Assembly (NCBI RefSeq): GCF_000687995.1 | Contig: NZ_JIAC01000001.1 | Coordinates: 372,001 to 436,000 of the forward strand | Direction of reading: 5' to 3' | Origin: Selenomonas ruminantium AC2024 | GTDB taxonomy: Bacteria; Bacillota; Negativicutes; Selenomonadales; Selenomonadaceae | Length of the DNA: 64,000 bases | Shown: positions 1-64,000 of the stretch, piece after piece | Position numbering within the stretch: position 1 is the first letter of the stretch | Layout: every line of letters begins with the position of its first letter | Notes under the pieces: generated by a model | The model's input: only the letters and a program-made list of their open reading frames with translations | The model's database searches: none | What the model was told of the DNA's origin: nothing | Made by a program: the position numbers and the translations under genes

Positions 1-348
1 CATAATGGTAACATTCTGGCCCAGCTTCACATCCTTGCCCACATGGGCCTTGGCGCTTACTTCCGCGGGACGCTCCAATTTCGGCGTGAAAATCTCCAGT
101 AGTTTGGCAAAAGCTGCTCTGGGGTCATCCACATAAAGGGCCGTCTTGGGGAAGTCCTCTATCCCTTCCGGCAGCATTACAGCCGCGGCCTTGCAGGTCT
201 TAGCCTCCTCGATATGAGGCTCCACTGCAAAGGTCAGGTCACCGGCACCTGCTCCGGCAATATTGTCCAGGCCATCTATTTCAATCGCTTCATCGCCGGC
301 GACGCGGCCGCCCACAATGGCTGCAATTTCCTGCAAAGTCTTCTTCAT
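1..348 (-). CDS. lpxD: UDP-3-O-acylglucosamine N-acyltransferase LpxD, N-terminal part (cut by window edge)
   Basis: Third enzyme of lipid A synthesis: it adds an N-linked hydroxyacyl chain to UDP-3-O-acylglucosamine in the cytoplasm. Only the first 116 of about 340 residues lie in the window. The start (MKKTLQEIAAIVGG) is the LpxD uridine-binding domain, with the characteristic DGLDNI and GDLTFAV stretches, and the last visible residues (AKAHVGKDVKLGQNVTIM) begin the left-handed hexapeptide-repeat helix. The start ATG lies just downstream of the lipoprotein gene at 364-813, so it is the last visible member of the outer-membrane operon. It shows that the organism makes LPS. Confidence 0.9.
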   Translation of the reverse strand, partial: MKKTLQEIAAIVGGRVAGDEAIEIDGLDNIAGAGAGDLTFAVEPHIEEAKTCKAAAVMLPEGIEDFPKTALYVDDPRAAFAKLLEIFTPKLERPAEVSAKAHVGKDVKLGQNVTIM

Positions 349-363
349 GCTGGTACTCCCATC

Positions 364-813
364 TTACTGCAACTGGGCAATGACATCATCCGTAACATCT
401 ACAGCTCCGGTAACAGCCACCGGCTGATCCGTGCTGTTATTCACAACTGCATCCAGTTTCTTATTCTTGCTGACAGCCGCCAAAGCTACATCCATCTTCT
501 GACGAAGCTGCAGCGAATAGGACTGATTTAAGCCCTGAATCTTGCGCTGACCATCCATCTGAGCCTTCTGCAAATCTTCCTGGCTCATGTTAGGATTCTC
601 CTGCATTTTCTTCTGCAAATCCTGGCTGGCCTGCGTCTGCGCTTCTTCAATCTTCTGATTGCCTTCTTCGATAAGGCTGTTTATCTGCGGAGCTTCTTTG
701 GAAACCCGCTCACCATCTATATAGCCGATTTTCGTCTGGCCGCAGCCGCTGGCCAAAGTGGCACAGAGCAAGGCCATAATCATAGCAGCTGCTGTTTTCT
801 TGCGTAATTTCAT
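364..813 (-). CDS. OmpH/Skp-like lipoprotein
   Basis: Predicted periplasmic lipoprotein of 149 residues. The start MKLRKK was chosen because it begins a proper lipoprotein signal ending in LASGC (Cys24), whereas the longer frame would add a charged leader. After the lipobox comes a KIGYIDGERV strand, typical of the OmpH/Skp fold, followed by a Gln/Glu-rich helical segment (about residues 45-105), then a C-terminal stretch DVTDDVIAQLQ that resembles the C-terminus of the Skp gene at 2028-2492. Skp-like proteins hold unfolded outer-membrane proteins in the periplasm. It is tightly packed between the coiled-coil gene upstream and lpxD. The function as a membrane-tethered chaperone is inferred. 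Confidence 0.75.
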   Translation of the reverse strand: MKLRKKTAAAMIMALLCATLASGCGQTKIGYIDGERVSKEAPQINSLIEEGNQKIEEAQTQASQDLQKKMQENPNMSQEDLQKAQMDGQRKIQGLNQSYSLQLRQKMDVALAAVSKNKKLDAVVNNSTDQPVAVTGAVDVTDDVIAQLQ

Positions 814-843
814 CCTATCTTCGCTTCTTTCTTTATAAGTCAA

Positions 844-1932
844 TTACAGATTTTTCATCTCTTGCACAATTTCCCCGGTCACATCCTGCGTGCGTATACC
901 AATGGCCACACCAGCTTTGCGCAGCAAGGGATTAAACTCAGCTGCACCAGGCATAAAACTTGCCAATGTCTGGGGATGGTGCACCAAAATCAAGGTGAAG
1001 TGGTGCATAATGGCAATCTTAGCGGCTTTGCCGGCCACATCATTGAGAACATGGGCCTGCAGAGCAGCAAACTCCGTTTTTTTCTCCGCCAGAAGCTGTC
1101 GCTTTTCCAGCCTGGCCTGCACCTTTTGCGCCAGCTCCTGCTGTTTGGACAATGCTTCGGCATTGCGTTTATCGTCCTCGCTTTTGGTCTTCAATGCTGC
1201 AGCCATTTCCTGCTCACGCAGATTGGGCAGATTGGCCTGCCACTGGGCTAGTTCAGGCCCCAGTTCCTTTTGGACATAGGCTTCAATCTCGGCCTTATAG
1301 GACTGCCAAAGCTCATACTGACGCCTTCCGCGCTCTGCCTGCAGCTGGCTGCGCTGAGCCAGCCAGTCAGCCCGCTCCTGTGCAATGCTTTCCTTGGAAT
1401 CCAGCGGATTGTGCATGGACTCCTGATTGTCCAGCCGGATATTGAGATTCAGGATGGCGTTCAGGAATTCCTCATCGACAACCTGCCGCCGGGCATTATA
1501 TTCTGCCTCGGTACGCTGCCTGTACTCCTCACGAAGTTTTTTTGCCTTGCGCTCCAGCTCTGCCCGGCCGCCGATTACATCCGCTGCATTTTTCTGCCAG
1601 ACAGACTCCTTGAAGGTTTCTGCCAATAGCTGCGGAGGCTGCATGGTCAGCAGATCACCCACATCACTAACTTCCATCTCCAATAGTTCGCACTGCGCCT
1701 GCAAATCCGTCAGTTTCGCATAATCGGGATGCGCCTCCAGCACCTGCTGCCAGTCAATCAGTCCCGCATCGGGAATCTCTGCGAGGCTTTCCGGAGCCTG
1801 CCGGGGAATGATAAATTCTCTTGCCAGCCATGCCCCTAGCAGGACAAAGAGCAGTGCTACTAACGCACCTGCAAGAATATGGCGGCCTCGCTGCCTCTTT
1901 TTTTCCTGCTCGTCCTTGCTTGCTTCTGCCAT
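844..1932 (-). CDS. Membrane-anchored coiled-coil OmpH-like protein
   Basis: A 362-residue protein with a short basic cytoplasmic tail, one membrane segment (about residues 20-38) and a long periplasmic part rich in Glu, Gln, Lys and Leu that should form coiled coils (about 70-290). The C-terminal end DVTGEIVQEMKNL matches the end of the neighbouring OmpH-like proteins. The ATG at 1932 is preceded by GAGGTG at good spacing, so it is preferred over an in-frame GTG nine bases upstream. It is much larger than Skp (about 160 residues). It sits between two OmpH-like genes, which suggests a periplasmic holdase or spacer role in outer-membrane assembly. This is inference; I do not recognise a named family. 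Confidence 0.65.
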   Translation of the reverse strand: MAEASKDEQEKKRQRGRHILAGALVALLFVLLGAWLAREFIIPRQAPESLAEIPDAGLIDWQQVLEAHPDYAKLTDLQAQCELLEMEVSDVGDLLTMQPPQLLAETFKESVWQKNAADVIGGRAELERKAKKLREEYRQRTEAEYNARRQVVDEEFLNAILNLNIRLDNQESMHNPLDSKESIAQERADWLAQRSQLQAERGRRQYELWQSYKAEIEAYVQKELGPELAQWQANLPNLREQEMAAALKTKSEDDKRNAEALSKQQELAQKVQARLEKRQLLAEKKTEFAALQAHVLNDVAGKAAKIAIMHHFTLILVHHPQTLASFMPGAAEFNPLLRKAGVAIGIRTQDVTGEIVQEMKNL

Positions 1933-1945
1933 GGCCGACACCTCA

Positions 1946-1990
1946 ACTTTTAAGCTTAAAAGTAGTACCGAGCATATCTTTGCTCGGTAC
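1946..1990. other. Intergenic palindrome and hairpin in the OM operon
   Basis: An 18-base perfect palindrome (ACTTTTAAGCTTAAAAGT, 1946-1963) lies next to a 10-bp hairpin with arms GTACCGAGCA (1965-1974) and TGCTCGGTAC (1981-1990). It separates the Skp gene from the 844-1932 gene. On the minus strand there is no clean U-run straight after the hairpin, so it may be an attenuator or an RNA processing site rather than a full terminator. Confidence 0.5.
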
Positions 1991-2027
1991 TGCCTTTTAT
2001 TATTCTAATCAGTGTAGCACCTGACTA

Positions 2028-2492
2028 TTATTTGCTGACCTGCTTCAGTACATCCTGCGTGATGTCTACGCCACCGTAAACCACAGCGCCCTTGTCCAGA
2101 ACTACGGACAGGCCCTTCTGTTCAGCAACCTTCTTCACGGATTCTTCCACACTCTTGGTGATGGGTTCCATGAGTTCCTGGTTCTTCTGCTGCAGACGCT
2201 GCTGGGTCTGGGCATAATAGTCACGTTTTTCATTATCGTTCATATTGGCAGACTTTGCTTCAAAGTCCTTCTGTGCTTCCTGAACTGCCGTCTGCATTTC
2301 CGTGGAAGCAGCCTGAACCTTCGGATGCTGGCTCATAATCTGGCTGTAATCAACCACGCCCACATTGGAGCTGGCTGCACTGGCCATGTTCGGACCGAAC
2401 TGCGTCAAAGCCATGGCTACAACGGAGCCTACAAAAGCCAACGCAATGAGAATGCTAACGATTTTAACCTGTTTTTTCTGCAATTTAACCAT
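2028..2492 (-). CDS. OmpH/Skp family periplasmic chaperone
   Basis: A 154-residue protein with an N-terminal hydrophobic signal or anchor (about residues 10-32), then the OmpH core: strand NVGVVDYSQIMSQHP, a long charged helical hairpin (about 55-110) and a closing region with VVLDKGAVVYGGVDITQDV. This is the classic Skp/OmpH architecture and length. Skp-type trimers bind unfolded beta-barrel proteins in the periplasm and deliver them to BamA, which is encoded two genes upstream. A strong promoter (2556-2584) lies just upstream, so this gene and those downstream can be transcribed separately from bamA. Confidence 0.85.
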   Translation of the reverse strand: MVKLQKKQVKIVSILIALAFVGSVVAMALTQFGPNMASAASSNVGVVDYSQIMSQHPKVQAASTEMQTAVQEAQKDFEAKSANMNDNEKRDYYAQTQQRLQQKNQELMEPITKSVEESVKKVAEQKGLSVVLDKGAVVYGGVDITQDVLKQVSK

Positions 2493-2555
2493 TTCAAAAT
2501 CTCCTTTTCCTAATTGAGGAATTTTTCGAGTTAATAAATGCCATATACGATTGAC

Positions 2556-2584
2556 ATTATAACAAAATAACTTTTTTTATTCAA
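2556..2584 (-). promoter_or_regulatory. Sigma-A promoter of the skp gene
   Basis: On the minus strand TTGAAT (2579-2584) is followed by a 17-base A/T-rich spacer and TATAAT (2556-2561). It is an internal promoter within the outer-membrane cluster, about 60 bases before the skp start. Confidence 0.75.
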
Positions 2585-2593
2585 GATATTCCC

Positions 2594-3880
2594 TTAAAAA
2601 TTACCGATAAGCCGCAGCCAATTCTGCTCATTATCCAGTACATATTCAAGGCTTACAAAATCATGCAGACGGTAGCGAAGCGCTGCTTCCCCCATATTGT
2701 CCGCTGTGCGGTACTCGTACCGCAGAAGCCAGCGGGGAGCCAGCTGCTGACGAATATCATAGATGAGCTTATGCTTCCGCATATCATAGCGCAGGCCCAC
2801 CAGCCTGCCGCCCCGCAAATCATGCTGCCAGCCCAGCTGCCAGTTCCATTTCATCTTTTCTGGCAGCAAATCGGCCAGTACAAAGATTTCATCCTTCGAA
2901 CCCAGCATCTGTCCGGCATGCAGCCGCAAAAGCAGGTTTTCGTCATTCTTATGACTCGCTTTCTCTTTGCGGCCGATATCCAGCCAGCCTGACAAACGCA
3001 AACGATAGCGGCTGGTATCGGAACGGCTCATAACCTGGGTGCGTTCCGCCGGCTCAATCGCCACCTTTGTCTGCATGCTCAGAGCGCGAAAATCCTGACG
3101 GTTATCCAACCCTTGCGCAAAAGCCTGTTCCAGCTCCTGCCGATGACGGCGGACGAATCCCACAGGAACACCTACAATTTCATCGACCTGTGCCTGCATC
3201 ACATCCCGCCGTGCCAATAGTGCACTATTGGGCACTGTATCCGAACGCATGGATAAATCCACCGTCCGCACCACAGGCAGCCGCGGATAAACCATCAGCT
3301 TCACCTGCGTATGCGGTTCCGGATTTACATCAAAATCCGCCCGAAACTCTGGCAAATGCTGTTCCAGATAAGCATTCAGATGCTGCTTCAATACGCCATT
3401 GGTCCAATCTGCTGCTGCAGTGGGAAGCCCCATCATCGCATCTTCAAAGACACGTTCCACTCCTGTCAGGTCCTGCCGCACCATATTCTCTATACGGGGC
3501 GGCATTCCTTCGACAGATGTTTCCACCTGCACAGACTGGATGACCTCCGACCAAGGAAGCAGTTCCACCTCCACCTTTGTTTCAGCAGCAGGCTGGATAC
3601 GAACTTGTTTTACCGTGTACCCTACCAGCACCTTATCAAAGACTTCATGAATGAGTCCCGCATAACCGGCATTACCAGCCTGCACCGCAGCAATTTCCTT
3701 GCCCTCCAAAAGTTGGCTGGCAATAGCCGCCACACTATGGTTCATTCGCTCTGCCACCAAAGGCGGCAGACTGTCATGAGCTGTGGTTACCGCCACAACC
3801 CTGTCCACCTTCGCCGCTTCGGCGGGAAAAGCCAACAATATGACCAAAAGCGCGATAACCGCCGCTATAGCCGGCTTCAT
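2594..3880 (-). CDS. Unknown exported protein with a barrel-like C-terminus, next to BamA
   Basis: A 428-residue protein with a clear signal peptide (cleavage near AEA at 20-22). The N-terminal two thirds are mixed alpha/beta with segments like KVLVGYTVKQVRIQP and KVEVELLPW that could be POTRA-like or lipid-binding. From about residue 290 to the end the sequence alternates polar and aromatic or hydrophobic residues (YRLRLSGWLDIG, WNWQLGWQHDL, WLLRYEYRT) and ends in Phe, as beta-barrel proteins do. The ATG overlaps the bamA stop (TGATG), which implies translational coupling. It is probably an outer-membrane protein that works with BamA. I know no named family. Confidence 0.6.
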   Translation of the reverse strand: MKPAIAAVIALLVILLAFPAEAAKVDRVVAVTTAHDSLPPLVAERMNHSVAAIASQLLEGKEIAAVQAGNAGYAGLIHEVFDKVLVGYTVKQVRIQPAAETKVEVELLPWSEVIQSVQVETSVEGMPPRIENMVRQDLTGVERVFEDAMMGLPTAAADWTNGVLKQHLNAYLEQHLPEFRADFDVNPEPHTQVKLMVYPRLPVVRTVDLSMRSDTVPNSALLARRDVMQAQVDEIVGVPVGFVRRHRQELEQAFAQGLDNRQDFRALSMQTKVAIEPAERTQVMSRSDTSRYRLRLSGWLDIGRKEKASHKNDENLLLRLHAGQMLGSKDEIFVLADLLPEKMKWNWQLGWQHDLRGGRLVGLRYDMRKHKLIYDIRQQLAPRWLLRYEYRTADNMGEAALRYRLHDFVSLEYVLDNEQNWLRLIGNF

Positions 3881-5823
3881 CAGAAGGCGCCGCCAACACT
3901 GAAGTGAACGCGGCCACCATTGCTGCCTCGGCCATAATCAAGACGCAACGGACCCAGTGGCGTATTCAGAGACAGACCTATACCAACACTGCCATGAATC
4001 GTACCACTCTGCGGCAAAAAGTCATCGAACCAGGCACCGCCCCAATCCGTAAAGATTGCGCCCTGCACCTTGCTGACAATCGGGAAACGGTATTCTAACG
4101 TAGCCAAAATCATATGGTCACCGCGGTACTGGTCATCGCGATAACCGCGCAGGCTGTTCTGGCCACCCACTCTGTACTGATTGAATTCAGAAATGTCGCC
4201 ATGGCCCCAACCATACTTGCCACGCAAAGCAATCACCTGCGCACGCCCCACTTTGAAGTAGCGCTGATCTTCAATCGCCGCCTTCTGGAAATTGAAATCG
4301 CCGCCTAAGCCAGCCACTTCAGCTGACAGGCTGACCCGGCCACCTTCCGTGGGGTTATAGATGTTGTCACGCGTATCGGTAACATGTTCAAAGGTAACAC
4401 TGCGGGTTGTACCGAAATTATCATCGCGCCACTGCTTCCATGCGGGCGTGCTGCGATCCCCCTGATTACCATTCTTCGTGTGACGCACATAGCTATCCGA
4501 ACGATTTTTCAAGGTGATATAGTTCGTGGAAAACTCACTGATCGGACGTCCCAGTATAATTTCTCCACCAGCGTATTTGCGCATATAGCTTTCCTTGAGA
4601 TTACCGTTTGTATCATAATCGCTGTATTCATACGTTCTGTTATACACACGCAACGTACCAACGGTTTCCTTCTTGTCAAGATAAGGATGACGCCAGGAGA
4701 AAGTAAAACCATGTGCATCTTTTTCATTACCGCTGCGTTCGTAGGTAATGCTCACAGCATCGCCAGTACCCCGGAAGTTGGAATCGCCAATGCTCACCAT
4801 CCCGATAACACCATCTGCGGTGCTGTAACCAGCACCGATACCAAAGGTACCCGTGCGTTTTTCCTTGACATCCAGTTCCATAATCACAGCATTGGGTTCC
4901 ACGCCGGGATTCATCTTGATATTTACATCTTCAAAGAAACCCAAGTTGTAAACTCGCTGCATGGAACGGCGGGCCTTCTTGGAGTTAAAGGGTTCTCCAA
5001 CCTTTTGACGCATTTCCCGCAGGATAACGTAATCCTTGGTCTTGGTATTACCCTTTACCTTATAGCCCTCCAATACGCCTTCATTGATTTTCAGCGTAAG
5101 GTTGCCATCCTTATCAATATTCATATCCGTAACCTTAGCCAGAATGTAGCCATCGTTGCGATACTTTTCCTTGACAGCCTGCACATTCTCCTGCAGCGTA
5201 CGGTTATTTAGGATTTCGCCTTCTTTAACGGTAATACAGGAACGCAAATCCTCCGTCTTGTAGACGGTATTGCCCGTAATTTCCACGCTCTTGATAATCG
5301 GATTTTCCAGTACATGATAGGTCAGTACCACACCTTCCGGCACTTTCTGGAAAGTGGGGAACAAGTCATAGAAATAACCTGTATTGTATATTGCTTCCCG
5401 GTCCTTATTCATGCCATTAACCGTGAACATATCACCAGTTTTCATAGACAGCGATGACTTCGCCGTAGCTTCCGTAACGGCAGTAGTCCCCTCAAAAACC
5501 GTATCCACGATGGTCTGGCCTTCGTATTCCTTACTGTACTTTTCAATGGCATCTTCCTGCGGACGGTTCTTGGACCAGTCAGCTGTACGCTTATCTTCCT
5601 GCGCATTTCCCTGCTGAGCAGCCATCTCCGCAGTTTTTTCCGCCGTTGCAGATGTATTCGCAGCAGGCGCACTTGCCGTGCCCGCGGATTCTGCTGCCAC
5701 AGCCGTGGCGGCTTGGCCGGCCGGTTTAGCAGTCACTTCTGCATGCGACACTCCCGGTACAGCAGCAAAACTGGTAGCCAGCGCTACTGCACAGGCAAGG
5801 AATCGTCTGTTTTGTTTGTTCAA
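3880..5823 (-). CDS. bamA: Outer membrane assembly factor BamA
   Basis: Central barrel of the machine that folds beta-barrel proteins into the outer membrane. There is a signal peptide at 1-28 and an Ala/Thr-rich low-complexity linker to about residue 95. Three POTRA-like domains follow (about 100-175, 176-250 and 250-325; for example SVEITGNTVYKTEDL and YKVKGNTKTKDYV), then the Omp85 barrel containing the conserved loop-6 motif LRGYRDD and ending in Phe (VHFSVGGAF). At 647 residues it is shorter than the roughly 800-residue proteobacterial form because it has fewer POTRA domains. The start codon is TTG, supported by GGGAGG eight bases upstream. Confidence 0.95.
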   Translation of the reverse strand: MNKQNRRFLACAVALATSFAAVPGVSHAEVTAKPAGQAATAVAAESAGTASAPAANTSATAEKTAEMAAQQGNAQEDKRTADWSKNRPQEDAIEKYSKEYEGQTIVDTVFEGTTAVTEATAKSSLSMKTGDMFTVNGMNKDREAIYNTGYFYDLFPTFQKVPEGVVLTYHVLENPIIKSVEITGNTVYKTEDLRSCITVKEGEILNNRTLQENVQAVKEKYRNDGYILAKVTDMNIDKDGNLTLKINEGVLEGYKVKGNTKTKDYVILREMRQKVGEPFNSKKARRSMQRVYNLGFFEDVNIKMNPGVEPNAVIMELDVKEKRTGTFGIGAGYSTADGVIGMVSIGDSNFRGTGDAVSITYERSGNEKDAHGFTFSWRHPYLDKKETVGTLRVYNRTYEYSDYDTNGNLKESYMRKYAGGEIILGRPISEFSTNYITLKNRSDSYVRHTKNGNQGDRSTPAWKQWRDDNFGTTRSVTFEHVTDTRDNIYNPTEGGRVSLSAEVAGLGGDFNFQKAAIEDQRYFKVGRAQVIALRGKYGWGHGDISEFNQYRVGGQNSLRGYRDDQYRGDHMILATLEYRFPIVSKVQGAIFTDWGGAWFDDFLPQSGTIHGSVGIGLSLNTPLGPLRLDYGRGSNGGRVHFSVGGAF

Positions 5824-5846
5824 AGGTCAAACCTCCCAAAATCTTC

Positions 5847-6383
5847 TTATTGCCGCAGGATTTTTCCTGCGGACTGCATAAGTTGTTGTTTTTCCTGATT
5901 GGGTATCTGAGGCGAAGGGGATACAGGTGCGTCCGCCTCCACACTTGGCGCCGGAGCATCGTTCTTTTCGGGCAGCAGCGTAACAGGTACCTGAGCCGGT
6001 ACTTCTGCTTTTGGCTCCGCAGCTATCTGCTCAGTCTGCACGGGTATCTCCCTTAGCGGCAAACTGGGCTCCTGACTGGCAGCCGGTACATTTTCAGCCA
6101 CCGGTGCTGCTGGGGCCGGCATTTCCGGCGCAGGTGGTGCTGCCGCCGGTTTCCACCAAAAGATTACGGCCAACAGCACTGCCGTTAACAAGGCCAGACC
6201 TCTCCGCCCCCATATTTTCAGCCGGCAGCTGCGGGCACTTGGCCCCACATGAGCAAGTTCTGCCCGGGCCAGCATCAGCTTCAAATCCCCCTGCACATCA
6301 TTATCCTGTGCTAAGGAATCGTCCGCCCTGCCCAGCCATTCCCGGGCCGCCCGTATGTGATTACGTTGTGTCCGTTTGTCCAT
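5847..6383 (-). CDS. Single-pass membrane protein with Pro/Ala-rich periplasmic tail
   Basis: A 178-residue protein of no recognised family. The start MDKRTQ has GGAGG seven bases upstream. Residues 1-58 are a charged, helical, probably cytoplasmic region (HIRAAREWLGRADDSL). Residues 61-77 form one membrane segment, and the rest is a Pro/Ala/Glu-rich extended tail ending in QQLMQSAGKILRQ. It lies between a sigma factor gene (upstream) and bamA (downstream) in the same operon. A cytoplasmic helical domain plus one membrane span beside a sigma gene suggests an anti-sigma or envelope-sensing role, but the Pro-rich tail could equally be a TonB-like or cell-wall-spanning linker. Confidence 0.6.
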   Translation of the reverse strand: MDKRTQRNHIRAAREWLGRADDSLAQDNDVQGDLKLMLARAELAHVGPSARSCRLKIWGRRGLALLTAVLLAVIFWWKPAAAPPAPEMPAPAAPVAENVPAASQEPSLPLREIPVQTEQIAAEPKAEVPAQVPVTLLPEKNDAPAPSVEADAPVSPSPQIPNQEKQQLMQSAGKILRQ

Positions 6384-6545
6384 ACCTGCCCCTCCGACCG
6401 TAAAATTCACTAAACTCTCTTTATTTACAATCGGCTGACTGTATTTCCCTTTGACACATCATATCACGTCGATACCGACTCTCACAAGCCATTAGCATGT
6501 TATTTCGTCATTTTTCAGCTTAACTTTGCTCATTTGAAAATTATT

Positions 6546-7187
6546 TCACCAATACTGCATGAATCTGGACAGCATTCCCCGAATGCGCCGGATGCCTGTC
6601 TTCTGCAAGCGGTAGACATGACTAGGACTGATATCCATAGCCTCTGCCACTGCTTGCACATCCTGACTGGCTAGATAAACATTTTCCAGCACCTCTTTTT
6701 CCCGGGCAGGCAGGCGCGCCATGGCTGTCCGGAGTTTTCCCACCAGCTCATGATTCTCTGCCTGCTCGGCCACGGTAGGCGAGGTGTCGTCCATCAGGTT
6801 TTCCTTATAGGTGGAGCCGCCCTCATCCTGCACAGCATCCATACAAGGGCTGTCCGAAGCCCCTTCCTTTTGCAGAAAGTCAAGCATCCGCCCGCGAATG
6901 CGGTGAATGGCAAAGAGACTGAAAGCAATTCCCCGCTCCGGGTCATATCGCTCCACCGCTTCAATGAGGCCCACCGTACCTTCCTGCACCACATCCATGA
7001 TATTCTGCAGGCTGCGGTAAGGCAGTGCCTGTTTGAATACCAGGGGCTGATAGGCCTCGATGAGCTGGCGGCGGGCATCTTCCTCGCCACCGGCCTTATA
7101 GGCCTGCCAGAGCTGCGCTTCTTCCTCTCTTGCCAATGGTTTTATCCGTTGTAATTCTTTTACATATTGTGCAAAACGCAGCCCCAT
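6546..7187 (-). CDS. Sigma-70 family RNA polymerase sigma factor
   Basis: A 213-residue alternative sigma factor. Region 2 is visible at about residues 45-110 (NIMDVVQEGTVGLIEAVERYD, followed by IAFSLFAIHRIRGRMLDFLQ). Region 4 lies at about 155-208 (LPAREKEVLENVYLAS and the helix-turn-helix DISPSHVYRLQKTGIRRI). It lacks region 1 and a full region 3, so it is closer to SigB/FliA-like factors than to RpoD. ATG 7187 follows AAAGGGGGTG with rather short spacing. It is embedded between tamB and bamA, so it is probably co-transcribed with the outer-membrane genes. Its regulon cannot be told from the sequence. Confidence 0.85.
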   Translation of the reverse strand: MGLRFAQYVKELQRIKPLAREEEAQLWQAYKAGGEEDARRQLIEAYQPLVFKQALPYRSLQNIMDVVQEGTVGLIEAVERYDPERGIAFSLFAIHRIRGRMLDFLQKEGASDSPCMDAVQDEGGSTYKENLMDDTSPTVAEQAENHELVGKLRTAMARLPAREKEVLENVYLASQDVQAVAEAMDISPSHVYRLQKTGIRRIRGMLSRFMQYW

Positions 7188-7212
7188 CACCCCCTTTCTG
7201 CGCTAAGCATTG

Positions 7213-10200
7213 TTAAAATGTCATGCGGGCTTCCACACCAACAATGGATTTGTTGGACTCCCGCTCAAAGGTCAAGCCCCAATGGTCATTGATATCATAC
7301 TGCACGCCATAGCGGTTGATGTCTTTACTGCCAAAACCATGCGTATAACGGAGCATAACCTTGTCTGATATATATTTTCCCATAGTTACATTAAAATCAT
7401 ATTTGTTTTCGGCATTTTCTTTATCTTTTTCTGCATTATAGTTGCTGAACAGAGAACCGTTACCCCGGGAAATGGTTAATTTATCCATATACAGGTAGTT
7501 CCGCATAAGGCCCTCTACCTCCGAGAGGAAGGTCATCTGCAGGCCCACCGCCAGCAAATCGCCAGCATTCATACTGCTATTGCCATCCCGGTAAGCATCC
7601 CGCAGCGTCAGCAGCTGCACAATCTGCGTCTGGCTCATGGCTGGGCTGGAAGAAAGTTTCATCTTCGCCGCCCCTAACGGCCCTCTTACCGACAGAAACA
7701 CCCTGGCCCGAGCCAGTTTTGTATCGGCAAAGAAATCGATACTAGGCATAAACGAGGCTACCTGATTGAAGTTCGCGACACCTTGACGGATATTGAACTC
7801 CGTCTTCATATAGTTGATGGTGCCCCCGCGTTTCACCTGCAGACTGCCACTCATCTTGGGATGGCTCATAATGCCCCCGGCATGGAAAGCACCGGTCAGA
7901 TAAAGGTCATAGAGATAGGGACTGTAAAAATGCACCTTATCTCCCACATTGACCTGCACATCCAGAACCATTTCCGGCATTTCGCCATCACTGTCCGGAA
8001 TCGTCGGCACTGACACCTGACAATGCTTAAAATCCAGCTGGCCATAGAGCTTAGGCAGGCGATGTCCATAGAAGTCCGTATCCTTTAGGCTGAACTGTCC
8101 ATTCAGCGGGCCGGTAAAGAACTTGCTGTTTATCCCAAGCTGGTCGATATTCAGCGAAAGGTCATAATGTTCCGGTTCCAAACCGTTAAAGCTTACACTG
8201 CCTTGTAAACGATAGGAACCACCGCCCATTTTACCAGAAAAATCTTCAACTGTCACTTTACTGCCGGCAAAATTCACCTTGACGGCCATATCCGTAACCG
8301 GGTCATTCAGTTCTTTGAGCTTCACCGCCCCATTGGGAACAACAATACTGCCATCTATCAGCGGATGGGCCAGGGAACCGTAAATTTTTACTGCACCTTC
8401 CGTAGCCCCCAACGCCCAATCCACCTGTTTGGATATGGTGGGCAGCAGGGACAGATCTGCATTTTCCAGACCAATCTGCAGCTGAATCTGCTCATAATCT
8501 TCCAGCCATTCATCCTTGCCTGCCGTCAGTGCCCGCAAAGGAACAATCCCTTTAGCTATAGCCGAGCAGCTGCGCTCGCCCACCTGCTTGGCCACCTTCA
8601 GTTCAGTCAAATCAATCAGGCCATTTTTCAAATGTGCAGCTCCGATAAGGGTATCAAAGGACGATCCCTGAACGCCTCCATTTACCACCTGCAAATTCAG
8701 ATCTGCCGCTGGATTATAGGTATAACCGCCAATATTTGCCTCAATATCTGCAGCCCCGGTAACATTCTGCAGCCGCAATCCTGCCAGTCCCGTAAACATA
8801 CCAAAGTCCAGCTGACTGGCCGAAAAATGCACATTCATCGGCCCGCCAATGGTCACGGTTCCCGCTGCGGAAAAGAGTCCATTGGGGCCCTGACTGCCGC
8901 TCAGCTTGTTGATGTAAACGATATGATTCAGCAGCTGCAAATCCAAGGCCACATTGTGCACATCATAGCCGCCCGCAGTCCCCTGCTGAATGTCGCCATC
9001 TACCTTGACCGTAGGATTATCCGCAGTCCCGCTGATATGCGCAAGCAGGTCGGCCCTGCCGCTGATAACATCAGTTTTGGCATTGGCCAATGCCGCCACA
9101 GCCGCAATATCGGCATTCTGCACCACCATATCGCCATCCAGCCTGCCGGTGTTGGTATCATACTCCAGCTCCAAATCATAAGTACCGCCATCCTGTTCAA
9201 AGCCAAAATGGTCAATATCAAAGCTGTTGTTCATGAATTTTACCAAGCCCCGCAGGTTGGTCAATGTCACCCCATTGAGCTCCACCGCAGGCGCATTCAA
9301 GATTCCATGGAATATAGGATTATTAATCGTGCCATCAATCTTGCCCATAAAGGTTCCATGGCCGCTGACCTCATAAGGAAGTTTATGCTCCACCCGCTTC
9401 AAATCGATATCACTGGCCTTCACTTCCATATCCAGCGACTGATCAGCTGTGGTAAGGTTGCCATTCAGCACCATATCAATCATCGGGGAATACGCATGAA
9501 AATCCTGCAGGCGCAGCTTGCCATTTTCCAGGAAATAGTCGCCATCCATACCGGACAGCAGTACCCCCCGATAGCTGCCCCGATAAAAATGAATATAGCC
9601 GACCGCCTTAGGGTTATCTAACGTCCCCGTAAGCTGAATGACATTATCCACATTGCCGGTAATGGGCTGATCCGGCGCAATCAAAGCCGCAATATCTTCC
9701 ATGCGTGCCCCCATGGTATCCAGCCGGAGATTTATGCGCTTCTCCCCGGTAAAACCCACAGAACCTTTGGCCTGCCAGACTTCCTTGCCATCTTTTTCCA
9801 TGAGGAAATCATCAATACCAATTCCATCGAGACTGCCGCTGGCGGCTATTTTCAAACTGTCATAAGGCTGCTTGAAAATCTTCCCTTGAAGGCCGGAGAA
9901 CTTGATGTCCACCTGCGGATTGCGCTTATCACCATGAACAGTACCTTTGAAATCGGCCAGCCCTGACATGTCAATGCGGCTGTCAATATTTTGCAGCATG
10001 GCCAGATCAAAGTGACCGCCATAAAAGGCCAAATCCAACTGAGCGGAATCCCGCATATCCCGAATAGAGCCTTCCAACCCCAAACTGCTGTGGTTAGGCA
10101 TCTTCACACTTAAATAATCAATCAGCAAATCATCATCAGCCAGATAGAAAGATGTCGTTGCTTTATCGACCCGCAGTCCCTGCCAGCCAGCATTTTTCAC

Positions 10201-11562
10201 ACTGGCACTGCCATAAAGCTGCAAGGTACTAAGGTCAGTACCGATACCATTACCGCCCACGTCTGCTGACACCCGGCCGGTAATTCCCGCCAGTTGGGGC
10301 AAATACGCCGCACCCTGGGCAGCATCAATATCATCCACTTTAAGATGGACCGTGTAGCCCAAATTTTCCGTGGAGATTACCGCTTCACCACGCGCCTTTC
10401 CGCCCCAAACCTGTGCAGAAAAATCCCGCACAAAGAGGTTCTTGTCCTGATAGCGCACATCTGCAGTCACGCCACTAAAGGGTACATCCATGATTTTCCC
10501 CTGAGGTACTTCCACCTTGCCATCCACGCTGGGATTATTGAGCGCCCCCGTAACTTTCACTGCAAACTTTGCCGCGCCTGCATAGGGAAGATTGGTTAAA
10601 ATCTTGCCCGGGTCAAAGGACTCCGAAGCCGCTTCCAGTTCCATATAGGGTGTTGTCTGCAGATGTTTGATTTTACCATGAACATTAACCTGCTGACCTG
10701 CCGCCGAAGCATTGATGTTCAAAAGTCCCTCTTCATTGGTAAAAGATGCATGGCCGGCAATATTTTCGATTTCCGTGTCCTCTACCCGAACAGCACCAGC
10801 GGCCAGTTCCGCTTCACCGCTGAAGGAAAGGTCTCCATCCCGGCGGTAGATATGCAGCTCGGCCTCAGGAATATTGCCCCCCTTAATCTCCACATTCTCA
10901 GGAAGCAACCCCGCAGGAATAAATGACAGATAGTTCTTTATCTCCATTCCGGACAGGCTGGCGTTGATTATCTGACGGCTATCGGAGATGGTCGCCGTTC
11001 CTTTAATGGCAGTGCCTTGATTTTCAGCAGCAAACTCAGCCTTATACACGGGATTATCTGCCAAATCTACCAGAGCATTTACCTTTTCCAGTGACAGTTC
11101 CTGTCCCGCCCGGCGCAAACGTACCCGTGCATCCGTCGCCTTGACCCGGCCCCGGAATTTTTGCGAGCTCTTTTCCTCGGTGATTAAATCCTGCACGTTC
11201 CAGCTGCCGTCAGCACGCTCGGCCAATACAGCCTGCAGCCCTTTGACCTCAACTTCAGCCACTGCTTCTGCAGGGTCCATAACCGCCGCAAGCAGGCGGC
11301 AGCTGACCTGCGCCTCGTCGGCACTGGCAATCAGCTCCGCCTGCTTGTCATAAACAGCCAGATTATGGAGTTTGATATCCCGCAGGGAATTTACTTCGAT
11401 TTCCCCCACCGTCACATCTGCGCCCAGAGCCTGGGTGGCCAAGGAAGATACTTCCTCCCCGGCCCGTTCCATGAAGTTTTGCGTATGTACATAGTACCAC
11501 AAGCCGCCGGCTGCTACGCAGCCTGCCGCCAATGTTCCTATTATCCATGTCTTTACCTTCAT
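7213..11562 (-). CDS. tamB: TamB-family AsmA-like lipid-transport bridge
   Basis: A very large (1449 residues) inner-membrane-anchored periplasmic protein. There is an N-terminal membrane segment (about 6-26), then long repetitive beta-strand sequence with recurring motifs such as GTLDNPKAVGYIHF, GTADNPTVKVDGD and GSLAHPLIDGSIVV. This is the pattern of the TamB/AsmA-like hydrophobic groove. The C-terminal DUF490-type region (about 1150-1449) contains VARGG-like KRGGTINYMKTEF, LSSSPAMSQTQIVQLLTL and a terminal Phe. Such proteins form a tube or groove between the membranes and are implicated in phospholipid transport. It lies between tolC and the sigma gene. RBS GGGGAG precedes the ATG. Confidence 0.93.
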   Translation of the reverse strand: MKVKTWIIGTLAAGCVAAGGLWYYVHTQNFMERAGEEVSSLATQALGADVTVGEIEVNSLRDIKLHNLAVYDKQAELIASADEAQVSCRLLAAVMDPAEAVAEVEVKGLQAVLAERADGSWNVQDLITEEKSSQKFRGRVKATDARVRLRRAGQELSLEKVNALVDLADNPVYKAEFAAENQGTAIKGTATISDSRQIINASLSGMEIKNYLSFIPAGLLPENVEIKGGNIPEAELHIYRRDGDLSFSGEAELAAGAVRVEDTEIENIAGHASFTNEEGLLNINASAAGQQVNVHGKIKHLQTTPYMELEAASESFDPGKILTNLPYAGAAKFAVKVTGALNNPSVDGKVEVPQGKIMDVPFSGVTADVRYQDKNLFVRDFSAQVWGGKARGEAVISTENLGYTVHLKVDDIDAAQGAAYLPQLAGITGRVSADVGGNGIGTDLSTLQLYGSASVKNAGWQGLRVDKATTSFYLADDDLLIDYLSVKMPNHSSLGLEGSIRDMRDSAQLDLAFYGGHFDLAMLQNIDSRIDMSGLADFKGTVHGDKRNPQVDIKFSGLQGKIFKQPYDSLKIAASGSLDGIGIDDFLMEKDGKEVWQAKGSVGFTGEKRINLRLDTMGARMEDIAALIAPDQPITGNVDNVIQLTGTLDNPKAVGYIHFYRGSYRGVLLSGMDGDYFLENGKLRLQDFHAYSPMIDMVLNGNLTTADQSLDMEVKASDIDLKRVEHKLPYEVSGHGTFMGKIDGTINNPIFHGILNAPAVELNGVTLTNLRGLVKFMNNSFDIDHFGFEQDGGTYDLELEYDTNTGRLDGDMVVQNADIAAVAALANAKTDVISGRADLLAHISGTADNPTVKVDGDIQQGTAGGYDVHNVALDLQLLNHIVYINKLSGSQGPNGLFSAAGTVTIGGPMNVHFSASQLDFGMFTGLAGLRLQNVTGAADIEANIGGYTYNPAADLNLQVVNGGVQGSSFDTLIGAAHLKNGLIDLTELKVAKQVGERSCSAIAKGIVPLRALTAGKDEWLEDYEQIQLQIGLENADLSLLPTISKQVDWALGATEGAVKIYGSLAHPLIDGSIVVPNGAVKLKELNDPVTDMAVKVNFAGSKVTVEDFSGKMGGGSYRLQGSVSFNGLEPEHYDLSLNIDQLGINSKFFTGPLNGQFSLKDTDFYGHRLPKLYGQLDFKHCQVSVPTIPDSDGEMPEMVLDVQVNVGDKVHFYSPYLYDLYLTGAFHAGGIMSHPKMSGSLQVKRGGTINYMKTEFNIRQGVANFNQVASFMPSIDFFADTKLARARVFLSVRGPLGAAKMKLSSSPAMSQTQIVQLLTLRDAYRDGNSSMNAGDLLAVGLQMTFLSEVEGLMRNYLYMDKLTISRGNGSLFSNYNAEKDKENAENKYDFNVTMGKYISDKVMLRYTHGFGSKDINRYGVQYDINDHWGLTFERESNKSIVGVEARMTF

Positions 11563-11613
11563 TACGTTCTCCCCAAAGGCCCATCATAGGCATTAGATTA
11601 CAGTCCTTTAGTG

Positions 11614-13218
11614 TTACTTGGCCATTTCACTGGCCACTGCTGCCGTACTGGCAGGCTGTTCCGTTTTCTTAGTCGGTTCGCTGACCACGGCGGTCTTTTT
11701 TTCCGTGACAGCTTTCTTTTCCGTTGCTGCCTGCTTATTGGCATCAGCAGTGTTGCGGACTTCCCGTTCAGCCTGACGCATAGCCTTGATTTCTTCCTTG
11801 GAAGCCTTCTTGGCTTCCGGCGTCAGTTCCAATACAGGATTTGCCGTCACTTTGGCATCGTCCCGGACTTTCTTCAAGCGGTTGCCTTCCATCTGCGATG
11901 CTTTGTATTTCGCCACATCAATATCCACAGGAATACCCATAGCCTTATCCAGTGCAGCTTTGGATACATTGTATTTATACAGCGCCGTGTTGTAGTTCGT
12001 ACGCGCTAAGGTCATTTTCTCCGTAGCATCCATTACATCAAGGTTGGTACCCACACCGGCGGAATAACGAACATGCGCGATTTTTAAATCTTCTTCCGCC
12101 TGAGTCACAGCCGTCTCCGTGGTGCTGATGTTCTTTTCAGCAGCCTGCAGATTCAGCAGCGCCGTGCGCACATCGAGCTGGATGGTTTCATCCTGCGTTT
12201 TCAGTGCTTCCTGCGCTTTAACCAAGGATGCTTCGGCGTTATTCACATTGGCAGTCGTTACGCCATTATCAAAGATATTCCAAGTGGCAGTAGCGCCAAA
12301 CACCCAGGTATTGCTATGGTCAGCATGGAAGGCATTCTTACCTTCAATGGCCTTGTTGGCAGAAGCCGTAACAGTCGGATACCAGCCGGCTTTGGCCGTA
12401 TTGATGCCTGCCTCAGCCTGCTTCACGGCATAATAAGCAGCAGCTCCGTCCGCACGGTTGTTCAGCGCATAATTCGTGCAATCATTCAGATTGAGGTTAT
12501 ACGCAGGATGCTTCAGTTCTTCATCAATTTCGAGCGCCGTATCCGTCGGCAGGCCAATGACATTGTTCAAAGTAGCGATGGCAATATCGTAATTGTTCTG
12601 CGCCGTGGTCAGCGCCTGCTGCGCATTGGCCAGGTTTACCTGGGAAGACAGTACATCCGATTTGGCTACTGTGCCGACCCGGTACTGAGCATTTACATTG
12701 TCCAAATGCTCCTGATAGGCCCGTACCGCATCTTCCTGCACCTTGATTAAGTTCTTGTAATTCAGGATATTGTAATAATCAGCCGTGGCCTGATAGCGAA
12801 TGGACTGCTTGGTATTCTCCAGTGTAACATCCGCAGCATTCAGAGCATAGCCAGCGGATTCAATCCCGCTGCGCAAGGAGAAGTTGTACAAGGGAATGGA
12901 CGCGGAGGCACTGTTGGTAAAATAGGAATTGTCTCCGCCATGTGAAGCCTTAGCCAGCATATCATTTGCACGATTTGCCCCCGTAGACAGTGACAGCGTC
13001 ACGCCAGTCTGACGGCGATACTTGGAAAGATTCCACTTGGCCACATCCACGTTAGCCAATGCAGTTTTTATACTGCGGTTGTTCTCCAACGCCATCTGCA
13101 CCGCATCATTAAGATTCAGCTGTACGGTATTAGCGGCCGATACAGAGCCAGCCGACACCGTCAGCAAGCCCCCCAAAATCATTGCCGTCAATCTTTTATA
13201 AAAAAGCTTTTTATTCAT
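11614..13218 (-). CDS. tolC: TolC-family outer membrane efflux protein
   Basis: An outer-membrane channel of 534 residues with a signal peptide (cleavage near VSAAN, about 28). Two TolC/OEP repeats follow (about 30-225 and 235-430), each with the long helical sequences typical of the periplasmic tunnel (AYQEHLDNVNAQYRVGTVAKSDVLSSQ; IAHVRYSAGVGTNLDVMDA). The last 100 residues are an unusual Lys/Ala/Thr/Glu-rich low-complexity tail not found in E. coli TolC. It is in the Mla/TamB operon and probably also serves the RND pump at 17430-20510, which has no outer-membrane partner of its own nearby. RBS AAGGAGG. Confidence 0.92.
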   Translation of the reverse strand: MNKKLFYKRLTAMILGGLLTVSAGSVSAANTVQLNLNDAVQMALENNRSIKTALANVDVAKWNLSKYRRQTGVTLSLSTGANRANDMLAKASHGGDNSYFTNSASASIPLYNFSLRSGIESAGYALNAADVTLENTKQSIRYQATADYYNILNYKNLIKVQEDAVRAYQEHLDNVNAQYRVGTVAKSDVLSSQVNLANAQQALTTAQNNYDIAIATLNNVIGLPTDTALEIDEELKHPAYNLNLNDCTNYALNNRADGAAAYYAVKQAEAGINTAKAGWYPTVTASANKAIEGKNAFHADHSNTWVFGATATWNIFDNGVTTANVNNAEASLVKAQEALKTQDETIQLDVRTALLNLQAAEKNISTTETAVTQAEEDLKIAHVRYSAGVGTNLDVMDATEKMTLARTNYNTALYKYNVSKAALDKAMGIPVDIDVAKYKASQMEGNRLKKVRDDAKVTANPVLELTPEAKKASKEEIKAMRQAEREVRNTADANKQAATEKKAVTEKKTAVVSEPTKKTEQPASTAAVASEMAK

Positions 13219-13230
13219 TACAAATCCTCC

Positions 13231-14514
13231 TTAGAAATACTGCTTGAGGCCCACATAGGCCGCCCGCTTGTCATGTTTGTTGACATTCTGCCACTGGCCC
13301 ATGAGCCAGGTATTATCCATAACCCTGACCTGCGCGCCTAAACGCACAGACAGGTCATTAAAATCATAAGCATCTGCTGAGAACTTAAAGTTCTTGCCTG
13401 CATAGGCATCCACCCCCACACCGGCGGCACCACGAATGGCACCGACCCGGCCTGCAAGATTGCCCTGCCGTTTGCCCAACTGGAAGTTAATCCGATTGGT
13501 TTCTCCGATATCTTCGACCCCCATGTTGAGGAATGGCCCCTGTTCCATGCCGATGTTAAATCCCATACTGGTATCCCAGTCACGTTTTTGACCGCTGTAC
13601 AGGGTTGTCACTTCCGCATGCGTCTCGATGGAATCCAGCTGTTTCTTAACCTTCTTGGCTTTCTCCGTCAGTTCCCGGGCATTGTGAATGGTAGCCTTTA
13701 CATCTTCCACCGTCTTTTCATCCCCAGCCACCTTGGCAATGCCTTCCGAGATTATCCGGATTTTTTCACTGGTCTGCGTGATATTATCCAAGGTTATGCG
13801 CAGGTTTTCCGCCGTCTGCGGGTCCGCCCCCACCGTGGCCAGATTGGCCATTATGGCTTCCACGGAATGCATCGTACGGTTCAGGCTGGCGGTCGTGAGA
13901 TTAATATTGGTCAGAGTCTGATTGACATTCCCCTGATTGGTTTTGACCATGCTTTCCATAGCCCCCAGCATGCCGTTGATATGCGCGGTGGTATCCCGCA
14001 GGTTCACCACCATCTGCACAATGGAGGTCTGGAAGGCTTCATTGCCCACAATGTTATTCATGCTGGTCAGAAGGTCCTGGGCCTGTATCACCACTTTGTT
14101 GATGTTACGAAACATCTCGTCCATGCCTTCTTCTTCGCTTCCCAGCAGAAAATCCCCTTCATCCAGATAGCCGTCTTCGCTGTCTCCAGGGGTGATGTTG
14201 ATGAATTTATCCCCCATGACCCCGCTGGCTCCAATTCCCACCTTGGAGCCCTTGGGTATCTGTACGCCGTCATTTATCTTCATGCCCACAGTAACACCGC
14301 GGCCATCGTTCTCTATGGAGGTTACATGCCCCACAGGTACCCCGGACAATCTCACCAGGGATTGGGGTTCCACCCCCACTACCTGCTTAAAGCCGGCATA
14401 GAGAGTATAGCCCTTGTTCCCGCCGAGCTGAAATCCGCTCAGCATGATAATGACTGCGGCCAAAAGTGCCAGTCCTGCCAGGGTAAAAGCTCCCACCTTT
14501 GCTTCTACGCTCAT
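13231..14514 (-). CDS. mlaD: MCE-domain protein MlaD with C-terminal beta-barrel
   Basis: Lipid-transport protein of 427 residues. There is an N-terminal membrane anchor (about 8-26) and an MCE domain (about 38-115, with GVEPQSLVRLSGVPVGHV). A long helical region follows (about 130-290: VIQAQDLLTSMNNI, LRITLDNITQTSEKI). From about 300 to 427 there are alternating beta strands (MGFNIGMEQGPFLNMGV, RLGAQVRVMDNTWLMGQW) ending in Phe. E. coli MlaD is only about 180 residues and has no barrel. The long form fits the transenvelope MlaD described in Veillonella, which spans the periplasm and inserts in the outer membrane. It sits directly downstream of mlaF. Confidence 0.9.
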   Translation of the reverse strand: MSVEAKVGAFTLAGLALLAAVIIMLSGFQLGGNKGYTLYAGFKQVVGVEPQSLVRLSGVPVGHVTSIENDGRGVTVGMKINDGVQIPKGSKVGIGASGVMGDKFINITPGDSEDGYLDEGDFLLGSEEEGMDEMFRNINKVVIQAQDLLTSMNNIVGNEAFQTSIVQMVVNLRDTTAHINGMLGAMESMVKTNQGNVNQTLTNINLTTASLNRTMHSVEAIMANLATVGADPQTAENLRITLDNITQTSEKIRIISEGIAKVAGDEKTVEDVKATIHNARELTEKAKKVKKQLDSIETHAEVTTLYSGQKRDWDTSMGFNIGMEQGPFLNMGVEDIGETNRINFQLGKRQGNLAGRVGAIRGAAGVGVDAYAGKNFKFSADAYDFNDLSVRLGAQVRVMDNTWLMGQWQNVNKHDKRAAYVGLKQYF

Positions 14515-14519
14515 GCCCG

Positions 14520-15269
14520 CTATTCATCCCTTTCCGTTTTCTCTGTGTGCAGGATTTTGAAAAAAGCCTGCACACGTTCATCCTCTATCTGTTGAAACCG
14601 GTCCACCGTATCCACGGCAATTAAGTCACCTTCATAAACCATGGCAATCCTGTCAGCAATCCGGCAGGCACTGGCCATATCATGCGTGACCACCACGGAG
14701 GTAACCCCGAGTTTTTTCTGCATATCTACGATTAATTCATCGATTTTGGCTGTGGTAATGGGGTCCAGGCCGGAACTCGGCTCATCGTAAAAGATGATAT
14801 CCGGCTCAAAGGCAATAGCCCGGGCAAGTCCCACCCTCTTTTTCATACCGCCGGAAAGTTCACTGGGAAGTTTTTTCTCCACCCCGTGCAGTCCTACCAA
14901 ATCCAGTTTTTCCTTGATGATACGCTGGATTTTTGCTTCCGGCAGTTTCCGGTGCTCCCGCAGGCCAAAAGCTACGTTCTCCCCTACGGTCATGGAGTCA
15001 AAAAGCGCAGAATACTGAAACACCATGCCCATGTTTAAGCGCACCTTATCCATTTCTTTCTCCGAAAGATGGGTGATTTCCTGCCCGTCAATATAGATTT
15101 CCCCACTGTCAGGACGAATAAGCCCCACCAACAACTGTAAAAGCGTACTCTTACCGGAGCCAGAACCACCGATTACCGCCAGAGTCTCCCCTTTTTTGAT
15201 GGTGAGATTGATGTCCCGCAGGGCATATTTGCCATCATAGACCTTATTTACATTCGCCAGTCGAATCAT
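14520..15269 (-). CDS. mlaF: Phospholipid-transport ABC ATPase MlaF
   Basis: Cytoplasmic ATPase of the Mla phospholipid transporter (249 residues). Walker A is GGSGSGKST (about 34-42), the Q-loop lies at MVFQYSALFDS, the signature is LSGGMKKRVGLARA (about 138-151), Walker B is DIIFYDEPSSGLDP, and the H-loop is VVTHDM. The Met-Lys-Lys-Arg after the signature is typical of the MlaF/Mkl family. It lies between mlaE and mlaD with gaps of only a few bases. RBS AGGAGG precedes the ATG. Confidence 0.95.
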   Translation of the reverse strand: MIRLANVNKVYDGKYALRDINLTIKKGETLAVIGGSGSGKSTLLQLLVGLIRPDSGEIYIDGQEITHLSEKEMDKVRLNMGMVFQYSALFDSMTVGENVAFGLREHRKLPEAKIQRIIKEKLDLVGLHGVEKKLPSELSGGMKKRVGLARAIAFEPDIIFYDEPSSGLDPITTAKIDELIVDMQKKLGVTSVVVTHDMASACRIADRIAMVYEGDLIAVDTVDRFQQIEDERVQAFFKILHTEKTERDE

Positions 15270-15287
15270 ATTATCCTCCTGCCGGCC

Positions 15288-16052
15288 TTAGTATAGAACA
15301 AAAGTCAGCGCGGCATTTAAGATAAAAATCACAATAATTGAAGTCACCACGGTACGAGTGGTGGCTTTACCCACACCTTCAGCACCGGCCGGGCAATGCA
15401 GGCCGTAGTAACAGCCCAGCACCGCAATGACATTGCCAAAGAAAATGGCTTTTATCATACCGCCAGTCAGGTCAAAGGCTACGGCAAAGGTGTGAATGGA
15501 ATTGATATAGCTAAAGGAACTGATACCGGAATAATACACCGCCACCAGATAACCACCGAGCACGCCGATAACATCGCCAAAAACAGTTAAAAGCGGCACG
15601 ACCATCATACAGGCCAGCATGCGGGGCACAATCAGGTAATTGACGGGATTAACCGCCATAACCCGCAAGGCATCTATCTGCTCCGTAACCTTCATGGTGG
15701 AAATCTCTGCCGTAATGGCAGCCCCCACCCGCCCGGCGCAGACCACCCCCACCAGCACCGGCCCCAGTTCGCGGCCAATGGCAATGGAAATAATTCCGCC
15801 AACGGTGCTCTGGGCTCCAAAACGAATCAATATATCCGCCGTCTGCAAGGCAAACACCGCTCCGGTAAAGAGCAGAGTCAGACTCACAATCAGCAGGGAG
15901 TCCACCCCCAGATGAGACATCTGGGCCAGGATATGGCGGGGCCGTGGCCGGGTAAAGAGCTCCAGCATGGTATCACGATAAAGAAGCACGATGGTGCCAA
16001 ATTCGGCCAACCGCGCAAGAACCCAAGCGCCCAAGACCTCCAAAAATCGCAT
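15288..16052 (-). CDS. mlaE: Phospholipid-transport ABC permease MlaE
   Basis: Inner-membrane permease of the Mla system, 254 residues. It has five to six hydrophobic segments and the family's conserved stretches: ELGPVLVGVVCAGRVGAAITAEISTMK (shown in part; about residues 95-120) and EQIDALRVMAVNPVNYLIVPR. It dimerises and binds MlaF on the cytoplasmic side and MlaD on the periplasmic side. It is the first gene of the minus-strand outer-membrane superoperon. Two overlapping promoters lie 40-95 bases upstream, and GGGAGG precedes the ATG at normal spacing. Confidence 0.95.
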   Translation of the reverse strand: MRFLEVLGAWVLARLAEFGTIVLLYRDTMLELFTRPRPRHILAQMSHLGVDSLLIVSLTLLFTGAVFALQTADILIRFGAQSTVGGIISIAIGRELGPVLVGVVCAGRVGAAITAEISTMKVTEQIDALRVMAVNPVNYLIVPRMLACMMVVPLLTVFGDVIGVLGGYLVAVYYSGISSFSYINSIHTFAVAFDLTGGMIKAIFFGNVIAVLGCYYGLHCPAGAEGVGKATTRTVVTSIIVIFILNAALTFVLY

Positions 16053-16092
16053 CCAGCGTGCCTCCCTTCACTCATATCTTAACCACCCTTTG

Positions 16093-16146
16093 ATTGTAAC
16101 AGTCAAAAGGCAATTAGTAAATATAAGTGTACTATTTTTTTGTCAA
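16093..16146 (-). promoter_or_regulatory. Two overlapping promoters of the OM-biogenesis operon
   Basis: On the minus strand, promoter 1 is TTGACA (16141-16146), 17 bases, TATTTA (16118-16123). Promoter 2 is TTTACT (16116-16121), 17 bases, TACAAT (16093-16098). The -10 of the first overlaps the -35 of the second, so they are mutually exclusive. Both point into mlaE. Confidence 0.7.
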
Positions 16147-16210
16147 AATTTCAAGTTATTTCCATCATGGATGTGGGGTTACATCGAGGTAAAATGCCAG
16201 ATTGGTGCAG

Positions 16211-16482
16211 GCGGCAGGGGCATGTTTTGCGGGCTGCACGAAAAGTTAGTGCGTACTGCAGACGGGGGCGTATTTTGTGGACTTCGCTAAATGTCTGGCA
16301 GGGTGAGAAAGTACCTCGTTGTTACCCGCGCCGGTTACCACGGCGCATTGACATCGCGATGTATTGCTTATACACCTCGCCAGCCAGCAAAGCAGTCGCT
16401 CCGTTCCACAAAATACGCCCCGTCTGCCAGTAGCTTTATGTTACGCTTCTGCCGTTCCGCCCGCAAAACATGCCCCTGCCGC
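16211..16482. repeat. Nested long hairpin, unit 1 of intergenic repeat locus A
   Basis: Perfect 24-bp outer arms lie at 16211-16234 and 16459-16482. A second pair at 16259-16281 and 16405-16426 has a one-base bulge. Inside are GCGCCG/CGGCGC (16328-16346) and the palindrome ACATCGCGATGT (16351-16362). The GCGCCG hairpin flanked by GTTAC resembles the core of loci B (24758-25319) and C (47250-47825). Open frames exist here but they are only products of the palindrome. No protein family is recognisable. Confidence 0.75.
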
Positions 16483-16573
16483 CATTCGCTTCGCTGTGGC
16501 GGCTTTGCTTCGATCGGCCAATACATGCCTGGACACCGGTGCTTGTATTTTGCTCGCAGATGCGAAGTACCTT

Positions 16574-16835
16574 GGCACGGGTGGTTGTTTTTGGACTGCA
16601 GCACACTGCCGAAGGCTGGCTCCTAAGCGAAAAGAACTAAACACATCGCTGAAAGCCGCGACGTGGTAACCGGAACATCCACCTAAGTCAACGGAATCTT
16701 CGAGGGAGTCATTTCGTGCGGAAGTCCAAAAATAACCACCCGTGCCACGCCCATTTAGCGCAAAGGTAAAAAGTAAGCACTGGCGCCCCCCACGCCTTCA
16801 TATCATGCGGAAGTCAAAAACAATCACCTGTGCCA
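16574..16835. repeat. Nested long hairpin, unit 2 of intergenic repeat locus A
   Basis: 24-bp arms at 16574-16597 and 16723-16746 match with one G-T wobble. A third, degenerate copy of the right arm follows at about 16811-16835, just before the tetR stop. The interior contains CGCTGAAAGCCGCG (16647-16660), which also occurs in locus C as CGCTGAAAGCTGCG, so the elements are related. The arm sequence TGTTTTTGGACT resembles the arm of the 26632-26693 hairpin. Confidence 0.7.
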
Positions 16836-16839
16836 CAGC

Positions 16840-17391
16840 CTATCTGCGAATCTCCAATGGCCGGTAAATCCCGCCCAGCAACGCTTCATAAACAATCCGC
16901 TTAACCGCAGCCGGGTTGCTCTGCCGCATCCCCATAGACTCAATCAGCCCGGTAATCAGCCCAAAGAAAATGTCATTCATATCCGTAGAGGAAAAATCCC
17001 CCAGCAGTATGCCCGCTTCCCTGCCCCGACGGAAAAAGCCCGTCAGCACGCCATCGAATTCATTCCATTCCGCCTCACTGAGGCTGCAGGGCAAGGTTTC
17101 CCTTCCCATACAGCGCACATAATTGGCATTGTTGGCAAATATTTCGATAATCTCCTGTAAATCCGCCAGCCAGTCCTCATGCTCCTGCTGAATCAGCTCC
17201 CGCACTTCCCGCAGCACCATGCGTTCCTCTGTGGCCAGCAGTTCACAGATATTCTGCTTATTGGTGTAGATACGATGGAGGCTAGCCTTACTGATGCCTA
17301 CGGCGTCTGCCAGTTCCTTTATGGTGCAGCCGGGATTGTCCGCCAATGCTCCGGCCATTTTTTCCAGTAATTCTTCGCGATCAAATGCCAT
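16840..17391 (-). CDS. TetR/AcrR family repressor of the RND pump
   Basis: Transcription regulator of 183 residues. The N-terminal helix-turn-helix is at about 20-45 (CTIKELADAVGISKASLHRIY, with the helix-capping GISKASLHR pattern). The remainder is an all-helical ligand-binding domain. The start MAFDREE was chosen because AAGGAGAG lies eight bases upstream; a longer frame lacks a ribosome site. It is the last gene of the adaptor-pump-regulator operon and probably represses it through the duplicated operator at 21639-21702, giving negative autoregulation. Confidence 0.88.
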   Translation of the reverse strand: MAFDREELLEKMAGALADNPGCTIKELADAVGISKASLHRIYTNKQNICELLATEERMVLREVRELIQQEHEDWLADLQEIIEIFANNANYVRCMGRETLPCSLSEAEWNEFDGVLTGFFRRGREAGILLGDFSSTDMNDIFFGLITGLIESMGMRQSNPAAVKRIVYEALLGGIYRPLEIRR

Positions 17392-17429
17392 AACTTTTCT
17401 CTCCTTGTTCAATGAAATCAAGTATAACA

Positions 17430-20400
17430 TCATTCAGGGGAAATAGAAACCATATCCTCTGATTTGGCCTGACGGCGGTCAAGGGCATTTCTCAACAAGC
17501 TGTACAGGCAGGGAATCACCACCAGGGTAAGAATGGTCGAGGTGACCAAGCCGCCCAGGATGGCATGTGCCATAGGAGCACGGACCTCAGCACCGGGCCC
17601 CAAGGCCATAGCCAAGGGCAGCATCCCCATCATCATGGCAGCGGTGGTCATAAAGATGGGGCGGAAACGGGCCTTGCCTGCCATCACCAGAGCTTCATTA
17701 ACCGCCACACCTTCTGCCATGCGCTCCTTGGCGTAATCCACCAGCAGAATTGCATTCTTCGTCACCAGCCCCATCAACAGCAAAATGCCGATACCGGATA
17801 TCATGGAAAAGCCGCTGCCGAAGATAAGCAAACCTGCCAACGCTCCGATAAATGCCAGAGGTAACGCCGCCATAATAGTCAAGGGCTCCAGGAAGGACTC
17901 AAACTGCGCCGCCAGAATCATGAAGATAAAGGCAATGCCCAGCACCAAGGTCTGCAAAATGCTTTTCATGGTTTCATCCATTTCCGTGGCCTCACCGGCA
18001 CTGCCGGTGCTGACGCCCGGGGGCAGCTGCAGATGTTCCAGCTTTTCCTCCCACTGCTGTTCAAACTCACCTAAAGATACGCCGTCCACATTGGCGGAAA
18101 TGCGCACTTCCATGCGCCGCTCATAACGGCGGATGCTGCCGGGACTGGTCTCGTATTTCCAGTCCGCCACCGCCGACAGGGGCACCAGCTGTGCATTGCC
18201 TGTGGCATCGGTGCGTCCCGTCACCACCTGAATGACATTCAGCTGGCTGGGATTTTCCCGGGCGCTTTCCGTCAGGCGCAGGCGCACATCCACCTGCTCG
18301 TCCGTGCCATTGAACTTGCCGGTTTTCTTCCCTTCAATCAGGGTGGAAACCGTATTGCCAATGGTCTCATTACTGACCCCCAAATCGTGGGCACGGGCAT
18401 CCTTGGTCATAACGGAGAGCCGTGGCGCACCGGGGCGGTAGGAACTGGTCACGTCAGTGGCTCCTGGCATTTCTTCCAGCGCCTTGACCACCATATCCGA
18501 GGCCTCCCCCAATTTCTGCAAATCCGTCCCCGTCAGGCTGATGGCAATGGGCCGGTCACCGGAATCGGACAAGCCTTCCACATAGATTTTCACCCCGGGA
18601 ACGGCATTGAGCTGCTCACGCAGCTGGGCCACCACTTCGTTCTGACTCTCTCGCTCCTTCTTAGGCTTGAGTTTCACAAACATGGCCTCGGCATCCGTAG
18701 CGGAACTTGTAGCGTAGACATGCTCCACCGCCGGATGCTGGCGGATAATCTCCGTCAATTGCTGGGTGCTCTCCTCTTTCTTGGCCAGCGAGATGCCATC
18801 CTGCAATTCATACTTCACCGTGAACTGTCCCTTATCGCTGGCAGGCAGCATATCCATGCCGATAAAACTCAGCATAGAAAGGCTTACGGCAAAAAGTCCC
18901 ACCGCCAGCAAGGCGGTCTTCCTGCGATGGTGAGCCAAAATCTTCGTCAAGATTTCCCCATAGCGCAAGGCCATTTTATCGAAGGAACGGCTGAACTGCC
19001 GCTGCTTGTCCCAGATAAGGCCCTGAGGCTGCACCTCCGGTCGCAGGAACTTCGAGGCCAGCATGGGCGTCAGCGTAAAGGAAATAAACAGGGATATCAG
19101 CACCGCAAAGCTGATGGTCAGGCCGAATTCCTTGAAGAAATCCGCCACGGAGCCGGTCATAAAGCCCATGGGCATAAACACGGCAATCACGCTAAAAGAT
19201 GTAGCCATAACCGCCAGCACGATTTCCTTCGTACCCAGGGCCGCAGCCGCCTGCGGGTCTTCCCCCTGCTCCCGGTGGCGGATGATATTTTCCACCACCA
19301 CGATGGCATCATCAATCAGCAGGCCGATGGCCAGAGACAGCCCCAGCATGGTCATGGTATTGATTGAAAAACCTGCCTGATTCATAAAGAAGAAGGTAGA
19401 AATCAGGGATGTAGGGATGGTCACGGCACTGATAAGAGTACTGCGCAAATCCCCTAAGAACAAGAACACCACCAGCACCGCAAAGATGCCGCCGATAATC
19501 AAATCCTCGTAAACACCATGCATGCTATCCTTAATGCGCTGGGCATCGTCCCGCACAAGATGCACCCGCACCGTATCCGGCAAGGTCTTTTGCAGTTTGC
19601 CCAGTTCCTCCTTGACGGCGGCGGCCACCTTCACCGCATTGCCGCCGGACTGCTTGCCCACCTCAATGCCGATGGCCTGTACGCCATCATAGCGGGCCAC
19701 GCTTGTTCTGTCCTTGATGGTGTCTTTCGCTTCACCAATCTGCCGGAAATACACCGGCTGGCCGCCCCGCTGCGCCACCATAAGGTCGTTGAAATCCTGG
19801 GGACGGGCAATTTTTGACTTGGTGCTTACGGAGAGCTTTGCCGTGCCGCTATCCAAGTTGCCCCCGGGCACCTCCTTGATGCCCTGCTCGATGTTTTCCG
19901 CCACTTCCGCCGGTGCCAAAGCAAAGGCCCGCAGGGCTTCGGGACGCATCAGGAGCTGCACTTCCCGCTTTTCCTCACCGAAAACGGACAGCTTCCCCAC
20001 ACCGGCAATCTGCTGGATGGCCGGCTTTACCTGTTCCTCCACCAGAATGGAAAGTTCCCGCTGGGAAAGCTTATCCGAGGTAATGGCAATAGCCGCCACC
20101 GGGTCGGCATTCATATCGAAGCGGGAGACCACCGGCTCATTGACGCCCTTGGGCAGGTCATCCTTGATGGCATTGACCTTGTCCCGCACCTCCTGGGTAG
20201 CGGCGGCAGGGTCAACCTCCATGGCAAACTCCACGCCGATATCCGCTGAGCCCTCCGTGGAAGTGGAGGTGATATGGCGCACACCCTTGGCTTCGCTGAC
20301 GGCCTCTTCCACCTTGCGCACAATCTGCGCATCCATCTGCTCGGGGCGGGCTCCGTCATAGGTAATCTGCACCGACACATAAGGATAGGACATATTGGGA

Positions 20401-20510
20401 TATTCGGCAATGCTGAGCTTAAAGAGACTCACTATGCCCAACAGCACCAAAGCTGCCGTCATCACCGTGGCCAGCACCGGCCGTTTGATACTAAGTTCCG
20501 GCAAACTCAT
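17430..20510 (-). CDS. RND (HAE1/AcrB-type) multidrug efflux pump
   Basis: Inner-membrane proton-driven exporter of 1026 residues, the normal AcrB length. The first segment is SIKRPVLATVMTAALVL. Two large periplasmic loops separate 12 membrane spans. Helix 4 contains the proton-relay pair of Asp residues (GLSLAIGLLIDDAIVVVEN, with the DD doublet), and the second half repeats MGLVTKNAILLVDYA with the relay Lys. The ATG lies one base inside the adaptor stop codon (TGATG) and has GGAGGAG upstream, so the two are translationally coupled. The outer-membrane exit is probably the TolC protein at 11614-13218. Substrates are unknown. Confidence 0.95.
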   Translation of the reverse strand: MSLPELSIKRPVLATVMTAALVLLGIVSLFKLSIAEYPNMSYPYVSVQITYDGARPEQMDAQIVRKVEEAVSEAKGVRHITSTSTEGSADIGVEFAMEVDPAAATQEVRDKVNAIKDDLPKGVNEPVVSRFDMNADPVAAIAITSDKLSQRELSILVEEQVKPAIQQIAGVGKLSVFGEEKREVQLLMRPEALRAFALAPAEVAENIEQGIKEVPGGNLDSGTAKLSVSTKSKIARPQDFNDLMVAQRGGQPVYFRQIGEAKDTIKDRTSVARYDGVQAIGIEVGKQSGGNAVKVAAAVKEELGKLQKTLPDTVRVHLVRDDAQRIKDSMHGVYEDLIIGGIFAVLVVFLFLGDLRSTLISAVTIPTSLISTFFFMNQAGFSINTMTMLGLSLAIGLLIDDAIVVVENIIRHREQGEDPQAAAALGTKEIVLAVMATSFSVIAVFMPMGFMTGSVADFFKEFGLTISFAVLISLFISFTLTPMLASKFLRPEVQPQGLIWDKQRQFSRSFDKMALRYGEILTKILAHHRRKTALLAVGLFAVSLSMLSFIGMDMLPASDKGQFTVKYELQDGISLAKKEESTQQLTEIIRQHPAVEHVYATSSATDAEAMFVKLKPKKERESQNEVVAQLREQLNAVPGVKIYVEGLSDSGDRPIAISLTGTDLQKLGEASDMVVKALEEMPGATDVTSSYRPGAPRLSVMTKDARAHDLGVSNETIGNTVSTLIEGKKTGKFNGTDEQVDVRLRLTESARENPSQLNVIQVVTGRTDATGNAQLVPLSAVADWKYETSPGSIRRYERRMEVRISANVDGVSLGEFEQQWEEKLEHLQLPPGVSTGSAGEATEMDETMKSILQTLVLGIAFIFMILAAQFESFLEPLTIMAALPLAFIGALAGLLIFGSGFSMISGIGILLLMGLVTKNAILLVDYAKERMAEGVAVNEALVMAGKARFRPIFMTTAAMMMGMLPLAMALGPGAEVRAPMAHAILGGLVTSTILTLVVIPCLYSLLRNALDRRQAKSEDMVSISPE

Positions 20511-21622
20511 CAACTTTCTCCTCCATAAGCATTCACACGGTCCCCATCCTTGATTTTATCCAGATTATCCGTAATCACCAGCGCGCCTTCCGCCAAACCG
20601 CTCTTGATTTCCAAATCCTCATCGTACAAGGCACCGGGTTCCACCATGACCTGCTGAGCCTTACCCTCATCACTCACCACGAACACATAGTTCTGCCCCT
20701 TGCGGGAAGTCATGGCACTGCGGGGCACCGTCAGCACCGGCTTGGCTGCTTCATCCGCCAAGGTAACTTCCGCAAACATGCCGGGCATCAGGACAAAGTC
20801 AGGATTTTCCACCCGGATTTTCACTGTAAAGAGGCGGTTTTCCCGGCCTGCCACCGGATTGATGACCGCCACTTTTCCCGCAAAATTTTTGTCCTTGTAG
20901 GTGTCCACCTTCACCGTAGCATCCTTGCCAATCTGCACCTTGTCGATATCCTGCTGTTCCACCTGCACCGTCACATAGACCGCATCAATCTGCTCCACCG
21001 TCATCAGCTGGGTGCCGGCGGAAACCATCTGCCCCAAAGTCACATTCTTATTGGCTACCACACCGGTGACGGGACTTACCACCGTGGCATCCGCCAGCCG
21101 CTTTTGAGCGATGGCCAGATTGGCCGCCGCATCATCCATTTCCGTACGGCTGGTGGCCCATTGGGTCTGGGCCGCATCCAGATTCTGTTTGGATGTTGCG
21201 CCCGTATCGTAAAGACTGCGCTGGCGCTGCAGATTCACGGCGATATTATCGTGGTTCACCGCCGCCTTGTGCACACCATTTTCCGCAATGCGCACATTGT
21301 TCGCCAGCTCCTCGCTGTCCGTACGCAAGAGAGGTGTCCCGGCCTGCACCTGCTGGCCGTTTTCCACGGTAAGTTCCTCCACCGTGCCAGAGTAACGGCT
21401 GCTGATGATGGCTGAGGTCAGACCCTCCACCGTGCCAGTAAGGCGCAATCCCTGCTGTTTCTCCGTGACCGCCGCCCGCTGCGTACTAACGGAAATAGCG
21501 GCCACCGGCTTCGTTTCCTCGGCTTCGCCGGAATCACTCCACCAGAATACGCCCCCCAGCAAAACCGCTCCTAAGAGCAGGTTCACCCAGAACGGCTTTT
21601 TTCTTATCTTCAGCTTTTGCAC
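20510..21622 (-). CDS. RND efflux periplasmic adaptor (membrane fusion protein)
   Basis: Adaptor linking the RND pump to TolC, 370 residues. There is an N-terminal membrane anchor (about 10-28), a barrel-lipoyl half (GTVEELTVENGQQVQAGTPLLR, shown in part), a helical hairpin (about 115-175), the second lipoyl half (VVSPVTGVVANKNVTLGQMV region) and a beta-barrel domain (about 205-290). There is no lipobox Cys, so it is held by the uncleaved N-terminal helix. The start is GTG 21622, with AAAGGAG eight bases upstream. It is first gene of the adaptor-pump-tetR operon. Confidence 0.93.
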   Translation of the reverse strand: MQKLKIRKKPFWVNLLLGAVLLGGVFWWSDSGEAEETKPVAAISVSTQRAAVTEKQQGLRLTGTVEGLTSAIISSRYSGTVEELTVENGQQVQAGTPLLRTDSEELANNVRIAENGVHKAAVNHDNIAVNLQRQRSLYDTGATSKQNLDAAQTQWATSRTEMDDAAANLAIAQKRLADATVVSPVTGVVANKNVTLGQMVSAGTQLMTVEQIDAVYVTVQVEQQDIDKVQIGKDATVKVDTYKDKNFAGKVAVINPVAGRENRLFTVKIRVENPDFVLMPGMFAEVTLADEAAKPVLTVPRSAMTSRKGQNYVFVVSDEGKAQQVMVEPGALYDEDLEIKSGLAEGALVITDNLDKIKDGDRVNAYGGES

Positions 21623-21638
21623 TTATATCGCTCCTTTT

Positions 21639-21702
21639 AAGACCATATTGACTCATTTAAACTAATATTATCATCTTCTCACAAATAAGTCAATATGGTC
21701 TT
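21639..21702 (-). promoter_or_regulatory. Promoter and duplicated inverted operator of the RND operon
   Basis: Minus-strand promoter TTGACT (21688-21693), 17 bases, TAATAT (21665-21670). A perfect 15-base inverted repeat frames it: AAGACCATATTGACT at 21639-21653 and its complement at 21688-21702. One copy covers the -35, and the other lies between the -10 and the ribosome site. It is the probable TetR binding site. Confidence 0.8.
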
Positions 21703-21821
21703 ATTTACATTATTATCGCCTTGTTTACAAAACAAAGCAGGAGTCCCCATGAGTGCGCCGAAATAAATAACAGTGTATTGTTGGCATGAATTTAACAGAC
21801 AATATAGAAGGAGGTTTTTCT

Positions 21822-23198
21822 ATGGTTTTTGGTAAACGGAAATTTTCTCTGGGGTTAATGCTGCTGCCCCTGCTGGTATTCGGCCTGCTGCTGGGCAGCC
21901 TGCCCAGCGCTTCAGCCGCCCCCCAGAGCAAGGTCAATCCTCACGATTCTTCTGGCTTTGTGGTGCTCGCCGATGTGGTGCCGGATATCATTCAGGAAAT
22001 TCGCTACTACTCCACCTACAATTTTGTCGGTGACCGCATCGATGGCTACAACGAGCCCATCGCCCTGATGACCAAAGAAGCTGCTCTGGCCCTTAAGGCT
22101 GTATCAGATGATGTCAAAGCCCAGGGCTATCGGCTGAAAATCTACGACACCTACCGGCCCCAGCGGGCAGTCACCAACTTCGTCAAATGGGCAGAAGACC
22201 TGAATGACAAGCGCATGAAGAAATACTTCTACCCGGAGGTGGAAAAGGACCGTCTCTTTGCCGAAGGCTATATCGCCGCCAAATCCGGCCACAGCCGGGG
22301 CAGCACGGTGGATTTGACTCTCTTTGACATGAACACGGGCAAGGAACTGGATATGGGCGGCACCTTCGATTACTTCGGCCTGCTGTCTCACCCCGACTAC
22401 CGGGGCAAGCTGACGGAAAAGCAGATTAAGAACCGCATGATTCTGCGGGACGCCATGCTGCGCCACGGTTTTAAGCCGCTGGAAGAAGAATGGTGGCACT
22501 TCACCCTGAAGGATGAGCCCTATCCCGATACCTACTTTGAATTTCCCGTGCAGCGTCTGCCGGAATCCAATCTGACCACGAAGGCTTCGCCTGCCTGGGT
22601 AACGAATCTGCCCGCAGCCAAAACGGCTAAGCAAATGTTTGTAGTAGGCGCAGTCAGCGGCACCACCGCCTGGGTATCCCTGCATGAAAAAGATGCCAAC
22701 GGAAAGTGGCAGCAAATTATGACCACGCCGGGCTTTATTGGCAAGAATGGTTTAGGCAAGGAAAAAGAGGGCGACAACAAAACGCCAGTAGGCACCTTCC
22801 GTTTCACCGCAGCTTTCGGTATTGCACCGAATCCTGGTTCCATCATGCCCTACAAGCAGGTGGATGAAAATTTCTACTGGTCCGGAGATGCCCGTCCCGG
22901 CATGAAGTACAACGAAATGGTAGATATCCGCCAGCTGCCCGGTCTGGATAAAGATGGCAGCGAACATCTTGTTGACTACAATCCCCATTACATTTACTGC
23001 CTGAATATCGGCTACAATGAAGCCGGCACGCCGGGCAAAGGCTCTGCCATCTTCCTGCATTGCTTAGGCTCTAACAAGCCCTACACTGGTGGCTGCGTTG
23101 CCATTCCCGAGGACAAAATGCGCTTTGTACTGCAGCATGTACGCCCCGAATGCAAAGTAGTCATTGACTCCCTGACAAATTTAGGCGGCAGTCTCTGA
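21822..23198 (+). CDS. VanX-like D-Ala-D-Ala dipeptidase fused to an L,D-transpeptidase
   Basis: Exported 458-residue cell-wall enzyme. The start MVFGKRK has AAGGAGG upstream and begins a signal peptide (cleavage after SASAA). The first domain (about 40-245) is an M15D/VanX peptidase: SGHSRGSTVDL supplies the zinc His and Asp, and EEWWHF supplies the catalytic Glu and last His. The second domain (about 265-458) is a YkuD L,D-transpeptidase with the catalytic stretch HCLGSNKPYTGGCVAIPE, whose Cys is the nucleophile. The usual HG before that Cys is GG here. One domain could trim D-Ala-containing stems and the other cross-link or attach proteins. The gene is monocistronic. Confidence 0.88.
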   Translation: MVFGKRKFSLGLMLLPLLVFGLLLGSLPSASAAPQSKVNPHDSSGFVVLADVVPDIIQEIRYYSTYNFVGDRIDGYNEPIALMTKEAALALKAVSDDVKAQGYRLKIYDTYRPQRAVTNFVKWAEDLNDKRMKKYFYPEVEKDRLFAEGYIAAKSGHSRGSTVDLTLFDMNTGKELDMGGTFDYFGLLSHPDYRGKLTEKQIKNRMILRDAMLRHGFKPLEEEWWHFTLKDEPYPDTYFEFPVQRLPESNLTTKASPAWVTNLPAAKTAKQMFVVGAVSGTTAWVSLHEKDANGKWQQIMTTPGFIGKNGLGKEKEGDNKTPVGTFRFTAAFGIAPNPGSIMPYKQVDENFYWSGDARPGMKYNEMVDIRQLPGLDKDGSEHLVDYNPHYIYCLNIGYNEAGTPGKGSAIFLHCLGSNKPYTGGCVAIPEDKMRFVLQHVRPECKVVIDSLTNLGGSL

Positions 23199-23218
23199 CA
23201 TTTTTTCTCCACCAGTAG

Positions 23219-23247
23219 TAGACATGTCCACATAAAAGTGTTACAAT
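23219..23247 (+). promoter_or_regulatory. Promoter of the symporter gene
   Basis: TAGACA (23219-23224), 17 bases, TACAAT (23242-23247), about 110 bases before the ATG at 23356. The transcript would carry the hairpin at 23272-23313. Confidence 0.6.
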
Positions 23248-23271
23248 GTAAACATCATAAATCGCGCAACG

Positions 23272-23313
23272 AAGCCGCATGTCATATCCGTCAGGGATAT
23301 TAGCATGCGGCTT
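23272..23313 (+). other. Leader hairpin upstream of the symporter
   Basis: A 10-bp perfect stem AAGCCGCATG (23272-23281) / CATGCGGCTT (23304-23313) contains an inner stem ATATCC/GGATAT. There is no real U-run after it, so it may be an attenuator, a protein-binding leader or the 3' end of the preceding gene's transcript. Confidence 0.5.
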
Positions 23314-23355
23314 TCTATGTAAGGGCGATTGCAGAAAATTTTGGGAGGGTTCTTT

Positions 23356-24627
23356 ATGTCAGAAAAGAAACACAGCAGCCTCGACAAACTAGGGATTTGG
23401 ATTATCGGGGCTACCGTCCTGGGTGCCATCACCGGCCTGCTTCTGGGGAAAGATGCACAGATGCTGGCGCCCATGGGCAATCTCTTCATGCAGCTGATTA
23501 AGATGGTCGTCGTACCCTTGGTACTCTTTTCCCTAATTGGCGGTGCCGCTTCATTGGGAAAATCCAGCAGCGCCGGGAAAATCGGTATCCTGACCTTTGC
23601 TTACTATGGAATTACTACGGCTGTAGCGGTAGCGCTCGGCCTTGCCGCCAGCGAAATCTTCCAGCCGGGACGGGGTATTGAAATGACTGCTCTTTCGGAG
23701 GCAGCCATTCATGTGGACCACATGGAGGAAAGCACCCATATCCCCGGCTTTTGGGAGACGGTGACGGGCTTTGTGCCCACCAATCCGTTCCAGGCTCTGG
23801 TAGACGGCAACATTTTGCAGATTATCGTCTTTGCCCTGTTCATGGGTTTTGCCGCTACCTATATGGAGGAGTCCAAACGCAATTATGTCTTGAACTTCTT
23901 TAATTACCTGACAGAATTATTCATCAAGGTCATGACGGGCATTATGTATGTTGCCCCCATCGGCGTCTTCTGTCTGATGGCCGATGCTACCGGAACTTTT
24001 GGCTACGCAGTGCTCACTAAGATTCTCTATCTGATTCTCCTCTATGTCGTCGTGCTGGCCATCGTCACCTACGGCATGCTTGGCGGTTCCGTAGCCATGT
24101 TCTCCCGCTGCACTACTTATAAACAGTTCTTCAAGAGCATGTGGAAGGTACAGATTTTTGCCTTCTCCACCGCTTCTTCCATTGCAACACTGCCTCTGAA
24201 TATGAACACCGCCACTACGGAACTGGGCGTATCTAAGGAAACCACATCCTTTGCCCTGCCGTTGGGGGCCACCATCAATATGAATGGCAATGCCGCTTAT
24301 TACGCTATGGCGGCCACCTTTATCGCGCAGATGTACGGTATGGAACTCTCCTTGTCCCAGTACATCGCCATCATCATCACCAGCACCCTGGGGGCAGTAG
24401 GCCAGGCCGGTGTTCCCGGTCCCACGCTGCTGGTAGTGGCCGTACTGGTTTCCGCCGGCATCCCCATCGACGCCCTGCCGATCCTCTTTGGTGTGGACAG
24501 AATCTTTGACATGCTGCGTACCGCCGTCAACATCACCGGCGACGCTGCCTGCGCCACCATCGTAGACAGATTCCGGGAGCCCACTGCTACGAAAGAAAAA
24601 GAACACGAACCGGTTATTTCTGCATAA
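23356..24627 (+). CDS. Dicarboxylate/amino acid:cation symporter (DAACS family)
   Basis: Inner-membrane Na+ or H+ coupled transporter of C4-dicarboxylates or acidic amino acids, 423 residues. The start MSEKKHSS follows GGGAGGG. It carries family hallmarks: a serine-rich re-entrant loop (FSTASSIATLPLNM, about 275-288), the NMNGNAAYYAMAATF segment (about 310-325), the second hairpin loop VGQAGVPGPTLLV (about 352-364) and DRIFDMLRTAVNITGDAACA near the end. About eight membrane spans are visible. It differs from the paralogue at 50262-51563. The gene stands alone with its own promoter and terminator. Glutamate/aspartate and dicarboxylates are equally possible substrates. Confidence 0.92.
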   Translation: MSEKKHSSLDKLGIWIIGATVLGAITGLLLGKDAQMLAPMGNLFMQLIKMVVVPLVLFSLIGGAASLGKSSSAGKIGILTFAYYGITTAVAVALGLAASEIFQPGRGIEMTALSEAAIHVDHMEESTHIPGFWETVTGFVPTNPFQALVDGNILQIIVFALFMGFAATYMEESKRNYVLNFFNYLTELFIKVMTGIMYVAPIGVFCLMADATGTFGYAVLTKILYLILLYVVVLAIVTYGMLGGSVAMFSRCTTYKQFFKSMWKVQIFAFSTASSIATLPLNMNTATTELGVSKETTSFALPLGATINMNGNAAYYAMAATFIAQMYGMELSLSQYIAIIITSTLGAVGQAGVPGPTLLVVAVLVSAGIPIDALPILFGVDRIFDMLRTAVNITGDAACATIVDRFREPTATKEKEHEPVISA

Positions 24628-24672
24628 AAAGTTACGTGAAGCATTAATGCTTGGTACAGATATTTATAAAGG

Positions 24673-24716
24673 AAAAACTCCGTGGCCGTTTATTTTACGG
24701 CTGCGGAGTTTTTTCT
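24673..24716 (+). terminator. Rho-independent terminator of the symporter gene
   Basis: The stem AAAACTCCG(T)GGCCG / CGGC(TG)CGGAGTTTT has an A/T-rich loop and is followed by TTTTTTC. It could work in both directions because an A-run precedes the stem. Confidence 0.85.
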
Positions 24717-24757
24717 CAGTAAATTGCAGTTTATCGGGGAGTTCGTGGTAAAGGTAT

Positions 24758-25319
24758 CTTGTTCATACGTAGTTTGGGGTCAGACGGGGAAGTAATTTTT
24801 CTGTTTTCCGCTAAACGACCCCTTCGAAAAAGAGAGCTATCCAGTTACTTGCGCCGGGCAGGCCAACGGCGCTTCTTTCAGCGTATTTGCTTAGCAGGGG
24901 ACTACATGGGGCCGGCCTTCACTTCGTTCAGGCAGTCGCTCCCTACAGAAAAATCACTCCCCCGTCCGTCCCAAGATACGATCTATGCTATTGCCACGAA
25001 CTCGTTGCTCCCGTTACAAAAACATCGATGTACTTGCTGCTTGCCACCACAAAAATGATGATTGATACGGTCATCGCTTAGGGCGGAGGTGGTGATGCTT
25101 TTCGCCGTGGAACGACTGGCCGAACGGAGTGAGGACTGGCCCACAAACGGCATAGACTAAATATTGCGCTGAACATACGCGCCGCCGGTCTTGCCCGGCG
25201 CAGGTAACTAAAAAGCCCATAAATTTACTTGTGGGTCATTCAGTGCAACGGCGAAAAGTATTACCACCTCCGCCCCCACTGAGCTGTAACAAAAAATTTT
25301 AGCACGTACTGGCAAACTG
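24758..25319 (+). repeat. Intergenic hairpin-rich repeat, copy B
   Basis: About 560 bases without a convincing gene. Almost the whole stretch is repeated in reverse orientation at 47250-47825. It has two nested-hairpin units. Unit 1 has arms at 24783-24804 and 24947-24968. Unit 2 has 28-bp arms with two mismatches at 25082-25109 and 25249-25276, an inner CCCACAA/TTGTGGG pair (25141-25147, 25230-25236) and a central GCGCCG/CGGCGC hairpin (25180-25202). A related TTCACTTCGTTCAGGCAGTC sequence sits in unit 1. The units are separated by about 110 bases containing ACATCGATGT. It may be a non-autonomous mobile element or a structured RNA. Confidence 0.8.
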
Positions 25320-25334
25320 GAATTTAAGATGTTT

Positions 25335-26015
25335 TTATTGAAACTTCATTGCTTCCGCCTTAGCCAATTCATCACAGCGCTCATTCTGTGCCACCCCCAC
25401 ATGGCCTTTTACCCAATGGAACCGCACCTTATGGGCCGCAAAGGCTGCATCCAGCTGTTGCCATAAGTCCTGATTCTTCACGGGAGTCCCTGCCGCCGTG
25501 ACCCAGCCTTTCCGTTTCCAGCTGACCAGCCAGTTTTTCGTAAAGGCGTTCTTAAGATACTGGCTGTCGGTGTAGAGGTCAATGACTGCGCCTTGGCGGG
25601 CAAAGGACAATGCCTGCAAGGCCGCCGTGAGTTCCATGCGGTTGTTGGTGGTAGACTCCTCACCACCGTGCAGTTCCGTAAGTTTCCCCTCGATTTGGTC
25701 AGCAATCACCGCCGCCCAGCCGCCGGGACCATCGGGATTGCGCAGACAGGAACCATCCGTGTAGATGATATAATCCGCCGCATCGTCAAAATCCGCTTTA
25801 TCCTCTGCCACAGGCTGGCTGGCAGCTGCTTTTGGCGCGCCTCCATAAGGCGGCACATAATCGAGATTTAACCAGGCCGTCGCCTCGTTTGGGTCCGTAA
25901 AGCCTTTATACCGCGCTCCTGGGAATCCATCCACCTGGGCCTTGCATTCTGCCCATGTGGTAAAAATCCCCGTCTTACGGCCATTTCTTACTGCATATAC
26001 TTTTTTAGCTGCCAT
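25335..26015 (-). CDS. rnhA: Ribonuclease HI with N-terminal hybrid-binding domain
   Basis: Cleaves the RNA strand of RNA-DNA hybrids. The protein has 226 residues. Residues 1-45 are the small viroplasmin-like hybrid-binding domain (YAVRNGRKTGIFTTWAEC, GARYKGF). A linker of about 35 residues follows, then the RNase H fold, in which all catalytic acids are visible: IIYTDGSC (Asp), TTNNRMELTAAL (Glu), DLYTDSQYLKNAF (Asp) and NERCDELAKAEA (Asp). This domain order is that of type 1 RNase H enzymes with an HBD. The ATG is one base after the ubiX stop, so the two form an operon. Confidence 0.93.
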   Translation of the reverse strand: MAAKKVYAVRNGRKTGIFTTWAECKAQVDGFPGARYKGFTDPNEATAWLNLDYVPPYGGAPKAAASQPVAEDKADFDDAADYIIYTDGSCLRNPDGPGGWAAVIADQIEGKLTELHGGEESTTNNRMELTAALQALSFARQGAVIDLYTDSQYLKNAFTKNWLVSWKRKGWVTAAGTPVKNQDLWQQLDAAFAAHKVRFHWVKGHVGVAQNERCDELAKAEAMKFQ

Positions 26016-26016
26016 C

Positions 26017-26571
26017 TTACCCTTCCCATCTTGCAAACAAATCTGTATCAATCCCCAGCTGGTCACAGATTTTCCCCACCAGCATATCCACCAAATCCTC
26101 AATGGTTTTAGGCCGGTGATAGAAGCCTGGTGCCGCCGGCATAATCCGCACGCCCAGCTGAGCCAGTTTCAGCAGATTTTCCAGATGAATAGCATGCATA
26201 GGAGTTTCCCGGGGCACTAATATCAGCTTACGGCCTTCCTTGAGCATCACATCCGCTGCTCTTGTCAGCAAATTATCCGACATGCTATGGGCAATACTGG
26301 CCGCCGTTTTCATGGAGCAGGGTAAAACCACCATCGCATCAGCCCGGAAAGAGCCGCTGGCAATCGCCGCTCCCACGTTATCATTATCGTAAAGCACCGC
26401 CACCCGCTTGGCCAAAGCCTCACGTGATACACCGCACTCATAATCCAGAACCTGCCAGCCGCTGTCGGTCACAACAGCATGCACCTCATGGCCTGCCTGC
26501 CGTAAAACCTCAATCAAGCGCAGAGCATAAATACTGCCACTGGCTCCGGTTATTCCTACCACTAGCTTCAT
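26017..26571 (-). CDS. ubiX: Flavin prenyltransferase UbiX
   Basis: Attaches a dimethylallyl group to FMN to make prenylated FMN, the cofactor of UbiD-type decarboxylases. The protein is 184 residues, the usual length. The start MKLVVGITGASGS gives the typical N-terminal FMN-binding loop, with GAGGTGAAAA upstream. Other hallmarks are VVLPCSMKTAASIAHS, NLLTRAADVMLKEGRKLILVPRETP (shown in part) and the C-terminal IMPAAPGFYHRP. No ubiD is adjacent. A strong promoter at 26735-26764 and a long 5' leader with an 18-bp perfect hairpin precede it. Confidence 0.93.
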   Translation of the reverse strand: MKLVVGITGASGSIYALRLIEVLRQAGHEVHAVVTDSGWQVLDYECGVSREALAKRVAVLYDNDNVGAAIASGSFRADAMVVLPCSMKTAASIAHSMSDNLLTRAADVMLKEGRKLILVPRETPMHAIHLENLLKLAQLGVRIMPAAPGFYHRPKTIEDLVDMLVGKICDQLGIDTDLFARWEG

Positions 26572-26631
26572 GATATTTTTCACCTCATCCCCCTCAAAAT
26601 AAAGGGCTTTATCCACTATCATAGGTACTCC

Positions 26632-26693
26632 GGCCCGGCGGCTGTTTTTGACTCGCTGCGCTTAGCCGTTAAGCTAAAAACAGCCGCCGGGCC
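26632..26693 (-). other. Perfect 18-bp hairpin in the ubiX leader
   Basis: The arms at 26632-26649 and 26676-26693 are exact complements (GGCCCGGCGGCTGTTTTT and its reverse). The loop holds a further GCTTA/TAAGC stem. It lies in the leader of the minus-strand transcript, between the promoter and ubiX. The TGTTTTTGACT edge resembles arms of locus A (16574-16835), so it may be a small member of the same repeat class. Confidence 0.7.
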
Positions 26694-26734
26694 TCCTCGC
26701 CTTATCAATACTGACTTAAATTTACCTTGGTCTA

Positions 26735-26764
26735 ATTATAACGAAGGCTGCAATGGCCTGTCAA
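26735..26764 (-). promoter_or_regulatory. Promoter of ubiX-rnhA
   Basis: Minus strand TTGACA (26759-26764), 18 bases, TATAAT (26735-26740): both boxes are consensus. The leader to ubiX would be about 155 bases and includes the 26632-26693 hairpin. Confidence 0.8.
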
Positions 26765-26830
26765 CGAACCACTATCCTATAATGTGACGATGACAAGCCT
26801 CAGTTAACCGCCGATAGGCTTATTTTGTCA

Positions 26831-26860
26831 TTGGCAAAATCTGAACAACGGCGTTATAAT
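26831..26860 (+). promoter_or_regulatory. Promoter of tex-cobT
   Basis: TTGGCA (26831-26836), 18 bases, TATAAT (26855-26860). It lies 40 bases before the ATG at 26900, which rules out the longer upstream reading frame. A stem with TGACAAGCCT and AGGCTT...TGTCA halves (about 26791-26830) lies just upstream. Confidence 0.75.
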
Positions 26861-26899
26861 GATTATACTTTATTATTAGAAGAAAGCTGGTGCAAATCC

Positions 26900-29086
26900 A
26901 TGAAAATAGATGACATTCCGGTATTAATTGCAAAAGAACTTGGCGTGACACCGAAGCAGACCTCTGCGGCCATCGAGCTGTTAGACGGCGGCAATACCGT
27001 ACCGTTTATTGCTCGCTACCGCAAAGAGGCAACGGGTGCTTTGGAAGATGAGCAGCTGCGCACGCTCGAAGAACGCCTGACCTATCTGCGCAATCTCGTC
27101 AAACGGCAGGAAGAAATCCTCGCCAAAATCGAGGAGCAGGGCAAGCTGACCGATGAACTCAAAGCCGCCATCGAAAAGGCACAAAAATTACAGGAACTTG
27201 AGGACCTCTATCTGCCCTACAAACAGAAAAAGCGCACCCGCGCCCAGATTGCCCGTGAGCGGGGTTTGGAGCCGTTGGCCCAGATGATGCTGGAACAGGC
27301 AAAAATCAAGGGCACACCTTTAGAAGAATCCAGCAATTACATCAACGAGGAACAGGACGTCGCCACTGCCGAAGATGCCTTGCAGGGCGCTATGGATATT
27401 GCCGCTGAAGTTATTATGGAAGATGCCAAACTGCGTGCCAATATGCGTACCCGCCTTTGGAACAACGGCCACATCGAAACGGAACTCGTGGAGGATGCCG
27501 AAGAAGCCGACACCTTTGCCATGTACAAGGATTACAGCGAGCTTATTCATACGCTGCCTTCGCACCGCATTCTCGCCATCAACCGCGGCGAAGCTAAGGG
27601 CTGTCTCAAAGTCCATGTCACGATTGACGCCGAGGACTGCCAAGGCCGCATTTTCCGCCGTATCAGCAAGGCGCCCTCAAAATGGGATGAAACCTTGAAA
27701 GCCGTTATCGAGGACGGTTGGAAACGCCTGCTGTTCCCGGCTCTGGAGCGCGAAGTCCGCAGCCAGCTCACCGAAGATGCCGAAGCGCAGGCCATCAAGA
27801 TTTTTGGCGTGAACTTAAAGCAGCTGCTCCTGCAGGCGCCTCTTGCCGGTCATACTGTACTGGGTCTTGACCCCGGCTACCGCACGGGCTGCAAGATGGC
27901 GGTTGTCGATGCCACCGGCCATGTTGTCGACCACGGTGTAATTCAGGTAACGCAGAGTGACGGGGCTAAAGCCGCCGCTGCCAAAACGGTATTGGGGTTG
28001 ATTAAAAAGCACCACATCACGCTGATTTCCATTGGCAACGGCACGGCTTCCTACGAAACGGAACAATTCACGGCCCAGCTGATTGCCGACAATCACTTGA
28101 CAGATGTGCACTACCTGATTACCAACGAAGCCGGCGCTTCCGTCTACTCCGCTTCGGCACTGGCCAAGGAAGAACTGCCCGAATACGATGTCACTATCCG
28201 CGGTGCGGTCTCCATTGCCCGCCGCATTCAGGACCCGCTGGCTGAACTGGTCAAAATCGACCCCAAAGCCATCGGCGTAGGGCAGTATCAGCATGATGTC
28301 AACCAAAAGGAACTGGGCGCGACTCTCGATGCCACCATCGAAAGCACGGTTAACCATGTGGGCGTTGACCTCAACACGGCCAGCGGCGCACTTCTCAAAC
28401 ATATCGCAGGCATCAACGCCACCATTGCCAAAAACATCGTGGCTTACCGCAATGAAAACGGCATCTTCACGAGCCGCAAGCAACTGCTGAAGGTTCCCCG
28501 TCTGGGCCCGGCCGCCTTTACCCAGTGTGCCGGTTTCCTGCGCATTGCGGGGGGCAAATCACCCTTGGACAACACCCCGGTTCATCCGGAATCCTACGAT
28601 TTAGCCGAAAAACTGTTGGCACGTTTGGGCTTTAGCTTAAATGACCTCAACGATAAAGATGCACTGGCCATGCTGGCGGCCAAGGCAAAACTTGCCGACT
28701 GCGCGAAACTGGCCAAGGAATTGGACGCCGGCGAACTTACGGTCAAGGATATTCTCGATGCCCTCGTAAAACCGGGCCGCGACCCGCGCGAAGACCTGCC
28801 GGCACCGCTTACCCGTCAGGCGGTTGTGAAACTTTCCGACATCAAGGAAGGCAGCATTATGCGGGGCACGGTGCGCAATATCACCGACTTTGGTGCCTTT
28901 GTCGATATCGGCCTCAAAACTGCCGGCCTTATCCATATTTCCGAAATGAGCAATAAACGCATCAAGCATCCGCTCGATGTGCTGGCTGTCGGAGATATTA
29001 TCAAAGTCATGGTCATCAGTGTTGACGAGAGCCGCAACCGTATCGGCCTGTCCTTAAAACAAGTACCGAAGGAGAACATCGGATGA
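26900..29086 (+). CDS. tex: Tex family transcription accessory / S1 RNA-binding protein
   Basis: A 728-residue cytoplasmic nucleic-acid-binding protein of the Tex family, involved in transcription and RNA handling. The N-terminal region has PFIARYRKEATGALEDEQLR, then comes a YqgF/RNase H-like domain beginning VLGLDPGYRTGCKMAVVD (about 318-335). Helix-hairpin-helix segments include LNTASGALLKHIAGI, and a C-terminal S1 domain occupies about 645-720 (GTVRNITDFGAFVDIGLK). The first ATG after the promoter is used; its Shine-Dalgarno is weak. The stop overlaps the next start by four bases (ATGA), which couples it to the CobT-like gene. Confidence 0.95.
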   Translation: MKIDDIPVLIAKELGVTPKQTSAAIELLDGGNTVPFIARYRKEATGALEDEQLRTLEERLTYLRNLVKRQEEILAKIEEQGKLTDELKAAIEKAQKLQELEDLYLPYKQKKRTRAQIARERGLEPLAQMMLEQAKIKGTPLEESSNYINEEQDVATAEDALQGAMDIAAEVIMEDAKLRANMRTRLWNNGHIETELVEDAEEADTFAMYKDYSELIHTLPSHRILAINRGEAKGCLKVHVTIDAEDCQGRIFRRISKAPSKWDETLKAVIEDGWKRLLFPALEREVRSQLTEDAEAQAIKIFGVNLKQLLLQAPLAGHTVLGLDPGYRTGCKMAVVDATGHVVDHGVIQVTQSDGAKAAAAKTVLGLIKKHHITLISIGNGTASYETEQFTAQLIADNHLTDVHYLITNEAGASVYSASALAKEELPEYDVTIRGAVSIARRIQDPLAELVKIDPKAIGVGQYQHDVNQKELGATLDATIESTVNHVGVDLNTASGALLKHIAGINATIAKNIVAYRNENGIFTSRKQLLKVPRLGPAAFTQCAGFLRIAGGKSPLDNTPVHPESYDLAEKLLARLGFSLNDLNDKDALAMLAAKAKLADCAKLAKELDAGELTVKDILDALVKPGRDPREDLPAPLTRQAVVKLSDIKEGSIMRGTVRNITDFGAFVDIGLKTAGLIHISEMSNKRIKHPLDVLAVGDIIKVMVISVDESRNRIGLSLKQVPKENIG

Positions 29087-31002
29087 GTTTGTTAAATAGA
29101 ACACTTACCGCCATTGAGCCAGCCAATCACGAATTAGCGCAGCAGGCAGCCGCCCAGCTGACCAAGGTTATGGAAGGCGACGAAGATTCCCTGGGACTGC
29201 TCAAGGACCTGCTGCTCAAATATCTGGCCATAACCGGGGAAATGCATCCTGCCGTTCCCGATAAATGCACGGTCATCTGCTGTGCCAGCCACGGCGTTGC
29301 CGCCGAAGCCGTCAGCGCCTATCCGGAGGAAACCACCCTGCAAATGACCAAAAGCTACCTGATTGGTCAGGGGGCCGCCGCCAATGCCTTCTCCGGCTTT
29401 GCCGACAGCGAAATCTTTATCGCCGACTTCGGCATCAAGGCAGATACCACTGACATTCCGGGGCTATTGGACTGCCGGATTGGCAACGGCACAGATAATA
29501 TCGCCCAAGGCCCGGCCATGAGCAGAGAACAGGCCATCGCCGCCCTTGAAAAGGGCATTGAACTAGCCGAAAAGCTCATTGGCGAGGGCTTTGACTGCCT
29601 GCTCCCCGGTGAAATGGGCATTGCCAACACCACCGTCAGCGCGACCATCTGCGCCGCCATCTGCAACAAAACAGCCGCGGAAGTCACTGGCCGCGGCACA
29701 AATATATCCGATGAACGACTGGCTAAAAAGACTGCCATTGTCGAAAAAGCATTAAGCCTCAATCAGCCAGATAACACGGATGCTATTGATGTACTGGCCA
29801 AAGTCGGCGGCTTTGAATTCGGCGCCATTGCAGGACTCATGCTGGGCTTTGCCGCGCATCATAAAGCGGTAATCTTAGACGGCTCCAACTGTGCCGCCGC
29901 CGCCCTGATTGCGCAGAACCTTGCACCGGACTGTGTCGATTACTTCCTGCCCTCGCATCGCGGCGGCGAACCTGCGCAGGGCTTTGCCCTTGAAAAACTC
30001 GGTCTTACGCCGCTGCTGCACCTTGACCTGCGTCTCGGCGAAGCCTGTGGCAGTTCCATTCTCGCCCGTGAGCTCGAAGCCATGCTGAACCTTTGGGATG
30101 TCGTGAGCCACCTGCCCCATGACCCGGTGGAAACACCTTTCCAGCAAGCCTATATGCCCAATCTTGCCCCCAAAGTCACCAACAAAACCTTTGATTTCTA
30201 CCTCTCCACCATGCAGGATTTGGATACGCAAGCCATGGAAGCCTGCAAGGAGCGTCTGGATAATCTGGTCAAGCCCTTGGAAAGTTTAGGCGCGTTGGAG
30301 CAGATTGCTACAGAAATCGCAGGCATCATGGGCGATGAACTGCCCAACTGCGATTTGGACCGGGCTCTGCTCTGTTTCACCAGCAAGGTGAGCAATCCCC
30401 TGCAAATGCAGCTTACCGCCGCCAGTTCCCAAAGTGCCAAGGCAGATGTCACCATCGCTCATGTGCGCGAAGGTCTGCCGCTAACGGCCGCCTTTGACTT
30501 TGGCCGGGAACAGGGCGAATTTTTATCCCTGTCCTATCCGCTTTTAGGTCTTTCCATGACCGAAATGGACGAGCATGCGCCCTTTGGCACAACGGCAGAA
30601 CTCCTGCGGCAGGAACTCTTGAACGCCGATGGCAGTTTGAAATATCCTGCCGATGAATTCCTGGCCCATGCACCGGAAGCCGTGCAGCCCTTTATCGGCG
30701 CGATGATTGGCGCCATCATCGCCGCGGCCCATAACAGCGCCTTTATCATCTTGGATGACGAAGCCAGCGAAATCATCGCCCGCTATACGGAGCTGCTCTG
30801 TCCTGCAGTGCGCCCCTATATCCTCCATGTACAGCCTTTGCTCGTAAAGGCAAATTGCACTCTGCCCGGCGGACTTATTGCGGGACTCGGCATGGATATC
30901 GCCGAAGCCGCCCTCTATATGCTCAACTATATGCGCACCTTCGCCGAAAGCAAGGTCGCTATCGCCAGCGACGGCCCCGGCGCGCAGCGTCAACAGAACT
31001 AA
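29083..31002 (+). CDS. cobT: CobT-type lower-ligand phosphoribosyltransferase with a second, degenerate CobT-like domain
   Basis: Lower-ligand activation for cobamide (B12) synthesis: CobT transfers phosphoribose from nicotinate mononucleotide to dimethylbenzimidazole or another base. Residues 1-345 are a full CobT domain, with the GEMGIANTT loop (Glu177) and LDLRLGEACGSS, whose Glu320 matches the catalytic base. Residues about 390-639 look like a second copy: FIGAMIGAIIAAAHNSAFIIL aligns with LMLGFAAHHKAVILDG, but the catalytic Glu loop is absent. Normal CobT has about 350 residues, so 639 is a fusion. Paired CobT homologues (ArsA/ArsB) that activate phenolic bases are known from Sporomusa and Veillonella; this may be a fused pair. 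Confidence 0.85.
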   Translation: MSLLNRTLTAIEPANHELAQQAAAQLTKVMEGDEDSLGLLKDLLLKYLAITGEMHPAVPDKCTVICCASHGVAAEAVSAYPEETTLQMTKSYLIGQGAAANAFSGFADSEIFIADFGIKADTTDIPGLLDCRIGNGTDNIAQGPAMSREQAIAALEKGIELAEKLIGEGFDCLLPGEMGIANTTVSATICAAICNKTAAEVTGRGTNISDERLAKKTAIVEKALSLNQPDNTDAIDVLAKVGGFEFGAIAGLMLGFAAHHKAVILDGSNCAAAALIAQNLAPDCVDYFLPSHRGGEPAQGFALEKLGLTPLLHLDLRLGEACGSSILARELEAMLNLWDVVSHLPHDPVETPFQQAYMPNLAPKVTNKTFDFYLSTMQDLDTQAMEACKERLDNLVKPLESLGALEQIATEIAGIMGDELPNCDLDRALLCFTSKVSNPLQMQLTAASSQSAKADVTIAHVREGLPLTAAFDFGREQGEFLSLSYPLLGLSMTEMDEHAPFGTTAELLRQELLNADGSLKYPADEFLAHAPEAVQPFIGAMIGAIIAAAHNSAFIILDDEASEIIARYTELLCPAVRPYILHVQPLLVKANCTLPGGLIAGLGMDIAEAALYMLNYMRTFAESKVAIASDGPGAQRQQN

Positions 31003-31015
31003 ACAGAAACGCGTG

Positions 31016-32353
31016 TCAGCGGAAATCATAATCATCCTGATGCGAATCACGCTCCAACGGATAATCCAGCTCCATCGTGTGAATAACCAACACGATATCG
31101 GGCTGGGTTTTCTTTATATAACTGCGGATACTACCCTTGAACCAGCGCGGGTCAAGAATATCCATCTGCTTTACGCAGAGTGCTAAAAACGGTGCCACAC
31201 TGTTGGCAAAGGAATCCTTCACCACAAGGATTTTGACCGTCGCGGCATCCTCTGAAAAGTTCTCGATATGAATCAGGGAGCAGTCGGCAAAATTATAGGC
31301 CGCATAGGGATTGGAGCCATAAAAATCCTTCCGTTCCACCTCATGCCTATCGTAGGTGACGGAAAAATCCCCATAGGTGTCGATGACTAACCCCGGAATT
31401 TCATAATGCAGGCTCGTGGGAAATTTAGGATAAAGAAGCATAAAATCATCAGGCTCTGCCAAAACTCTGGTCCGCCGCTTGCCCTGACTGCCCAGAAAAT
31501 AGGCCGCGAACTGCTCCTGTCGGTAGTTTTCCGGCTGCAGAAGTTCCTCCCGCAAAGGTACGCCCGCTGCCTCTTTCAGCCAGCCAGCCACCTGCCCCGC
31601 AGCCCACAAGCCTGTGGTCGGCAGCCAATGATGGTCCGTGCGGAAGAACAGCTGATGATAGGGCCTATCCGGAAACGCCGCCTGCATGCGCGGATAGAGG
31701 TCAAGGGTGTCTATGCCACAGTTCTGCAAGCCCTGCAGCATCGCATCTTTTTTCTGCAGGCTAAAATCCACCCGCCCGATGAATTTACCATCGCTCGCTT
31801 CATCCAAGGCCGGCGGATTGGGCACGAACAGAAACTTAGCCCCCTGCGCATGGCAAAAATCCGCCAAACCTGCTGTTTCCTCAATGTATTCCTGAATGTC
31901 AAAGGGAAGCGTGGGGAAAAAGAGCCAGCCATCTGGCAGCACCTGTACGCTGCCGGGAGTTATGGGCCGGATGTCCCAGCCAATCAGCCGGTCATAACGC
32001 CTGCCCGTTTCGACAATGCCCGTATAGCCGGGAAAATACGTTTCGCTCCAACTGGCAAACCGTGCCTGCTCCTCCCGCAATTTATTTTCCCGATAGCGCA
32101 TTTCCGCCAGCAGATTTCGCTCCGGTTCCGGCTCTGAAAAAGGATAGAGACCAGCCCAGTCAATATCTTTTTCCCTTGGATGGATGCGTTCCAGCAGACG
32201 CCAATTATCCCAAAGAACCAACTGCGTCAGCGCGTTATCCCACTTGCAGCCTTCAATCAGCACCACTACGGTAAACCAGCGCAGGAATATCATCAATAGA
32301 GCCAGCACCAAAACACCTGCGCAAAAACGCATCATATAGTCACGCATGCTCAT
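31016..32353 (-). CDS. AlgJ/AlgX-like SGNH (DHHW) O-acetylation protein
   Basis: A 445-residue membrane-anchored periplasmic protein with an N-terminal membrane helix (about 12-32). The catalytic-type motif FRTDHHWLPTTGLWAAG (about 232-248) is the Asp-His motif of AlgJ/AlgX/DHHW proteins. VVKDSFANSVAPFLA (about 395) carries the conserved Ser of the GDS-like block. These enzymes transfer acetyl groups onto exopolysaccharides or cell-wall sugars outside the membrane, supplied by an MBOAT protein, which is the upstream gene. RBS GAGGTG precedes the ATG. It ends tail to tail with cobT, with only 13 bases between. The target polymer is unknown. Confidence 0.82.
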   Translation of the reverse strand: MSMRDYMMRFCAGVLVLALLMIFLRWFTVVVLIEGCKWDNALTQLVLWDNWRLLERIHPREKDIDWAGLYPFSEPEPERNLLAEMRYRENKLREEQARFASWSETYFPGYTGIVETGRRYDRLIGWDIRPITPGSVQVLPDGWLFFPTLPFDIQEYIEETAGLADFCHAQGAKFLFVPNPPALDEASDGKFIGRVDFSLQKKDAMLQGLQNCGIDTLDLYPRMQAAFPDRPYHQLFFRTDHHWLPTTGLWAAGQVAGWLKEAAGVPLREELLQPENYRQEQFAAYFLGSQGKRRTRVLAEPDDFMLLYPKFPTSLHYEIPGLVIDTYGDFSVTYDRHEVERKDFYGSNPYAAYNFADCSLIHIENFSEDAATVKILVVKDSFANSVAPFLALCVKQMDILDPRWFKGSIRSYIKKTQPDIVLVIHTMELDYPLERDSHQDDYDFR

Positions 32354-32362
32354 AGCTGCACC

Positions 32363-33757
32363 TCAAAAGTTAAAATAGATAAACGGATTGTAATTTCCGG
32401 CTACGGTAGCGATAATGGCGAGCAAAAACAAAACGGCCGCCAGACAAGGCTCGACCACAGGCTGCCAAAGCGCCCAACGTTTTGCCACCCAAGGATAGAT
32501 GGGGAGAGAAAAGATAAGCCCCATCAGCCAAACTATCCCGCCGTCAAAGAGAAAATGCCCCGCCAGCTCGTCATAGAGAGGATTTCCGGCCAGCCCCCAC
32601 ATCATGCCCATATAGGCGAGACTCTGCGTTAAATCAGAGAATTGAAATACCACCCAGGCCATAATGACCGCCAACAGGGTGTACATATGTCCAAAAACGC
32701 CCAGGCGATTGGCAAAGCCGGTAAACTTCTCCAGAATCAACAGGCAAAAATAAATCAGGCCCCAAAGCAGAAATGTCCAATTCGCGCCATGCCAAAAGCC
32801 GGTCAGCGACCAGACGATAAAGAGATTCAGCGCCAGACGGCTTCGGCTGCAGCGGCTTCCCCCCAGCGGAATATAGACATAATCCCGGAACCAGGAGGAC
32901 AGGGAGATATGCCAGCGGCGCCAGAATTCCGTCACGCTGCGGGAAATATAAGGATAGTTAAAATTCTCCCGGAAGTGGAAGCCAAACATATGCCCCAGGC
33001 CAATGGCCATATCCGAGTAACCCGAGAAGTCAAAATAAATCTGGAATGTATAAGCCATAGCCCCGAGCCAGGCCGCCGCCACAGACAGCGGTTCCTGCTC
33101 AGCCATAAACCTTGCGTCCAGCGCAATGACAGCAAAATAATTGGCCAGCAGTACTTTCTTGGCAAGACCATAGATAAAACGTATCATGCCGTTCGTGAAA
33201 TCCTGCCGCGTTTCCTGCCGCTGAAGGATTTCCCGCTCAATATCAGCATAGCGCACAATCGGCCCTGCAATAAGCTGCGGGAACAACGCAATATAGAGAC
33301 CTACATGCAAAACATTTGCCTGTGCCTGCGCCTTGCCATAATAGATATCAAACAGATAAGACAGGAGCTGGAACGTAAAGAAGGAAATCCCGATGGGCAA
33401 TGCCAGCCGAATGGCAGAAAAATCCGTCTGCAATAAAAGCCCCAGCTGAGCTGCCGCAAAGGTCAGGTACTTAAAGACAAACAACATGCCCAAATGAAAG
33501 GCTGCGCCCAAGATGAGCCAGCGCTTGCGCGCTTCCGGCGTTTTTGCCCCGCTCATCCTTAGCCCCACCTGCCAGCCAACGACGATGGACACCACCATCA
33601 GCCAGACAAAGAACGGCTCGCCCCAGGCATAGAACACGAGGCTTGCCAGCAGCAATAAGATATTACGAAACCTCCTGCTCCGGCAAAAGGGGTTATAGTA
33701 GAGCAGGAGTATCAGCGGCAGAAACATAAACAAAAAGATATTCGATGAAAAAACCAC
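32363..33757 (-). CDS. MBOAT family O-acyltransferase (AlgI/PatA-like)
   Basis: Multi-spanning membrane protein of 464 residues that passes acyl groups across the inner membrane. The family core is visible: YFDFSGYSDMAIGLGHMFGF (about 255-275), NFNYPYISRSVTEFWRRWHISLSSWFRDYVYIPLG (shown in part) and the catalytic WHGANWTFLLWG His (about 345). The start is GTG 33757, with AAGGAGGGG upstream; a longer ATG frame adds a hydrophilic, unlikely leader. It forms an operon with the AlgJ/X-like gene nine bases downstream, the usual two-component acetylation pair. Confidence 0.93.
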   Translation of the reverse strand: MVFSSNIFLFMFLPLILLLYYNPFCRSRRFRNILLLLASLVFYAWGEPFFVWLMVVSIVVGWQVGLRMSGAKTPEARKRWLILGAAFHLGMLFVFKYLTFAAAQLGLLLQTDFSAIRLALPIGISFFTFQLLSYLFDIYYGKAQAQANVLHVGLYIALFPQLIAGPIVRYADIEREILQRQETRQDFTNGMIRFIYGLAKKVLLANYFAVIALDARFMAEQEPLSVAAAWLGAMAYTFQIYFDFSGYSDMAIGLGHMFGFHFRENFNYPYISRSVTEFWRRWHISLSSWFRDYVYIPLGGSRCSRSRLALNLFIVWSLTGFWHGANWTFLLWGLIYFCLLILEKFTGFANRLGVFGHMYTLLAVIMAWVVFQFSDLTQSLAYMGMMWGLAGNPLYDELAGHFLFDGGIVWLMGLIFSLPIYPWVAKRWALWQPVVEPCLAAVLFLLAIIATVAGNYNPFIYFNF

Positions 33758-33861
33758 GGCCGCCCCTCCTTTGTAATTTTTTCGCTGGATTCGACCTTCC
33801 CCACCTATTCGACATTTCGCCTTCGACTTCCTGCCGCAGTGCACCGCTACGGACAGACAGC

Positions 33862-33897
33862 AAAAAGCCCCTAAAAGCATCTTCTTGCTTTCAGGGG
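33862..33897 (-). terminator. Terminator of the Fur-family gene
   Basis: On the minus strand the stem CCCCTGAAAGCA / TGCTTTTAGGGG (33868-33897) is followed by CTTTTTG. It lies between the fur stop and the MBOAT start. The stretch 33758-33861 shows no further signal. Confidence 0.8.
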
Positions 33898-33937
33898 ATA
33901 TTATCGTAAACTTTCCTGCTGATTTTGTTGTTCTCGT

Positions 33938-34387
33938 TTAGGCTTCCTGCGCCAGCATTGCCTGCTGGCAATGTGGACAAACGCCATAGAAATAGTATTG
34001 CTGTCCTGTCAGCTGATAGCCTGTCTCGAGCATGACCTGCTCCGAAAAATCCGTGGTCGGCAGGGTCTTTACATCGTCCACCCGGCCACAGTGCATGCAA
34101 CGGATATGCGGGTGCGGACTGACTCTGGCATCATAGCGGAAAGAGTCCTCGCCCACATTCAATTCCTGTACAATTCCTACGGCACACAAAATATTCAACG
34201 ACTTATAGACCGTCGCCAAACTCATGGTAGGATAATCAGGCAGCAATTCCTGATACAAAGTTTCCGCACTGGGATGTTCCGTGGTATGCGCCAGCGCATT
34301 ATACACCGCCAGCCTCTGTGGTGTGACCTTGAAACCGCGCTCCCGCAGCAGCGCAGTCACTTCCTTCGGTTTCAATCCAACCCGCAT
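33938..34387 (-). CDS. Fur family metal-dependent regulator (Fur/PerR type)
   Basis: A 149-residue ferric-uptake-type regulator. The DNA-binding winged helix is at about 8-85 (GFKVTPQRLAVYNALAHT, MSLATVYKSLNIL). The dimerisation domain has the metal motif HPHIRCMHCGRVDDV and a second Cys pair (CPHCQQ) for the structural zinc. I cannot decide between Fur, PerR and Zur from sequence alone. A Fur/PerR-box-like sequence lies in its own promoter region (34408-34425), so it is probably self-regulated. It is the obvious candidate regulator of the metal cluster at 59.8-63.7 kb. RBS AGAAAGGA. Confidence 0.9.
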   Translation of the reverse strand: MRVGLKPKEVTALLRERGFKVTPQRLAVYNALAHTTEHPSAETLYQELLPDYPTMSLATVYKSLNILCAVGIVQELNVGEDSFRYDARVSPHPHIRCMHCGRVDDVKTLPTTDFSEQVMLETGYQLTGQQYYFYGVCPHCQQAMLAQEA

Positions 34388-34407
34388 GATAAATCCTTTC
34401 TATAAGT

Positions 34408-34425
34408 AACAAATAATTATTATCC
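34408..34425. promoter_or_regulatory. Fur/PerR-box-like sequence before the fur gene
   Basis: GGATAATAATTATTTGTT on the minus strand matches a 7-1-7 box (TGATAAT-N-ATTATCA) in most positions. It is 20 bases upstream of the ATG, suitable for autorepression. Confidence 0.5.
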
Positions 34426-34444
34426 TTTGCGATTTATTCTAAAT

Positions 34445-34474
34445 AAAAAAGCACCTCCTGTCAAGAAGGTGCTT
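34445..34474 (-). terminator. Terminator of the 34480-35403 gene
   Basis: On the minus strand GCACCT...AGGTGC with a short loop is followed by TTTTTTATTT, directly after the gene's stop codon. Confidence 0.85.
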
Positions 34475-34479
34475 CAAAA

Positions 34480-35403
34480 TTATTCTGCCGTAGTAGCTAC
34501 GCCATACAGCGTCGTGTCGTTCTTCGTCTGAATGTAGAATTCCGTACCGGCCGGCAGTTCAATGTTCTTGCCGTTGACAAAGGCACCGCCAATGATGCCA
34601 ATGGGGCCGAGGAGAACCATGCCTGCTACACTGGCACCAGCAGCCAGCGCCAGACTCTTCATTTCCTGCTTGGCTTCCTCACCTACAAAAGTAGCAACAT
34701 AAGTACCATCTATGGATTTCGTCTGCTTATAATCAACATCCAGCTCGGCATTGCGGCCAAAGTTACGCGCCTGCGTTACCTTCTTGACGACGCCATCGCC
34801 CGGTTCCCCTTTAGCGAATACCAGCTTGCTGTCTACGATGACATCAGCGGCCACCTTATAGCGAATGATATCGCCTTTTTTCAGATTCTTGGTATTTACC
34901 GGGTCAACCAGCGCTACCTTAATCAGCGTATTTTTCGGCACCACGACCTGTTCCATCGGCAGTTCCACCGTGCCAAAGGAAGCCGAAGCCAAATCCTGAA
35001 TCCGTTTCTTGTACGTACCCTCGTTGGTATGACCGTTGATGGTCATTTCCATATCAGCTACGCGCTTTTCTACGGAGTTCATGCTGACTTCATGGTCAAT
35101 ATTCCACTCAACCGCATTGAGCTGTGCCAATACCGACGGCTTGCTGCCATTGGTATACACCTCATCATAAAGAGCATCCACACGCGCCATCATGCTGCCC
35201 TTCTTATGGCTGCCATTATAATCTTTTTCCAGTTTGTTTATACGTTCTAAAAGAGCACCAGTCTGTTCTGTGCCGTAGGTATCTTTTTCTACAGCAGAAA
35301 GTTTTGCCTGCACCGTTTCCGGCGTTGCGGCACTGGCCATTCCCATGGATGATACCAACATCATCGCCGACATGACCATCGCACATACTTTGCGAAATTT
35401 CAT
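34480..35403 (-). CDS. Exported protein of unknown function
   Basis: A 307-residue protein with a clean signal peptide (cleavage near MASAA, about 26). Residues 30-165 contain repeated helical modules of about 35 residues with the theme LEKDTYG / LEKDYNG / DALYDEVYTNG, each preceded by Arg/Lys-rich turns. Residues about 165-290 look like beta structure (NTLIKVALVDPVNTKNLKKGD, DIIRYKVAADVIVD) and include a glycine-rich hydrophobic stretch (VAGMVLLGPIGIIGGAF) that may enter a membrane. The ending is ELPAGTEFYIQT. I recognise no family. It is a single-gene unit with its own terminator, perhaps an envelope protein. Confidence 0.7.
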   Translation of the reverse strand: MKFRKVCAMVMSAMMLVSSMGMASAATPETVQAKLSAVEKDTYGTEQTGALLERINKLEKDYNGSHKKGSMMARVDALYDEVYTNGSKPSVLAQLNAVEWNIDHEVSMNSVEKRVADMEMTINGHTNEGTYKKRIQDLASASFGTVELPMEQVVVPKNTLIKVALVDPVNTKNLKKGDIIRYKVAADVIVDSKLVFAKGEPGDGVVKKVTQARNFGRNAELDVDYKQTKSIDGTYVATFVGEEAKQEMKSLALAAGASVAGMVLLGPIGIIGGAFVNGKNIELPAGTEFYIQTKNDTTLYGVATTAE

Positions 35404-35475
35404 AAACTCGTTCCCCCATTCATTTCTTCACTGACCTTACTATTGTACCATATTCTAACTTGTTTTTCTTAAAAA

Positions 35476-36414
35476 TCAGTTAGAAACATCAATTTTTTCC
35501 TGTTTTTTGGCAATCTCGTATTGGGCCGCCTTTGTCTCAGGCTCATGGTTGCCTGCCGGTTCCGGGTGAATCAAAATGTCAAAGGCGCCGAACTCCTCCC
35601 GGATTTTTTCTTCGAGCTCATCACAGATTGCATGAACATGGGAAAGATGCATATTGCCATCAAAGAGCACATGCACGTCCAAAAGCTTATACGAGCCGGA
35701 TTTGCGGGTGCGCAGGCAATGGCAGCCTTTGACCTCGGGAATGGCATCGATAATGGCCATGATTTTGTTCTCCTGCTCCTCCGGCAGGCTCACATCCGTA
35801 AGCTCCATAGTGGAATCCACCACCATCTTCCAACCCTCCCGGAAGATAATCAGAGCCACAGCAATAGCAATGGCACCATCGAGCCAGGCCCAGCCGGTAA
35901 TTTGCATAAGGATTAAGCCAGCCATGACGCCTACCGAAGTCCAGACATCTGCCCGCAGATGCAGGCCATCGGCCTCCAGCGCCTGCGAGCCTGTGAGCTT
36001 ACCCACGGAAATCAGTTTGTGGGACACGAGCAGGTTGATGATGATGGACACCAACATAATGGCCACACCGAAGTGCAACATCTCCGGCACTTTATCCTGT
36101 CCGATGTGTTCAAAGGCTTCATAGACAATGCCCCCAGCCGCCGCTACAATGAGCAGAGCTTCCACCGCCGCCGAGAGATTTTCAAACTTACCGTGGCCGT
36201 AGTCATGTTCTGTATCCGGGGGAGTCACCGACTTCTTCACGGCCCAAAAGGCAATCAGCGAGGCCACCAAATCGACACTGGAATGCAGGGCTTCGGAAAT
36301 CAGACTTACCGCCCCCACCCAAACGCCCACAAAAAGCTTCAGGAGCACCAGCACGGTGTTGGATATGATGGACAAATAAGCGGTATCTTTTTTCAGCACA
36401 TCTATCTCAGTCAT
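35476..36414 (-). CDS. Cation diffusion facilitator (CDF) metal exporter
   Basis: Inner-membrane proton/metal antiporter of 312 residues. It has about six spans, the metal-site motifs HSSVDLVASLIAF (His and Asp in helix 2) and the DTEHDYGHGKFEN loop, and a C-terminal cytoplasmic ferredoxin-like domain (about 210-300; KGCHCLRTRKSGSYKLLDVHV, VHAICDELEEKIREE). Zn, Fe, Mn, Co or Ni could be the substrate; the first-site residues (His/Asp) suit Zn or Fe. The start MTEIDVLKK has GGAGG five bases upstream. It shares an operon with the small exported protein at 36487-36909. Confidence 0.92.
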   Translation of the reverse strand: MTEIDVLKKDTAYLSIISNTVLVLLKLFVGVWVGAVSLISEALHSSVDLVASLIAFWAVKKSVTPPDTEHDYGHGKFENLSAAVEALLIVAAAGGIVYEAFEHIGQDKVPEMLHFGVAIMLVSIIINLLVSHKLISVGKLTGSQALEADGLHLRADVWTSVGVMAGLILMQITGWAWLDGAIAIAVALIIFREGWKMVVDSTMELTDVSLPEEQENKIMAIIDAIPEVKGCHCLRTRKSGSYKLLDVHVLFDGNMHLSHVHAICDELEEKIREEFGAFDILIHPEPAGNHEPETKAAQYEIAKKQEKIDVSN

Positions 36415-36486
36415 AAGAACCTCCATTCCGATTCGCAAAGATTTCATAGTAAAAGCCTCCCCCATATTGGAGGAGACTTCAAACAT

Positions 36487-36909
36487 TTAATTTGTGCGGG
36501 GCTGCTCGTAAATAAAGTCCACCACGGTCTGCATGGGGGAGGTTTCCACAAAAGGCAAATCCAGATGCTGATCCCCGGATTCTTCCAATGTCTGCTTGGT
36601 ATCATAAGCCTGCACCTTGGAAGCCAAGATATGGTAGACCCGCTTGTCCCTGTTGAACTGCATCAGGTAGATATAGCGGCGGTTCGTACGGGCTTTGATG
36701 ACAGCCACCCGTGCCTGCACCAGTTCATAAGTCCGGCTCGTATTATCAGGCTGCACTTCCACCGTCTGGAAATAGGACAGGGAATCCACATCCACATAGT
36801 ACCCTGTCGGCCCTACGGCATCCACAAACTGCATATTTTCGGCAAAGACACTGGTACTGCCCCAAAACAACAGTCCCAGCAACAACGGCAAAATCCGCCC
36901 CAGTTTCAT
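36487..36909 (-). CDS. Small exported protein of unknown function
   Basis: A 140-residue protein with a signal peptide (cleavage near VFAEN, about 23). The mature part is beta-rich (GYYVDVDSLSYFQTVEV, RRYIYLMQFNRDKRVYHIL) and resembles the small periplasmic domain found in many Negativicutes proteins whose role is unknown. It is preceded by a good promoter (36961-36989) and followed by the CDF exporter gene, so a role in envelope metal handling is possible but unproven. Confidence 0.65.
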   Translation of the reverse strand: MKLGRILPLLLGLLFWGSTSVFAENMQFVDAVGPTGYYVDVDSLSYFQTVEVQPDNTSRTYELVQARVAVIKARTNRRYIYLMQFNRDKRVYHILASKVQAYDTKQTLEESGDQHLDLPFVETSPMQTVVDFIYEQPRTN

Positions 36910-36960
36910 CTATTTCGCTTCCTTCTATGAGTAAAGTGTAACATCTTCTAAACATGATTC

Positions 36961-36989
36961 ATTATAGCCAAAAAGATTCGTTCGTGCAA
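36961..36989 (-). promoter_or_regulatory. Promoter of the 36909 gene and CDF exporter
   Basis: Minus strand TTGCAC (36984-36989), 17 bases, TATAAT (36961-36966), about 50 bases before the ATG. Confidence 0.7.
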
Positions 36990-37025
36990 GGTTTGCATCG
37001 GTGAACTTTTGGGACTCGGACTCAC

Positions 37026-37132
37026 ATCGTGCCGCGAATAAAAAGATGTACCACGGAGTGGGGCGGGGGCAGCAGACCAACTGTCCCCGCCCCACGTTGT
37101 ACCTTCATATATCAGCAAATTCGCGGCACGAT
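37026..37132 (-). terminator. Terminator of the hydrogenase operon with an extended arm reaching into hypE
   Basis: The core stem GTGGGGCGGGG (37058-37068) / CCCCGCCCCAC (37085-37095), with GTAC on both edges, is followed on the minus strand by ATCTTTTTATT. A perfect 14-bp outer pair (37026-37039 with 37119-37132) brings together the last codons of hypE and the sequence beyond the T-run. Confidence 0.8.
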
Positions 37133-38119
37133 ATTCCCCAACGGCATATCAACTACGCGAATCCCGCCGATTCCCGTGCGCAGTCCCACGGTTCCCGGAG
37201 CCTCGGCCGTAACTTCGCCGATAATCCTTGCCTCCTGCCCATAAGGGCTTGTCCGCATTGCTTTGAGCACTTTATCGGCACTTTCTGCAGGCACAAAGGC
37301 CACGCATTTACCCTCGTTAGCCAGATACAGCGGGTCAAAGCCAAGCATATCGCAGACACCCTGCACCTCGGGATGAATGGGAATCTCATCCTCGTCAATC
37401 AAAATGCCACAATGCGAAGCCTCAGCGATTTCATTGAGCACTGCCGCAACGCCGCCGCGGGTCGGGTCACGCATGACCGCAATATCCGGTGCAGCCTCAA
37501 GCATAGCCTTGGTCATTTTATTGAGCGGCGCACAGTCCGTCTGCACGCTGGCAGGCAGATTGATATTGTGCCGTCCCGCCATAATGGCGGCCGCATGGTC
37601 GCCGATATAGCCGGAGAGAATCACCTTCATGCCCGGCTTGACGTTTTCCGGACTGATATGCGTGCCGGGAATCTTGTCGCCAATCCCGGCCGTGGTGATG
37701 AAAATGCCATCGGCCTTGCCCTTTTCCACCACTTTGGTATCGCCAGTAGCAATGACGACACCGGCTTCATCTGCCATCTTCTTCATCGTGCTCACGATGG
37801 TCTGCAAATCCTTGATGGGGAAACCTTCCTCGATAATCATGCCCACCGAGAGATAGCGAGGAATCGCCCCCGTCATCGACAGGTCATTGACCGTGCCGCA
37901 GACGGCCAACTTGCCGATATTGCCGCCCGCAAAAAACAAGGGCTGTACCACATAGGAATCCGTGGTGAAAGCCACTTCGCCCTTCATCTCCACCAAAGCC
38001 CCGTCATGCAGGGTGTTAAGCACCGGATTGCCATAGGCCGGCAGGATAACCTGCTCCATCAATTCCTGACTCACCTTGCCCCCGGCACCATGGGCCAGGG
38101 TTACTTTATCATTTGCCAT
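37112..38119 (-). CDS. hypE: Hydrogenase maturation protein HypE
   Basis: Makes the cyano ligands of the [NiFe] active site: it dehydrates a thiocarboxamide on its own C-terminal Cys to thiocyanate. The protein has 335 residues and starts at MANDKVTLAHGAGGK, typical for HypE, with GGGAGG upstream. The AIR-synthase-like ATP-binding fold is visible (FTTDSYVVQPLFFAGGNIGKLAVCGTVNDL, shown in part; ATGDTKVVEKGK). The C-terminus is the diagnostic PRIC. The start lies 11 bases inside hypD. HypF, the partner that loads the carbamoyl group, is not in this window. Confidence 0.97.
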   Translation of the reverse strand: MANDKVTLAHGAGGKVSQELMEQVILPAYGNPVLNTLHDGALVEMKGEVAFTTDSYVVQPLFFAGGNIGKLAVCGTVNDLSMTGAIPRYLSVGMIIEEGFPIKDLQTIVSTMKKMADEAGVVIATGDTKVVEKGKADGIFITTAGIGDKIPGTHISPENVKPGMKVILSGYIGDHAAAIMAGRHNINLPASVQTDCAPLNKMTKAMLEAAPDIAVMRDPTRGGVAAVLNEIAEASHCGILIDEDEIPIHPEVQGVCDMLGFDPLYLANEGKCVAFVPAESADKVLKAMRTSPYGQEARIIGEVTAEAPGTVGLRTGIGGIRVVDMPLGNIVPRIC

Positions 38120-39233
38120 ATTCAAACCTCCCCTGACCATATTTATACCAGGCCGCACATACACCTTCCACCGACACCATGCAAGGGCCGATAGCGTGTG
38201 TCGGCACACAGGCCTTGGCAAACAGCGGACATTCCTTGGGCGTTACAATGCCCCGCAGAACCTCGCCGCAGCGGCAGGCCGTCTTTTTCACCACCGTCTC
38301 TACTTCCAACGGCAAGACCTGTTCAATATCAAAGCGGGCATATTCAGCCTTCATCTTGAGCCCGGACAGGGGCACAATCCCCATGCCGCGCCAGCCTGTA
38401 TCGCACGGCTCATATACCTTATTGGTAATCGCCATGGATACGGGATTGCCTTCTGTCTTTACCACATCGGTGTACTCATTTTCCACCTTGGCTTCGCCGT
38501 TTACTACCTGCTGCACCAGACGGTAAAGGCCGCGCAAAATCTGCAGCGGCTCAAAGCCTGTGACCACGCCCGGCACATGATACTTGCCGATTACCGGCTC
38601 ATATACGCCGGTTCCCGTGACCACCGATACATGGCCTGGCAGGATAAAGCCGTCCACATGGACTTCTTCATCGTTCAAAAGTGCTTCCATGACCGGCGGC
38701 ACCAGTTTTTGCGCGGACAACATGTAGAGATTGCTTATCCCCTGCTGCTCAGCCGCCAGCACCGTAGCCGCCGCCGTCGGTGCCGTGGTTTCAAAGCCCA
38801 CCGCGAGAAAGATAACCTTCTTATCCGGATTGTCTTTAGCAATCTGAATGCTGTCCATTGGCGAATACACAATGCGGATATCTGCACCATTTGTTTTCGC
38901 TTCATTCAGACTGGACTTGGAACCGGGAACTTTAAGCATATCGCCAAAGGTCGCGATAATCACATCATCACGCTGGGCATAGGCAATCGCCTTGTCCATA
39001 TAATCGTCCGGCGTCACACAGACAGGACAACCAGGCCCCGATACGAGTTCCACCGAATCCGGCAAAATCTGCCGCAGACCTGCGCGGAAAATCGCCACCG
39101 TATGCGTGCCACAAACCTCCATAAAACGCAGCTTGCGGCCAGTTGTGGCGGCCAGTTCACCTATTTTTTGTACGAGCTCTTTGGCAAATGCCCGTTCTTC
39201 CGCTTTCGTCAGCTTCTCCTTAACTTCCGTCAC
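38109..39233 (-). CDS. hypD: Hydrogenase maturation protein HypD
   Basis: Iron-sulfur protein on which the Fe(CN)2CO group is assembled together with HypC. The protein has 374 residues. Hallmarks are FMEVCGTHTVAIFRAGLR (catalytic Cys near the N-terminus), SGPGCPVCVTP, VGFETTAPTAA and, near the end, the Cys cluster TACRCGEVLRG with KECPLFAKACVP. These supply the [4Fe-4S] ligands and redox thiols. The ATG overlaps the hypC stop (ATGA), so the two partner proteins are translationally coupled. Confidence 0.97.
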   Translation of the reverse strand: MTEVKEKLTKAEERAFAKELVQKIGELAATTGRKLRFMEVCGTHTVAIFRAGLRQILPDSVELVSGPGCPVCVTPDDYMDKAIAYAQRDDVIIATFGDMLKVPGSKSSLNEAKTNGADIRIVYSPMDSIQIAKDNPDKKVIFLAVGFETTAPTAAATVLAAEQQGISNLYMLSAQKLVPPVMEALLNDEEVHVDGFILPGHVSVVTGTGVYEPVIGKYHVPGVVTGFEPLQILRGLYRLVQQVVNGEAKVENEYTDVVKTEGNPVSMAITNKVYEPCDTGWRGMGIVPLSGLKMKAEYARFDIEQVLPLEVETVVKKTACRCGEVLRGIVTPKECPLFAKACVPTHAIGPCMVSVEGVCAAWYKYGQGRFEYGK

Positions 39234-39466
39234 AGCTTATCCACCGTCCTCGGCGCCCCACGCATTTCCGCCATCAGGGCATAGGTTTCCTCTGCGTCCT
39301 TCTCCTCCACCTTCTGCATGGCAAAGCCGGCATGCACCAGCACATAATCCCCGAGCTTCGTCTCCGGCAGCAGCATCAGACTCACATCGCGGGTCACCCC
39401 CGCAATATCCACCGTGCCCATGGCATCCTTTATCGCAACTACTTTGGCAGGAACAGCCAAACACAT
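39230..39466 (-). CDS. hypC: Hydrogenase assembly chaperone HypC
   Basis: A small chaperone (78 residues) that carries the iron-cyanide complex with HypD to the large subunit. The mature N-terminal Cys2 motif MCLAVPAKV is intact and is followed by the OB-fold strands VDIAGVTRDVSLMLLP and GDYVLVHAGFAMQK. The ATG 39466 has AGGAGG nine bases upstream; the longer frame to 39562 reads through the protease gene's end and is not used. It overlaps hypD by four bases. Confidence 0.96.
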   Translation of the reverse strand: MCLAVPAKVVAIKDAMGTVDIAGVTRDVSLMLLPETKLGDYVLVHAGFAMQKVEEKDAEETYALMAEMRGAPRTVDKL

Positions 39467-39485
39467 AGTATAACCTCCTAACGCA

Positions 39486-40076
39486 TCATCTGACAGACGA
39501 AAAATCCTCTGCCACTTTATGGTAGTCCATATCGTCAACATTATCACGCTTGCGCGGCTCAATTCCCCAGTTTTTGAGTTCTTTGAGCGCCTGCTCCACC
39601 ATCTGCGGCAGCAGTTCCATCATGCCATCCGACAACTCAACGCCTGCCTCTACATCATAGGGCTGGGCGCCAATAACCACCACATCGGGAATCTTATGCC
39701 CCGTAACCGTGAGTAATCCCAGCACATCCTGAATGCCGACTTCATGAGCAGACAGTTTATCCTGAAAGTGCTCCATCACATCATCGTTATGAAAGCGGAA
39801 CGTCGTTCCGGGATCGGCCCCGCCATTGATGGAGTCAATGACCAAGAGTTTCTCTGTACCCGTGACATACTGCGTGAGCTCAATACCCAGTGTACCGCCG
39901 TCCACAATCTGCACGGATTCCGGGAATTCGTAATGCTTGTCGAGATATTCCGCCACCCGCACGCCGAAACCTTCGTCCCTCAGGATGACATTGCCAATGC
40001 CCAAAATCGTCACTTCATTTTTGTAGAGCACATTATCCAGACTGGACTTGCCGCCAGCCGCAAATACATCAGCCAT
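39486..40076 (-). CDS. hyaD: Hydrogenase maturation endopeptidase (HyaD/HybD type)
   Basis: A nickel-dependent protease that removes the C-terminal extension of HyaB after Ni insertion. The protein has 196 residues. Conserved metal-site regions are TILGIGNVILRDEGFGVRV (acidic ligand Glu after the Arg-Asp), VDGGTLGIEL with VIDSINGG (Asp), and LSAHEVGIQDVL (His). It has an N-terminal extension of about 20 residues compared with E. coli HyaD and a Lys/Arg-rich C-terminal tail. The start lies two bases after the hypB stop. Confidence 0.93.
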   Translation of the reverse strand: MADVFAAGGKSSLDNVLYKNEVTILGIGNVILRDEGFGVRVAEYLDKHYEFPESVQIVDGGTLGIELTQYVTGTEKLLVIDSINGGADPGTTFRFHNDDVMEHFQDKLSAHEVGIQDVLGLLTVTGHKIPDVVVIGAQPYDVEAGVELSDGMMELLPQMVEQALKELKNWGIEPRKRDNVDDMDYHKVAEDFSSVR

Positions 40077-40078
40077 GC

Positions 40079-40738
40079 TTACTGTCCTTTCTTGGCATCA
40101 ATCTTTTTCAACAGCCAGTCACACCATTCCTCAATGCCCTGCCCCTTGGTGCAGGAAACTTCCAGCACCTCAATGCCCGGATGCAGGCTCGTTATATCCT
40201 TCTTGGCTGACTCCATATTGAAGTTACAATACGGCGCCAAATCCACCTTGTTCAGCAGGGCGATTTCGCTTTCCTTGAACATCAGCGGGTACTTTAAGGG
40301 CTTATCGTCGCCTTCTGTCACAGAGAGTACCACTGCGCGAGCATCTTCACCCACAGGGAACTCTGCCGGGCAGACGAGATTGCCGACGTTTTCCACCACC
40401 AGCAAATCCAGCTCATCCAAATTCATTTCCTTGACGGTTTTCTGCACCATATTTGCATCGAGGTGGCAGCCGCCCGCCGTGTTAATCTGAATCACCGGCA
40501 CGCCGTATTTATCGATACGCTCCGCATCCTTGCTCGTAAAGAGGTCGCCCTCTATAACTGCCATCTTGATTTTATCCTTCAAACGCTCCATGGTCTTTTC
40601 GAGCACGGAGGTCTTGCCTGCCCCCGGCGAGCCCATAAAATTCAGTACAAAGACTTTTTTATCCGCAAACATGGCCTGATTTTCGGCGGCCAATCTGTCG
40701 TTTTCCCCTAAGATATTCTTGATAACCTTTATCTCCAT
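40079..40738 (-). CDS. hypB: Hydrogenase nickel-incorporation GTPase HypB
   Basis: GTPase that, with HypA, inserts nickel into the hydrogenase large subunit. The protein has 219 residues. The P-loop is GSPGAGKTSVLE (about 37-48). Other GTPase/metal motifs are VIEGDLFTSKDAERI, QINTAGGCHLDANMV (metal-binding Cys-His), VVENVGNLVCPAEFP and LLNKVDLAPY. There is no His-rich or CCGC nickel-storage tail at the N-terminus, unlike some HypB proteins, so nickel storage may be done by another factor. It starts two bases after hypA. Confidence 0.97.
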   Translation of the reverse strand: MEIKVIKNILGENDRLAAENQAMFADKKVFVLNFMGSPGAGKTSVLEKTMERLKDKIKMAVIEGDLFTSKDAERIDKYGVPVIQINTAGGCHLDANMVQKTVKEMNLDELDLLVVENVGNLVCPAEFPVGEDARAVVLSVTEGDDKPLKYPLMFKESEIALLNKVDLAPYCNFNMESAKKDITSLHPGIEVLEVSCTKGQGIEEWCDWLLKKIDAKKGQ

Positions 40739-40740
40739 AA

Positions 40741-41082
40741 TCAGTCAACCTCCAAATATTCCACCTGCATCTCCCGGCCGCTCAGGGTGGTCAGTACCCC
40801 ATTTTCGCATTCAGGACACCAGAAATCATAATGCTCGATATGAAACTCCTTGCCGCATTTGCTGCATTTGCCCATAAGCGGCACATTCTTTATCTTCAGC
40901 TCTGCCCCTTCGGCAATAGTTCCCTGGGTCAGCATATTAAAGGAGAAATTCAGCGAGTCAACTTCCACGCCGGACATCTCCCCAATCAGCAGACCGATTT
41001 CATTGATTTTATGGGCATTGTTCGCCTTTGCATAATCCAGAGCAATATCCAAAATCCCTTCGGCAATGGCCATCTCATGCAT
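40741..41082 (-). CDS. hypA: Hydrogenase nickel metallochaperone HypA
   Basis: A small zinc protein (113 residues) that binds Ni through the N-terminal Met-His-Glu motif and passes it to the large subunit with HypB. The start MHEMAIAEG was chosen because His2 must be N-terminal; GAGGTGAAAA precedes the ATG. The zinc site is CSKCGKEF with CPECENG, the standard CxxC pair. It lies downstream of the terminator at 41139-41176, so the maturation genes may need readthrough or have a weak promoter of their own. Confidence 0.97.
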   Translation of the reverse strand: MHEMAIAEGILDIALDYAKANNAHKINEIGLLIGEMSGVEVDSLNFSFNMLTQGTIAEGAELKIKNVPLMGKCSKCGKEFHIEHYDFWCPECENGVLTTLSGREMQVEYLEVD

Positions 41083-41138
41083 ATTTTTCACCTCGTTTGC
41101 ATCTTTTGGGAGCGTTCCCCCAGCAGATACATAATGAA

Positions 41139-41176
41139 AACGCCTTCCCCGCCAACACTATGGGCAGGGAAGGCGT
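41139..41176 (-). terminator. Terminator between the HMA-like gene and hypA
   Basis: On the minus strand ACGCCTTCCC / GGGAAGGCGTT is followed by TTCA. The stem is strong and the U-run short, so partial termination is likely. It would make structural genes more abundant than maturation genes. Confidence 0.65.
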
Positions 41177-41194
41177 CACCTAATCAGCGATTAA

Positions 41195-41440
41195 TCACAG
41201 AACCGCGTCCAAACCACGAGCGTTCAAAACCTTCAGGATTTCCCCCAGTTTGGTCTTTTCCGGGTTGTAATCCACCGTGGTTTCACCATCATGGGCATGG
41301 ATGTGAACATAGAGCACCCCGGGCAGGCCCAAAAGCTCTTTTTCCACTTCCTGAGCAATCTCCTCAGTATAACCATGCACCGTAAACTGCAGACGAGTGT
41401 TAGAACCACCCTCATGCCCGCAACCACATTCTTTACACAT
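41195..41440 (-). CDS. Small HMA-fold protein with Cys/His-rich N-terminus, in the hydrogenase cluster
   Basis: An 81-residue protein. The first residues MCKECGCGHEGG hold three Cys and one His, a likely metal site. Residues 16-80 follow the beta-alpha-beta-beta-alpha-beta order of heavy-metal-associated domains (LQFTVHGYTEEIAQEVEKEL, GVLYVHIHAHDGETTVDY, KLGEILKVLNARG), but the usual CxxC loop is replaced by HGYTEE. It lies between hyaC and hypA, which suggests nickel or iron delivery to the hydrogenase. No named family is known to me. Confidence 0.75.
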   Translation of the reverse strand: MCKECGCGHEGGSNTRLQFTVHGYTEEIAQEVEKELLGLPGVLYVHIHAHDGETTVDYNPEKTKLGEILKVLNARGLDAVL

Positions 41441-41487
41441 TGGGCAAAGCCTCCTCTATTATAAAAATCATGCGTACTCGTAGCCCG

Positions 41488-41582
41488 GCGCTCACGGAAG
41501 AGCGCTGGCGGACGTAAATCGCGTGATGCGATTTCAGTCCGCTGTTTCTTTTGGTCCTTTTCTTTGCACCAAAGAAAAGGAC
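41488..41582. other. Cluster of three hairpins between hyaC and the HMA-like gene
   Basis: Hairpin 1 is GCGCTC/GAGCGC (41488-41505). Hairpin 2 is GCGGAC/GTCCGC (41508-41542), with AAATCGC/GCGATTT nested inside it. Hairpin 3 is a perfect 13-bp stem GTCCTTTTCTTTG/CAAAGAAAAGGAC with a CAC loop (41554-41582). The next 60 bases to the hyaC stop have no signal. It is probably an mRNA-processing or stabilising region downstream of hyaABC; the third type of hairpin is a common dispersed repeat. Confidence 0.6.
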
Positions 41583-41646
41583 ATAGACCACGCACTAACA
41601 ACAACCACTAACCCTACTTGCCCACTGTGGTCAAGTAACAACTAAA

Positions 41647-42342
41647 TCACTTCAGCGTGCCGTCAAGATGACCTGCATCACGCGGCTTATGCGCCAAAAT
41701 CTTGCTGCCGGAGAACATGGAAGAAACTTCGCTTTCACCTTCCATAAACTCTGCACGGATAACCATGTAGAGATGACCGATAGCAAAGAGGATAATCGCC
41801 CAGGCTACATAATGATGTACCAGATGGGCCATCATTTCACCGCCCAGCACCGTGATTACCCAACCAAAGAGGGTGCCACCGATGCCCGAAGGATCCGTCA
41901 TGTAGTAAATACCGAAGCCCGTGAGGATTTCGATAAATACCAGCACATACAGGAACGCATAGGAGCAACGGGCAATGGGGTTACGCAGATAGGACGCATG
42001 TTCCGAACGCAGGAACATATAATGGAGCGCCACATCTACGGTATTGCTGTAGAAGTACCCCTTCCATACATGAGGGAACAGGCGGTCACCGGGATTGGTG
42101 CAAAAGCCGTAAATCCTCAGGATAAAGGCGGCACAGAACAGATAGGCTGCGACAAAATGGATATTGCGGATATTATCCAGCGTCATACCGGAAAATGTCG
42201 GCTCTGAAGCATGGATACTCCAAGGGCTGGTAATCATCAAGCCTGTAACAAACAGGACGCAGATGGCTACCACCATAATCCAATGAAAGATCCGCAGCCA
42301 AGGACTAAACAGGTAATATTCCCTGCGAACTACTTCTTTCAT
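41647..42342 (-). CDS. hyaC: Ni/Fe-hydrogenase b-type cytochrome subunit HyaC
   Basis: Di-heme membrane anchor (231 residues) that takes electrons from the small subunit to the quinone pool. It has four to five membrane spans, with heme-ligand His residues in WLRIFHWIMVVAI (span 1), NIHFVAAYLF (span 2), AHLVHHYVAWAIILFAIGHLYMV (shown in part; span 4) and neighbours. Length and motif order match the HyaC/HupC family. It follows hyaB by 20 bases. Its presence marks the enzyme as a membrane-bound respiratory uptake type (group 1). Confidence 0.95.
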   Translation of the reverse strand: MKEVVRREYYLFSPWLRIFHWIMVVAICVLFVTGLMITSPWSIHASEPTFSGMTLDNIRNIHFVAAYLFCAAFILRIYGFCTNPGDRLFPHVWKGYFYSNTVDVALHYMFLRSEHASYLRNPIARCSYAFLYVLVFIEILTGFGIYYMTDPSGIGGTLFGWVITVLGGEMMAHLVHHYVAWAIILFAIGHLYMVIRAEFMEGESEVSSMFSGSKILAHKPRDAGHLDGTLK

Positions 42343-42362
42343 AGCTTTTTCCTTTCTGCAGA

Positions 42363-44270
42363 TTACTTGTCCACCCGCGTACCAGAGTACGGGTCCGTGG
42401 TGATGACGTTAATCTTTTCACCCTTGGCATTGAACATATGCGTTGCGCAAGCCATGCAGGGGTCAAAGGAACGAATAACCTTCACGATTTCCAGCGGTTT
42501 GTCCGGAATCTTCACCTGCGTATCCTTCATGGCCATTTCGTATGCACCATTGCCGCCCTCATCATCACGCGGGCAGGCATTCCAAGTGGTCGGAACGATA
42601 CACTGATAGTTGTCCGTCTTGCCATCCTTAATGGTAATGTAATGGGACAAAGCGCCGCGCGGTGCTTCGTAGAGGCCAACACCTTTGCATTCTTTCGGCC
42701 AGGTGCTGATTTCCCATTTATCAGAGTTGGCAACCTTGGTATCACCAGTTTTGAGGTTGGCAATGAGCTTATCGAAGAAGAACTTGTTGATTTCGGCAGC
42801 CAGCTGGCAGTCGAGCGCACGGGCAGCCGTGCGGCCAACCATCGTCGGCAGCCATACTTCCGGAGCCAGGCCCAGAACCTTGGATACTGCATCGAGCTGG
42901 TCAAGCATCATCTTTTCTGCCCAGGTCATATCCGGCAGCAGGCCTTTCTTAGCCTTGGTGTAGATGATGATGTAGCGGGCCAGCGGGCCAACTTCACAGA
43001 GTTTGCCCTTCCATTTCGGCGTTTTCAGCCAGGAATATTTGCCGCTTTCATTGAGCGCCTTCCAATCCGTTTCCGTGCCCTCTTTAGGACCGGTGAACTT
43101 AGGTGCAGTAACGCCTTCCCAAGGATGACGGTCTTTCTTCCCGGCAGGATACTCATACCAAGCGTGGTCAACGCTTTCCGTAATATTTTCCGTCGTAACA
43201 TCTTCTGCCGTTACCTCCGAGAACTTAGCTGCTGCGAGCCCCTTGCCGAAGTCTTCAACTACACCGTTGCAGCGGATTAAGAGGTTCTTGAAGAAACCGC
43301 CATCGCTGGTACCCGTGTAGCTTTCAATCGGATATGCACCATAACCCAATACGCAGGTCTTGGCCATACCGCCGCCATCAACGCGGCCAGCTTTCACATA
43401 AGCCGAACCGATTGCCAAAAGGTCAGGCAGATAGTAGTTGTTCACGAGACTTCTGCCCATATTGATGGCTCTGTCCACGATTTCCAGACGGGCCGTGTTG
43501 ACCGGTGCATTGCCGTCTTCCAGAGAAATGGAGCAGGGCATGCCGCCAACCACATAATGCGGATGCGGGTTCTTGCCGCCGAAGATAACGTGCGGCGTAA
43601 CCAGTTCACGCTGCTTGTCCAGCATTTCAAGATAATGTGCTACAGCCAACAGATGAACTTCAGGCGGCAGCAGCTTGTAATCGGGATGATCCCACCAGTT
43701 GGCGGAGAAGATACCGAGCTGACCGCTTTCGACGATAGCTTTTACCTTGTTCTTAATCTGCTCAAAATACTGCGGCGTAGCTGCCGGGAAATCATGCTCA
43801 TAGGCTTCCGTTACGGAAGTGTCCGGAGCACGGAACGGCAGTTTGTAGGTATTGAGCAGCGTATTCTGCAGATTAGCCGTAGCAATGGCATCAGCAGCCA
43901 GTGCTTCTACCGGGCTAACCCAGTCCAGTGCATGGAGATGATAGAAATGCACGATATGGTCCTGCACCGTCAGCGTAGCCGCCATGATGTTGCGAATATA
44001 GTTGGCATTCTTCGGAATCGTGATGCCCAGAGCATCCTCTACGGCGCGCACAGACCCCAAGGCATGTGCCGTGGTGCAAACACCGCAAATACGCTGAATA
44101 TAAGCCCATGCGTCACGAGGGTCACGGTCTTTCATCACCAGTTCCAGACCACGCCAGGCGGTACCGGAGGAAACAGCGTCTGTGACTTTCCCCGTTGCTT
44201 CATCAACCTGTACCTCAACACGAAGATGTCCTTCAATGCGGGTTACCGGATCTACTACTACATGTTTCAT
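42363..44270 (-). CDS. hyaB: [NiFe] hydrogenase large subunit HyaB
   Basis: Catalytic subunit holding the Ni-Fe(CN)2CO centre, 635 residues. The N-terminal nickel pair is RICGVC (Cys62, Cys65) and the C-terminal pair DPCMACATH (Cys605, Cys608, His611). The protease cuts after His611, removing 24 residues; this peptide is longer than the 15 or so usual in E. coli Hya/Hyb. Other group 1 signatures are RIEGHLRVEV, HFYHLHALDWV and the proline-rich central region. It lies between hyaA and hyaC, with 16 and 20 bases between genes. Confidence 0.98.
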   Translation of the reverse strand: MKHVVVDPVTRIEGHLRVEVQVDEATGKVTDAVSSGTAWRGLELVMKDRDPRDAWAYIQRICGVCTTAHALGSVRAVEDALGITIPKNANYIRNIMAATLTVQDHIVHFYHLHALDWVSPVEALAADAIATANLQNTLLNTYKLPFRAPDTSVTEAYEHDFPAATPQYFEQIKNKVKAIVESGQLGIFSANWWDHPDYKLLPPEVHLLAVAHYLEMLDKQRELVTPHVIFGGKNPHPHYVVGGMPCSISLEDGNAPVNTARLEIVDRAINMGRSLVNNYYLPDLLAIGSAYVKAGRVDGGGMAKTCVLGYGAYPIESYTGTSDGGFFKNLLIRCNGVVEDFGKGLAAAKFSEVTAEDVTTENITESVDHAWYEYPAGKKDRHPWEGVTAPKFTGPKEGTETDWKALNESGKYSWLKTPKWKGKLCEVGPLARYIIIYTKAKKGLLPDMTWAEKMMLDQLDAVSKVLGLAPEVWLPTMVGRTAARALDCQLAAEINKFFFDKLIANLKTGDTKVANSDKWEISTWPKECKGVGLYEAPRGALSHYITIKDGKTDNYQCIVPTTWNACPRDDEGGNGAYEMAMKDTQVKIPDKPLEIVKVIRSFDPCMACATHMFNAKGEKINVITTDPYSGTRVDK

Positions 44271-44286
44271 TTATTCACCTGCTCCC

Positions 44287-45363
44287 TTATTCCTCATTAT
44301 GTTCTTCCGCTTCGCGTTTCTGCTTCTGCACGACGCTCATTGCGCCATGAACAGCTACGCCGGCAGCCGTACCAACAGCCATTGCGGCACCAATCTTATC
44401 CACATTTCCGAGAGGACCATACTCCGGCATACGGGTGGTCATGGGGTCCTCGTCCCAGAAATGCGCATTGGAGCAGCCAATGCAGGGAGCACCGGACTGA
44501 ATCGGATAGCTCATGCCCTGGAACCAGCGCAGGTTGCCGCAGGAGTTGTAAGTCTCGGGGCCGCGGCAGCCCAGTTTGTAGAGGCACCAGCCAGCCTTTG
44601 CACCTTCATCATCAAAGTGCTCGGCAAACATCCCAGCATCAAAGAAGGGACGGCGATAGCAGGTATCGTGGATGCGGTTGCCATAGAACTGCTTGGGACG
44701 GCCCTCATTATCAAGAGGCGGCACCGTGCCGAACAGAGCAACGTGCATAACCACGCCCGTCATAACTTCCGGAATCGGGGGGCAGCCCGGTACATTGATT
44801 ACCGGAGTCTTGCCTGCGAAATGGGCAATGCCCGCAGAACCCGTGGGGTTCGGTTTAGCAGCCTGAATACCGCCGGATACGGCGCAGGTGCCGTACGCAA
44901 TGACGGCGGCCGCATTGTGCGCAGCATGCTGCAGGGTCTCGATGAAAGGCTTGCCGCCGGACATGCAGTAAACACCATTGTCCTTCGTGCAGACAGCACC
45001 TTCCACGCACAAGATGTACTGACCCTTGTACTTGTTAATGGTTTCTTCCAAGTGTGCCTCGAAGGGCTCGCCACTGGCAGCACTCAAAAGATGGTCATAC
45101 TCCAGCGCAATCTGGCTCAGCACCAAATCCGATGCCAATGGTGCACCGGAACGGATGAAGGATTCATCACACCCCGTGCATTCATGCCCGTGAATCCAGA
45201 CTACAACCGGCAAAGGCTTCTTTTCGGCAGCTTCCACCACCCTGGACACCTGGTCCGTGCTGAGTCCCATCAGGGAAGTCAGCGCTACGCAAGCTTTCAC
45301 AAAGCTGCGGCGGCTCATGCCTTTTCTGAGATATACATCCCACATACTCTCCCGTTTGTCCAC
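44287..45363 (-). CDS. hyaA: [NiFe] hydrogenase small subunit HyaA
   Basis: Electron-transfer subunit with three iron-sulfur clusters, 358 residues. The twin-arginine signal SRRSFVKA (about 17-24) sends the folded HyaA-HyaB dimer to the periplasm. The proximal cluster begins with HGHECTGCDES (Cys62, Cys65), and later Cys and His ligands are visible (CPPIPEV; HDTCYRRPFFD; GCRGPETYNSCG; CIGCSNAHFWD). A C-terminal hydrophobic helix (AAMAVGTAAGVAVHGAMSVV) anchors it to the membrane, next to HyaC. It is first gene of the hydrogenase operon. Confidence 0.98.
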   Translation of the reverse strand: MDKRESMWDVYLRKGMSRRSFVKACVALTSLMGLSTDQVSRVVEAAEKKPLPVVVWIHGHECTGCDESFIRSGAPLASDLVLSQIALEYDHLLSAASGEPFEAHLEETINKYKGQYILCVEGAVCTKDNGVYCMSGGKPFIETLQHAAHNAAAVIAYGTCAVSGGIQAAKPNPTGSAGIAHFAGKTPVINVPGCPPIPEVMTGVVMHVALFGTVPPLDNEGRPKQFYGNRIHDTCYRRPFFDAGMFAEHFDDEGAKAGWCLYKLGCRGPETYNSCGNLRWFQGMSYPIQSGAPCIGCSNAHFWDEDPMTTRMPEYGPLGNVDKIGAAMAVGTAAGVAVHGAMSVVQKQKREAEEHNEE

Positions 45364-45694
45364 TTTTTTACCTCCTCTTGATTATCCTTGCAATAATTGC
45401 CACAGAAAATTCCACCGCTGGCTCATTTGCGGTTTCATAAAGAAAATCTATTAGCGAACAGTCTTATTATACGCTGAAAAAATACAAAATGCTATATCTA
45501 TAAATGCATTTATTCACCATAAATTAACTTTATTTTCGCCAGGCAATAAAGCAAGAATATCCTTTGATAAACAGGACTAATAACGCCCATTTTCCATAGA
45601 TATCCATGTTCACCATTTTCGCCAAACCCCTGCTTTTTTCCTGCTACGAAAAAACATTTTAAGCCTAAATAAAAACGAAATTATCCTGTTCATC
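45364..45694. other. A/T-rich intergenic region upstream of hyaA
   Basis: No gene is visible. A TATAAT (45466-45471, minus strand) about 100 bases before hyaA could be the -10 of the hydrogenase promoter, but no good -35 lies 16-18 bases away, so an activator may be needed. No clear FNR or sigma-54 site was found by eye. Confidence 0.4.
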
Positions 45695-45723
45695 TTGCAA
45701 AACAATAGAAAACGCGGTATACT
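45695..45723 (+). promoter_or_regulatory. Promoter of the tRNA-Ala gene
   Basis: TTGCAA (45695-45700), 17 bases, TATACT (45718-45723), 38 bases before the tRNA. Confidence 0.75.
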
Positions 45724-45761
45724 TCTAATTGGTTGCTGATGAAGCATAATCCACATTAATT

Positions 45762-45837
45762 GGGGACATAGCTCAGCTGGGAGAGCACCAGGTTCGCAAT
45801 CTGGGGGTCGAGGGTTCAAGCCCCTTTGTCTCCACCA
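45762..45837 (+). tRNA. tRNA-Ala (anticodon CGC)
   Basis: A 76-base cloverleaf: acceptor GGGGACA pairs with TGTCTCC, including the G3-U70 wobble that is the alanine identity element. The D-arm starts AGCTCAGCTGGGAGAGC. The anticodon stem CCAGG/TCTGG has loop TTCGCAA, giving anticodon CGC for codon GCG. The T-arm is GAGGG-TTCAAGC-CCCTT. ACCA is encoded at the 3' end. Confidence 0.95.
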
Positions 45838-45850
45838 ATTTTGAAATAAC

Positions 45851-45878
45851 AAAGCCTTCCTCAGGGGAGGTTTTTTTC
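45851..45878 (+). terminator. Terminator after tRNA-Ala
   Basis: CCTTCC-TCAG-GGGAGG stem followed by TTTTTTTC, 17 bases after the tRNA end. Confidence 0.8.
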
Positions 45879-45902
45879 TTGTATATACGAGGAGAATAAA
45901 AC

Positions 45903-47240
45903 ATGGAGCGCCGCGTACTTTTCACCATTATGCTCACATCTTTCCTTACCCCTTTTACAGGCAGTGCCTTGAATCTGGCTCTGCCTTCTTTGGGTGCAGA
46001 ATTTGGCGCTTCGCCAGCGTCCTTAGGCTGGGTGCTGGGCAGTTTTCTGCTGGCGGCCATTGTCGTGCTGCTGCCTTTTGGGAAACTTGCCGACCGCTAT
46101 GGAAAACGGCGATTTTTCATCATGGGTAACGGGATTTTTGCCCTGACTTCTTTGGCAGCTTGTTTTGCCCCGAACCTGCCTCTGCTGATTGCCGCCCGCG
46201 CAGCCCAGGGCATCGGTTCTGCCATGACCTTTGCCACCTCCATGTCCATCCTGACGCTGGTAATCCCCAAGGAGCGCCGTGGTTGGGCCATGGGCTGGAA
46301 TGTGGCAGTTGTTTACACCGGCCTCACCTTAGGGCCTGCCGCCGGTGGTTTTCTCAACTACTATTACGGCTGGCAAAGCATCTTCGTGGTGCTCTCCCTC
46401 CTTGGCGGCATCGCCTTTCTGGCCGCCCGCCATTTCCTGCAGGAAGAATGGTACGAGGACAGCAGCCCCCAATGGGACAAAAAAGGCGCCGTCCTTTACG
46501 GCGGCGCTATTCTCCTCGTCATCTACAGTCTGTCCCAACTGCTTGCTGAACCACTGGCCCCCGCGCTTTTATGCGCAGGCCTGCTGCTGTTTGCTGTGTT
46601 CATTCGCTATGAACGGCACACGAAAAATCCACTTCTGCCGGTAAGTCTGCTGTTTACCAACCGGCCTTTTTCCCTTTCCTGTCTGGCGGCACTGCTCAAC
46701 TACTGTGCCACCTTTGCCACCAGTTTATTGCTATCGCTCTATCTGCAGTCAATTCTGGGACTGACCTCGCGCAGCGCGGGACTTATCCTGCTGGCCCAGC
46801 CCATCATCATGGCCAGCCTTTCCCCCTTGATGGGCAAGCTGTCGGATAAATACTCACCCACAAAGCTTGCCGCCTTGGGCATGGCAGTCATCACCATCGG
46901 CTTAGGCGGTTTTGCCCTGACGGTTCACAATCTCTCCCTGTATCTGCTCATCCCCATGCTCATCATCACCGGCACCGGCTTCGCCCTATTTGCCGCCCCC
47001 AACAACAACGCCATCATGAGTTCCGTTGAGAAAAAACACTACAGCCTCGCCGCCAGTCTGCTGAGCACAACCCGCCTGTTTGGTCAGGTACTCAGCGTTG
47101 CCATCATGAATTTAATCCTGTCCCTCCAATGGGCAGATTGCGCCCCACGCGAAATTCTCTTACAAAACCTGCAAATCGCCCTGCTCTGCTTCGCCCTCTT
47201 CTCCGCAGCAGGCGTAATACCCGCAAAAGCACGAAAATAA
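45903..47240 (+). CDS. MFS drug/solute exporter (DHA2 / EmrB-QacA type)
   Basis: A 445-residue proton-driven transporter with 12-14 membrane spans. The family motif A loop is GKLADRYGKRRFFIMG (about 60-75). Motif C, typical of exporters, is visible in span 5 (VVYTGLTLGPAAGGFL), and the second-half A-like motif is SPLMGKLSDKYSPTKLA. Acidic residues in the first span are absent, so the substrate range cannot be guessed. GAGGAG precedes the ATG. It is a single gene just after the tRNA terminator; no regulator is adjacent. Confidence 0.9.
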   Translation: MERRVLFTIMLTSFLTPFTGSALNLALPSLGAEFGASPASLGWVLGSFLLAAIVVLLPFGKLADRYGKRRFFIMGNGIFALTSLAACFAPNLPLLIAARAAQGIGSAMTFATSMSILTLVIPKERRGWAMGWNVAVVYTGLTLGPAAGGFLNYYYGWQSIFVVLSLLGGIAFLAARHFLQEEWYEDSSPQWDKKGAVLYGGAILLVIYSLSQLLAEPLAPALLCAGLLLFAVFIRYERHTKNPLLPVSLLFTNRPFSLSCLAALLNYCATFATSLLLSLYLQSILGLTSRSAGLILLAQPIIMASLSPLMGKLSDKYSPTKLAALGMAVITIGLGGFALTVHNLSLYLLIPMLIITGTGFALFAAPNNNAIMSSVEKKHYSLAASLLSTTRLFGQVLSVAIMNLILSLQWADCAPREILLQNLQIALLCFALFSAAGVIPAKARK

Positions 47241-47249
47241 GGACTGCGA

Positions 47250-47825
47250 AATTGCAGTTTGTTGGTTAGTACGTGCTGAAATATTTTTGTTACAGCTCAG
47301 TTTGGGTGGAGGTGGTAATACTTTTCGCCGTTGCACTGAATGACCCACAAGCAAATTTATGGGCTTTTTAGTTACCTGCGCCGGGCAAGACCGGCGGCGC
47401 GTATGTTCATATCAGTGTTTAGTTTATACCGTTTGTGGGCCAGTCCTCACTTCGTTCGGACAGTCGTTCCACGGCGAAAAGCATCACCACCTCCGCCCTA
47501 AGCGGCGTCCGCATAAAATGTATTTTTCCTCGATGATAAGCAACAAGTACATCGATGTTCTTGTTACGGGAGCAACGAGTTCGTGGCAATTGCCTCATCC
47601 GCAACTTGGGGCGAATGAGGGAGTGATTTTTCTGTAGGGAGCGACTGCCTGAACGCAGTGAAGGCCGGCCCCATGTAGGACGCTGCCAAGCAAATACGCT
47701 GAAAGCTGCGCCGTTGGCCTGCCCGGCGCGAGTAACTGGACAGCACTATTTTGTGAAGGGGTCGTTTAGCGGAAAACAGAAAAATTACTCCCTCGTTCGC
47801 CCCTGACAACGTATGAACGGGATAT
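47250..47825 (-). repeat. Intergenic hairpin-rich repeat, copy C (inverted copy of B)
   Basis: Reads as the reverse complement of 24758-25319 over nearly its full length. Matching blocks include the 28-base arms (47306-47333 and 47471-47498, with the inner GCGCCG-type hairpin at 47378-47400), the CATCGATGT spacer (47550-47558), and the unit-1 arms AGTGATTTTTCTG (47622-47634) and CAGAAAAATTACT (47777-47789). Differences are mostly compensating or in loops. No gene is supported here; open frames in it mirror those of copy B but end differently. With copy B it brackets 22 kb. Confidence 0.8.
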
Positions 47826-47840
47826 CTTTCCCACGAACTA

Positions 47841-47868
47841 AACAGCCCGTTAATGCTGTTTTTTATTT
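47841..47868 (+). terminator. Plus-strand terminator beyond repeat C
   Basis: AACAGC-CCGTTAAT-GCTGTT followed by TTTTATTTATT. It would end transcripts coming from the MFS gene through the repeat. Confidence 0.55.
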
Positions 47869-48346
47869 ATTCCAATATATTTTTGCCATCCAGTACGGCT
47901 TCTACCAGGGCCTCCCCCACATACCGAAGTTTCAGCGAAAAATGGGGGCGCTGCTCCTCCAGCAGGTGGAAGAATATCTTATCCCCTTCCCAGAGGGGCA
48001 GCTCATAGACCTTTTCCTTGTCTATCCATTCCAGCGTTCCCTCGTTGCACTCGCCGATTTCTCCCTCATAAGCCGAGGCCGTGTAGAGGAACATATATTC
48101 GGTCTGCCATTTGTCGGACATAAAGGTGATAATGCCCCGCTGTTTATACTCCGTAAGCGTCAGACCGGTTTCTTCCCGTGCCTCCCGCAGCAGACATTCC
48201 TCCGGGGATTCATCCGCCTCGAAATGGCCGCCAATCCCCACCCATTTATCCTTATTGATATCATGCGCCTTTTTTACCCGGTGCATCATCAGATACCGGC
48301 CATCCTTTTCAATATAACAAAGGGTAGTCAAATTACTTTTCGGCAT
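47867..48346 (-). CDS. NUDIX hydrolase (8-oxo-dGTP diphosphatase / MutT-like)
   Basis: A 159-residue nucleotide pyrophosphatase. The Nudix box GHFEADESPEECLLREAREETG (shown in part; about 41-63) has all Gly, Glu and Arg residues of the GX5EX7REUXEEXGU pattern. The N-terminus TTLCYIEKDGRYLMMHRVKK resembles Firmicute 8-oxo-dGTPases (MutX type), a guess based on similarity. The start MPKSN has GAAGGCGAG upstream; ATG 48361 is a possible alternative. It is the last gene of the symporter-apbE-larE operon. Confidence 0.9.
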   Translation of the reverse strand: MPKSNLTTLCYIEKDGRYLMMHRVKKAHDINKDKWVGIGGHFEADESPEECLLREAREETGLTLTEYKQRGIITFMSDKWQTEYMFLYTASAYEGEIGECNEGTLEWIDKEKVYELPLWEGDKIFFHLLEEQRPHFSLKLRYVGEALVEAVLDGKNILE

Positions 48347-48364
48347 ATTCTCGCCTTCCATCCT

Positions 48365-49186
48365 TCACCGTCTTATGGTTTCGTTCAGGCTTCCCTGACG
48401 GTATCCCTGTAAATCCATGGTCACATAGGCAAAGCCCAGTTCCTTTAACTTCTTCACCACATCGTTGCACAAATCCGCGTCTGTCAAACGGGCCATATCC
48501 TCATGAACCAGTTCCAGACGAGCCAGATTTTCGTGACTGCGCACCCGGACATTATGGAAGCCCCGCTTTTGCAGATAGGCTTCGGCCTGTTCTATGCGCT
48601 TCAATTTATCAGCCGTTATCTTTTCCCGATAGGGAATGCGGGAGGCCAAGCAGGCCGAGGCAGGCTTTTGCGCGCAGGCCAGCCCCAGTTCGGCCGCATA
48701 GGCACGAATGTCCGCTTTGGTAAAGCCGGCTTCCTGCAGCGGGCTGATGATCCCCAGTTCCCGCAGAGCCCTCCGGCCCGGCCGGTAATCATGCCAGTCG
48801 TCCACATTGCCGCCATCGAGCAGGTGAACAAAACCTGCCTGCCCGGCTAACTTCCGCAGGCGGTTAAAAATCAGCCGCTTGCAGTAATAACAGCGGTCCG
48901 GCGGATTATTGCGCACATCCTTCATCCGGATTAAATCCAGTTTTGTCACCTGCTGGCGCAGCCCTTCCTGCTCACAAAAAGCCCGGGCCGCAGCAATCTC
49001 ACTTGCTGGCATCAGCGCACTTTCCGCCGTCAGAGCCAATATCTGCTCATTGCTCATAACCTGCTGCGCAGCCTTTAACAGCACCGTCGAATCCACACCT
49101 GCAGAAAAAGCTACGGCCACCCGGCCGTAGCTTCTCAGCAGGAAATGAAGTTTATCGACTTTTGACTGTAAATCCTTGTCCATCAT
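48365..49186 (-). CDS. larE: LarE, sacrificial sulfur transferase for the nickel-pincer cofactor
   Basis: ATP-pyrophosphatase family enzyme, 273 residues. The PP-loop is AFSAGVDSTVLL (about 26-37). The region GLACAQKPASACLASRIPY (about 165-183) carries the Cys that donates sulfur in classic LarE, and RCYYCKRLIF is also conserved. LarE adds thiols to pyridinium biscarboxylate on the way to the nickel-pincer cofactor of lactate racemase-type enzymes. No larA, larB or larC is in this window. The start overlaps the apbE stop (ATGA). Confidence 0.9.
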   Translation of the reverse strand: MMDKDLQSKVDKLHFLLRSYGRVAVAFSAGVDSTVLLKAAQQVMSNEQILALTAESALMPASEIAAARAFCEQEGLRQQVTKLDLIRMKDVRNNPPDRCYYCKRLIFNRLRKLAGQAGFVHLLDGGNVDDWHDYRPGRRALRELGIISPLQEAGFTKADIRAYAAELGLACAQKPASACLASRIPYREKITADKLKRIEQAEAYLQKRGFHNVRVRSHENLARLELVHEDMARLTDADLCNDVVKKLKELGFAYVTMDLQGYRQGSLNETIRR

Positions 49187-50241
49187 TGTAACTCTCCACT
49201 TCCTTGCCAGAATTGAAACTCCTCTGACACGTTTTCCATTTCCGCTGCCATATTACCCGTTGTCCAAAGCTGATAGCGGCCATCCACCACGGCGCCTTCC
49301 ACCCCCCGTGGCAGAGTCTGCAAAAAGCGGGTTCCTTGCTCCGGCCCCAGGACAAAAACCGCCGTGGTCAGCAGGTCCGTCAGCATACCGCCATCCGGCA
49401 CGGATGCATCCGCCAAAATGGTGACGCTCATGGCACCGGATTGAGCAGGACGGCCGGTACGGGGGTCGATAATATGGTGATAGCGAACACCGCCGGCCTC
49501 AAAGAATCGCTCATAATCCCCGGAGGTAGACAGAGCCGCATCCTGCAGGGACAGCACCGCCATCTTCTGCTGGGCATCATCCTTGCGGGGATGGCGCAGG
49601 CCAATTCGCCAGGACTTCCCTTCTTTATTCAGCCCCAGCCCATACATGGAACTAGCACCCAAATTAATCAGACCGTCCTTAATGCCGTATTTTGCATAAA
49701 TCTGCCGCACTTCGTCCACTGCAAAGCCCTTGGCAATACCGCCTAAGTCCACCCCCATGCCCTTCTCCTGCAAGCGGGCACTATGAGTTTCTTCATTGAG
49801 CTCCAGCTTCTGCCAGCCCACCAGTTTTTGAGCTGCCATCAGCTCCTGCGGGGAAGGCACTTTTGCATGGTCGGTGCCAATCCCCCACAAATCCACCAAG
49901 GGTTTCGTGGTCACATCAAAGGCCCCGTTGGTTTTTGCTGCATAAGTCTGGGCAAAGGCCAGCATCTTGTAAACCTCCGGATGCAGGCTCACCCAATGGC
50001 CAGACCCTGCGTATTGCGCCAGTTTGCACACATCGCTGTCGGGCACATTCGGATTGACCATGCCATCAATATTTTTCAGCCGGGCCATGCTTTCATCAAT
50101 AGCGGCTTTGGCATCAGCTCCATCAGCAGTGAGGGTGACCGCCGTATCCAAAACGATATCGCTTTTTTGCACCTGCTGTTCCCCACAGCCGGCACACAAA
50201 CACAAGCATACCAGCAGGAGCACCGCATACAGCTTCTTCAT
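49183..50241 (-). CDS. apbE: FAD:protein FMN transferase ApbE (lipoprotein)
   Basis: Attaches FMN covalently to Thr/Ser of flavoproteins such as Nqr/Rnf subunits, outside the inner membrane. The protein has 352 residues. The signal MKKLYAVLLLVCLCLCAGC ends in a lipobox. Family motifs are NAFDVTTKPLVDLWGIG, GVDLGGIAKGFAVDEV (about 165-180), INLGASSMYGLG and HHIIDPRTGRPA with the downstream MLTDLLTTAVF. The start 50241 was chosen for its AAGGAAG spacing. No target flavoprotein is encoded nearby, so the substrate lies elsewhere in the genome. Confidence 0.93.
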   Translation of the reverse strand: MKKLYAVLLLVCLCLCAGCGEQQVQKSDIVLDTAVTLTADGADAKAAIDESMARLKNIDGMVNPNVPDSDVCKLAQYAGSGHWVSLHPEVYKMLAFAQTYAAKTNGAFDVTTKPLVDLWGIGTDHAKVPSPQELMAAQKLVGWQKLELNEETHSARLQEKGMGVDLGGIAKGFAVDEVRQIYAKYGIKDGLINLGASSMYGLGLNKEGKSWRIGLRHPRKDDAQQKMAVLSLQDAALSTSGDYERFFEAGGVRYHHIIDPRTGRPAQSGAMSVTILADASVPDGGMLTDLLTTAVFVLGPEQGTRFLQTLPRGVEGAVVDGRYQLWTTGNMAAEMENVSEEFQFWQGSGELQ

Positions 50242-50261
50242 GTCAGGCATCTTCCTTCAGC

Positions 50262-51563
50262 TTATGATTGGATACTCGGGCTGGGTTCCAGTTCCCGAGC
50301 CAAATCATGATTTGTCATGGCGCAGACGCTGGCATCTGACCAGACATTCTCCGCTGTCTCTATCATATCAATAATGGTGTAAATAGGCAAGATGACCCCC
50401 ATCAGGCCGATCGGCGCACCCAGAGAACTCATCAAAGACAGCGTGAGGAAATAGCAGCCCATCGGCACACCGGCATTGCCGATAGCAGCCAGTACGGCGA
50501 TAAATACCCAGGCAATCATGGTGCCGAGCGTCAGTTCAAAACCGGCATTCTGCATCACAAACAAGGAAGTCACCAGAATGAAGGCTGCACAGCCATTCAT
50601 GTTGATAGTGGTGCAGATAGGCAGAACGAAGCGGGATACCTTGGGATTTACCTTTAGATTCTGTTCAGCCGTGGCCAGCGTCACCGGCAGGGTTCCGGCA
50701 GAACTTTTGGTAAAGAGCGCCACAGCCACAGCCGGAGACATCTTACGGAACACATCGAGCGGATTAAGCCCCCGTAGCAGCAAGAACAGCGGAATGACGA
50801 TAAACATCTGAATGAGATTGCCGCCCATAACAACAGCTACATACTGACTCAATGCGCCGACGATTACGCCCGCTTCAATCTGGGCAGACAGCTGACCGGC
50901 AAAGGCCAGAATCCCCACCGGCAGTGCCCACAAAATGGCGCGAATCAAAGTGAAGAGCAGTTCCTGCAAACCATGCAGGCCCTTCAGCAGCACTTCCCGA
51001 TTTTCCGTCTTGGGCATAAAGGCCAGCCCCAAACCAACGGAGGCGGCAATCAGCATCACCGACAGTACATTACCAGCCAGGAACGGCTGCAATACATTAT
51101 TGGGAATCACCGAGAGAATATGGTCATAGTAGGTGAGCTTGCCTACCTTGTCCATAGGCACAGCAGAAGCTCCAGCCCCTACGATTTCTGCCGGCAGATT
51201 GCCTGGTGAAATCCACAGATACAGTCCCAAGCCAACTGCAGCAGCCGCCAGCGTAGTCAGGAAAGTATAACTCACCGCATGGGCAAAGATACGGCCGGTT
51301 TCCCGCTGGCCGCCCAATGCCGCCAGCGTGGTAATCACCGCCAAAGCGATGGTGGGCACGGCAATAAACTGGAACAGTCGGGTAAACACCGTGGCGATAA
51401 AGTTAAACAGTTCATTCAGCGGGGCAATCCCTAAGAAGCCTAAAAAACCGCCTGCAATCAGCGCGCCGAACCATAGCACAAGCTGCTTGCGGCTGGCCTT
51501 GGGATTGTGGGCCCGCAGGGCTTCTTCCCTGGCTTCCGCCACGGATTTCTTTTCTTCTGCCAT
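50262..51563 (-). CDS. Dicarboxylate/amino acid:cation symporter (DAACS family), second copy
   Basis: A 433-residue inner-membrane symporter with a 25-residue charged N-terminal tail (KKSVAEAREEALRAHN). The family core is FTKSSAGTLPVTLATAEQNL (re-entrant loop 1), the TINMNGCAAFILVTSLF helix, AAIGNAGVPMGCYFLTL (loop 2) and IDMIETAENVWSDASVCAM near the end. It is only distantly similar to the 23356-24627 paralogue (NGC for NGN, SSAGTLP for SSIATLP), so the substrate probably differs; Thr/Ser-type or dicarboxylate transport are options. It is first gene of the four-gene operon with apbE, larE and the NUDIX hydrolase. Confidence 0.9.
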   Translation of the reverse strand: MAEEKKSVAEAREEALRAHNPKASRKQLVLWFGALIAGGFLGFLGIAPLNELFNFIATVFTRLFQFIAVPTIALAVITTLAALGGQRETGRIFAHAVSYTFLTTLAAAAVGLGLYLWISPGNLPAEIVGAGASAVPMDKVGKLTYYDHILSVIPNNVLQPFLAGNVLSVMLIAASVGLGLAFMPKTENREVLLKGLHGLQELLFTLIRAILWALPVGILAFAGQLSAQIEAGVIVGALSQYVAVVMGGNLIQMFIVIPLFLLLRGLNPLDVFRKMSPAVAVALFTKSSAGTLPVTLATAEQNLKVNPKVSRFVLPICTTINMNGCAAFILVTSLFVMQNAGFELTLGTMIAWVFIAVLAAIGNAGVPMGCYFLTLSLMSSLGAPIGLMGVILPIYTIIDMIETAENVWSDASVCAMTNHDLARELEPSPSIQS

Positions 51564-51623
51564 AATAATTCCTTCTTTCCATTTGTAAATTTATTATAAA
51601 ACCTAGTAAATTAATATGTTAAC

Positions 51624-51651
51624 ACTTTAGCACATATTATAAATAAGTCAA
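51624..51651 (-). promoter_or_regulatory. Promoter of the symporter-apbE-larE-NUDIX operon
   Basis: Minus strand TTGACT (51646-51651), 16 bases, TAAAGT (51624-51629), 60 bases before the ATG. Confidence 0.65.
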
Positions 51652-51705
51652 GCTAAATCTGTATCTTTTTCTACATTATATACCATTCTCGCAACAAAAT
51701 AAAAT

Positions 51706-51735
51706 TTGCAAATTGTCTGGTAATTGCAGGATAAT
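51706..51735 (+). promoter_or_regulatory. Possible promoter of the 51804 gene
   Basis: TTGCAA (51706-51711), 18 bases, GATAAT (51730-51735). Confidence 0.45.
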
Positions 51736-51803
51736 CCACCGGTCAGGGAGAATAGATATGTATAATTACCCTGATTCACCTGCATTGACAAGGATGTGAT
51801 ACG

Positions 51804-52079
51804 ATGAACATGAAACTGCACGGAGATAAGATTGCTTATTTTTTCATTGCCTTTGCGTTATATCTGCTGATTCGGGCCTTTTCGACCCATTTGACCATGC
51901 CGCTGACCAACGTACTGCTCTATGTATCCATAGCCTCCTCCCTGCTGGCCAGCAACGTGCCCCGGGTACTGGATATTCCCCTGCACTATGCCTATCCCGT
52001 GAAGTGCGTGGAATACTTCACCTTCGGGGTTTCCATCGTCTGCTTTATCGCCTTGTGCTTAAGACATATGTGGATTTGA
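51804..52079 (+). CDS. Small membrane protein of unknown function
   Basis: A 91-residue protein with three probable membrane spans (about 10-27, 33-51 and 68-88), separated by short loops such as NVPRVLDIPLHYAYPVK. AAGGATG precedes the ATG. It is a single gene with a promoter and a strong terminator, divergent from the symporter operon. I recognise no family. Confidence 0.65.
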   Translation: MNMKLHGDKIAYFFIAFALYLLIRAFSTHLTMPLTNVLLYVSIASSLLASNVPRVLDIPLHYAYPVKCVEYFTFGVSIVCFIALCLRHMWI

Positions 52080-52093
52080 AATACAAGCACCTA

Positions 52094-52125
52094 AAAAGCT
52101 CCGCGAAACTCGCGGAGCTTTTTTC
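52094..52125 (+). terminator. Terminator of the 51804 gene
   Basis: AAAAGCTCCGCG-AAAC-TCGCGGAGCTTTTTTC: a long GC stem and U-run. The A-run on the left side may also serve the convergent PTS operon. Confidence 0.9.
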
Positions 52126-52176
52126 GGGAATGAATATAATAATGGAATGTGTATGTAGACTACTACTGGACTTATC

Positions 52177-53001
52177 TTAGGCGAAAAGACCAACAGCGTA
52201 GCCAGCAATGCCAAGGGCGAAGAGGCCCAGGATGATAATCAGCGGATTAACACCTTTCTTTAAGAGATACATGCAGGCAAAGGTCATGAGCATGGGCACG
52301 ATGCCAGGCATCAGGCTGTCGAGCAGGCTCTGAACCGTGGTAACGACCTGTTCACCCTGGCTGTTCGTATAGGAGGACAGCACCATGGGCATGTTGACCG
52401 TGGTCCATTTTGCTACGAGAGCACCCATAACCAAGAGACCGAGTACAGAGGAACCTTCGGTGAGGTAGCGCATGCGGTTGCCGCCTACTTCGTTTACGAG
52501 TTCCGTACCTTTATCATAGCCGTACATTACGCCGTACCAGTTGGTCAGAAGGCGAATGACGTTGAATGCCACGAAGAAAATCAGCGGGCCGACGATGCTG
52601 CCCGTCAGAGCAACACCAGCACCGAGAGCTGCGAGGACCGGACGGAGCGTGCCCCAGAAAATCGGGTCACCAACACCAGCCAGAGGACCAATCAGACCTA
52701 CTTTAACGCCGGACAGGGTGTCCTCACCGATATCGGCGCCGTTAGCCTTCTTTTCTTCCATGGCGGCAATGATACCCATAATCGGGGTTGCCAGGAACGG
52801 CTGGGTGTTGAAGAATTCGAGGTGACGTTTCAGAGAACGCTTGTATTCTTCCGGGTCATCTTTGTAGAGCTTCTTGAGTGCCGGAATCAGGGACACGCAG
52901 AAGCCGATAGCCTGCATACGCTCGAAGTTGAAGGAGCCGAGCAGGAAGTTGGAACGGATAAAAATCGATACGAGATCGCCTTTAGTGAGCTGTTTTTCCA
53001 T
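52177..53001 (-). CDS. PTS mannose-family IID component
   Basis: Membrane component of the mannose/fructose/sorbose PTS family, 274 residues. It has the IID hallmarks LTKGDLVSIFIRSNFLLGSFNFERMQ (shown in part), GFCVSLIPALKKLY, FNTQPFLATPIMGIIAAMEEKKANG and the GVGDPIFWGTLRPVLAALGAG block. It works with IIC (the next gene upstream) to move the sugar. The three genes run B-C-D with gaps of 15 and 44 bases. The cytoplasmic IIA is not encoded here. Confidence 0.95.
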   Translation of the reverse strand: MEKQLTKGDLVSIFIRSNFLLGSFNFERMQAIGFCVSLIPALKKLYKDDPEEYKRSLKRHLEFFNTQPFLATPIMGIIAAMEEKKANGADIGEDTLSGVKVGLIGPLAGVGDPIFWGTLRPVLAALGAGVALTGSIVGPLIFFVAFNVIRLLTNWYGVMYGYDKGTELVNEVGGNRMRYLTEGSSVLGLLVMGALVAKWTTVNMPMVLSSYTNSQGEQVVTTVQSLLDSLMPGIVPMLMTFACMYLLKKGVNPLIIILGLFALGIAGYAVGLFA

Positions 53002-53016
53002 GAGTCGAACCTCCCC

Positions 53017-53814
53017 TTACATCAAATCGGAATCATCAATGCTGTCGAGCGGGTCACCAGAGCCGCCAGCAGCTGCGCCATTCAGTTCACGCTGCAGGCC
53101 ACGGATGTGGAAGTAAGCAGCGATAAGACCGATAGCACCGAAACCGATGAGGTTGACGTTGGTGAACACAGCGATGAGGAAGCCGAGGAAGAAGTACGGC
53201 ATGAGGGACTTGGCGTTCATCATGTTGATAACCATTGCATAACCTACAACTACGATGAAACCACCGGATACCTGCAGACCGCGGGTGATAACTTCCGGAA
53301 TGGAAGCCAGCATAGCGTTAACGGTGTCCGTACCAGCAACAGCAGCAACGACAGCAGCCGGAACAGCTACGCGAATACCCTGCAGCAGCAGACCGCCGAT
53401 ATGGCACATTTCAATGCCGAAAGCATTGCCTTCGAGAGCGAATTTATCAGCCAGATGCTGGAAGAATACGGTAATCGTACGAACGAAGATGGTGAGAACC
53501 TGACCAGCAGCGGCAAGAGGTACGGCAAGCGCGATACCAGCGCCGATGGACTGATGACCAACGATTACAAGGATTGCAGATACTACAGAAGCCAGAGCCG
53601 CATCCGGTGCCATAGCTGCACCAACGTTCATCCAGCCCAGAGCCAGCATTTCCAGAGTACCACCTAAGATAATACCGGTTGTCATATCACCTAATACAAG
53701 ACCGACCAACGTGCAGGCCACCAGCGGACGATGGAACTGTGCTTCGTCGAGCACACTCCCCATACCGGCAATGGCTGCCACAACGATGAGCAAAATAAAT
53801 TGTACACTCGTCAT
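53017..53814 (-). CDS. PTS mannose-family IIC component
   Basis: A 265-residue membrane channel of the mannose-family PTS, with about seven to eight spans. Characteristic stretches are MGSVLDEAQFHRPLVACTLVGLVLGD (shown in part), TGIILGGTLEMLALGWMNVGAAMAPD (about 46-70) and the C-terminal FFLGFLIAVFTNVNLIGFGAIG. The C-terminus extends into the short hydrophilic stretch GGSGDPLDSIDDSDLM. It lies between IIB and IID. Confidence 0.95.
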   Translation of the reverse strand: MTSVQFILLIVVAAIAGMGSVLDEAQFHRPLVACTLVGLVLGDMTTGIILGGTLEMLALGWMNVGAAMAPDAALASVVSAILVIVGHQSIGAGIALAVPLAAAGQVLTIFVRTITVFFQHLADKFALEGNAFGIEMCHIGGLLLQGIRVAVPAAVVAAVAGTDTVNAMLASIPEVITRGLQVSGGFIVVVGYAMVINMMNAKSLMPYFFLGFLIAVFTNVNLIGFGAIGLIAAYFHIRGLQRELNGAAAGGSGDPLDSIDDSDLM

Positions 53815-53858
53815 AATTTCATTTCCCCCTAACGAATTCTCTAAGATTCCCTAACGAA

Positions 53859-54350
53859 TCATGCAAGACCTTTTGCCTTCAAAGCCGACATCAAATCCCC
53901 TTTCGGCTCGCTGGCAAGTTTGCGGATTTCCACTTCGATGCCCATTTCCTGCAGTTCGAGCAGTGCTTTGACATCATCCGGATTTACCGCTACAGCGCTG
54001 GAAATCAGCGTATCGCCGTCTTTGTAAGTCATGCCGCCCAGGTTTACGGACTTGAAGGGAATACCGCCCTTCACTGCACGAACCACATCAGCCGGCTTCG
54101 TGAACAGGAACAAGGTCTTAAATGCATCATACTTCGGATTCTTATAAGCTTCGCAGGCCTTCTCCACAGGCACAACGTAAGCTTTAATTCCCGGCGGCGC
54201 AACCTGCAGCAAGAGTTTCTTGCGCATGTCATCCTTAGCTACTTCATCACTGCAGCACATGATGCGGTTGCAGCCCGTAACCTTGGTCCAAACTGTTGCC
54301 ACCTGACCATGAATCAGACGGTCATCAATACGGCAAAATGCGATTTCCAT
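53859..54350 (-). CDS. PTS mannose-family IIB component
   Basis: Cytoplasmic phosphocarrier that phosphorylates the incoming sugar, 163 residues. The phosphorylated His is His14 in FCRIDDRLIHGQVATVW. The downstream region KAYVVPVEKACEAY and LFLFTKPADVVRAVKGG is typical of IIB(Man/Sor). It is first gene of the B-C-D operon. It must receive phosphate from a IIA(Man) encoded elsewhere. Confidence 0.95.
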   Translation of the reverse strand: MEIAFCRIDDRLIHGQVATVWTKVTGCNRIMCCSDEVAKDDMRKKLLLQVAPPGIKAYVVPVEKACEAYKNPKYDAFKTLFLFTKPADVVRAVKGGIPFKSVNLGGMTYKDGDTLISSAVAVNPDDVKALLELQEMGIEVEIRKLASEPKGDLMSALKAKGLA

Positions 54351-54437
54351 AATTCATTCCCCTTTCGGAATTTCTCCTGCACGATTTTCCCCAATCGGTG
54401 CAAGATAGTTAAGCTTTGTTTTTTTCTGACAATAAGA

Positions 54438-54513
54438 ATTATAATATCAAACTCGACCAAAGTCAGCTGAACTCTGTCACAACTTCATAAATAATCGTAT
54501 GACATTTGTCATA
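54438..54513 (-). promoter_or_regulatory. Promoter and upstream dyad of the mannose-type PTS operon
   Basis: Minus strand CTGACT (54461-54466), 17 bases, TATAAT (54438-54443). Upstream lies a 16-base dyad TATGACA-TT-TGTCATA (54498-54513), 32 bases from the -35, in position for an activator or repressor. No sigma-54 box was seen, so a LevR-type control is unlikely. Confidence 0.6.
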
Positions 54514-54522
54514 TTTTCATAA

Positions 54523-54560
54523 TAAAAAAGACTGCTGCACTTGTTAACGTGCAGCAGTCT
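54523..54560 (-). terminator. Terminator of the cellobiose PTS / bgl operon
   Basis: AGACTGCTGCAC / GTGCAGCAGTCT stem (54530-54560), followed on the minus strand by TTTTTTATT. Confidence 0.9.
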
Positions 54561-54589
54561 GTACTCACTAAGGGATATTTTCAATTCAC

Positions 54590-56071
<1,482 letters not shown>

Positions 56072-56422
56072 TCAAGCCACTTTAGCGGCAGCTTTGTTCT
56101 GCGCTTCGAGCTTTGCAATCTTCTTGTGAACATCAATAAACTCCTGGGCGATGGTCTTAAACGCCTCGGCGCTCATCAGCTGGTCCTCGGCATGGAGAAT
56201 CAACAGCGACAATGTGCTGCCGGGGCCGCCCTCGGCTTCCTGCTGCAAGAGGCCTGCATGAGCGTTGTGTCCCTCCACGAACACTTCGTCCCCCTCTTTA
56301 ATCAGGGATTCTGCCTCTGCAAAGTTTCCTTCCTTGGCCTGCTGAATGGCCTCAATATAGGAACTGCGGGCCGTGCCTACAGAAGAGATAATCTGAAATG
56401 CAGTGAGTTCTAAACCTTCCAT
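56072..56422 (-). CDS. PTS lactose/cellobiose-family IIA component
   Basis: A small helical cytoplasmic carrier (116 residues). The phosphorylated His is His77 in LSLLILHAEDQLMSAEAF. The N-terminal LTAFQIISSVGTARSSYIEAI and a DxFVEGHNAHAGLL stretch (metal-binding Asp/His region) are family-specific. It forms a trimer and transfers phosphate from HPr to IIB. It lies between IIB and bglA. A second copy is at 59436-59768. Confidence 0.95.
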   Translation of the reverse strand: MEGLELTAFQIISSVGTARSSYIEAIQQAKEGNFAEAESLIKEGDEVFVEGHNAHAGLLQQEAEGGPGSTLSLLILHAEDQLMSAEAFKTIAQEFIDVHKKIAKLEAQNKAAAKVA

Positions 56423-56440
56423 TTACGCATCCTCCCCTGC

Positions 56441-56740
56441 TCAAGCAATCAGCTTTTTAGCTGCTTCCAACACGCCCTTGCCATCCATGCGGCCATAGAG
56501 CTTCATGTCGATGGCTTCCACGGGAATGCCCGGGCAGGCAGACTGCACTTTGGCCTTGGCAAAACGCACCTGGGGGCCAAGCAGAATTACATCGGCATCG
56601 GAAGCCTTGTCCTTTGCTTCAGCAGTAGGATAAGCGGCAATTTCACATTCAAAACTCTCAGATGCAGCCGCTTCCTGCATTTTCTTGACCAGCATGCTGG
56701 TGGACATACCTGCGGCACAGAGAAGAATGATTTTTTTCAT
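56441..56740 (-). CDS. PTS lactose/cellobiose-family IIB component
   Basis: A 99-residue cytoplasmic carrier with the active Cys8 in ILLCAAGMSTSML, the P-loop-like site of IIB(Cel). Other conserved parts are ADVILLGPQVRF and IPVEAIDMKLYGRMDG. It receives phosphate from IIA and phosphorylates the sugar bound by IIC. It is translated from its own RBS, 19 bases after the IIA gene's start region and downstream of IIC. Confidence 0.95.
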   Translation of the reverse strand: MKKIILLCAAGMSTSMLVKKMQEAAASESFECEIAAYPTAEAKDKASDADVILLGPQVRFAKAKVQSACPGIPVEAIDMKLYGRMDGKGVLEAAKKLIA

Positions 56741-56762
56741 AATTATGCACTCCTTTTATATC

Positions 56763-58109
56763 TCAATGGTTCAGTACGGGCGTACCCTCTTCTTCATGTT
56801 CATGTTCCTCAGCTTCGCTCTGCTCTTCCTTATAGAACGCATTATCCTGCGCCTTCACAAAGGGGAAGTAAATGGCAGTAGCTGCAGCTAGGCCTGCAAT
56901 CTGTACGACTGCCCCCTGCCAGCCATTCATGAGGAAACCGGCAATGATGGGCGGCGTAGTCCAGGGCACCTGGATGGCGCTGAAGGGAGCCATGAAGCCA
57001 ACGGCAATGGCACCATAGGCAATCAGCATAACAGCCAGCTGCGCCAGGCAGAACGGAACAATCATGTACGGATTGAACACGATGGGAAGACCGAAGATGA
57101 TGGGTTCGTTGATGTTGAAGAGACCGGGGACCGTGCCCAGGCGGGTGATGGTTTTCATCTGCTGGGAACGTGCCACCAGATAGCTGGCAATCAAGAGGCC
57201 GAAGGTTGCACCGCAGCCACCGGGTTTCATCAACGTATCGGTAATCTGAATGGTGAGGATATGTGCATCCGGGTTACCCAAGAGGCTCATACCGGCATCG
57301 AGGATTTTCTGGTTGTCCAGAGAGTTGGCAATCATCAGCGGATTGAGAATGCCGCCGACCACGTTGGGGCCATGAATACCGGCCCAGAAGAGAACGGTCA
57401 TCAGCATGGAGAATACCGTGCCGCCCACGATGGTATCCGAAAGACCCTGCAGCGGCGTCTGAATTACCGCGAAGATAAGTTCCGGCAAAGTCGTATTGCC
57501 GATGAAGTGGCAAAGACCGAATACAACCGCAGCGGTCGTAAAGAGGATGACGCCAGGAGTCAGAGCCTCAAAGGCGCGGGCCACACCGCCGGGAACTGCA
57601 GCCGGCATCTTGATGCCAATGTGGTTCTTCTCACACCAGCAGCAGACAACGGAAGTGAAGAAGGCCACCATAATGGCCGTGATAACACCGTTACTGCCGG
57701 CCCAAAGTTTTGGCATGACGTTTTCCGCCAGAGCGCCGCCGTCCACAGCAACGCTGGCAGGCATGATGATGACGAACATGGCCAGAGCCAGGATGGAAGC
57801 CATAATAGCGTCACAGCCTTCAGCCTCTACATATTTGTAGGTGATGGCCAGAACCGCGATAAATCCTAAGATATTAAAGGTACCACCAGCTACGGCATTC
57901 AGCGGGTCCGTCCAATGTGGGCCGAACATGCTGGCCATCAGCTCGGGATAACCCGGGATAGGCAGATTTGCAATCAACAGGAACAAGGAGCCGCAAATGG
58001 TGAAAGGGGTGGTCATGATAAAACCGTCCCGCAAGGCGGCTACCGCTTTGTACTCGGCGAAGCGAGCCATGAATTCGACAAACTTATCGAACATCTCTTG
58101 TTTCGTCAT
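56763..58109 (-). CDS. PTS cellobiose-family IIC permease
   Basis: A membrane transporter of 448 residues with about ten spans. IIC(Cel/Lac) hallmarks are the N-terminal ALRDGFIMTTPFTICGSLFLLI (shown in part), the TLMKPGGCGATFGLLIASYL stretch (about 290-310), VPGLFNINEPIIFGLPIVFNP (about 322-342; the ENEP-like sugar site) and TTPPIIAGFLMNGWQGAVVQI. The C-terminus is a Glu/His-rich tail (SEAEEHEHEEEGTP) that could bind metal or be a regulatory tag. It is first gene of the IIC-IIB-IIA-bgl operon, behind the promoter at 58235-58263. Confidence 0.95.
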   Translation of the reverse strand: MTKQEMFDKFVEFMARFAEYKAVAALRDGFIMTTPFTICGSLFLLIANLPIPGYPELMASMFGPHWTDPLNAVAGGTFNILGFIAVLAITYKYVEAEGCDAIMASILALAMFVIIMPASVAVDGGALAENVMPKLWAGSNGVITAIMVAFFTSVVCCWCEKNHIGIKMPAAVPGGVARAFEALTPGVILFTTAAVVFGLCHFIGNTTLPELIFAVIQTPLQGLSDTIVGGTVFSMLMTVLFWAGIHGPNVVGGILNPLMIANSLDNQKILDAGMSLLGNPDAHILTIQITDTLMKPGGCGATFGLLIASYLVARSQQMKTITRLGTVPGLFNINEPIIFGLPIVFNPYMIVPFCLAQLAVMLIAYGAIAVGFMAPFSAIQVPWTTPPIIAGFLMNGWQGAVVQIAGLAAATAIYFPFVKAQDNAFYKEEQSEAEEHEHEEEGTPVLNH

Positions 58110-58234
58110 GAGGTAAAGCCTCTCTTTCTCAAATGAACTAATCCTAAAGCTAAAATTATGATTTCCTGTATCCCCTGCGCGCGTTGGAACTGTTCTTCAC
58201 ATTTCCCGGGGATTTTCCTCCTTGGTACGTTCCT

Positions 58235-58273
58235 AATATAGCATGGTAATTCCGTCTGTTCAAGAGATTCAGA
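58235..58273 (-). promoter_or_regulatory. Promoter and dyad of the cellobiose PTS operon
   Basis: Minus strand TTGAAC (58258-58263), 17 bases, TATATT (58235-58240). A GTCTG-N11-CAGAC dyad overlaps the -35 (about 58253-58273); it is a candidate RpiR-family operator. The leader to IIC is about 120 bases. Confidence 0.65.
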
Positions 58274-58302
58274 CAGTTCTGGAATGTCGTTTCAAAAGAA
58301 AT

Positions 58303-58340
58303 AAAAAAATCCGAAACAAGATTAAACAATGTTTCGGAAA
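58303..58340 (-). terminator. Terminator of the rpiR gene
   Basis: Minus strand TTCCGAAACA / TGTTTCGGA stem with an A/T-rich loop, followed by TTTTTTTATTT. Confidence 0.85.
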
Positions 58341-58369
58341 ATGGTTTCTATATTGTTTTTATCGTACTT

Positions 58370-59239
58370 TTACCAGAGCCTGTCCTTGGCATCAGAACGG
58401 CCGATTGCGCCTTCGTAAAGGTCGTAGAATTCCTCAATCGCCTGAAAATGCTTGGACAGAATGATGCCCACCAGCACGTCCATGTAGTAACGCACCCCCA
58501 CGCTGAAGATATTGCCGCCGCAGTCCAGATATTCCAAAGTATTGGCCACGTAGAGGAACTCATCACAGATGCGGGAAAGGGGCGTATCCTTGTTACAGGT
58601 CAGCAGCGCCGTGGGTACATGGCACTCCCGCAGAATTTTCGCCGTGCGCAGGAGGCGCTTGTTCTCCCCGGAACGGCTGATGAGAATGGCGAAGTGACTC
58701 TTGTCCGAAATCAACGCCTGAGAAAACTGACTGTTCATGGAGTTATGCGCTACAGCCGTCTGCTTCACCTGCAGCAGGTTGTAAACGGCAGTTTCCGCCA
58801 GTGAATAGTTCTGGTCATAGGCATAGATGTCAATGACAGCCGCCTTTTCCATGAGATTGGCTATGCGTTCGAGCTGCGCCATATCCATCTCGTTCTTTGT
58901 TTCCTCGATGGCCTCTATCTCAATGGCTGCCATCTTCCGCACAATATCCCTTACGGAGTCCTTATCCGTGATGGGACGGCTGATCATGGCCGAAATGTCA
59001 TGGTCAGCAGAGGAACGGCTCATCTCGCTCATAAAACGTATCTTAAACTCATTATAACCTTTGAGCCCCAGCTTCTGGCAAAGCCGGAACACGGCCGCGG
59101 GGCTGGTGAAGGTACGATCTGCCAGTTCCCGGATGGAAATGGTCGCAATTTCCTGCGGATTTTTCGTGATATAGTCAATGACGGATTGTTCCGTAGGCGA
59201 GAAACGCTCCGCCTCCTGCATGGCTTTTAATAGTCGCAT
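58370..59239 (-). CDS. RpiR/MurR family transcriptional regulator
   Basis: A 289-residue sugar-phosphate-responsive regulator. The N-terminal HTH is at about 1-75 (RFSPTEQSVIDYITKNP, ELADRTFTSPAAVFRLCQKLGLKGYNEFK). The C-terminal SIS domain is at about 120-270 (IDIYAYDQNYSLAETAVYNLL, ILISRSGENKRLLRTAKIL), which binds phosphosugars. It lies upstream of the cellobiose PTS operon and is read in the same direction, with its own terminator. It probably senses the phospho-disaccharide and controls the PTS promoter. The start has AAGGAGG. Confidence 0.93.
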   Translation of the reverse strand: MRLLKAMQEAERFSPTEQSVIDYITKNPQEIATISIRELADRTFTSPAAVFRLCQKLGLKGYNEFKIRFMSEMSRSSADHDISAMISRPITDKDSVRDIVRKMAAIEIEAIEETKNEMDMAQLERIANLMEKAAVIDIYAYDQNYSLAETAVYNLLQVKQTAVAHNSMNSQFSQALISDKSHFAILISRSGENKRLLRTAKILRECHVPTALLTCNKDTPLSRICDEFLYVANTLEYLDCGGNIFSVGVRYYMDVLVGIILSKHFQAIEEFYDLYEGAIGRSDAKDRLW

Positions 59240-59435
59240 GGGGCCTCCTTAGTCTGCTTACTGAACACCTTGAACACAAAATTTATTATAACGCTATCAA
59301 ATTAATTTTTCTATAGAATTTTCCACCACCAAAGAATGTATACAGGCAGGATTTTCTCAGTCAAACGCTAATTATGTATAGAGGATGATGGCGGAAATAC
59401 TGCCATCGCCAACAAGAGGAAAGGAGGTTTTTTCT

Positions 59436-59768
59436 GTGGAAGATTTAGAACTGATCGCGTTTAAGATTATTTCCGGTGTGGGGGCCGCCCGCAGCTCCTA
59501 TATCGAAGCCATTCAGGCCGCCAAAGCCGGTGACTATGACCGGGCAGAAAAGCTCATCGCCCAGGGCGATGAAAGTTTCGTCGAGGGCCATGATGCCCAT
59601 ACGGGGCTTTTAACCCGTGAAGCCAACGATGGTCAAGGCAGCAGCGTCACCCTGCTGATTCTCCATGCCGAGGACCAGCTCATGAGCGCCGAGGCCTTCA
59701 AAATCATTGCTCAGGAATTTATCGCAGCCCATAAACGCATTGACCAGTTGGAAGCAAAATTAAAATAA
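59436..59768 (+). CDS. PTS lactose/cellobiose-family IIA, second copy
   Basis: A 110-residue paralogue of 56072-56422, divergent from rpiR. The start is GTG (VEDLELIAFK), with AAGGAGG seven bases upstream; the longer ATG frame is hydrophilic and not supported. The phosphorylated His is present in VTLLILHAEDQLMSAEAF. The two IIA proteins are alike in their central and C-terminal parts (RSSYIEAIQ, FVEGHDAHTGLL) but differ at both ends. No IIB or IIC is beside it, so it may serve another permease or a regulatory role. Confidence 0.9.
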   Translation: MEDLELIAFKIISGVGAARSSYIEAIQAAKAGDYDRAEKLIAQGDESFVEGHDAHTGLLTREANDGQGSSVTLLILHAEDQLMSAEAFKIIAQEFIAAHKRIDQLEAKLK

Positions 59769-59775
59769 TATGACG

Positions 59776-59822
59776 TAAAACAGCCCCCTGGCACATTTCC
59801 ATCTGCCAGGGGGCTTGCTTTA
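59776..59822. terminator. Bidirectional terminator between IIA and the metal cluster
   Basis: A perfect 12-bp stem AGCCCCCTGGCA (59782-59793) / TGCCAGGGGGCT (59804-59815), with T-rich ends on both strands, separates the convergent genes. Confidence 0.85.
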
Positions 59823-59833
59823 TGTCATTAGGG

Positions 59834-60331
59834 TTACAGCCGTTCTGCCGCCAATTCTGCAATCTTATCTTCCAGTACGGCAAGTTTCGGCTTTTGTCGA
59901 AGCTGTGCTATATCATAGGTGATAAGCAGGGAACCGGTCAGCGGATTGATAGCGGCAGTCTGCACGCCTGTGAAGGATTTTACATATTCCTCCAGGGGCT
60001 GCTGCCATTCGGGATAAGCTGCCAGCAGACTGCTGCGCAGGCGCACACGGCCCGGTACATAGGAATCCACCTGAAAGCTGTTCACCAGCACCTGCACGGG
60101 AGTAAGCTGTGCATGAATATCCGCTTTGACCGTCAGGCAGCAGTTTTTGAGTCTGCCCGCATCAGCCTGCATCTTCTTATGATGCTGCCAGCCATGCCAA
60201 AAGGACAGCGCCGCCCAGGCAACACCGAAGCCGGCGTGAAGATTCTTGCCGGCGAACAGGGTTGCCAGCGTGCCCACCGAAGCCATCGTCATGGGCAGGC
60301 CCAAGGGTAAATTTTTCCAGTCGTTCTGCAT
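59834..60331 (-). CDS. HMA-like membrane protein of the metal-storage cluster
   Basis: A 165-residue protein with two hydrophobic stretches near the N-terminus (about 8-25 and 28-46), then a His-rich turn (WHGWQHHKKM). An HMA_2-like ferredoxin fold follows, with the motif YVPGRVRLRSSLL (about 91-103) and GVQTAAINPLTGSLLITYD. The PGRVR and GSLLI patterns are shared with the proteins at 62464-63120 and 63124-63423. It has no CxxC. It is last gene of the five-gene operon, right after the ATPase. In the fez comparison it would be the accessory HMA protein. Confidence 0.75.
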   Translation of the reverse strand: MQNDWKNLPLGLPMTMASVGTLATLFAGKNLHAGFGVAWAALSFWHGWQHHKKMQADAGRLKNCCLTVKADIHAQLTPVQVLVNSFQVDSYVPGRVRLRSSLLAAYPEWQQPLEEYVKSFTGVQTAAINPLTGSLLITYDIAQLRQKPKLAVLEDKIAELAAERL

Positions 60332-60349
60332 GATTATCCCCCTTTTCTA

Positions 60350-62467
60350 TCAGGCTGCCCGGCGGTTGCTGCGGGCAAAGAAACCAGACTTATTGCTGTT
60401 CAAAATACGGCAGCTGTTAAGCACGACAGCCAAAGTTGCCGTATTGTGAATCACGGCCGCCCACAGCGGGCTGATTTTGCCCAACGCGCCTAAAAGCATA
60501 GCCGAGGAATTGACCAGAATGGTCGCCATGAAGTTCTGATGCACCAAATCCATGGTGCGGCGGCCAAGCTGCAGAGTTTCAATCAGACGTTCCGGGTCTT
60601 CGGAGTGGATGGTCACAGCCGAGGATTCCGCGGCAATATCCGTCTGCCGCCCGCCCAGAGATACACCGACATCGGAGAAAGCCAATGCTGGCGCATCGTT
60701 AATACCATCGCCGACCATCATGACCGTACCACGCTGCTTGAGCTTGTTGACATAATGGCTCTTGTCCTCCGGCAGGATTTCGGCATGATAGGAGTCAATA
60801 TCCATATTGTGGGCAACTTCGGCGGCTACCGCCTTGCTGTCGCCCGTGAGCATGACGATTTCATCCACACCATGACGGCGCATCTGATTCAGCGTCTTTT
60901 TCATCTTCGGACGGATGGGATCTTCGATACCGATAACGCCGATAAGGTCCTTATCACGGGCTACATAGAGAAGATTCTTGAAGGCCAGGCCATCCGCCAG
61001 CCCCTGCGTATCTTCAATGCCGTTTTCCCGCAGGAATTTCAGGCTGCCGACACGAATGAGGCCCCCCTTATACCCTTCAAAGTCAGGCACCTTGGCCTGC
61101 ATACCGCGGGCCACAATGGTCTTGGAAGATGTATGCTGAGGCGAAGTCCATTCCTGCGCCTCCACGTATTTCTGAATGGCTACCGCCAGCGGATGAACGG
61201 AATGCTGCTCGGCAGAAGATGCCAAGAGAATCATTTCCTTTTCCTCTACGCCCTTGGCGGTTTTGACAAAGGCAATCTGCGGAATGCCCACCGTGAGCGT
61301 ACCCGTTTTATCGAGCACGACCGTATCGGTTTCGGCCAGAGCCTCAATATAGTTGCCGCCCTTGACGAGGATACCGCGCTTGGCCGCCGCACCGATGGCC
61401 GCCGACATGGCCGTAGCCGTGGACAATTTGAGCCCGCAGGAGAAGTCGATAAACAAGAGGTTCAACACACGCTGCCAATCACGGGTAGCACCATAGACAA
61501 TACCTGCGCCGATAAAGGAAACTGGCACGAGGAAATTGGCCATCTTGTCGGCAAAGTTCTGCACCGGAGCCTTGCGGTTCTGGGCTTCTTCCACCAGATG
61601 GACGATATGGGCCAGCGACGTGTCCTTACCGACCTTTTCGACCTTGATAACCAGTTCACCGGCCTCAACCACACTGCCGGCATAGACAGGCGAATCCGTA
61701 TGCTTCATGGCAGGATTGGACTCACCGGTAATGGATGCCTGATTGACTGCGGCATCGCCGCTGATTACCCGGCCGTCCACAACGATTTTTTCACCGGTAT
61801 GGGCCGCGATGGTATCGCCAACCTTGACCTGTTCCACAGGAACTTTGCGCTCGACCTCGCCTTCCACCAGCCATACATAACGCTGGTCAAGAGAAAGCAG
61901 GCCCGAGATATGCGTACGGGCCTTTTCAGCCGCATAGCTTGTGAGCATTTCTGCACCGTTGGACAGCGCCAAAAGTGTCAGGCTGGATTCGGGCTTGCCC
62001 GCCAGCACTGAGGCGATAACGGCCGTAGCCGTCAGGGTATCGGCATTGGGCTGATGGTCTTTGACCACGCCGCTCACGCCGTTTTGGATAAACTTCCGGG
62101 CAATGCCCAGCACCAGCAGGCTGCGCAAAATCTTCGAGCCCACAAAAAGCTGCGGCGAAGTGCGCTTTAAGACTTCCATCGCCGCAAAGCCCGCCAGGGA
62201 AATCACGGCATCCCGGCGGTATTCGGCCAGCCGTTCAGAGGGCGTAATGGCCGCTTCCTGCAGGCGTTTTACGGTTTCAATCAGCATTTTTTGAATTTCC
62301 TGCAGCTGATAAGCCGTCATCTGTCGTTTATACCAGATATGCACCTTGCATTCATCCACCGTCACCGCAATAATATTGCGGTTGCGGCGGATTTTAGCGG
62401 CCAGCTTTGCCCGTTCTTCACGGTTGAGCGCTGCCTGCAGGTGAAAATAACAATTTCCGTACATCAT
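60350..62467 (-). CDS. P1B-type metal-transporting ATPase (fezB-like)
   Basis: A 705-residue P-type ATPase. It has the actuator TGES (247-250), the phosphorylated Asp386 in DKTGTLTVG, and MVGDGINDAPAL with the hinge region. The ion-channel helix reads FIDFSCGLKLSTATAM: the canonical CPC/CPx is replaced by FSC (Ser343, Cys344), so this is not a copper or zinc CPx pump. The N-terminus (about 1-75) is an HMA_2-like domain without CxxC. The start ATG 62467 overlaps the upstream stop (ATGA), with AGAGGGTGG before it; a GTG 36 bases upstream is less likely. The iron-loading ATPase of ferrosomes (FezB, P1B-6 class) is the closest concept. Confidence 0.85.
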   Translation of the reverse strand: MMYGNCYFHLQAALNREERAKLAAKIRRNRNIIAVTVDECKVHIWYKRQMTAYQLQEIQKMLIETVKRLQEAAITPSERLAEYRRDAVISLAGFAAMEVLKRTSPQLFVGSKILRSLLVLGIARKFIQNGVSGVVKDHQPNADTLTATAVIASVLAGKPESSLTLLALSNGAEMLTSYAAEKARTHISGLLSLDQRYVWLVEGEVERKVPVEQVKVGDTIAAHTGEKIVVDGRVISGDAAVNQASITGESNPAMKHTDSPVYAGSVVEAGELVIKVEKVGKDTSLAHIVHLVEEAQNRKAPVQNFADKMANFLVPVSFIGAGIVYGATRDWQRVLNLLFIDFSCGLKLSTATAMSAAIGAAAKRGILVKGGNYIEALAETDTVVLDKTGTLTVGIPQIAFVKTAKGVEEKEMILLASSAEQHSVHPLAVAIQKYVEAQEWTSPQHTSSKTIVARGMQAKVPDFEGYKGGLIRVGSLKFLRENGIEDTQGLADGLAFKNLLYVARDKDLIGVIGIEDPIRPKMKKTLNQMRRHGVDEIVMLTGDSKAVAAEVAHNMDIDSYHAEILPEDKSHYVNKLKQRGTVMMVGDGINDAPALAFSDVGVSLGGRQTDIAAESSAVTIHSEDPERLIETLQLGRRTMDLVHQNFMATILVNSSAMLLGALGKISPLWAAVIHNTATLAVVLNSCRILNSNKSGFFARSNRRAA

Positions 62468-63120
62468 ACGGTACGCCACCCTCTTATTAAGGTCACGGCC
62501 CACCAGAGCATCTGGGAGCCTGATGGATACTGCTTAGTAAGCATCATCTTTCTAAGACCACGGAGCAGGAACAATAGCGAAGCCAAAGAGCTCATATCGA
62601 ACCAACCGCAGGTATGGTCCTTAATCCACTGGCTGAATGCCCGCGCCGTATTGCGAATGCTGCGCGTGATGCTGCCTGCATGGGCTTCAGAGCTTGCCAT
62701 AGCCGCCATCTTGCCAAAGCCATGGCTGATTTTAGCGGCCACACCGCCGAAGAACTTACGTTCCAGCCACTGTGCCAACTGTTCGACATCGGCCTCATAG
62801 GCCTCATCGAATACCAGCAGGATGCTGCCGCTGACGGGATTTGCCTGTACACTTTTCACATAATTGAGCTTAACAAGCTGTTCTTCCAAAAGCTTTGCCA
62901 GTTCCGGCGAAAGCTTGCTCACGCGATAACGGCGGCGTCCAGGCAGGCTCGACACCAGCTTAAAGGACGGCGCCGGGCAGACTGCTGCTGCCACCGTGCG
63001 CTTTACCTTGCGCAAAGGCATGGCTGCGCTACCCATCTTAGGTGCACCGCCACCTGCTACCATCTGGCGAATGCTCTTGCCAATAGCCGCCCCCATCATA
63101 AAACCTGATACATAAGACAT
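62464..63120 (-). CDS. HMA_2-like protein with C-terminal membrane segment
   Basis: A 218-residue protein. The N-terminal glycine-rich hydrophobic stretch is GFMMGAAIGKSIRQMV. The HMA_2-like module is at about 50-125 (SSLPGRRRYRV, YVKSVQANPVSGSILLVFDE). A helical region at about 130-165 resembles AhpC/ferritin-like packing helices only loosely, and a hydrophobic segment lies at about 172-190 (MSSLASLLFLLRGL). Its stop overlaps the ATPase start. It is the likely partner of the ATPase; a fez-cluster homologue would fit. The exact role is unknown. Confidence 0.75.
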   Translation of the reverse strand: MSYVSGFMMGAAIGKSIRQMVAGGGAPKMGSAAMPLRKVKRTVAAAVCPAPSFKLVSSLPGRRRYRVSKLSPELAKLLEEQLVKLNYVKSVQANPVSGSILLVFDEAYEADVEQLAQWLERKFFGGVAAKISHGFGKMAAMASSEAHAGSITRSIRNTARAFSQWIKDHTCGWFDMSSLASLLFLLRGLRKMMLTKQYPSGSQMLWWAVTLIRGWRTV

Positions 63121-63123
63121 TCG

Positions 63124-63423
63124 TTATTTCCTCCTCGCATGCGTCATAATATACTCCTCCACCTTGCGCAGTTCTGCGTTGCGGCGAAGTCTTTCCGGCT
63201 CATAAAGGATTAATATGGAACCCGATGTGGTGTTGGTCTGCACACTGTCAATCTCGCCAAAAGCCAACAGCTGACTTTCGACTTCTGCTGCCAAACCGGC
63301 ATTGCCGATGAGATTATTGCTATACAAACGCACCCGTCCGGGCAGATAGGACGAGATATCCACAGAACGGATAAATAAATCCAACTTATTGGTGGGGATT
63401 TGGATGTTTCCCAGCAAACTCAA
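63124..63423 (-). CDS. Small HMA_2-like protein (TTG start)
   Basis: A 99-residue protein, mostly one HMA_2-like module: SSYLPGRVRLYSNNL, then VESQLLAFGEIDSVQTNTTSG and SILILYEPERLRR. The TTG start at 63423 is chosen because GGGAGG lies seven bases upstream and the longer frame would run into the terminator hairpin at 63445-63481. It lies three bases upstream of the 62464-63120 gene. The shared LPGRVRL motif links it to the other two HMA_2 proteins in this operon. Confidence 0.75.
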   Translation of the reverse strand: MSLLGNIQIPTNKLDLFIRSVDISSYLPGRVRLYSNNLIGNAGLAAEVESQLLAFGEIDSVQTNTTSGSILILYEPERLRRNAELRKVEEYIMTHARRK

Positions 63424-63444
63424 AACAATTTCCTCCCTGTTGAC

Positions 63445-63481
63445 AAGAAAAGACTGCCGCAAACGTCAAGAGCGGCAGTCT
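63445..63481 (-). terminator. Intra-operon terminator/attenuator after the small membrane protein
   Basis: AGACTGCCGC / GCGGCAGTCT stem, followed on the minus strand by TTTTCTTG. It lies between the first and second genes of the metal operon, so the first gene is probably made in excess over the rest. Confidence 0.75.
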
Positions 63482-63508
63482 CCTTTCTCGTCAAAAACGA
63501 TTTATAAC

Positions 63509-63718
63509 TTATTTAGCCTTTTTCGCTTCCTGAGCTGCGATCAAATCTTCGAGCTCTTCCTTCTGGCGCTGCAGTTCAGCAACCGGAAGTTCAGCAGCGG
63601 GAGCAGCCTGCTGCATAGCAGCCAGCTGAGCTTCACGCTCCTGCATGAAACGATAGCCAAAAATACCAGCAACAGCACCTACAGCCAGACCAATCCAAAA
63701 GTCAGTTTTCTGGAACAT
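63509..63718 (-). CDS. Small single-pass membrane protein with coiled-coil tail
   Basis: A 69-residue protein. The start MFQKTD is supported by AAGGAGG nine bases upstream. The membrane helix (about 5-24) is built on GLAVGAVAGIFGYRF, with small residues every four positions, as in oligomerising organelle proteins such as FezA or MamD-like proteins. The remainder is a Glu/Gln/Ala-rich helix with Lys at the end. It is first gene of the metal operon and probably the most abundant product. The assignment to the fez class is inferred from context. Confidence 0.65.
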   Translation of the reverse strand: MFQKTDFWIGLAVGAVAGIFGYRFMQEREAQLAAMQQAAPAAELPVAELQRQKEELEDLIAAQEAKKAK

Positions 63719-63821
63719 CGAATCCATCCTCCTTAACATAAAACAACATATAAACAGGGATTATCCCCGCCTATTTCTTTATTGGGCATCCTGTTTCCCC
63801 ATTCTGCCATTGGAGAACAAA

Positions 63822-63847
63822 ATCGATAATGTAGAAATATTATCAAT
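63822..63847. promoter_or_regulatory. Fur-box-like operator before the metal operon
   Basis: ATCGATAAT-GTAGAAAT-ATTATCAAT is a 9-bp inverted repeat with one mismatch. Its GATAAT/ATTATC half-sites are those of Fur boxes. It lies over or just after the start site of the proximal promoter. Confidence 0.7.
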
Positions 63848-63857
63848 TTCAAGCTAA

Positions 63858-63886
63858 ATCATAGCAGAATTGAGATTTTTTGTCAA
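63858..63886 (-). promoter_or_regulatory. Proximal promoter of the metal operon
   Basis: Minus strand TTGACA (63881-63886), 17 bases, TATGAT (63858-63863). It reads into the gene at 63509-63718. Confidence 0.85.
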
Positions 63887-63910
63887 TGCAGGAATTCCCC
63901 TCTACACCTT

Positions 63911-63940
63911 ATTATAAAAGGCATAAAGGGGAATTGTCAA
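63911..63940 (-). promoter_or_regulatory. Distal promoter of the metal operon
   Basis: Minus strand TTGACA (63935-63940), 18 bases, TATAAT (63911-63916), 53 bases upstream of the proximal promoter. Both boxes are consensus. The rest of the window to 64000 has no visible gene. Confidence 0.8.
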
Positions 63941-64000
63941 TTAATTCTATACAATCAATAGTAATTATTAATCACACTTGTCCTCACTGGGTACCCTATA

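Follow-up and report, generated by a model that had tools for sequence, protein, structure and literature searches.

Ferrosomes, organelles described only recently, have been reported from Desulfovibrio magneticus, Rhodopseudomonas palustris and Clostridioides difficile. Here we ask whether an operon of Selenomonas ruminantium AC2024 belongs among the ferrosome (fez) operons, as an initial annotation made from the sequence had proposed, and how its expression might be controlled. The operon lies in a window of 64,000 nucleotides (contig NZ_JIAC01000001.1, positions 372,001 to 436,000; coordinates below count from the first letter of this window). Its host was taken to be a diderm Firmicute, and both parts of that description are supported: an Omp85/BamA match is present in the same genome, and the enolase shares 89.2% identity with its counterpart in Selenomonas ruminantium TAM6421, against 62-63% for the next among the matches listed.

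Gene content and order of the operon

Five co-directional genes occupy the minus strand from 59834 to 63718, as originally described, together with two promoters and a terminator-like hairpin:

63911..63940, minus strand: promoter P1, TTGACA-18-TATAAT (12/12 consensus)
63858..63886, minus strand: promoter P2, TTGACA-17-TATGAT (11/12, TG ahead of the -10)
63727..63732, minus strand: Shine-Dalgarno GGAGGA of gene 1, read from the sequence
63509..63718, minus strand: gene 1, 69-aa glycine-zipper membrane protein with a KEELEDLIAAQ tail, related to the YtxH/DUF6110-like small membrane proteins of fez-like operons
63443..63481, minus strand: terminator or attenuator 3' of gene 1, hairpin and T-run (lenient scan)
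63124..63423, minus strand: gene 2, 99-aa HMA_2 protein with LPGRVRLY, without cysteine, TTG start (PF19991 E 4e-13)
62464..63120, minus strand: gene 3, 218-aa HMA_2 protein with LPGRRRYR and C-terminal hydrophobic stretches (PF19991 E 1.1e-24)
60350..62467, minus strand: gene 4, 705-aa FezB-like P1B ATPase with SCG in the metal-site helix (TIGR01525 E 1.3e-155; trees)
59834..60331, minus strand: gene 5, 165-aa FezC-like protein, N-terminal two-helix hairpin and C-terminal HMA_2 with VPGRVRLR (PF19991 E 1.8e-10; hairpin profile)

The claim of three HMA_2-like proteins is borne out by genes 2, 3 and 5, which exceed the Pfam PF19991 cut-off and carry the PGRxR-type motifs given above, and the tiny glycine-zipper membrane protein is present with its charged tail. 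Its start, previously placed at 63739, is most likely the ATG at 63718, with GGAGGA ahead of it; gene 2 has TTG as its start codon, at 63423, and the ATPase start at 62467 overlaps the stop of gene 3. The order gene 1, HMA_2, HMA_2, ATPase is kept in 37 of the 43 loci examined (own locus included), more often than by chance. Against NCBIfam, genes 1, 2, 3 and 5 have no match over cut-off, and a search of plasmids with gene 3 returned nothing up to E 0.01.

Both promoters reported earlier are sigma-70-like, in a region where a promoter scan finds 8 promoter-like sites against 3.5 in shuffles. The attenuator noted after gene 1 is likewise recovered as a hairpin and T-run at 63481-63443, which a general terminator scan misses with its loop limit of 8; comparable structures follow gene 1 in 37/43 loci scanned (own included), in a lenient scan run without shuffle control. 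Because this terminator follows gene 1, gene 1 is probably overproduced.

Relationship to fez operons

The ATPase was described as lacking a CPx motif, and indeed IDFSCGLKLST replaces the CPC of other P1B pumps. In a 58-row tree the ATPases with SCG (15 rows) form a clade that is sister, with support 99/98, to a clade with SCA, whose rows include Rhodopseudomonas sp. BR0M22, three Shewanella and three Desulfovibrio. The SCA clade holds the ATPases of fez-like operons in these three genera, its fez rows being same-genus proxies anchored by genus and operon layout. In this tree gene 4 lies outside the CPx pumps, and it has neither the CPC motif nor the placement of the CPx P1B exporter class (Cu, Zn/Cd). 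CPx pumps fall outside SCG plus SCA in both trees, the second of which used 21 of a set of 80 loci and left out the long-branch row L063 present in the first. Since the SCG ATPases are sister to the SCA clade and not nested in it, another metal or role is possible for them.

Gene 5 holds a feature that the initial annotation overlooked, a two-helix hairpin (LHAGFG...WHGW) spanning residues 6-60 and carrying two histidines. FezC is reported (PMC10979944) as a DUF4405-like cytochrome formed by homodimerisation, and the hairpin of gene 5 is what this ferrosome cytochrome would be expected to show. A profile of the hairpin, made from rows other than proteobacterial ones, recovers proteins encoded in the fez-like operons of proteobacteria (best E 3e-11) and has no matches in reversed decoys; among SCA loci it is found in 31 of 85 at E<1e-3, some of them near-copies. 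The spacing H-x13-H is the same in 54/54 hairpins (23/23 and 31/31). An HHalign value for the hairpin is partly circular, the proteobacterial alignment having been gathered with the Firmicute profile, a circularity from which the decoy result and the 26-locus control given below are free. Gene 5 as a direct DUF4405 member was rejected, there being no match at E up to 1; the link runs via other bacteria, an Arcobacter hairpin protein matching DUF4405 at 6.8e-4, under the curated cut-off. A hairpin conserved across the family with two fixed histidines would offer a direct test of the cytochrome role proposed for FezC.

The gene 1 family is present in 45 of 46 related loci, small proteins being counted regardless of position. 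Aligned by HHalign with the small protein of fez operons it scores 96.8%, against 2.6% when reversed and at most 2.4% in 59 scored shuffles; in the comparison with small membrane proteins of FezA/YtxH/DUF6110 type the values are 96.8 and 93.6, and no scored shuffle exceeds 3.5 (59, 60 and 59 of 60 shuffles scored). As to the homology of small proteins to fez proteins, on which the original assignment had been made to depend, genes 1 and 5 are both related to proteins of fez-like operons.

The fez operon of R. palustris comprises six genes, RPA2333-2338 (PMC12016538), and that of Azospirillum brasilense (locus L096) is fez-like and read as six annotated genes. These proteobacterial operons resemble the one studied here in having a P1B ATPase without CPx, a GR[IV]R HMA_2 protein, a two-histidine hairpin and a small membrane protein with a KE..ED/..L.AE tail. 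They differ in that their ATPase has SCA where that of Selenomonas has SCG, in that the hairpin is C-terminal to HMA_2 and not N-terminal as in gene 5, and in that the Selenomonas operon has three HMA_2 proteins; the 119- and 114-aa Azospirillum proteins have no obvious counterpart among the five Selenomonas genes. FezC of D. magneticus can be likened via two Desulfovibrio loci (L165, L177), in which hairpin proteins matching that of gene 5 (E 8e-6 and 1e-6) adjoin a small membrane protein and an SCA ATPase; neither of these proteins matches a Pfam family up to E 5, and an HMA_2-like N-terminus was recognised in them by eye only. Among Firmicutes, the C. difficile fez layout is a membrane protein plus a P1B ATPase. 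The likeness to its FezA and FezB, which are described in PMC12574912, is by description: a membrane protein and a P1B ATPase in a Firmicute. In three SCA loci of the same phylum (L085, L090, L092) a single small membrane protein accompanies an ATPase whose N-terminus carries GRxR.

We weighed whether these genes might form a plasma-membrane metal-efflux platform and not an organelle, the ATPase and its small partners exporting Fe2+ or another divalent metal. Mycobacterial P1B pumps have DUF1490 or PacL partners, and the nearest group outside SCG plus SCA consists of CPC pumps, one of which adjoins a DUF1490 small protein on a Rhodococcus plasmid, so that ferrosomes are not the only setting in which a small membrane protein stands beside a P1B ATPase; DUF1490 is weakly matched, too, by a small protein of the SCA kind from a Firmicute (E 0.022). 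Such a platform is nevertheless unlikely, as the CPC signature is lost in gene 4, the two-histidine hairpin and the GRxR HMA_2 proteins are shared with fez-like operons, and 26 loci that have neither an SCG nor an SCA ATPase yield no match to the hairpin profile, the best E there being 0.83.

The operon probably belongs among the ferrosome (fez) operons, as a lineage separate from the fez types compared. What stands of the original fez assignment is the placement of the ATPase and the relatives of genes 1 and 5, the sequence-level tests having gone in its favour as far as they were run; its Fur box is not supported.

Among the observations that temper the fez reading, the hairpin occurs in only part of the SCA loci, at the 31/85 given above, CPC pumps belong to the wider clade, and neither an iron gene next to the cluster nor a classical Fur box at its promoter was found.

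The leader RNA and the Fur question

Upstream of gene 1, a dyad at 63822-63847 had been described as Fur-box-like. The dyad is real, and the reading preferred here is that it forms stem 1 of a leader RNA:

63724..63850, minus strand: conserved 5' leader RNA, 127 nt, single copy in the genome (model R1, E 1.3e-24, the sequence itself being a model member)
63819..63850, minus strand: leader stem 1, 12 bp, holding the dyad (98.5% of cells paired, 17 sequences)
63795..63817, minus strand: invariant core TTCTCCA-ATGGCAGAA-TGGGGAA, anti-Shine-Dalgarno with a possible alternative partner (7/7 pairs possible, 17/17)
63750..63774, minus strand: leader stem 3, sequence variable (95.8% of cells paired; two pairs changed on both sides)

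Transcription from P2 would be expected to start at about 63851, adjoining the first base of the leader. Copies judged convincing occur in 17 genomes of 380 in the class, always ahead of gene 1, and the leader is conserved in 16 of 22 genomes of the genus (own genome counted). Its folding z is -3.1 for 63720-63853, and 97.9% of pair cells are kept, against 44-54% when slid. The proportion of cells paired and the covariation score are beyond chance (0/500 shuffles), for a structure drawn by hand from the same alignment that scored it and in which stem 2 hardly varies; pairs with changes on both sides number three, a figure reached in 92/500 shuffles and so not beyond chance. Changes in stem 1 amount to G-U drift and one U-A to C-G; as 6 of the 7 core pairs never vary, covariation support is absent for the core. 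Stem 3 was also scored as terminator-like in a general scan.

Pairing of UUCUCC with the Shine-Dalgarno sequence is predicted in 15 of 17 leaders, while pairing with the alternative partner is hardly predicted at all (mean probability 0.03); RNAalifold, too, favours UUCUCC:SD over stem 2, its covariation term being small (-2.15). The ribosome site is predicted to be hidden in 17/17 leader genomes against 1/24 leaderless relatives, in compared stretches whose limits are arbitrary. It is conceivable, though on balance doubtful, that an undescribed translational riboswitch governs an iron-storage organelle operon here: the leader would mask the start of gene 1 by UUCUCC:GGAGGA and free it when UUCUCC pairs with UGGRGAA, perhaps sensing Fe2+, and may have displaced the Fur box seen in two members of the genus. 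Such a leader would be a compact, testable case of RNA control over an organelle.

A known riboswitch was rejected as the identity of the leader, since none of the 11 matches that Rfam 15 gives over 63400-64000 (E up to 10) comes close to its gathering score. The NiCo (czcD) riboswitch, for which a response to Fe2+ has been reported (cited in PMC11477304 and PMC9481103), is alike as an RNA ahead of metal-transport genes, but is absent among these matches. Also dropped were a match of genome G116 to the RNA model (E 0.021, 28 bits), taken as chance, which adjoins two opposite-strand non-fez genes, and five BLAST matches to the leader, all weak (E 0.0035 to 0.0063, 19 to 29 bases).

Fur-like boxes elsewhere in this group bear on whether the dyad is one itself and the leader RNA incidental. 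Scored against the 19-base Fur consensus, 14 of 42 upstream regions, own included among the 42, hold Fur-like 19-mers reached by at most 3% of their own shuffles, the genome has two Fur-family genes, and the outer hexamers GATAAT and ATTATC occur in the dyad. Thirteen of the 14 regions lack the leader, among them those of same-genus genomes G143 and G157 (L185, L188), where the box overlaps the promoter; the sole leader-bearing one, L183, has its match inside stem 1. In the operon studied here the dyad spacing is 8 and the best match upstream has 6 mismatches, as good in 22% of 60 shuffles; no classical Fur box was found at the operon promoter, and the one 19-mer of the genome with 3 mismatches lies elsewhere, near an enolase gene. 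In relatives the right arm reads ATTGTTG or ATTATTA instead, a drift that spoils a DNA palindrome and keeps the RNA stem by G-U pairs. A Fur operator at the dyad is accordingly improbable, and the leader-stem reading is preferred.

Metal, mechanism and distribution

No iron genes were found adjoining the cluster itself; of four relatives with neighbours scanned, one (L200) has feoB upstream of its cluster. A PF00210 search of the genome gave two marginal matches only, both in proteins judged by eye to be rubrerythrin-like. That the same parts build a store or detoxification vesicle for another metal (Zn, Mn, Ni, Co) is very improbable, SCG replacing SCA in the metal-site helix in its favour, and the feoB neighbour in L200 and a hairpin shared with proteins of fez-like operons against it.

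Were the operon to make ferrosomes, gene 1 and the GRxR HMA_2 proteins might shape or recruit a vesicle membrane, into which the FezB-like ATPase would load iron, probably Fe2+. The hairpin of gene 5 may dimerise around heme and, as proposed for FezC, help to alter the redox state of iron during loading or release. P1, P2 and the leader RNA would set expression, the leader masking the Shine-Dalgarno sequence of gene 1 by default. This model reaches from what the sequences show, namely homology, the order of the genes, the conserved histidines and the conserved pairing in the RNA, to an organelle, a metal, a heme and a switch that are inferred.

If this lineage makes ferrosomes, the range of this type of storage would take in Selenomonas with its relatives, Fusobacterium and a Priestia megaterium plasmid. 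A literature search did not find ferrosomes paired with Negativicutes or Selenomonas; the trees of the primary Nature papers, which lay beyond that search, may contain the lineage. On the Priestia plasmid the same five kinds of gene stand together, and Fusobacterium has a similar set, the hairpin not being found in either cluster. Within the family, 103 of 189 genomes have HMA_2 matches over cut-off.

The operon and its ATPase

The genome of Selenomonas ruminantium AC2024 (a single contig, 2.83 Mb, with the window at 372001-436000) carries in this window a set of five genes, running on the minus strand from 63718 to 59834:

Gene 1 (-): 69-aa membrane protein
Gene 2 (-): 99-aa HMA_2 protein
Gene 3 (-): 218-aa HMA_2 protein
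Gene 4 (-): 705-aa P1B ATPase
Gene 5 (-): 165-aa protein with an HMA_2 domain

Four bases are shared by genes 3 and 4, two near-perfect promoters lie upstream of the operon, and gene 1 is followed by a hairpin and a T-run. Three protein links (the ATPase, a hydrophobic hairpin, and the small membrane protein) put this operon, as far as sequence can tell, with the ferrosome (fez) gene clusters as a separate lineage; the comparison was with fez-like operons recognised by genus and gene layout, and we infer organelle formation here from the genes. What sets the lineage apart is a rearranged FezC-like protein, additional HMA_2 proteins and a leader RNA conserved in this genus.

As the initial annotation had it, the ATPase lacks a CPx motif: its metal-site helix reads IDFSCGLKLST. 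Two further kinds of related pump carry CPC or D[YF]SCA[IL]KL in this helix; SCG and SCA serve here as shorthand names, and rows with ICG, ACG, SCV and ACP also fall within these two groups. The SCA pumps, which we take to be P1B-6, adjoin a small membrane protein in three genomes of the same phylum, lie beside a DUF6110 protein in Deinococcus, and occur in proteobacterial operons with HMA_2 and YtxH-like proteins, the Azospirillum brasilense operon being a run of six annotated genes. A genome scan with SCA fragments yielded at least 588 loci; the best 80, which were retained, include Rhodopseudomonas sp. BR0M22, three Shewanella and several Desulfovibrio. In one locus (L037:2436-4926), a CPC pump of the neighbouring P1B group adjoins a DUF1490 small protein; small membrane proteins as pump partners may predate ferrosomes.

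Two trees were built, of 37 and 58 rows, the second drawing on 21 of the best 80 SCA loci. The SCG pumps (14 rows in the first tree, 15 in the second) and the SCA pumps (8 and 29, respectively) each form one clade with support of at least 100/99. The two are sister clades (99/98) with the CPx pumps outside in both trees, and so gene 4 is nearest to the fez kind and not one of the sampled CPx exporters, in line with the earlier expectation; its group is the sister of the SCA type sampled here, not part of it. One account (PMC4932525) describes P1B-6 and P1B-7 as lacking biochemical examination as of 2016.

The hydrophobic hairpin and the small membrane protein

Residues 6-60 of gene 5 form a hydrophobic hairpin (K.LH.GFG...WHGW), which is present within the cluster in 23/43 loci. 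A profile built from Firmicute loci only, with proteobacterial rows absent, matches proteins in 31 of 85 SCA loci at E<1e-3 (several Azospirillum rows being near-copies), among them Paramagnetospirillum (3e-11), Parasutterella (4.6e-10), Azospirillum (6.7e-9 to 6.3e-8) and Desulfovibrio (1.1e-6 to 8.4e-6). Reversed decoys gave no matches, and in 26 loci lacking both SCG and SCA ATPases the best E-value was 0.83. The two hairpin histidines are spaced H-x13-H in 23/23 and 31/31 cases. Whereas in gene 5 the hairpin is fused ahead of HMA_2, it follows that domain in Azospirillum and Paramagnetospirillum and is a separate protein in Arcobacter.

Ferrosome FezC is described, in a preprint (PMC10979944), as a DUF4405-like cytochrome whose heme site arises via homodimerisation. 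The hairpin proteins of Arcobacter (6.8e-4) and Azospirillum (0.046) match DUF4405 under its curated cut-off, and those of two Desulfovibrio, Paramagnetospirillum and Parasutterella do not match it. By these sequence comparisons we regard gene 5 as FezC-like. In a second layout the hairpin belongs to gene 2, which suggests that gene 2 here is a copy whose hairpin has been lost. Two genomes have a separate, FezC-like hairpin-HMA_2 gene away from a hairpin-less operon (L247:6243-6743 and L248:4967-5518).

The gene 1 family is found in 45/46 loci, the exception (L215) being ended by a contig edge. In profile comparisons gene 1 scored 96.8% with the YtxH-like and 93.6% with the DUF6110-like small protein found at SCA loci; reversed controls reached 2.6% and 2.5%, and shuffled columns never more than 3.5%. 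Small proteins of these kinds occur in 82/88 SCA loci, wherever placed in the locus. Because a terminator-like hairpin lies 3' of gene 1 in 37/43 loci, the gene 1 product is probably more abundant than the pump, as would suit a structural protein.

A conserved leader RNA

Just upstream of gene 1 lie a promoter and a conserved RNA:

63858-63886 (-): P2, the promoter nearer gene 1
63724-63850 (-): leader, 127 nt (123-131 nt across copies)

The leader begins at the expected start of P2 transcripts, and is kept, in one copy each, in 16/22 genomes of the genus (own counted) plus a single genome from a different genus, with gene 1 directly after it in 17/17; no further convincing copies were found among 380 genomes of the class, and Rfam gave no match. 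A structure of three stems, drawn on the basis of the alignment, retains 97.9% of its pair cells, where sliding the partners leaves 44-54%. None of 500 shuffles equals it in covariation score or in cells paired; three pairs changed on both sides, a number that some shuffles do reach. Folding was more stable than in shuffles (z -3.1), 1/200 of which was equally good.

The most conserved part is UUCUCCAAYGGCAGAAUGGRGAA, varying in L237 by one extra A and GAG instead of GAA. Its UUCUCC may pair with the adjoining UGGRGAA (possible in 17/17) or with GGAGGA, the Shine-Dalgarno site. In folding, this site has a predicted pairing of at least 0.90 in 17/17 leaders (mean 0.98), with UUCUCC as the partner in 15/17 and low weight for the alternative UUCUCC pairing (mean 0.03). 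Across 24 fez operons that lack the leader, drawn from the family and the class (8 more loci were unscorable and 7 leader loci were excluded), the mean is 0.48. Because the Shine-Dalgarno is predicted to be hidden in 17/17 leaders as against 1/24 leaderless operons (at least 0.9), the leader resembles a translational switch whose default state is off, possibly a new one. Iron is the natural guess for its signal; binding by a protein, or dependence on temperature, is possible.

G143 and G157 (loci L185 and L188), two genomes of the same genus in which the leader is absent, instead have a near-canonical Fur box that overlaps the promoter of the fez operon, with 4 and 3 mismatches, respectively, to the 19-base Fur consensus, an apparent swap of regulators within the genus.

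Distribution and genomic surroundings

HMA_2 matches above the Pfam cut-off occur in 103/189 genomes of the family and, in a sample of the phylum, in 45 of 398; 16 of these 398, own genome counted, hold an ATPase sharing 50% or more identity with gene 4. The order gene 1-HMA_2-HMA_2-ATPase is seen in 37/43 loci, own locus counted, a set in which L215 ends at its contig edge and gene 1 comes last in Priestia, Fusobacterium and genomes G370, G268 and G049. Plasmid pBM400 of Priestia megaterium QM B1551 bears a cassette of the same five gene kinds (L035:2844-6670), directly downstream of an IS256-like transposase and with ICG in place of SCG in its ATPase; Fusobacterium vincentii has a similar cassette.

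The host's diderm nature, as initially annotated, is upheld by an Omp85/BamA match in the window (E 1.4e-41, 3883-4779 (-)), a marker of the diderm envelope. The enolase of this genome shares 89.2% identity with that of Selenomonas ruminantium TAM6421, as against 62-63% for the other matches listed, and the two results together point to a selenomonad, a diderm Firmicute. Also in the window is one of the genome's two Fur-family genes (33992-34342 (-), E 5.3e-28). Across the complete genome, the ferritin-family model (E 1e-3) found no ordinary ferritin, bacterioferritin or Dps; its two matches, both marginal, are in proteins that by eye are rubrerythrin-like. Upstream of the operon, neighbours named by eye are an RND-type pump, a membrane-fusion protein and a MarR-like regulator, with no adjoining iron genes seen. 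Among the ten proteins scanned around the clusters of four relatives, L201 has no obvious iron gene, feoB precedes the cluster by ~0.6 kb in L200 (G370), and a SufBD protein immediately follows the ATPase in L198. In L218 (G049) an ApbE flavin transferase gene (9047-10078) comes shortly after the fez-like cluster, of note because DUF4405 cytochromes are linked to both flavinylation and FezC.
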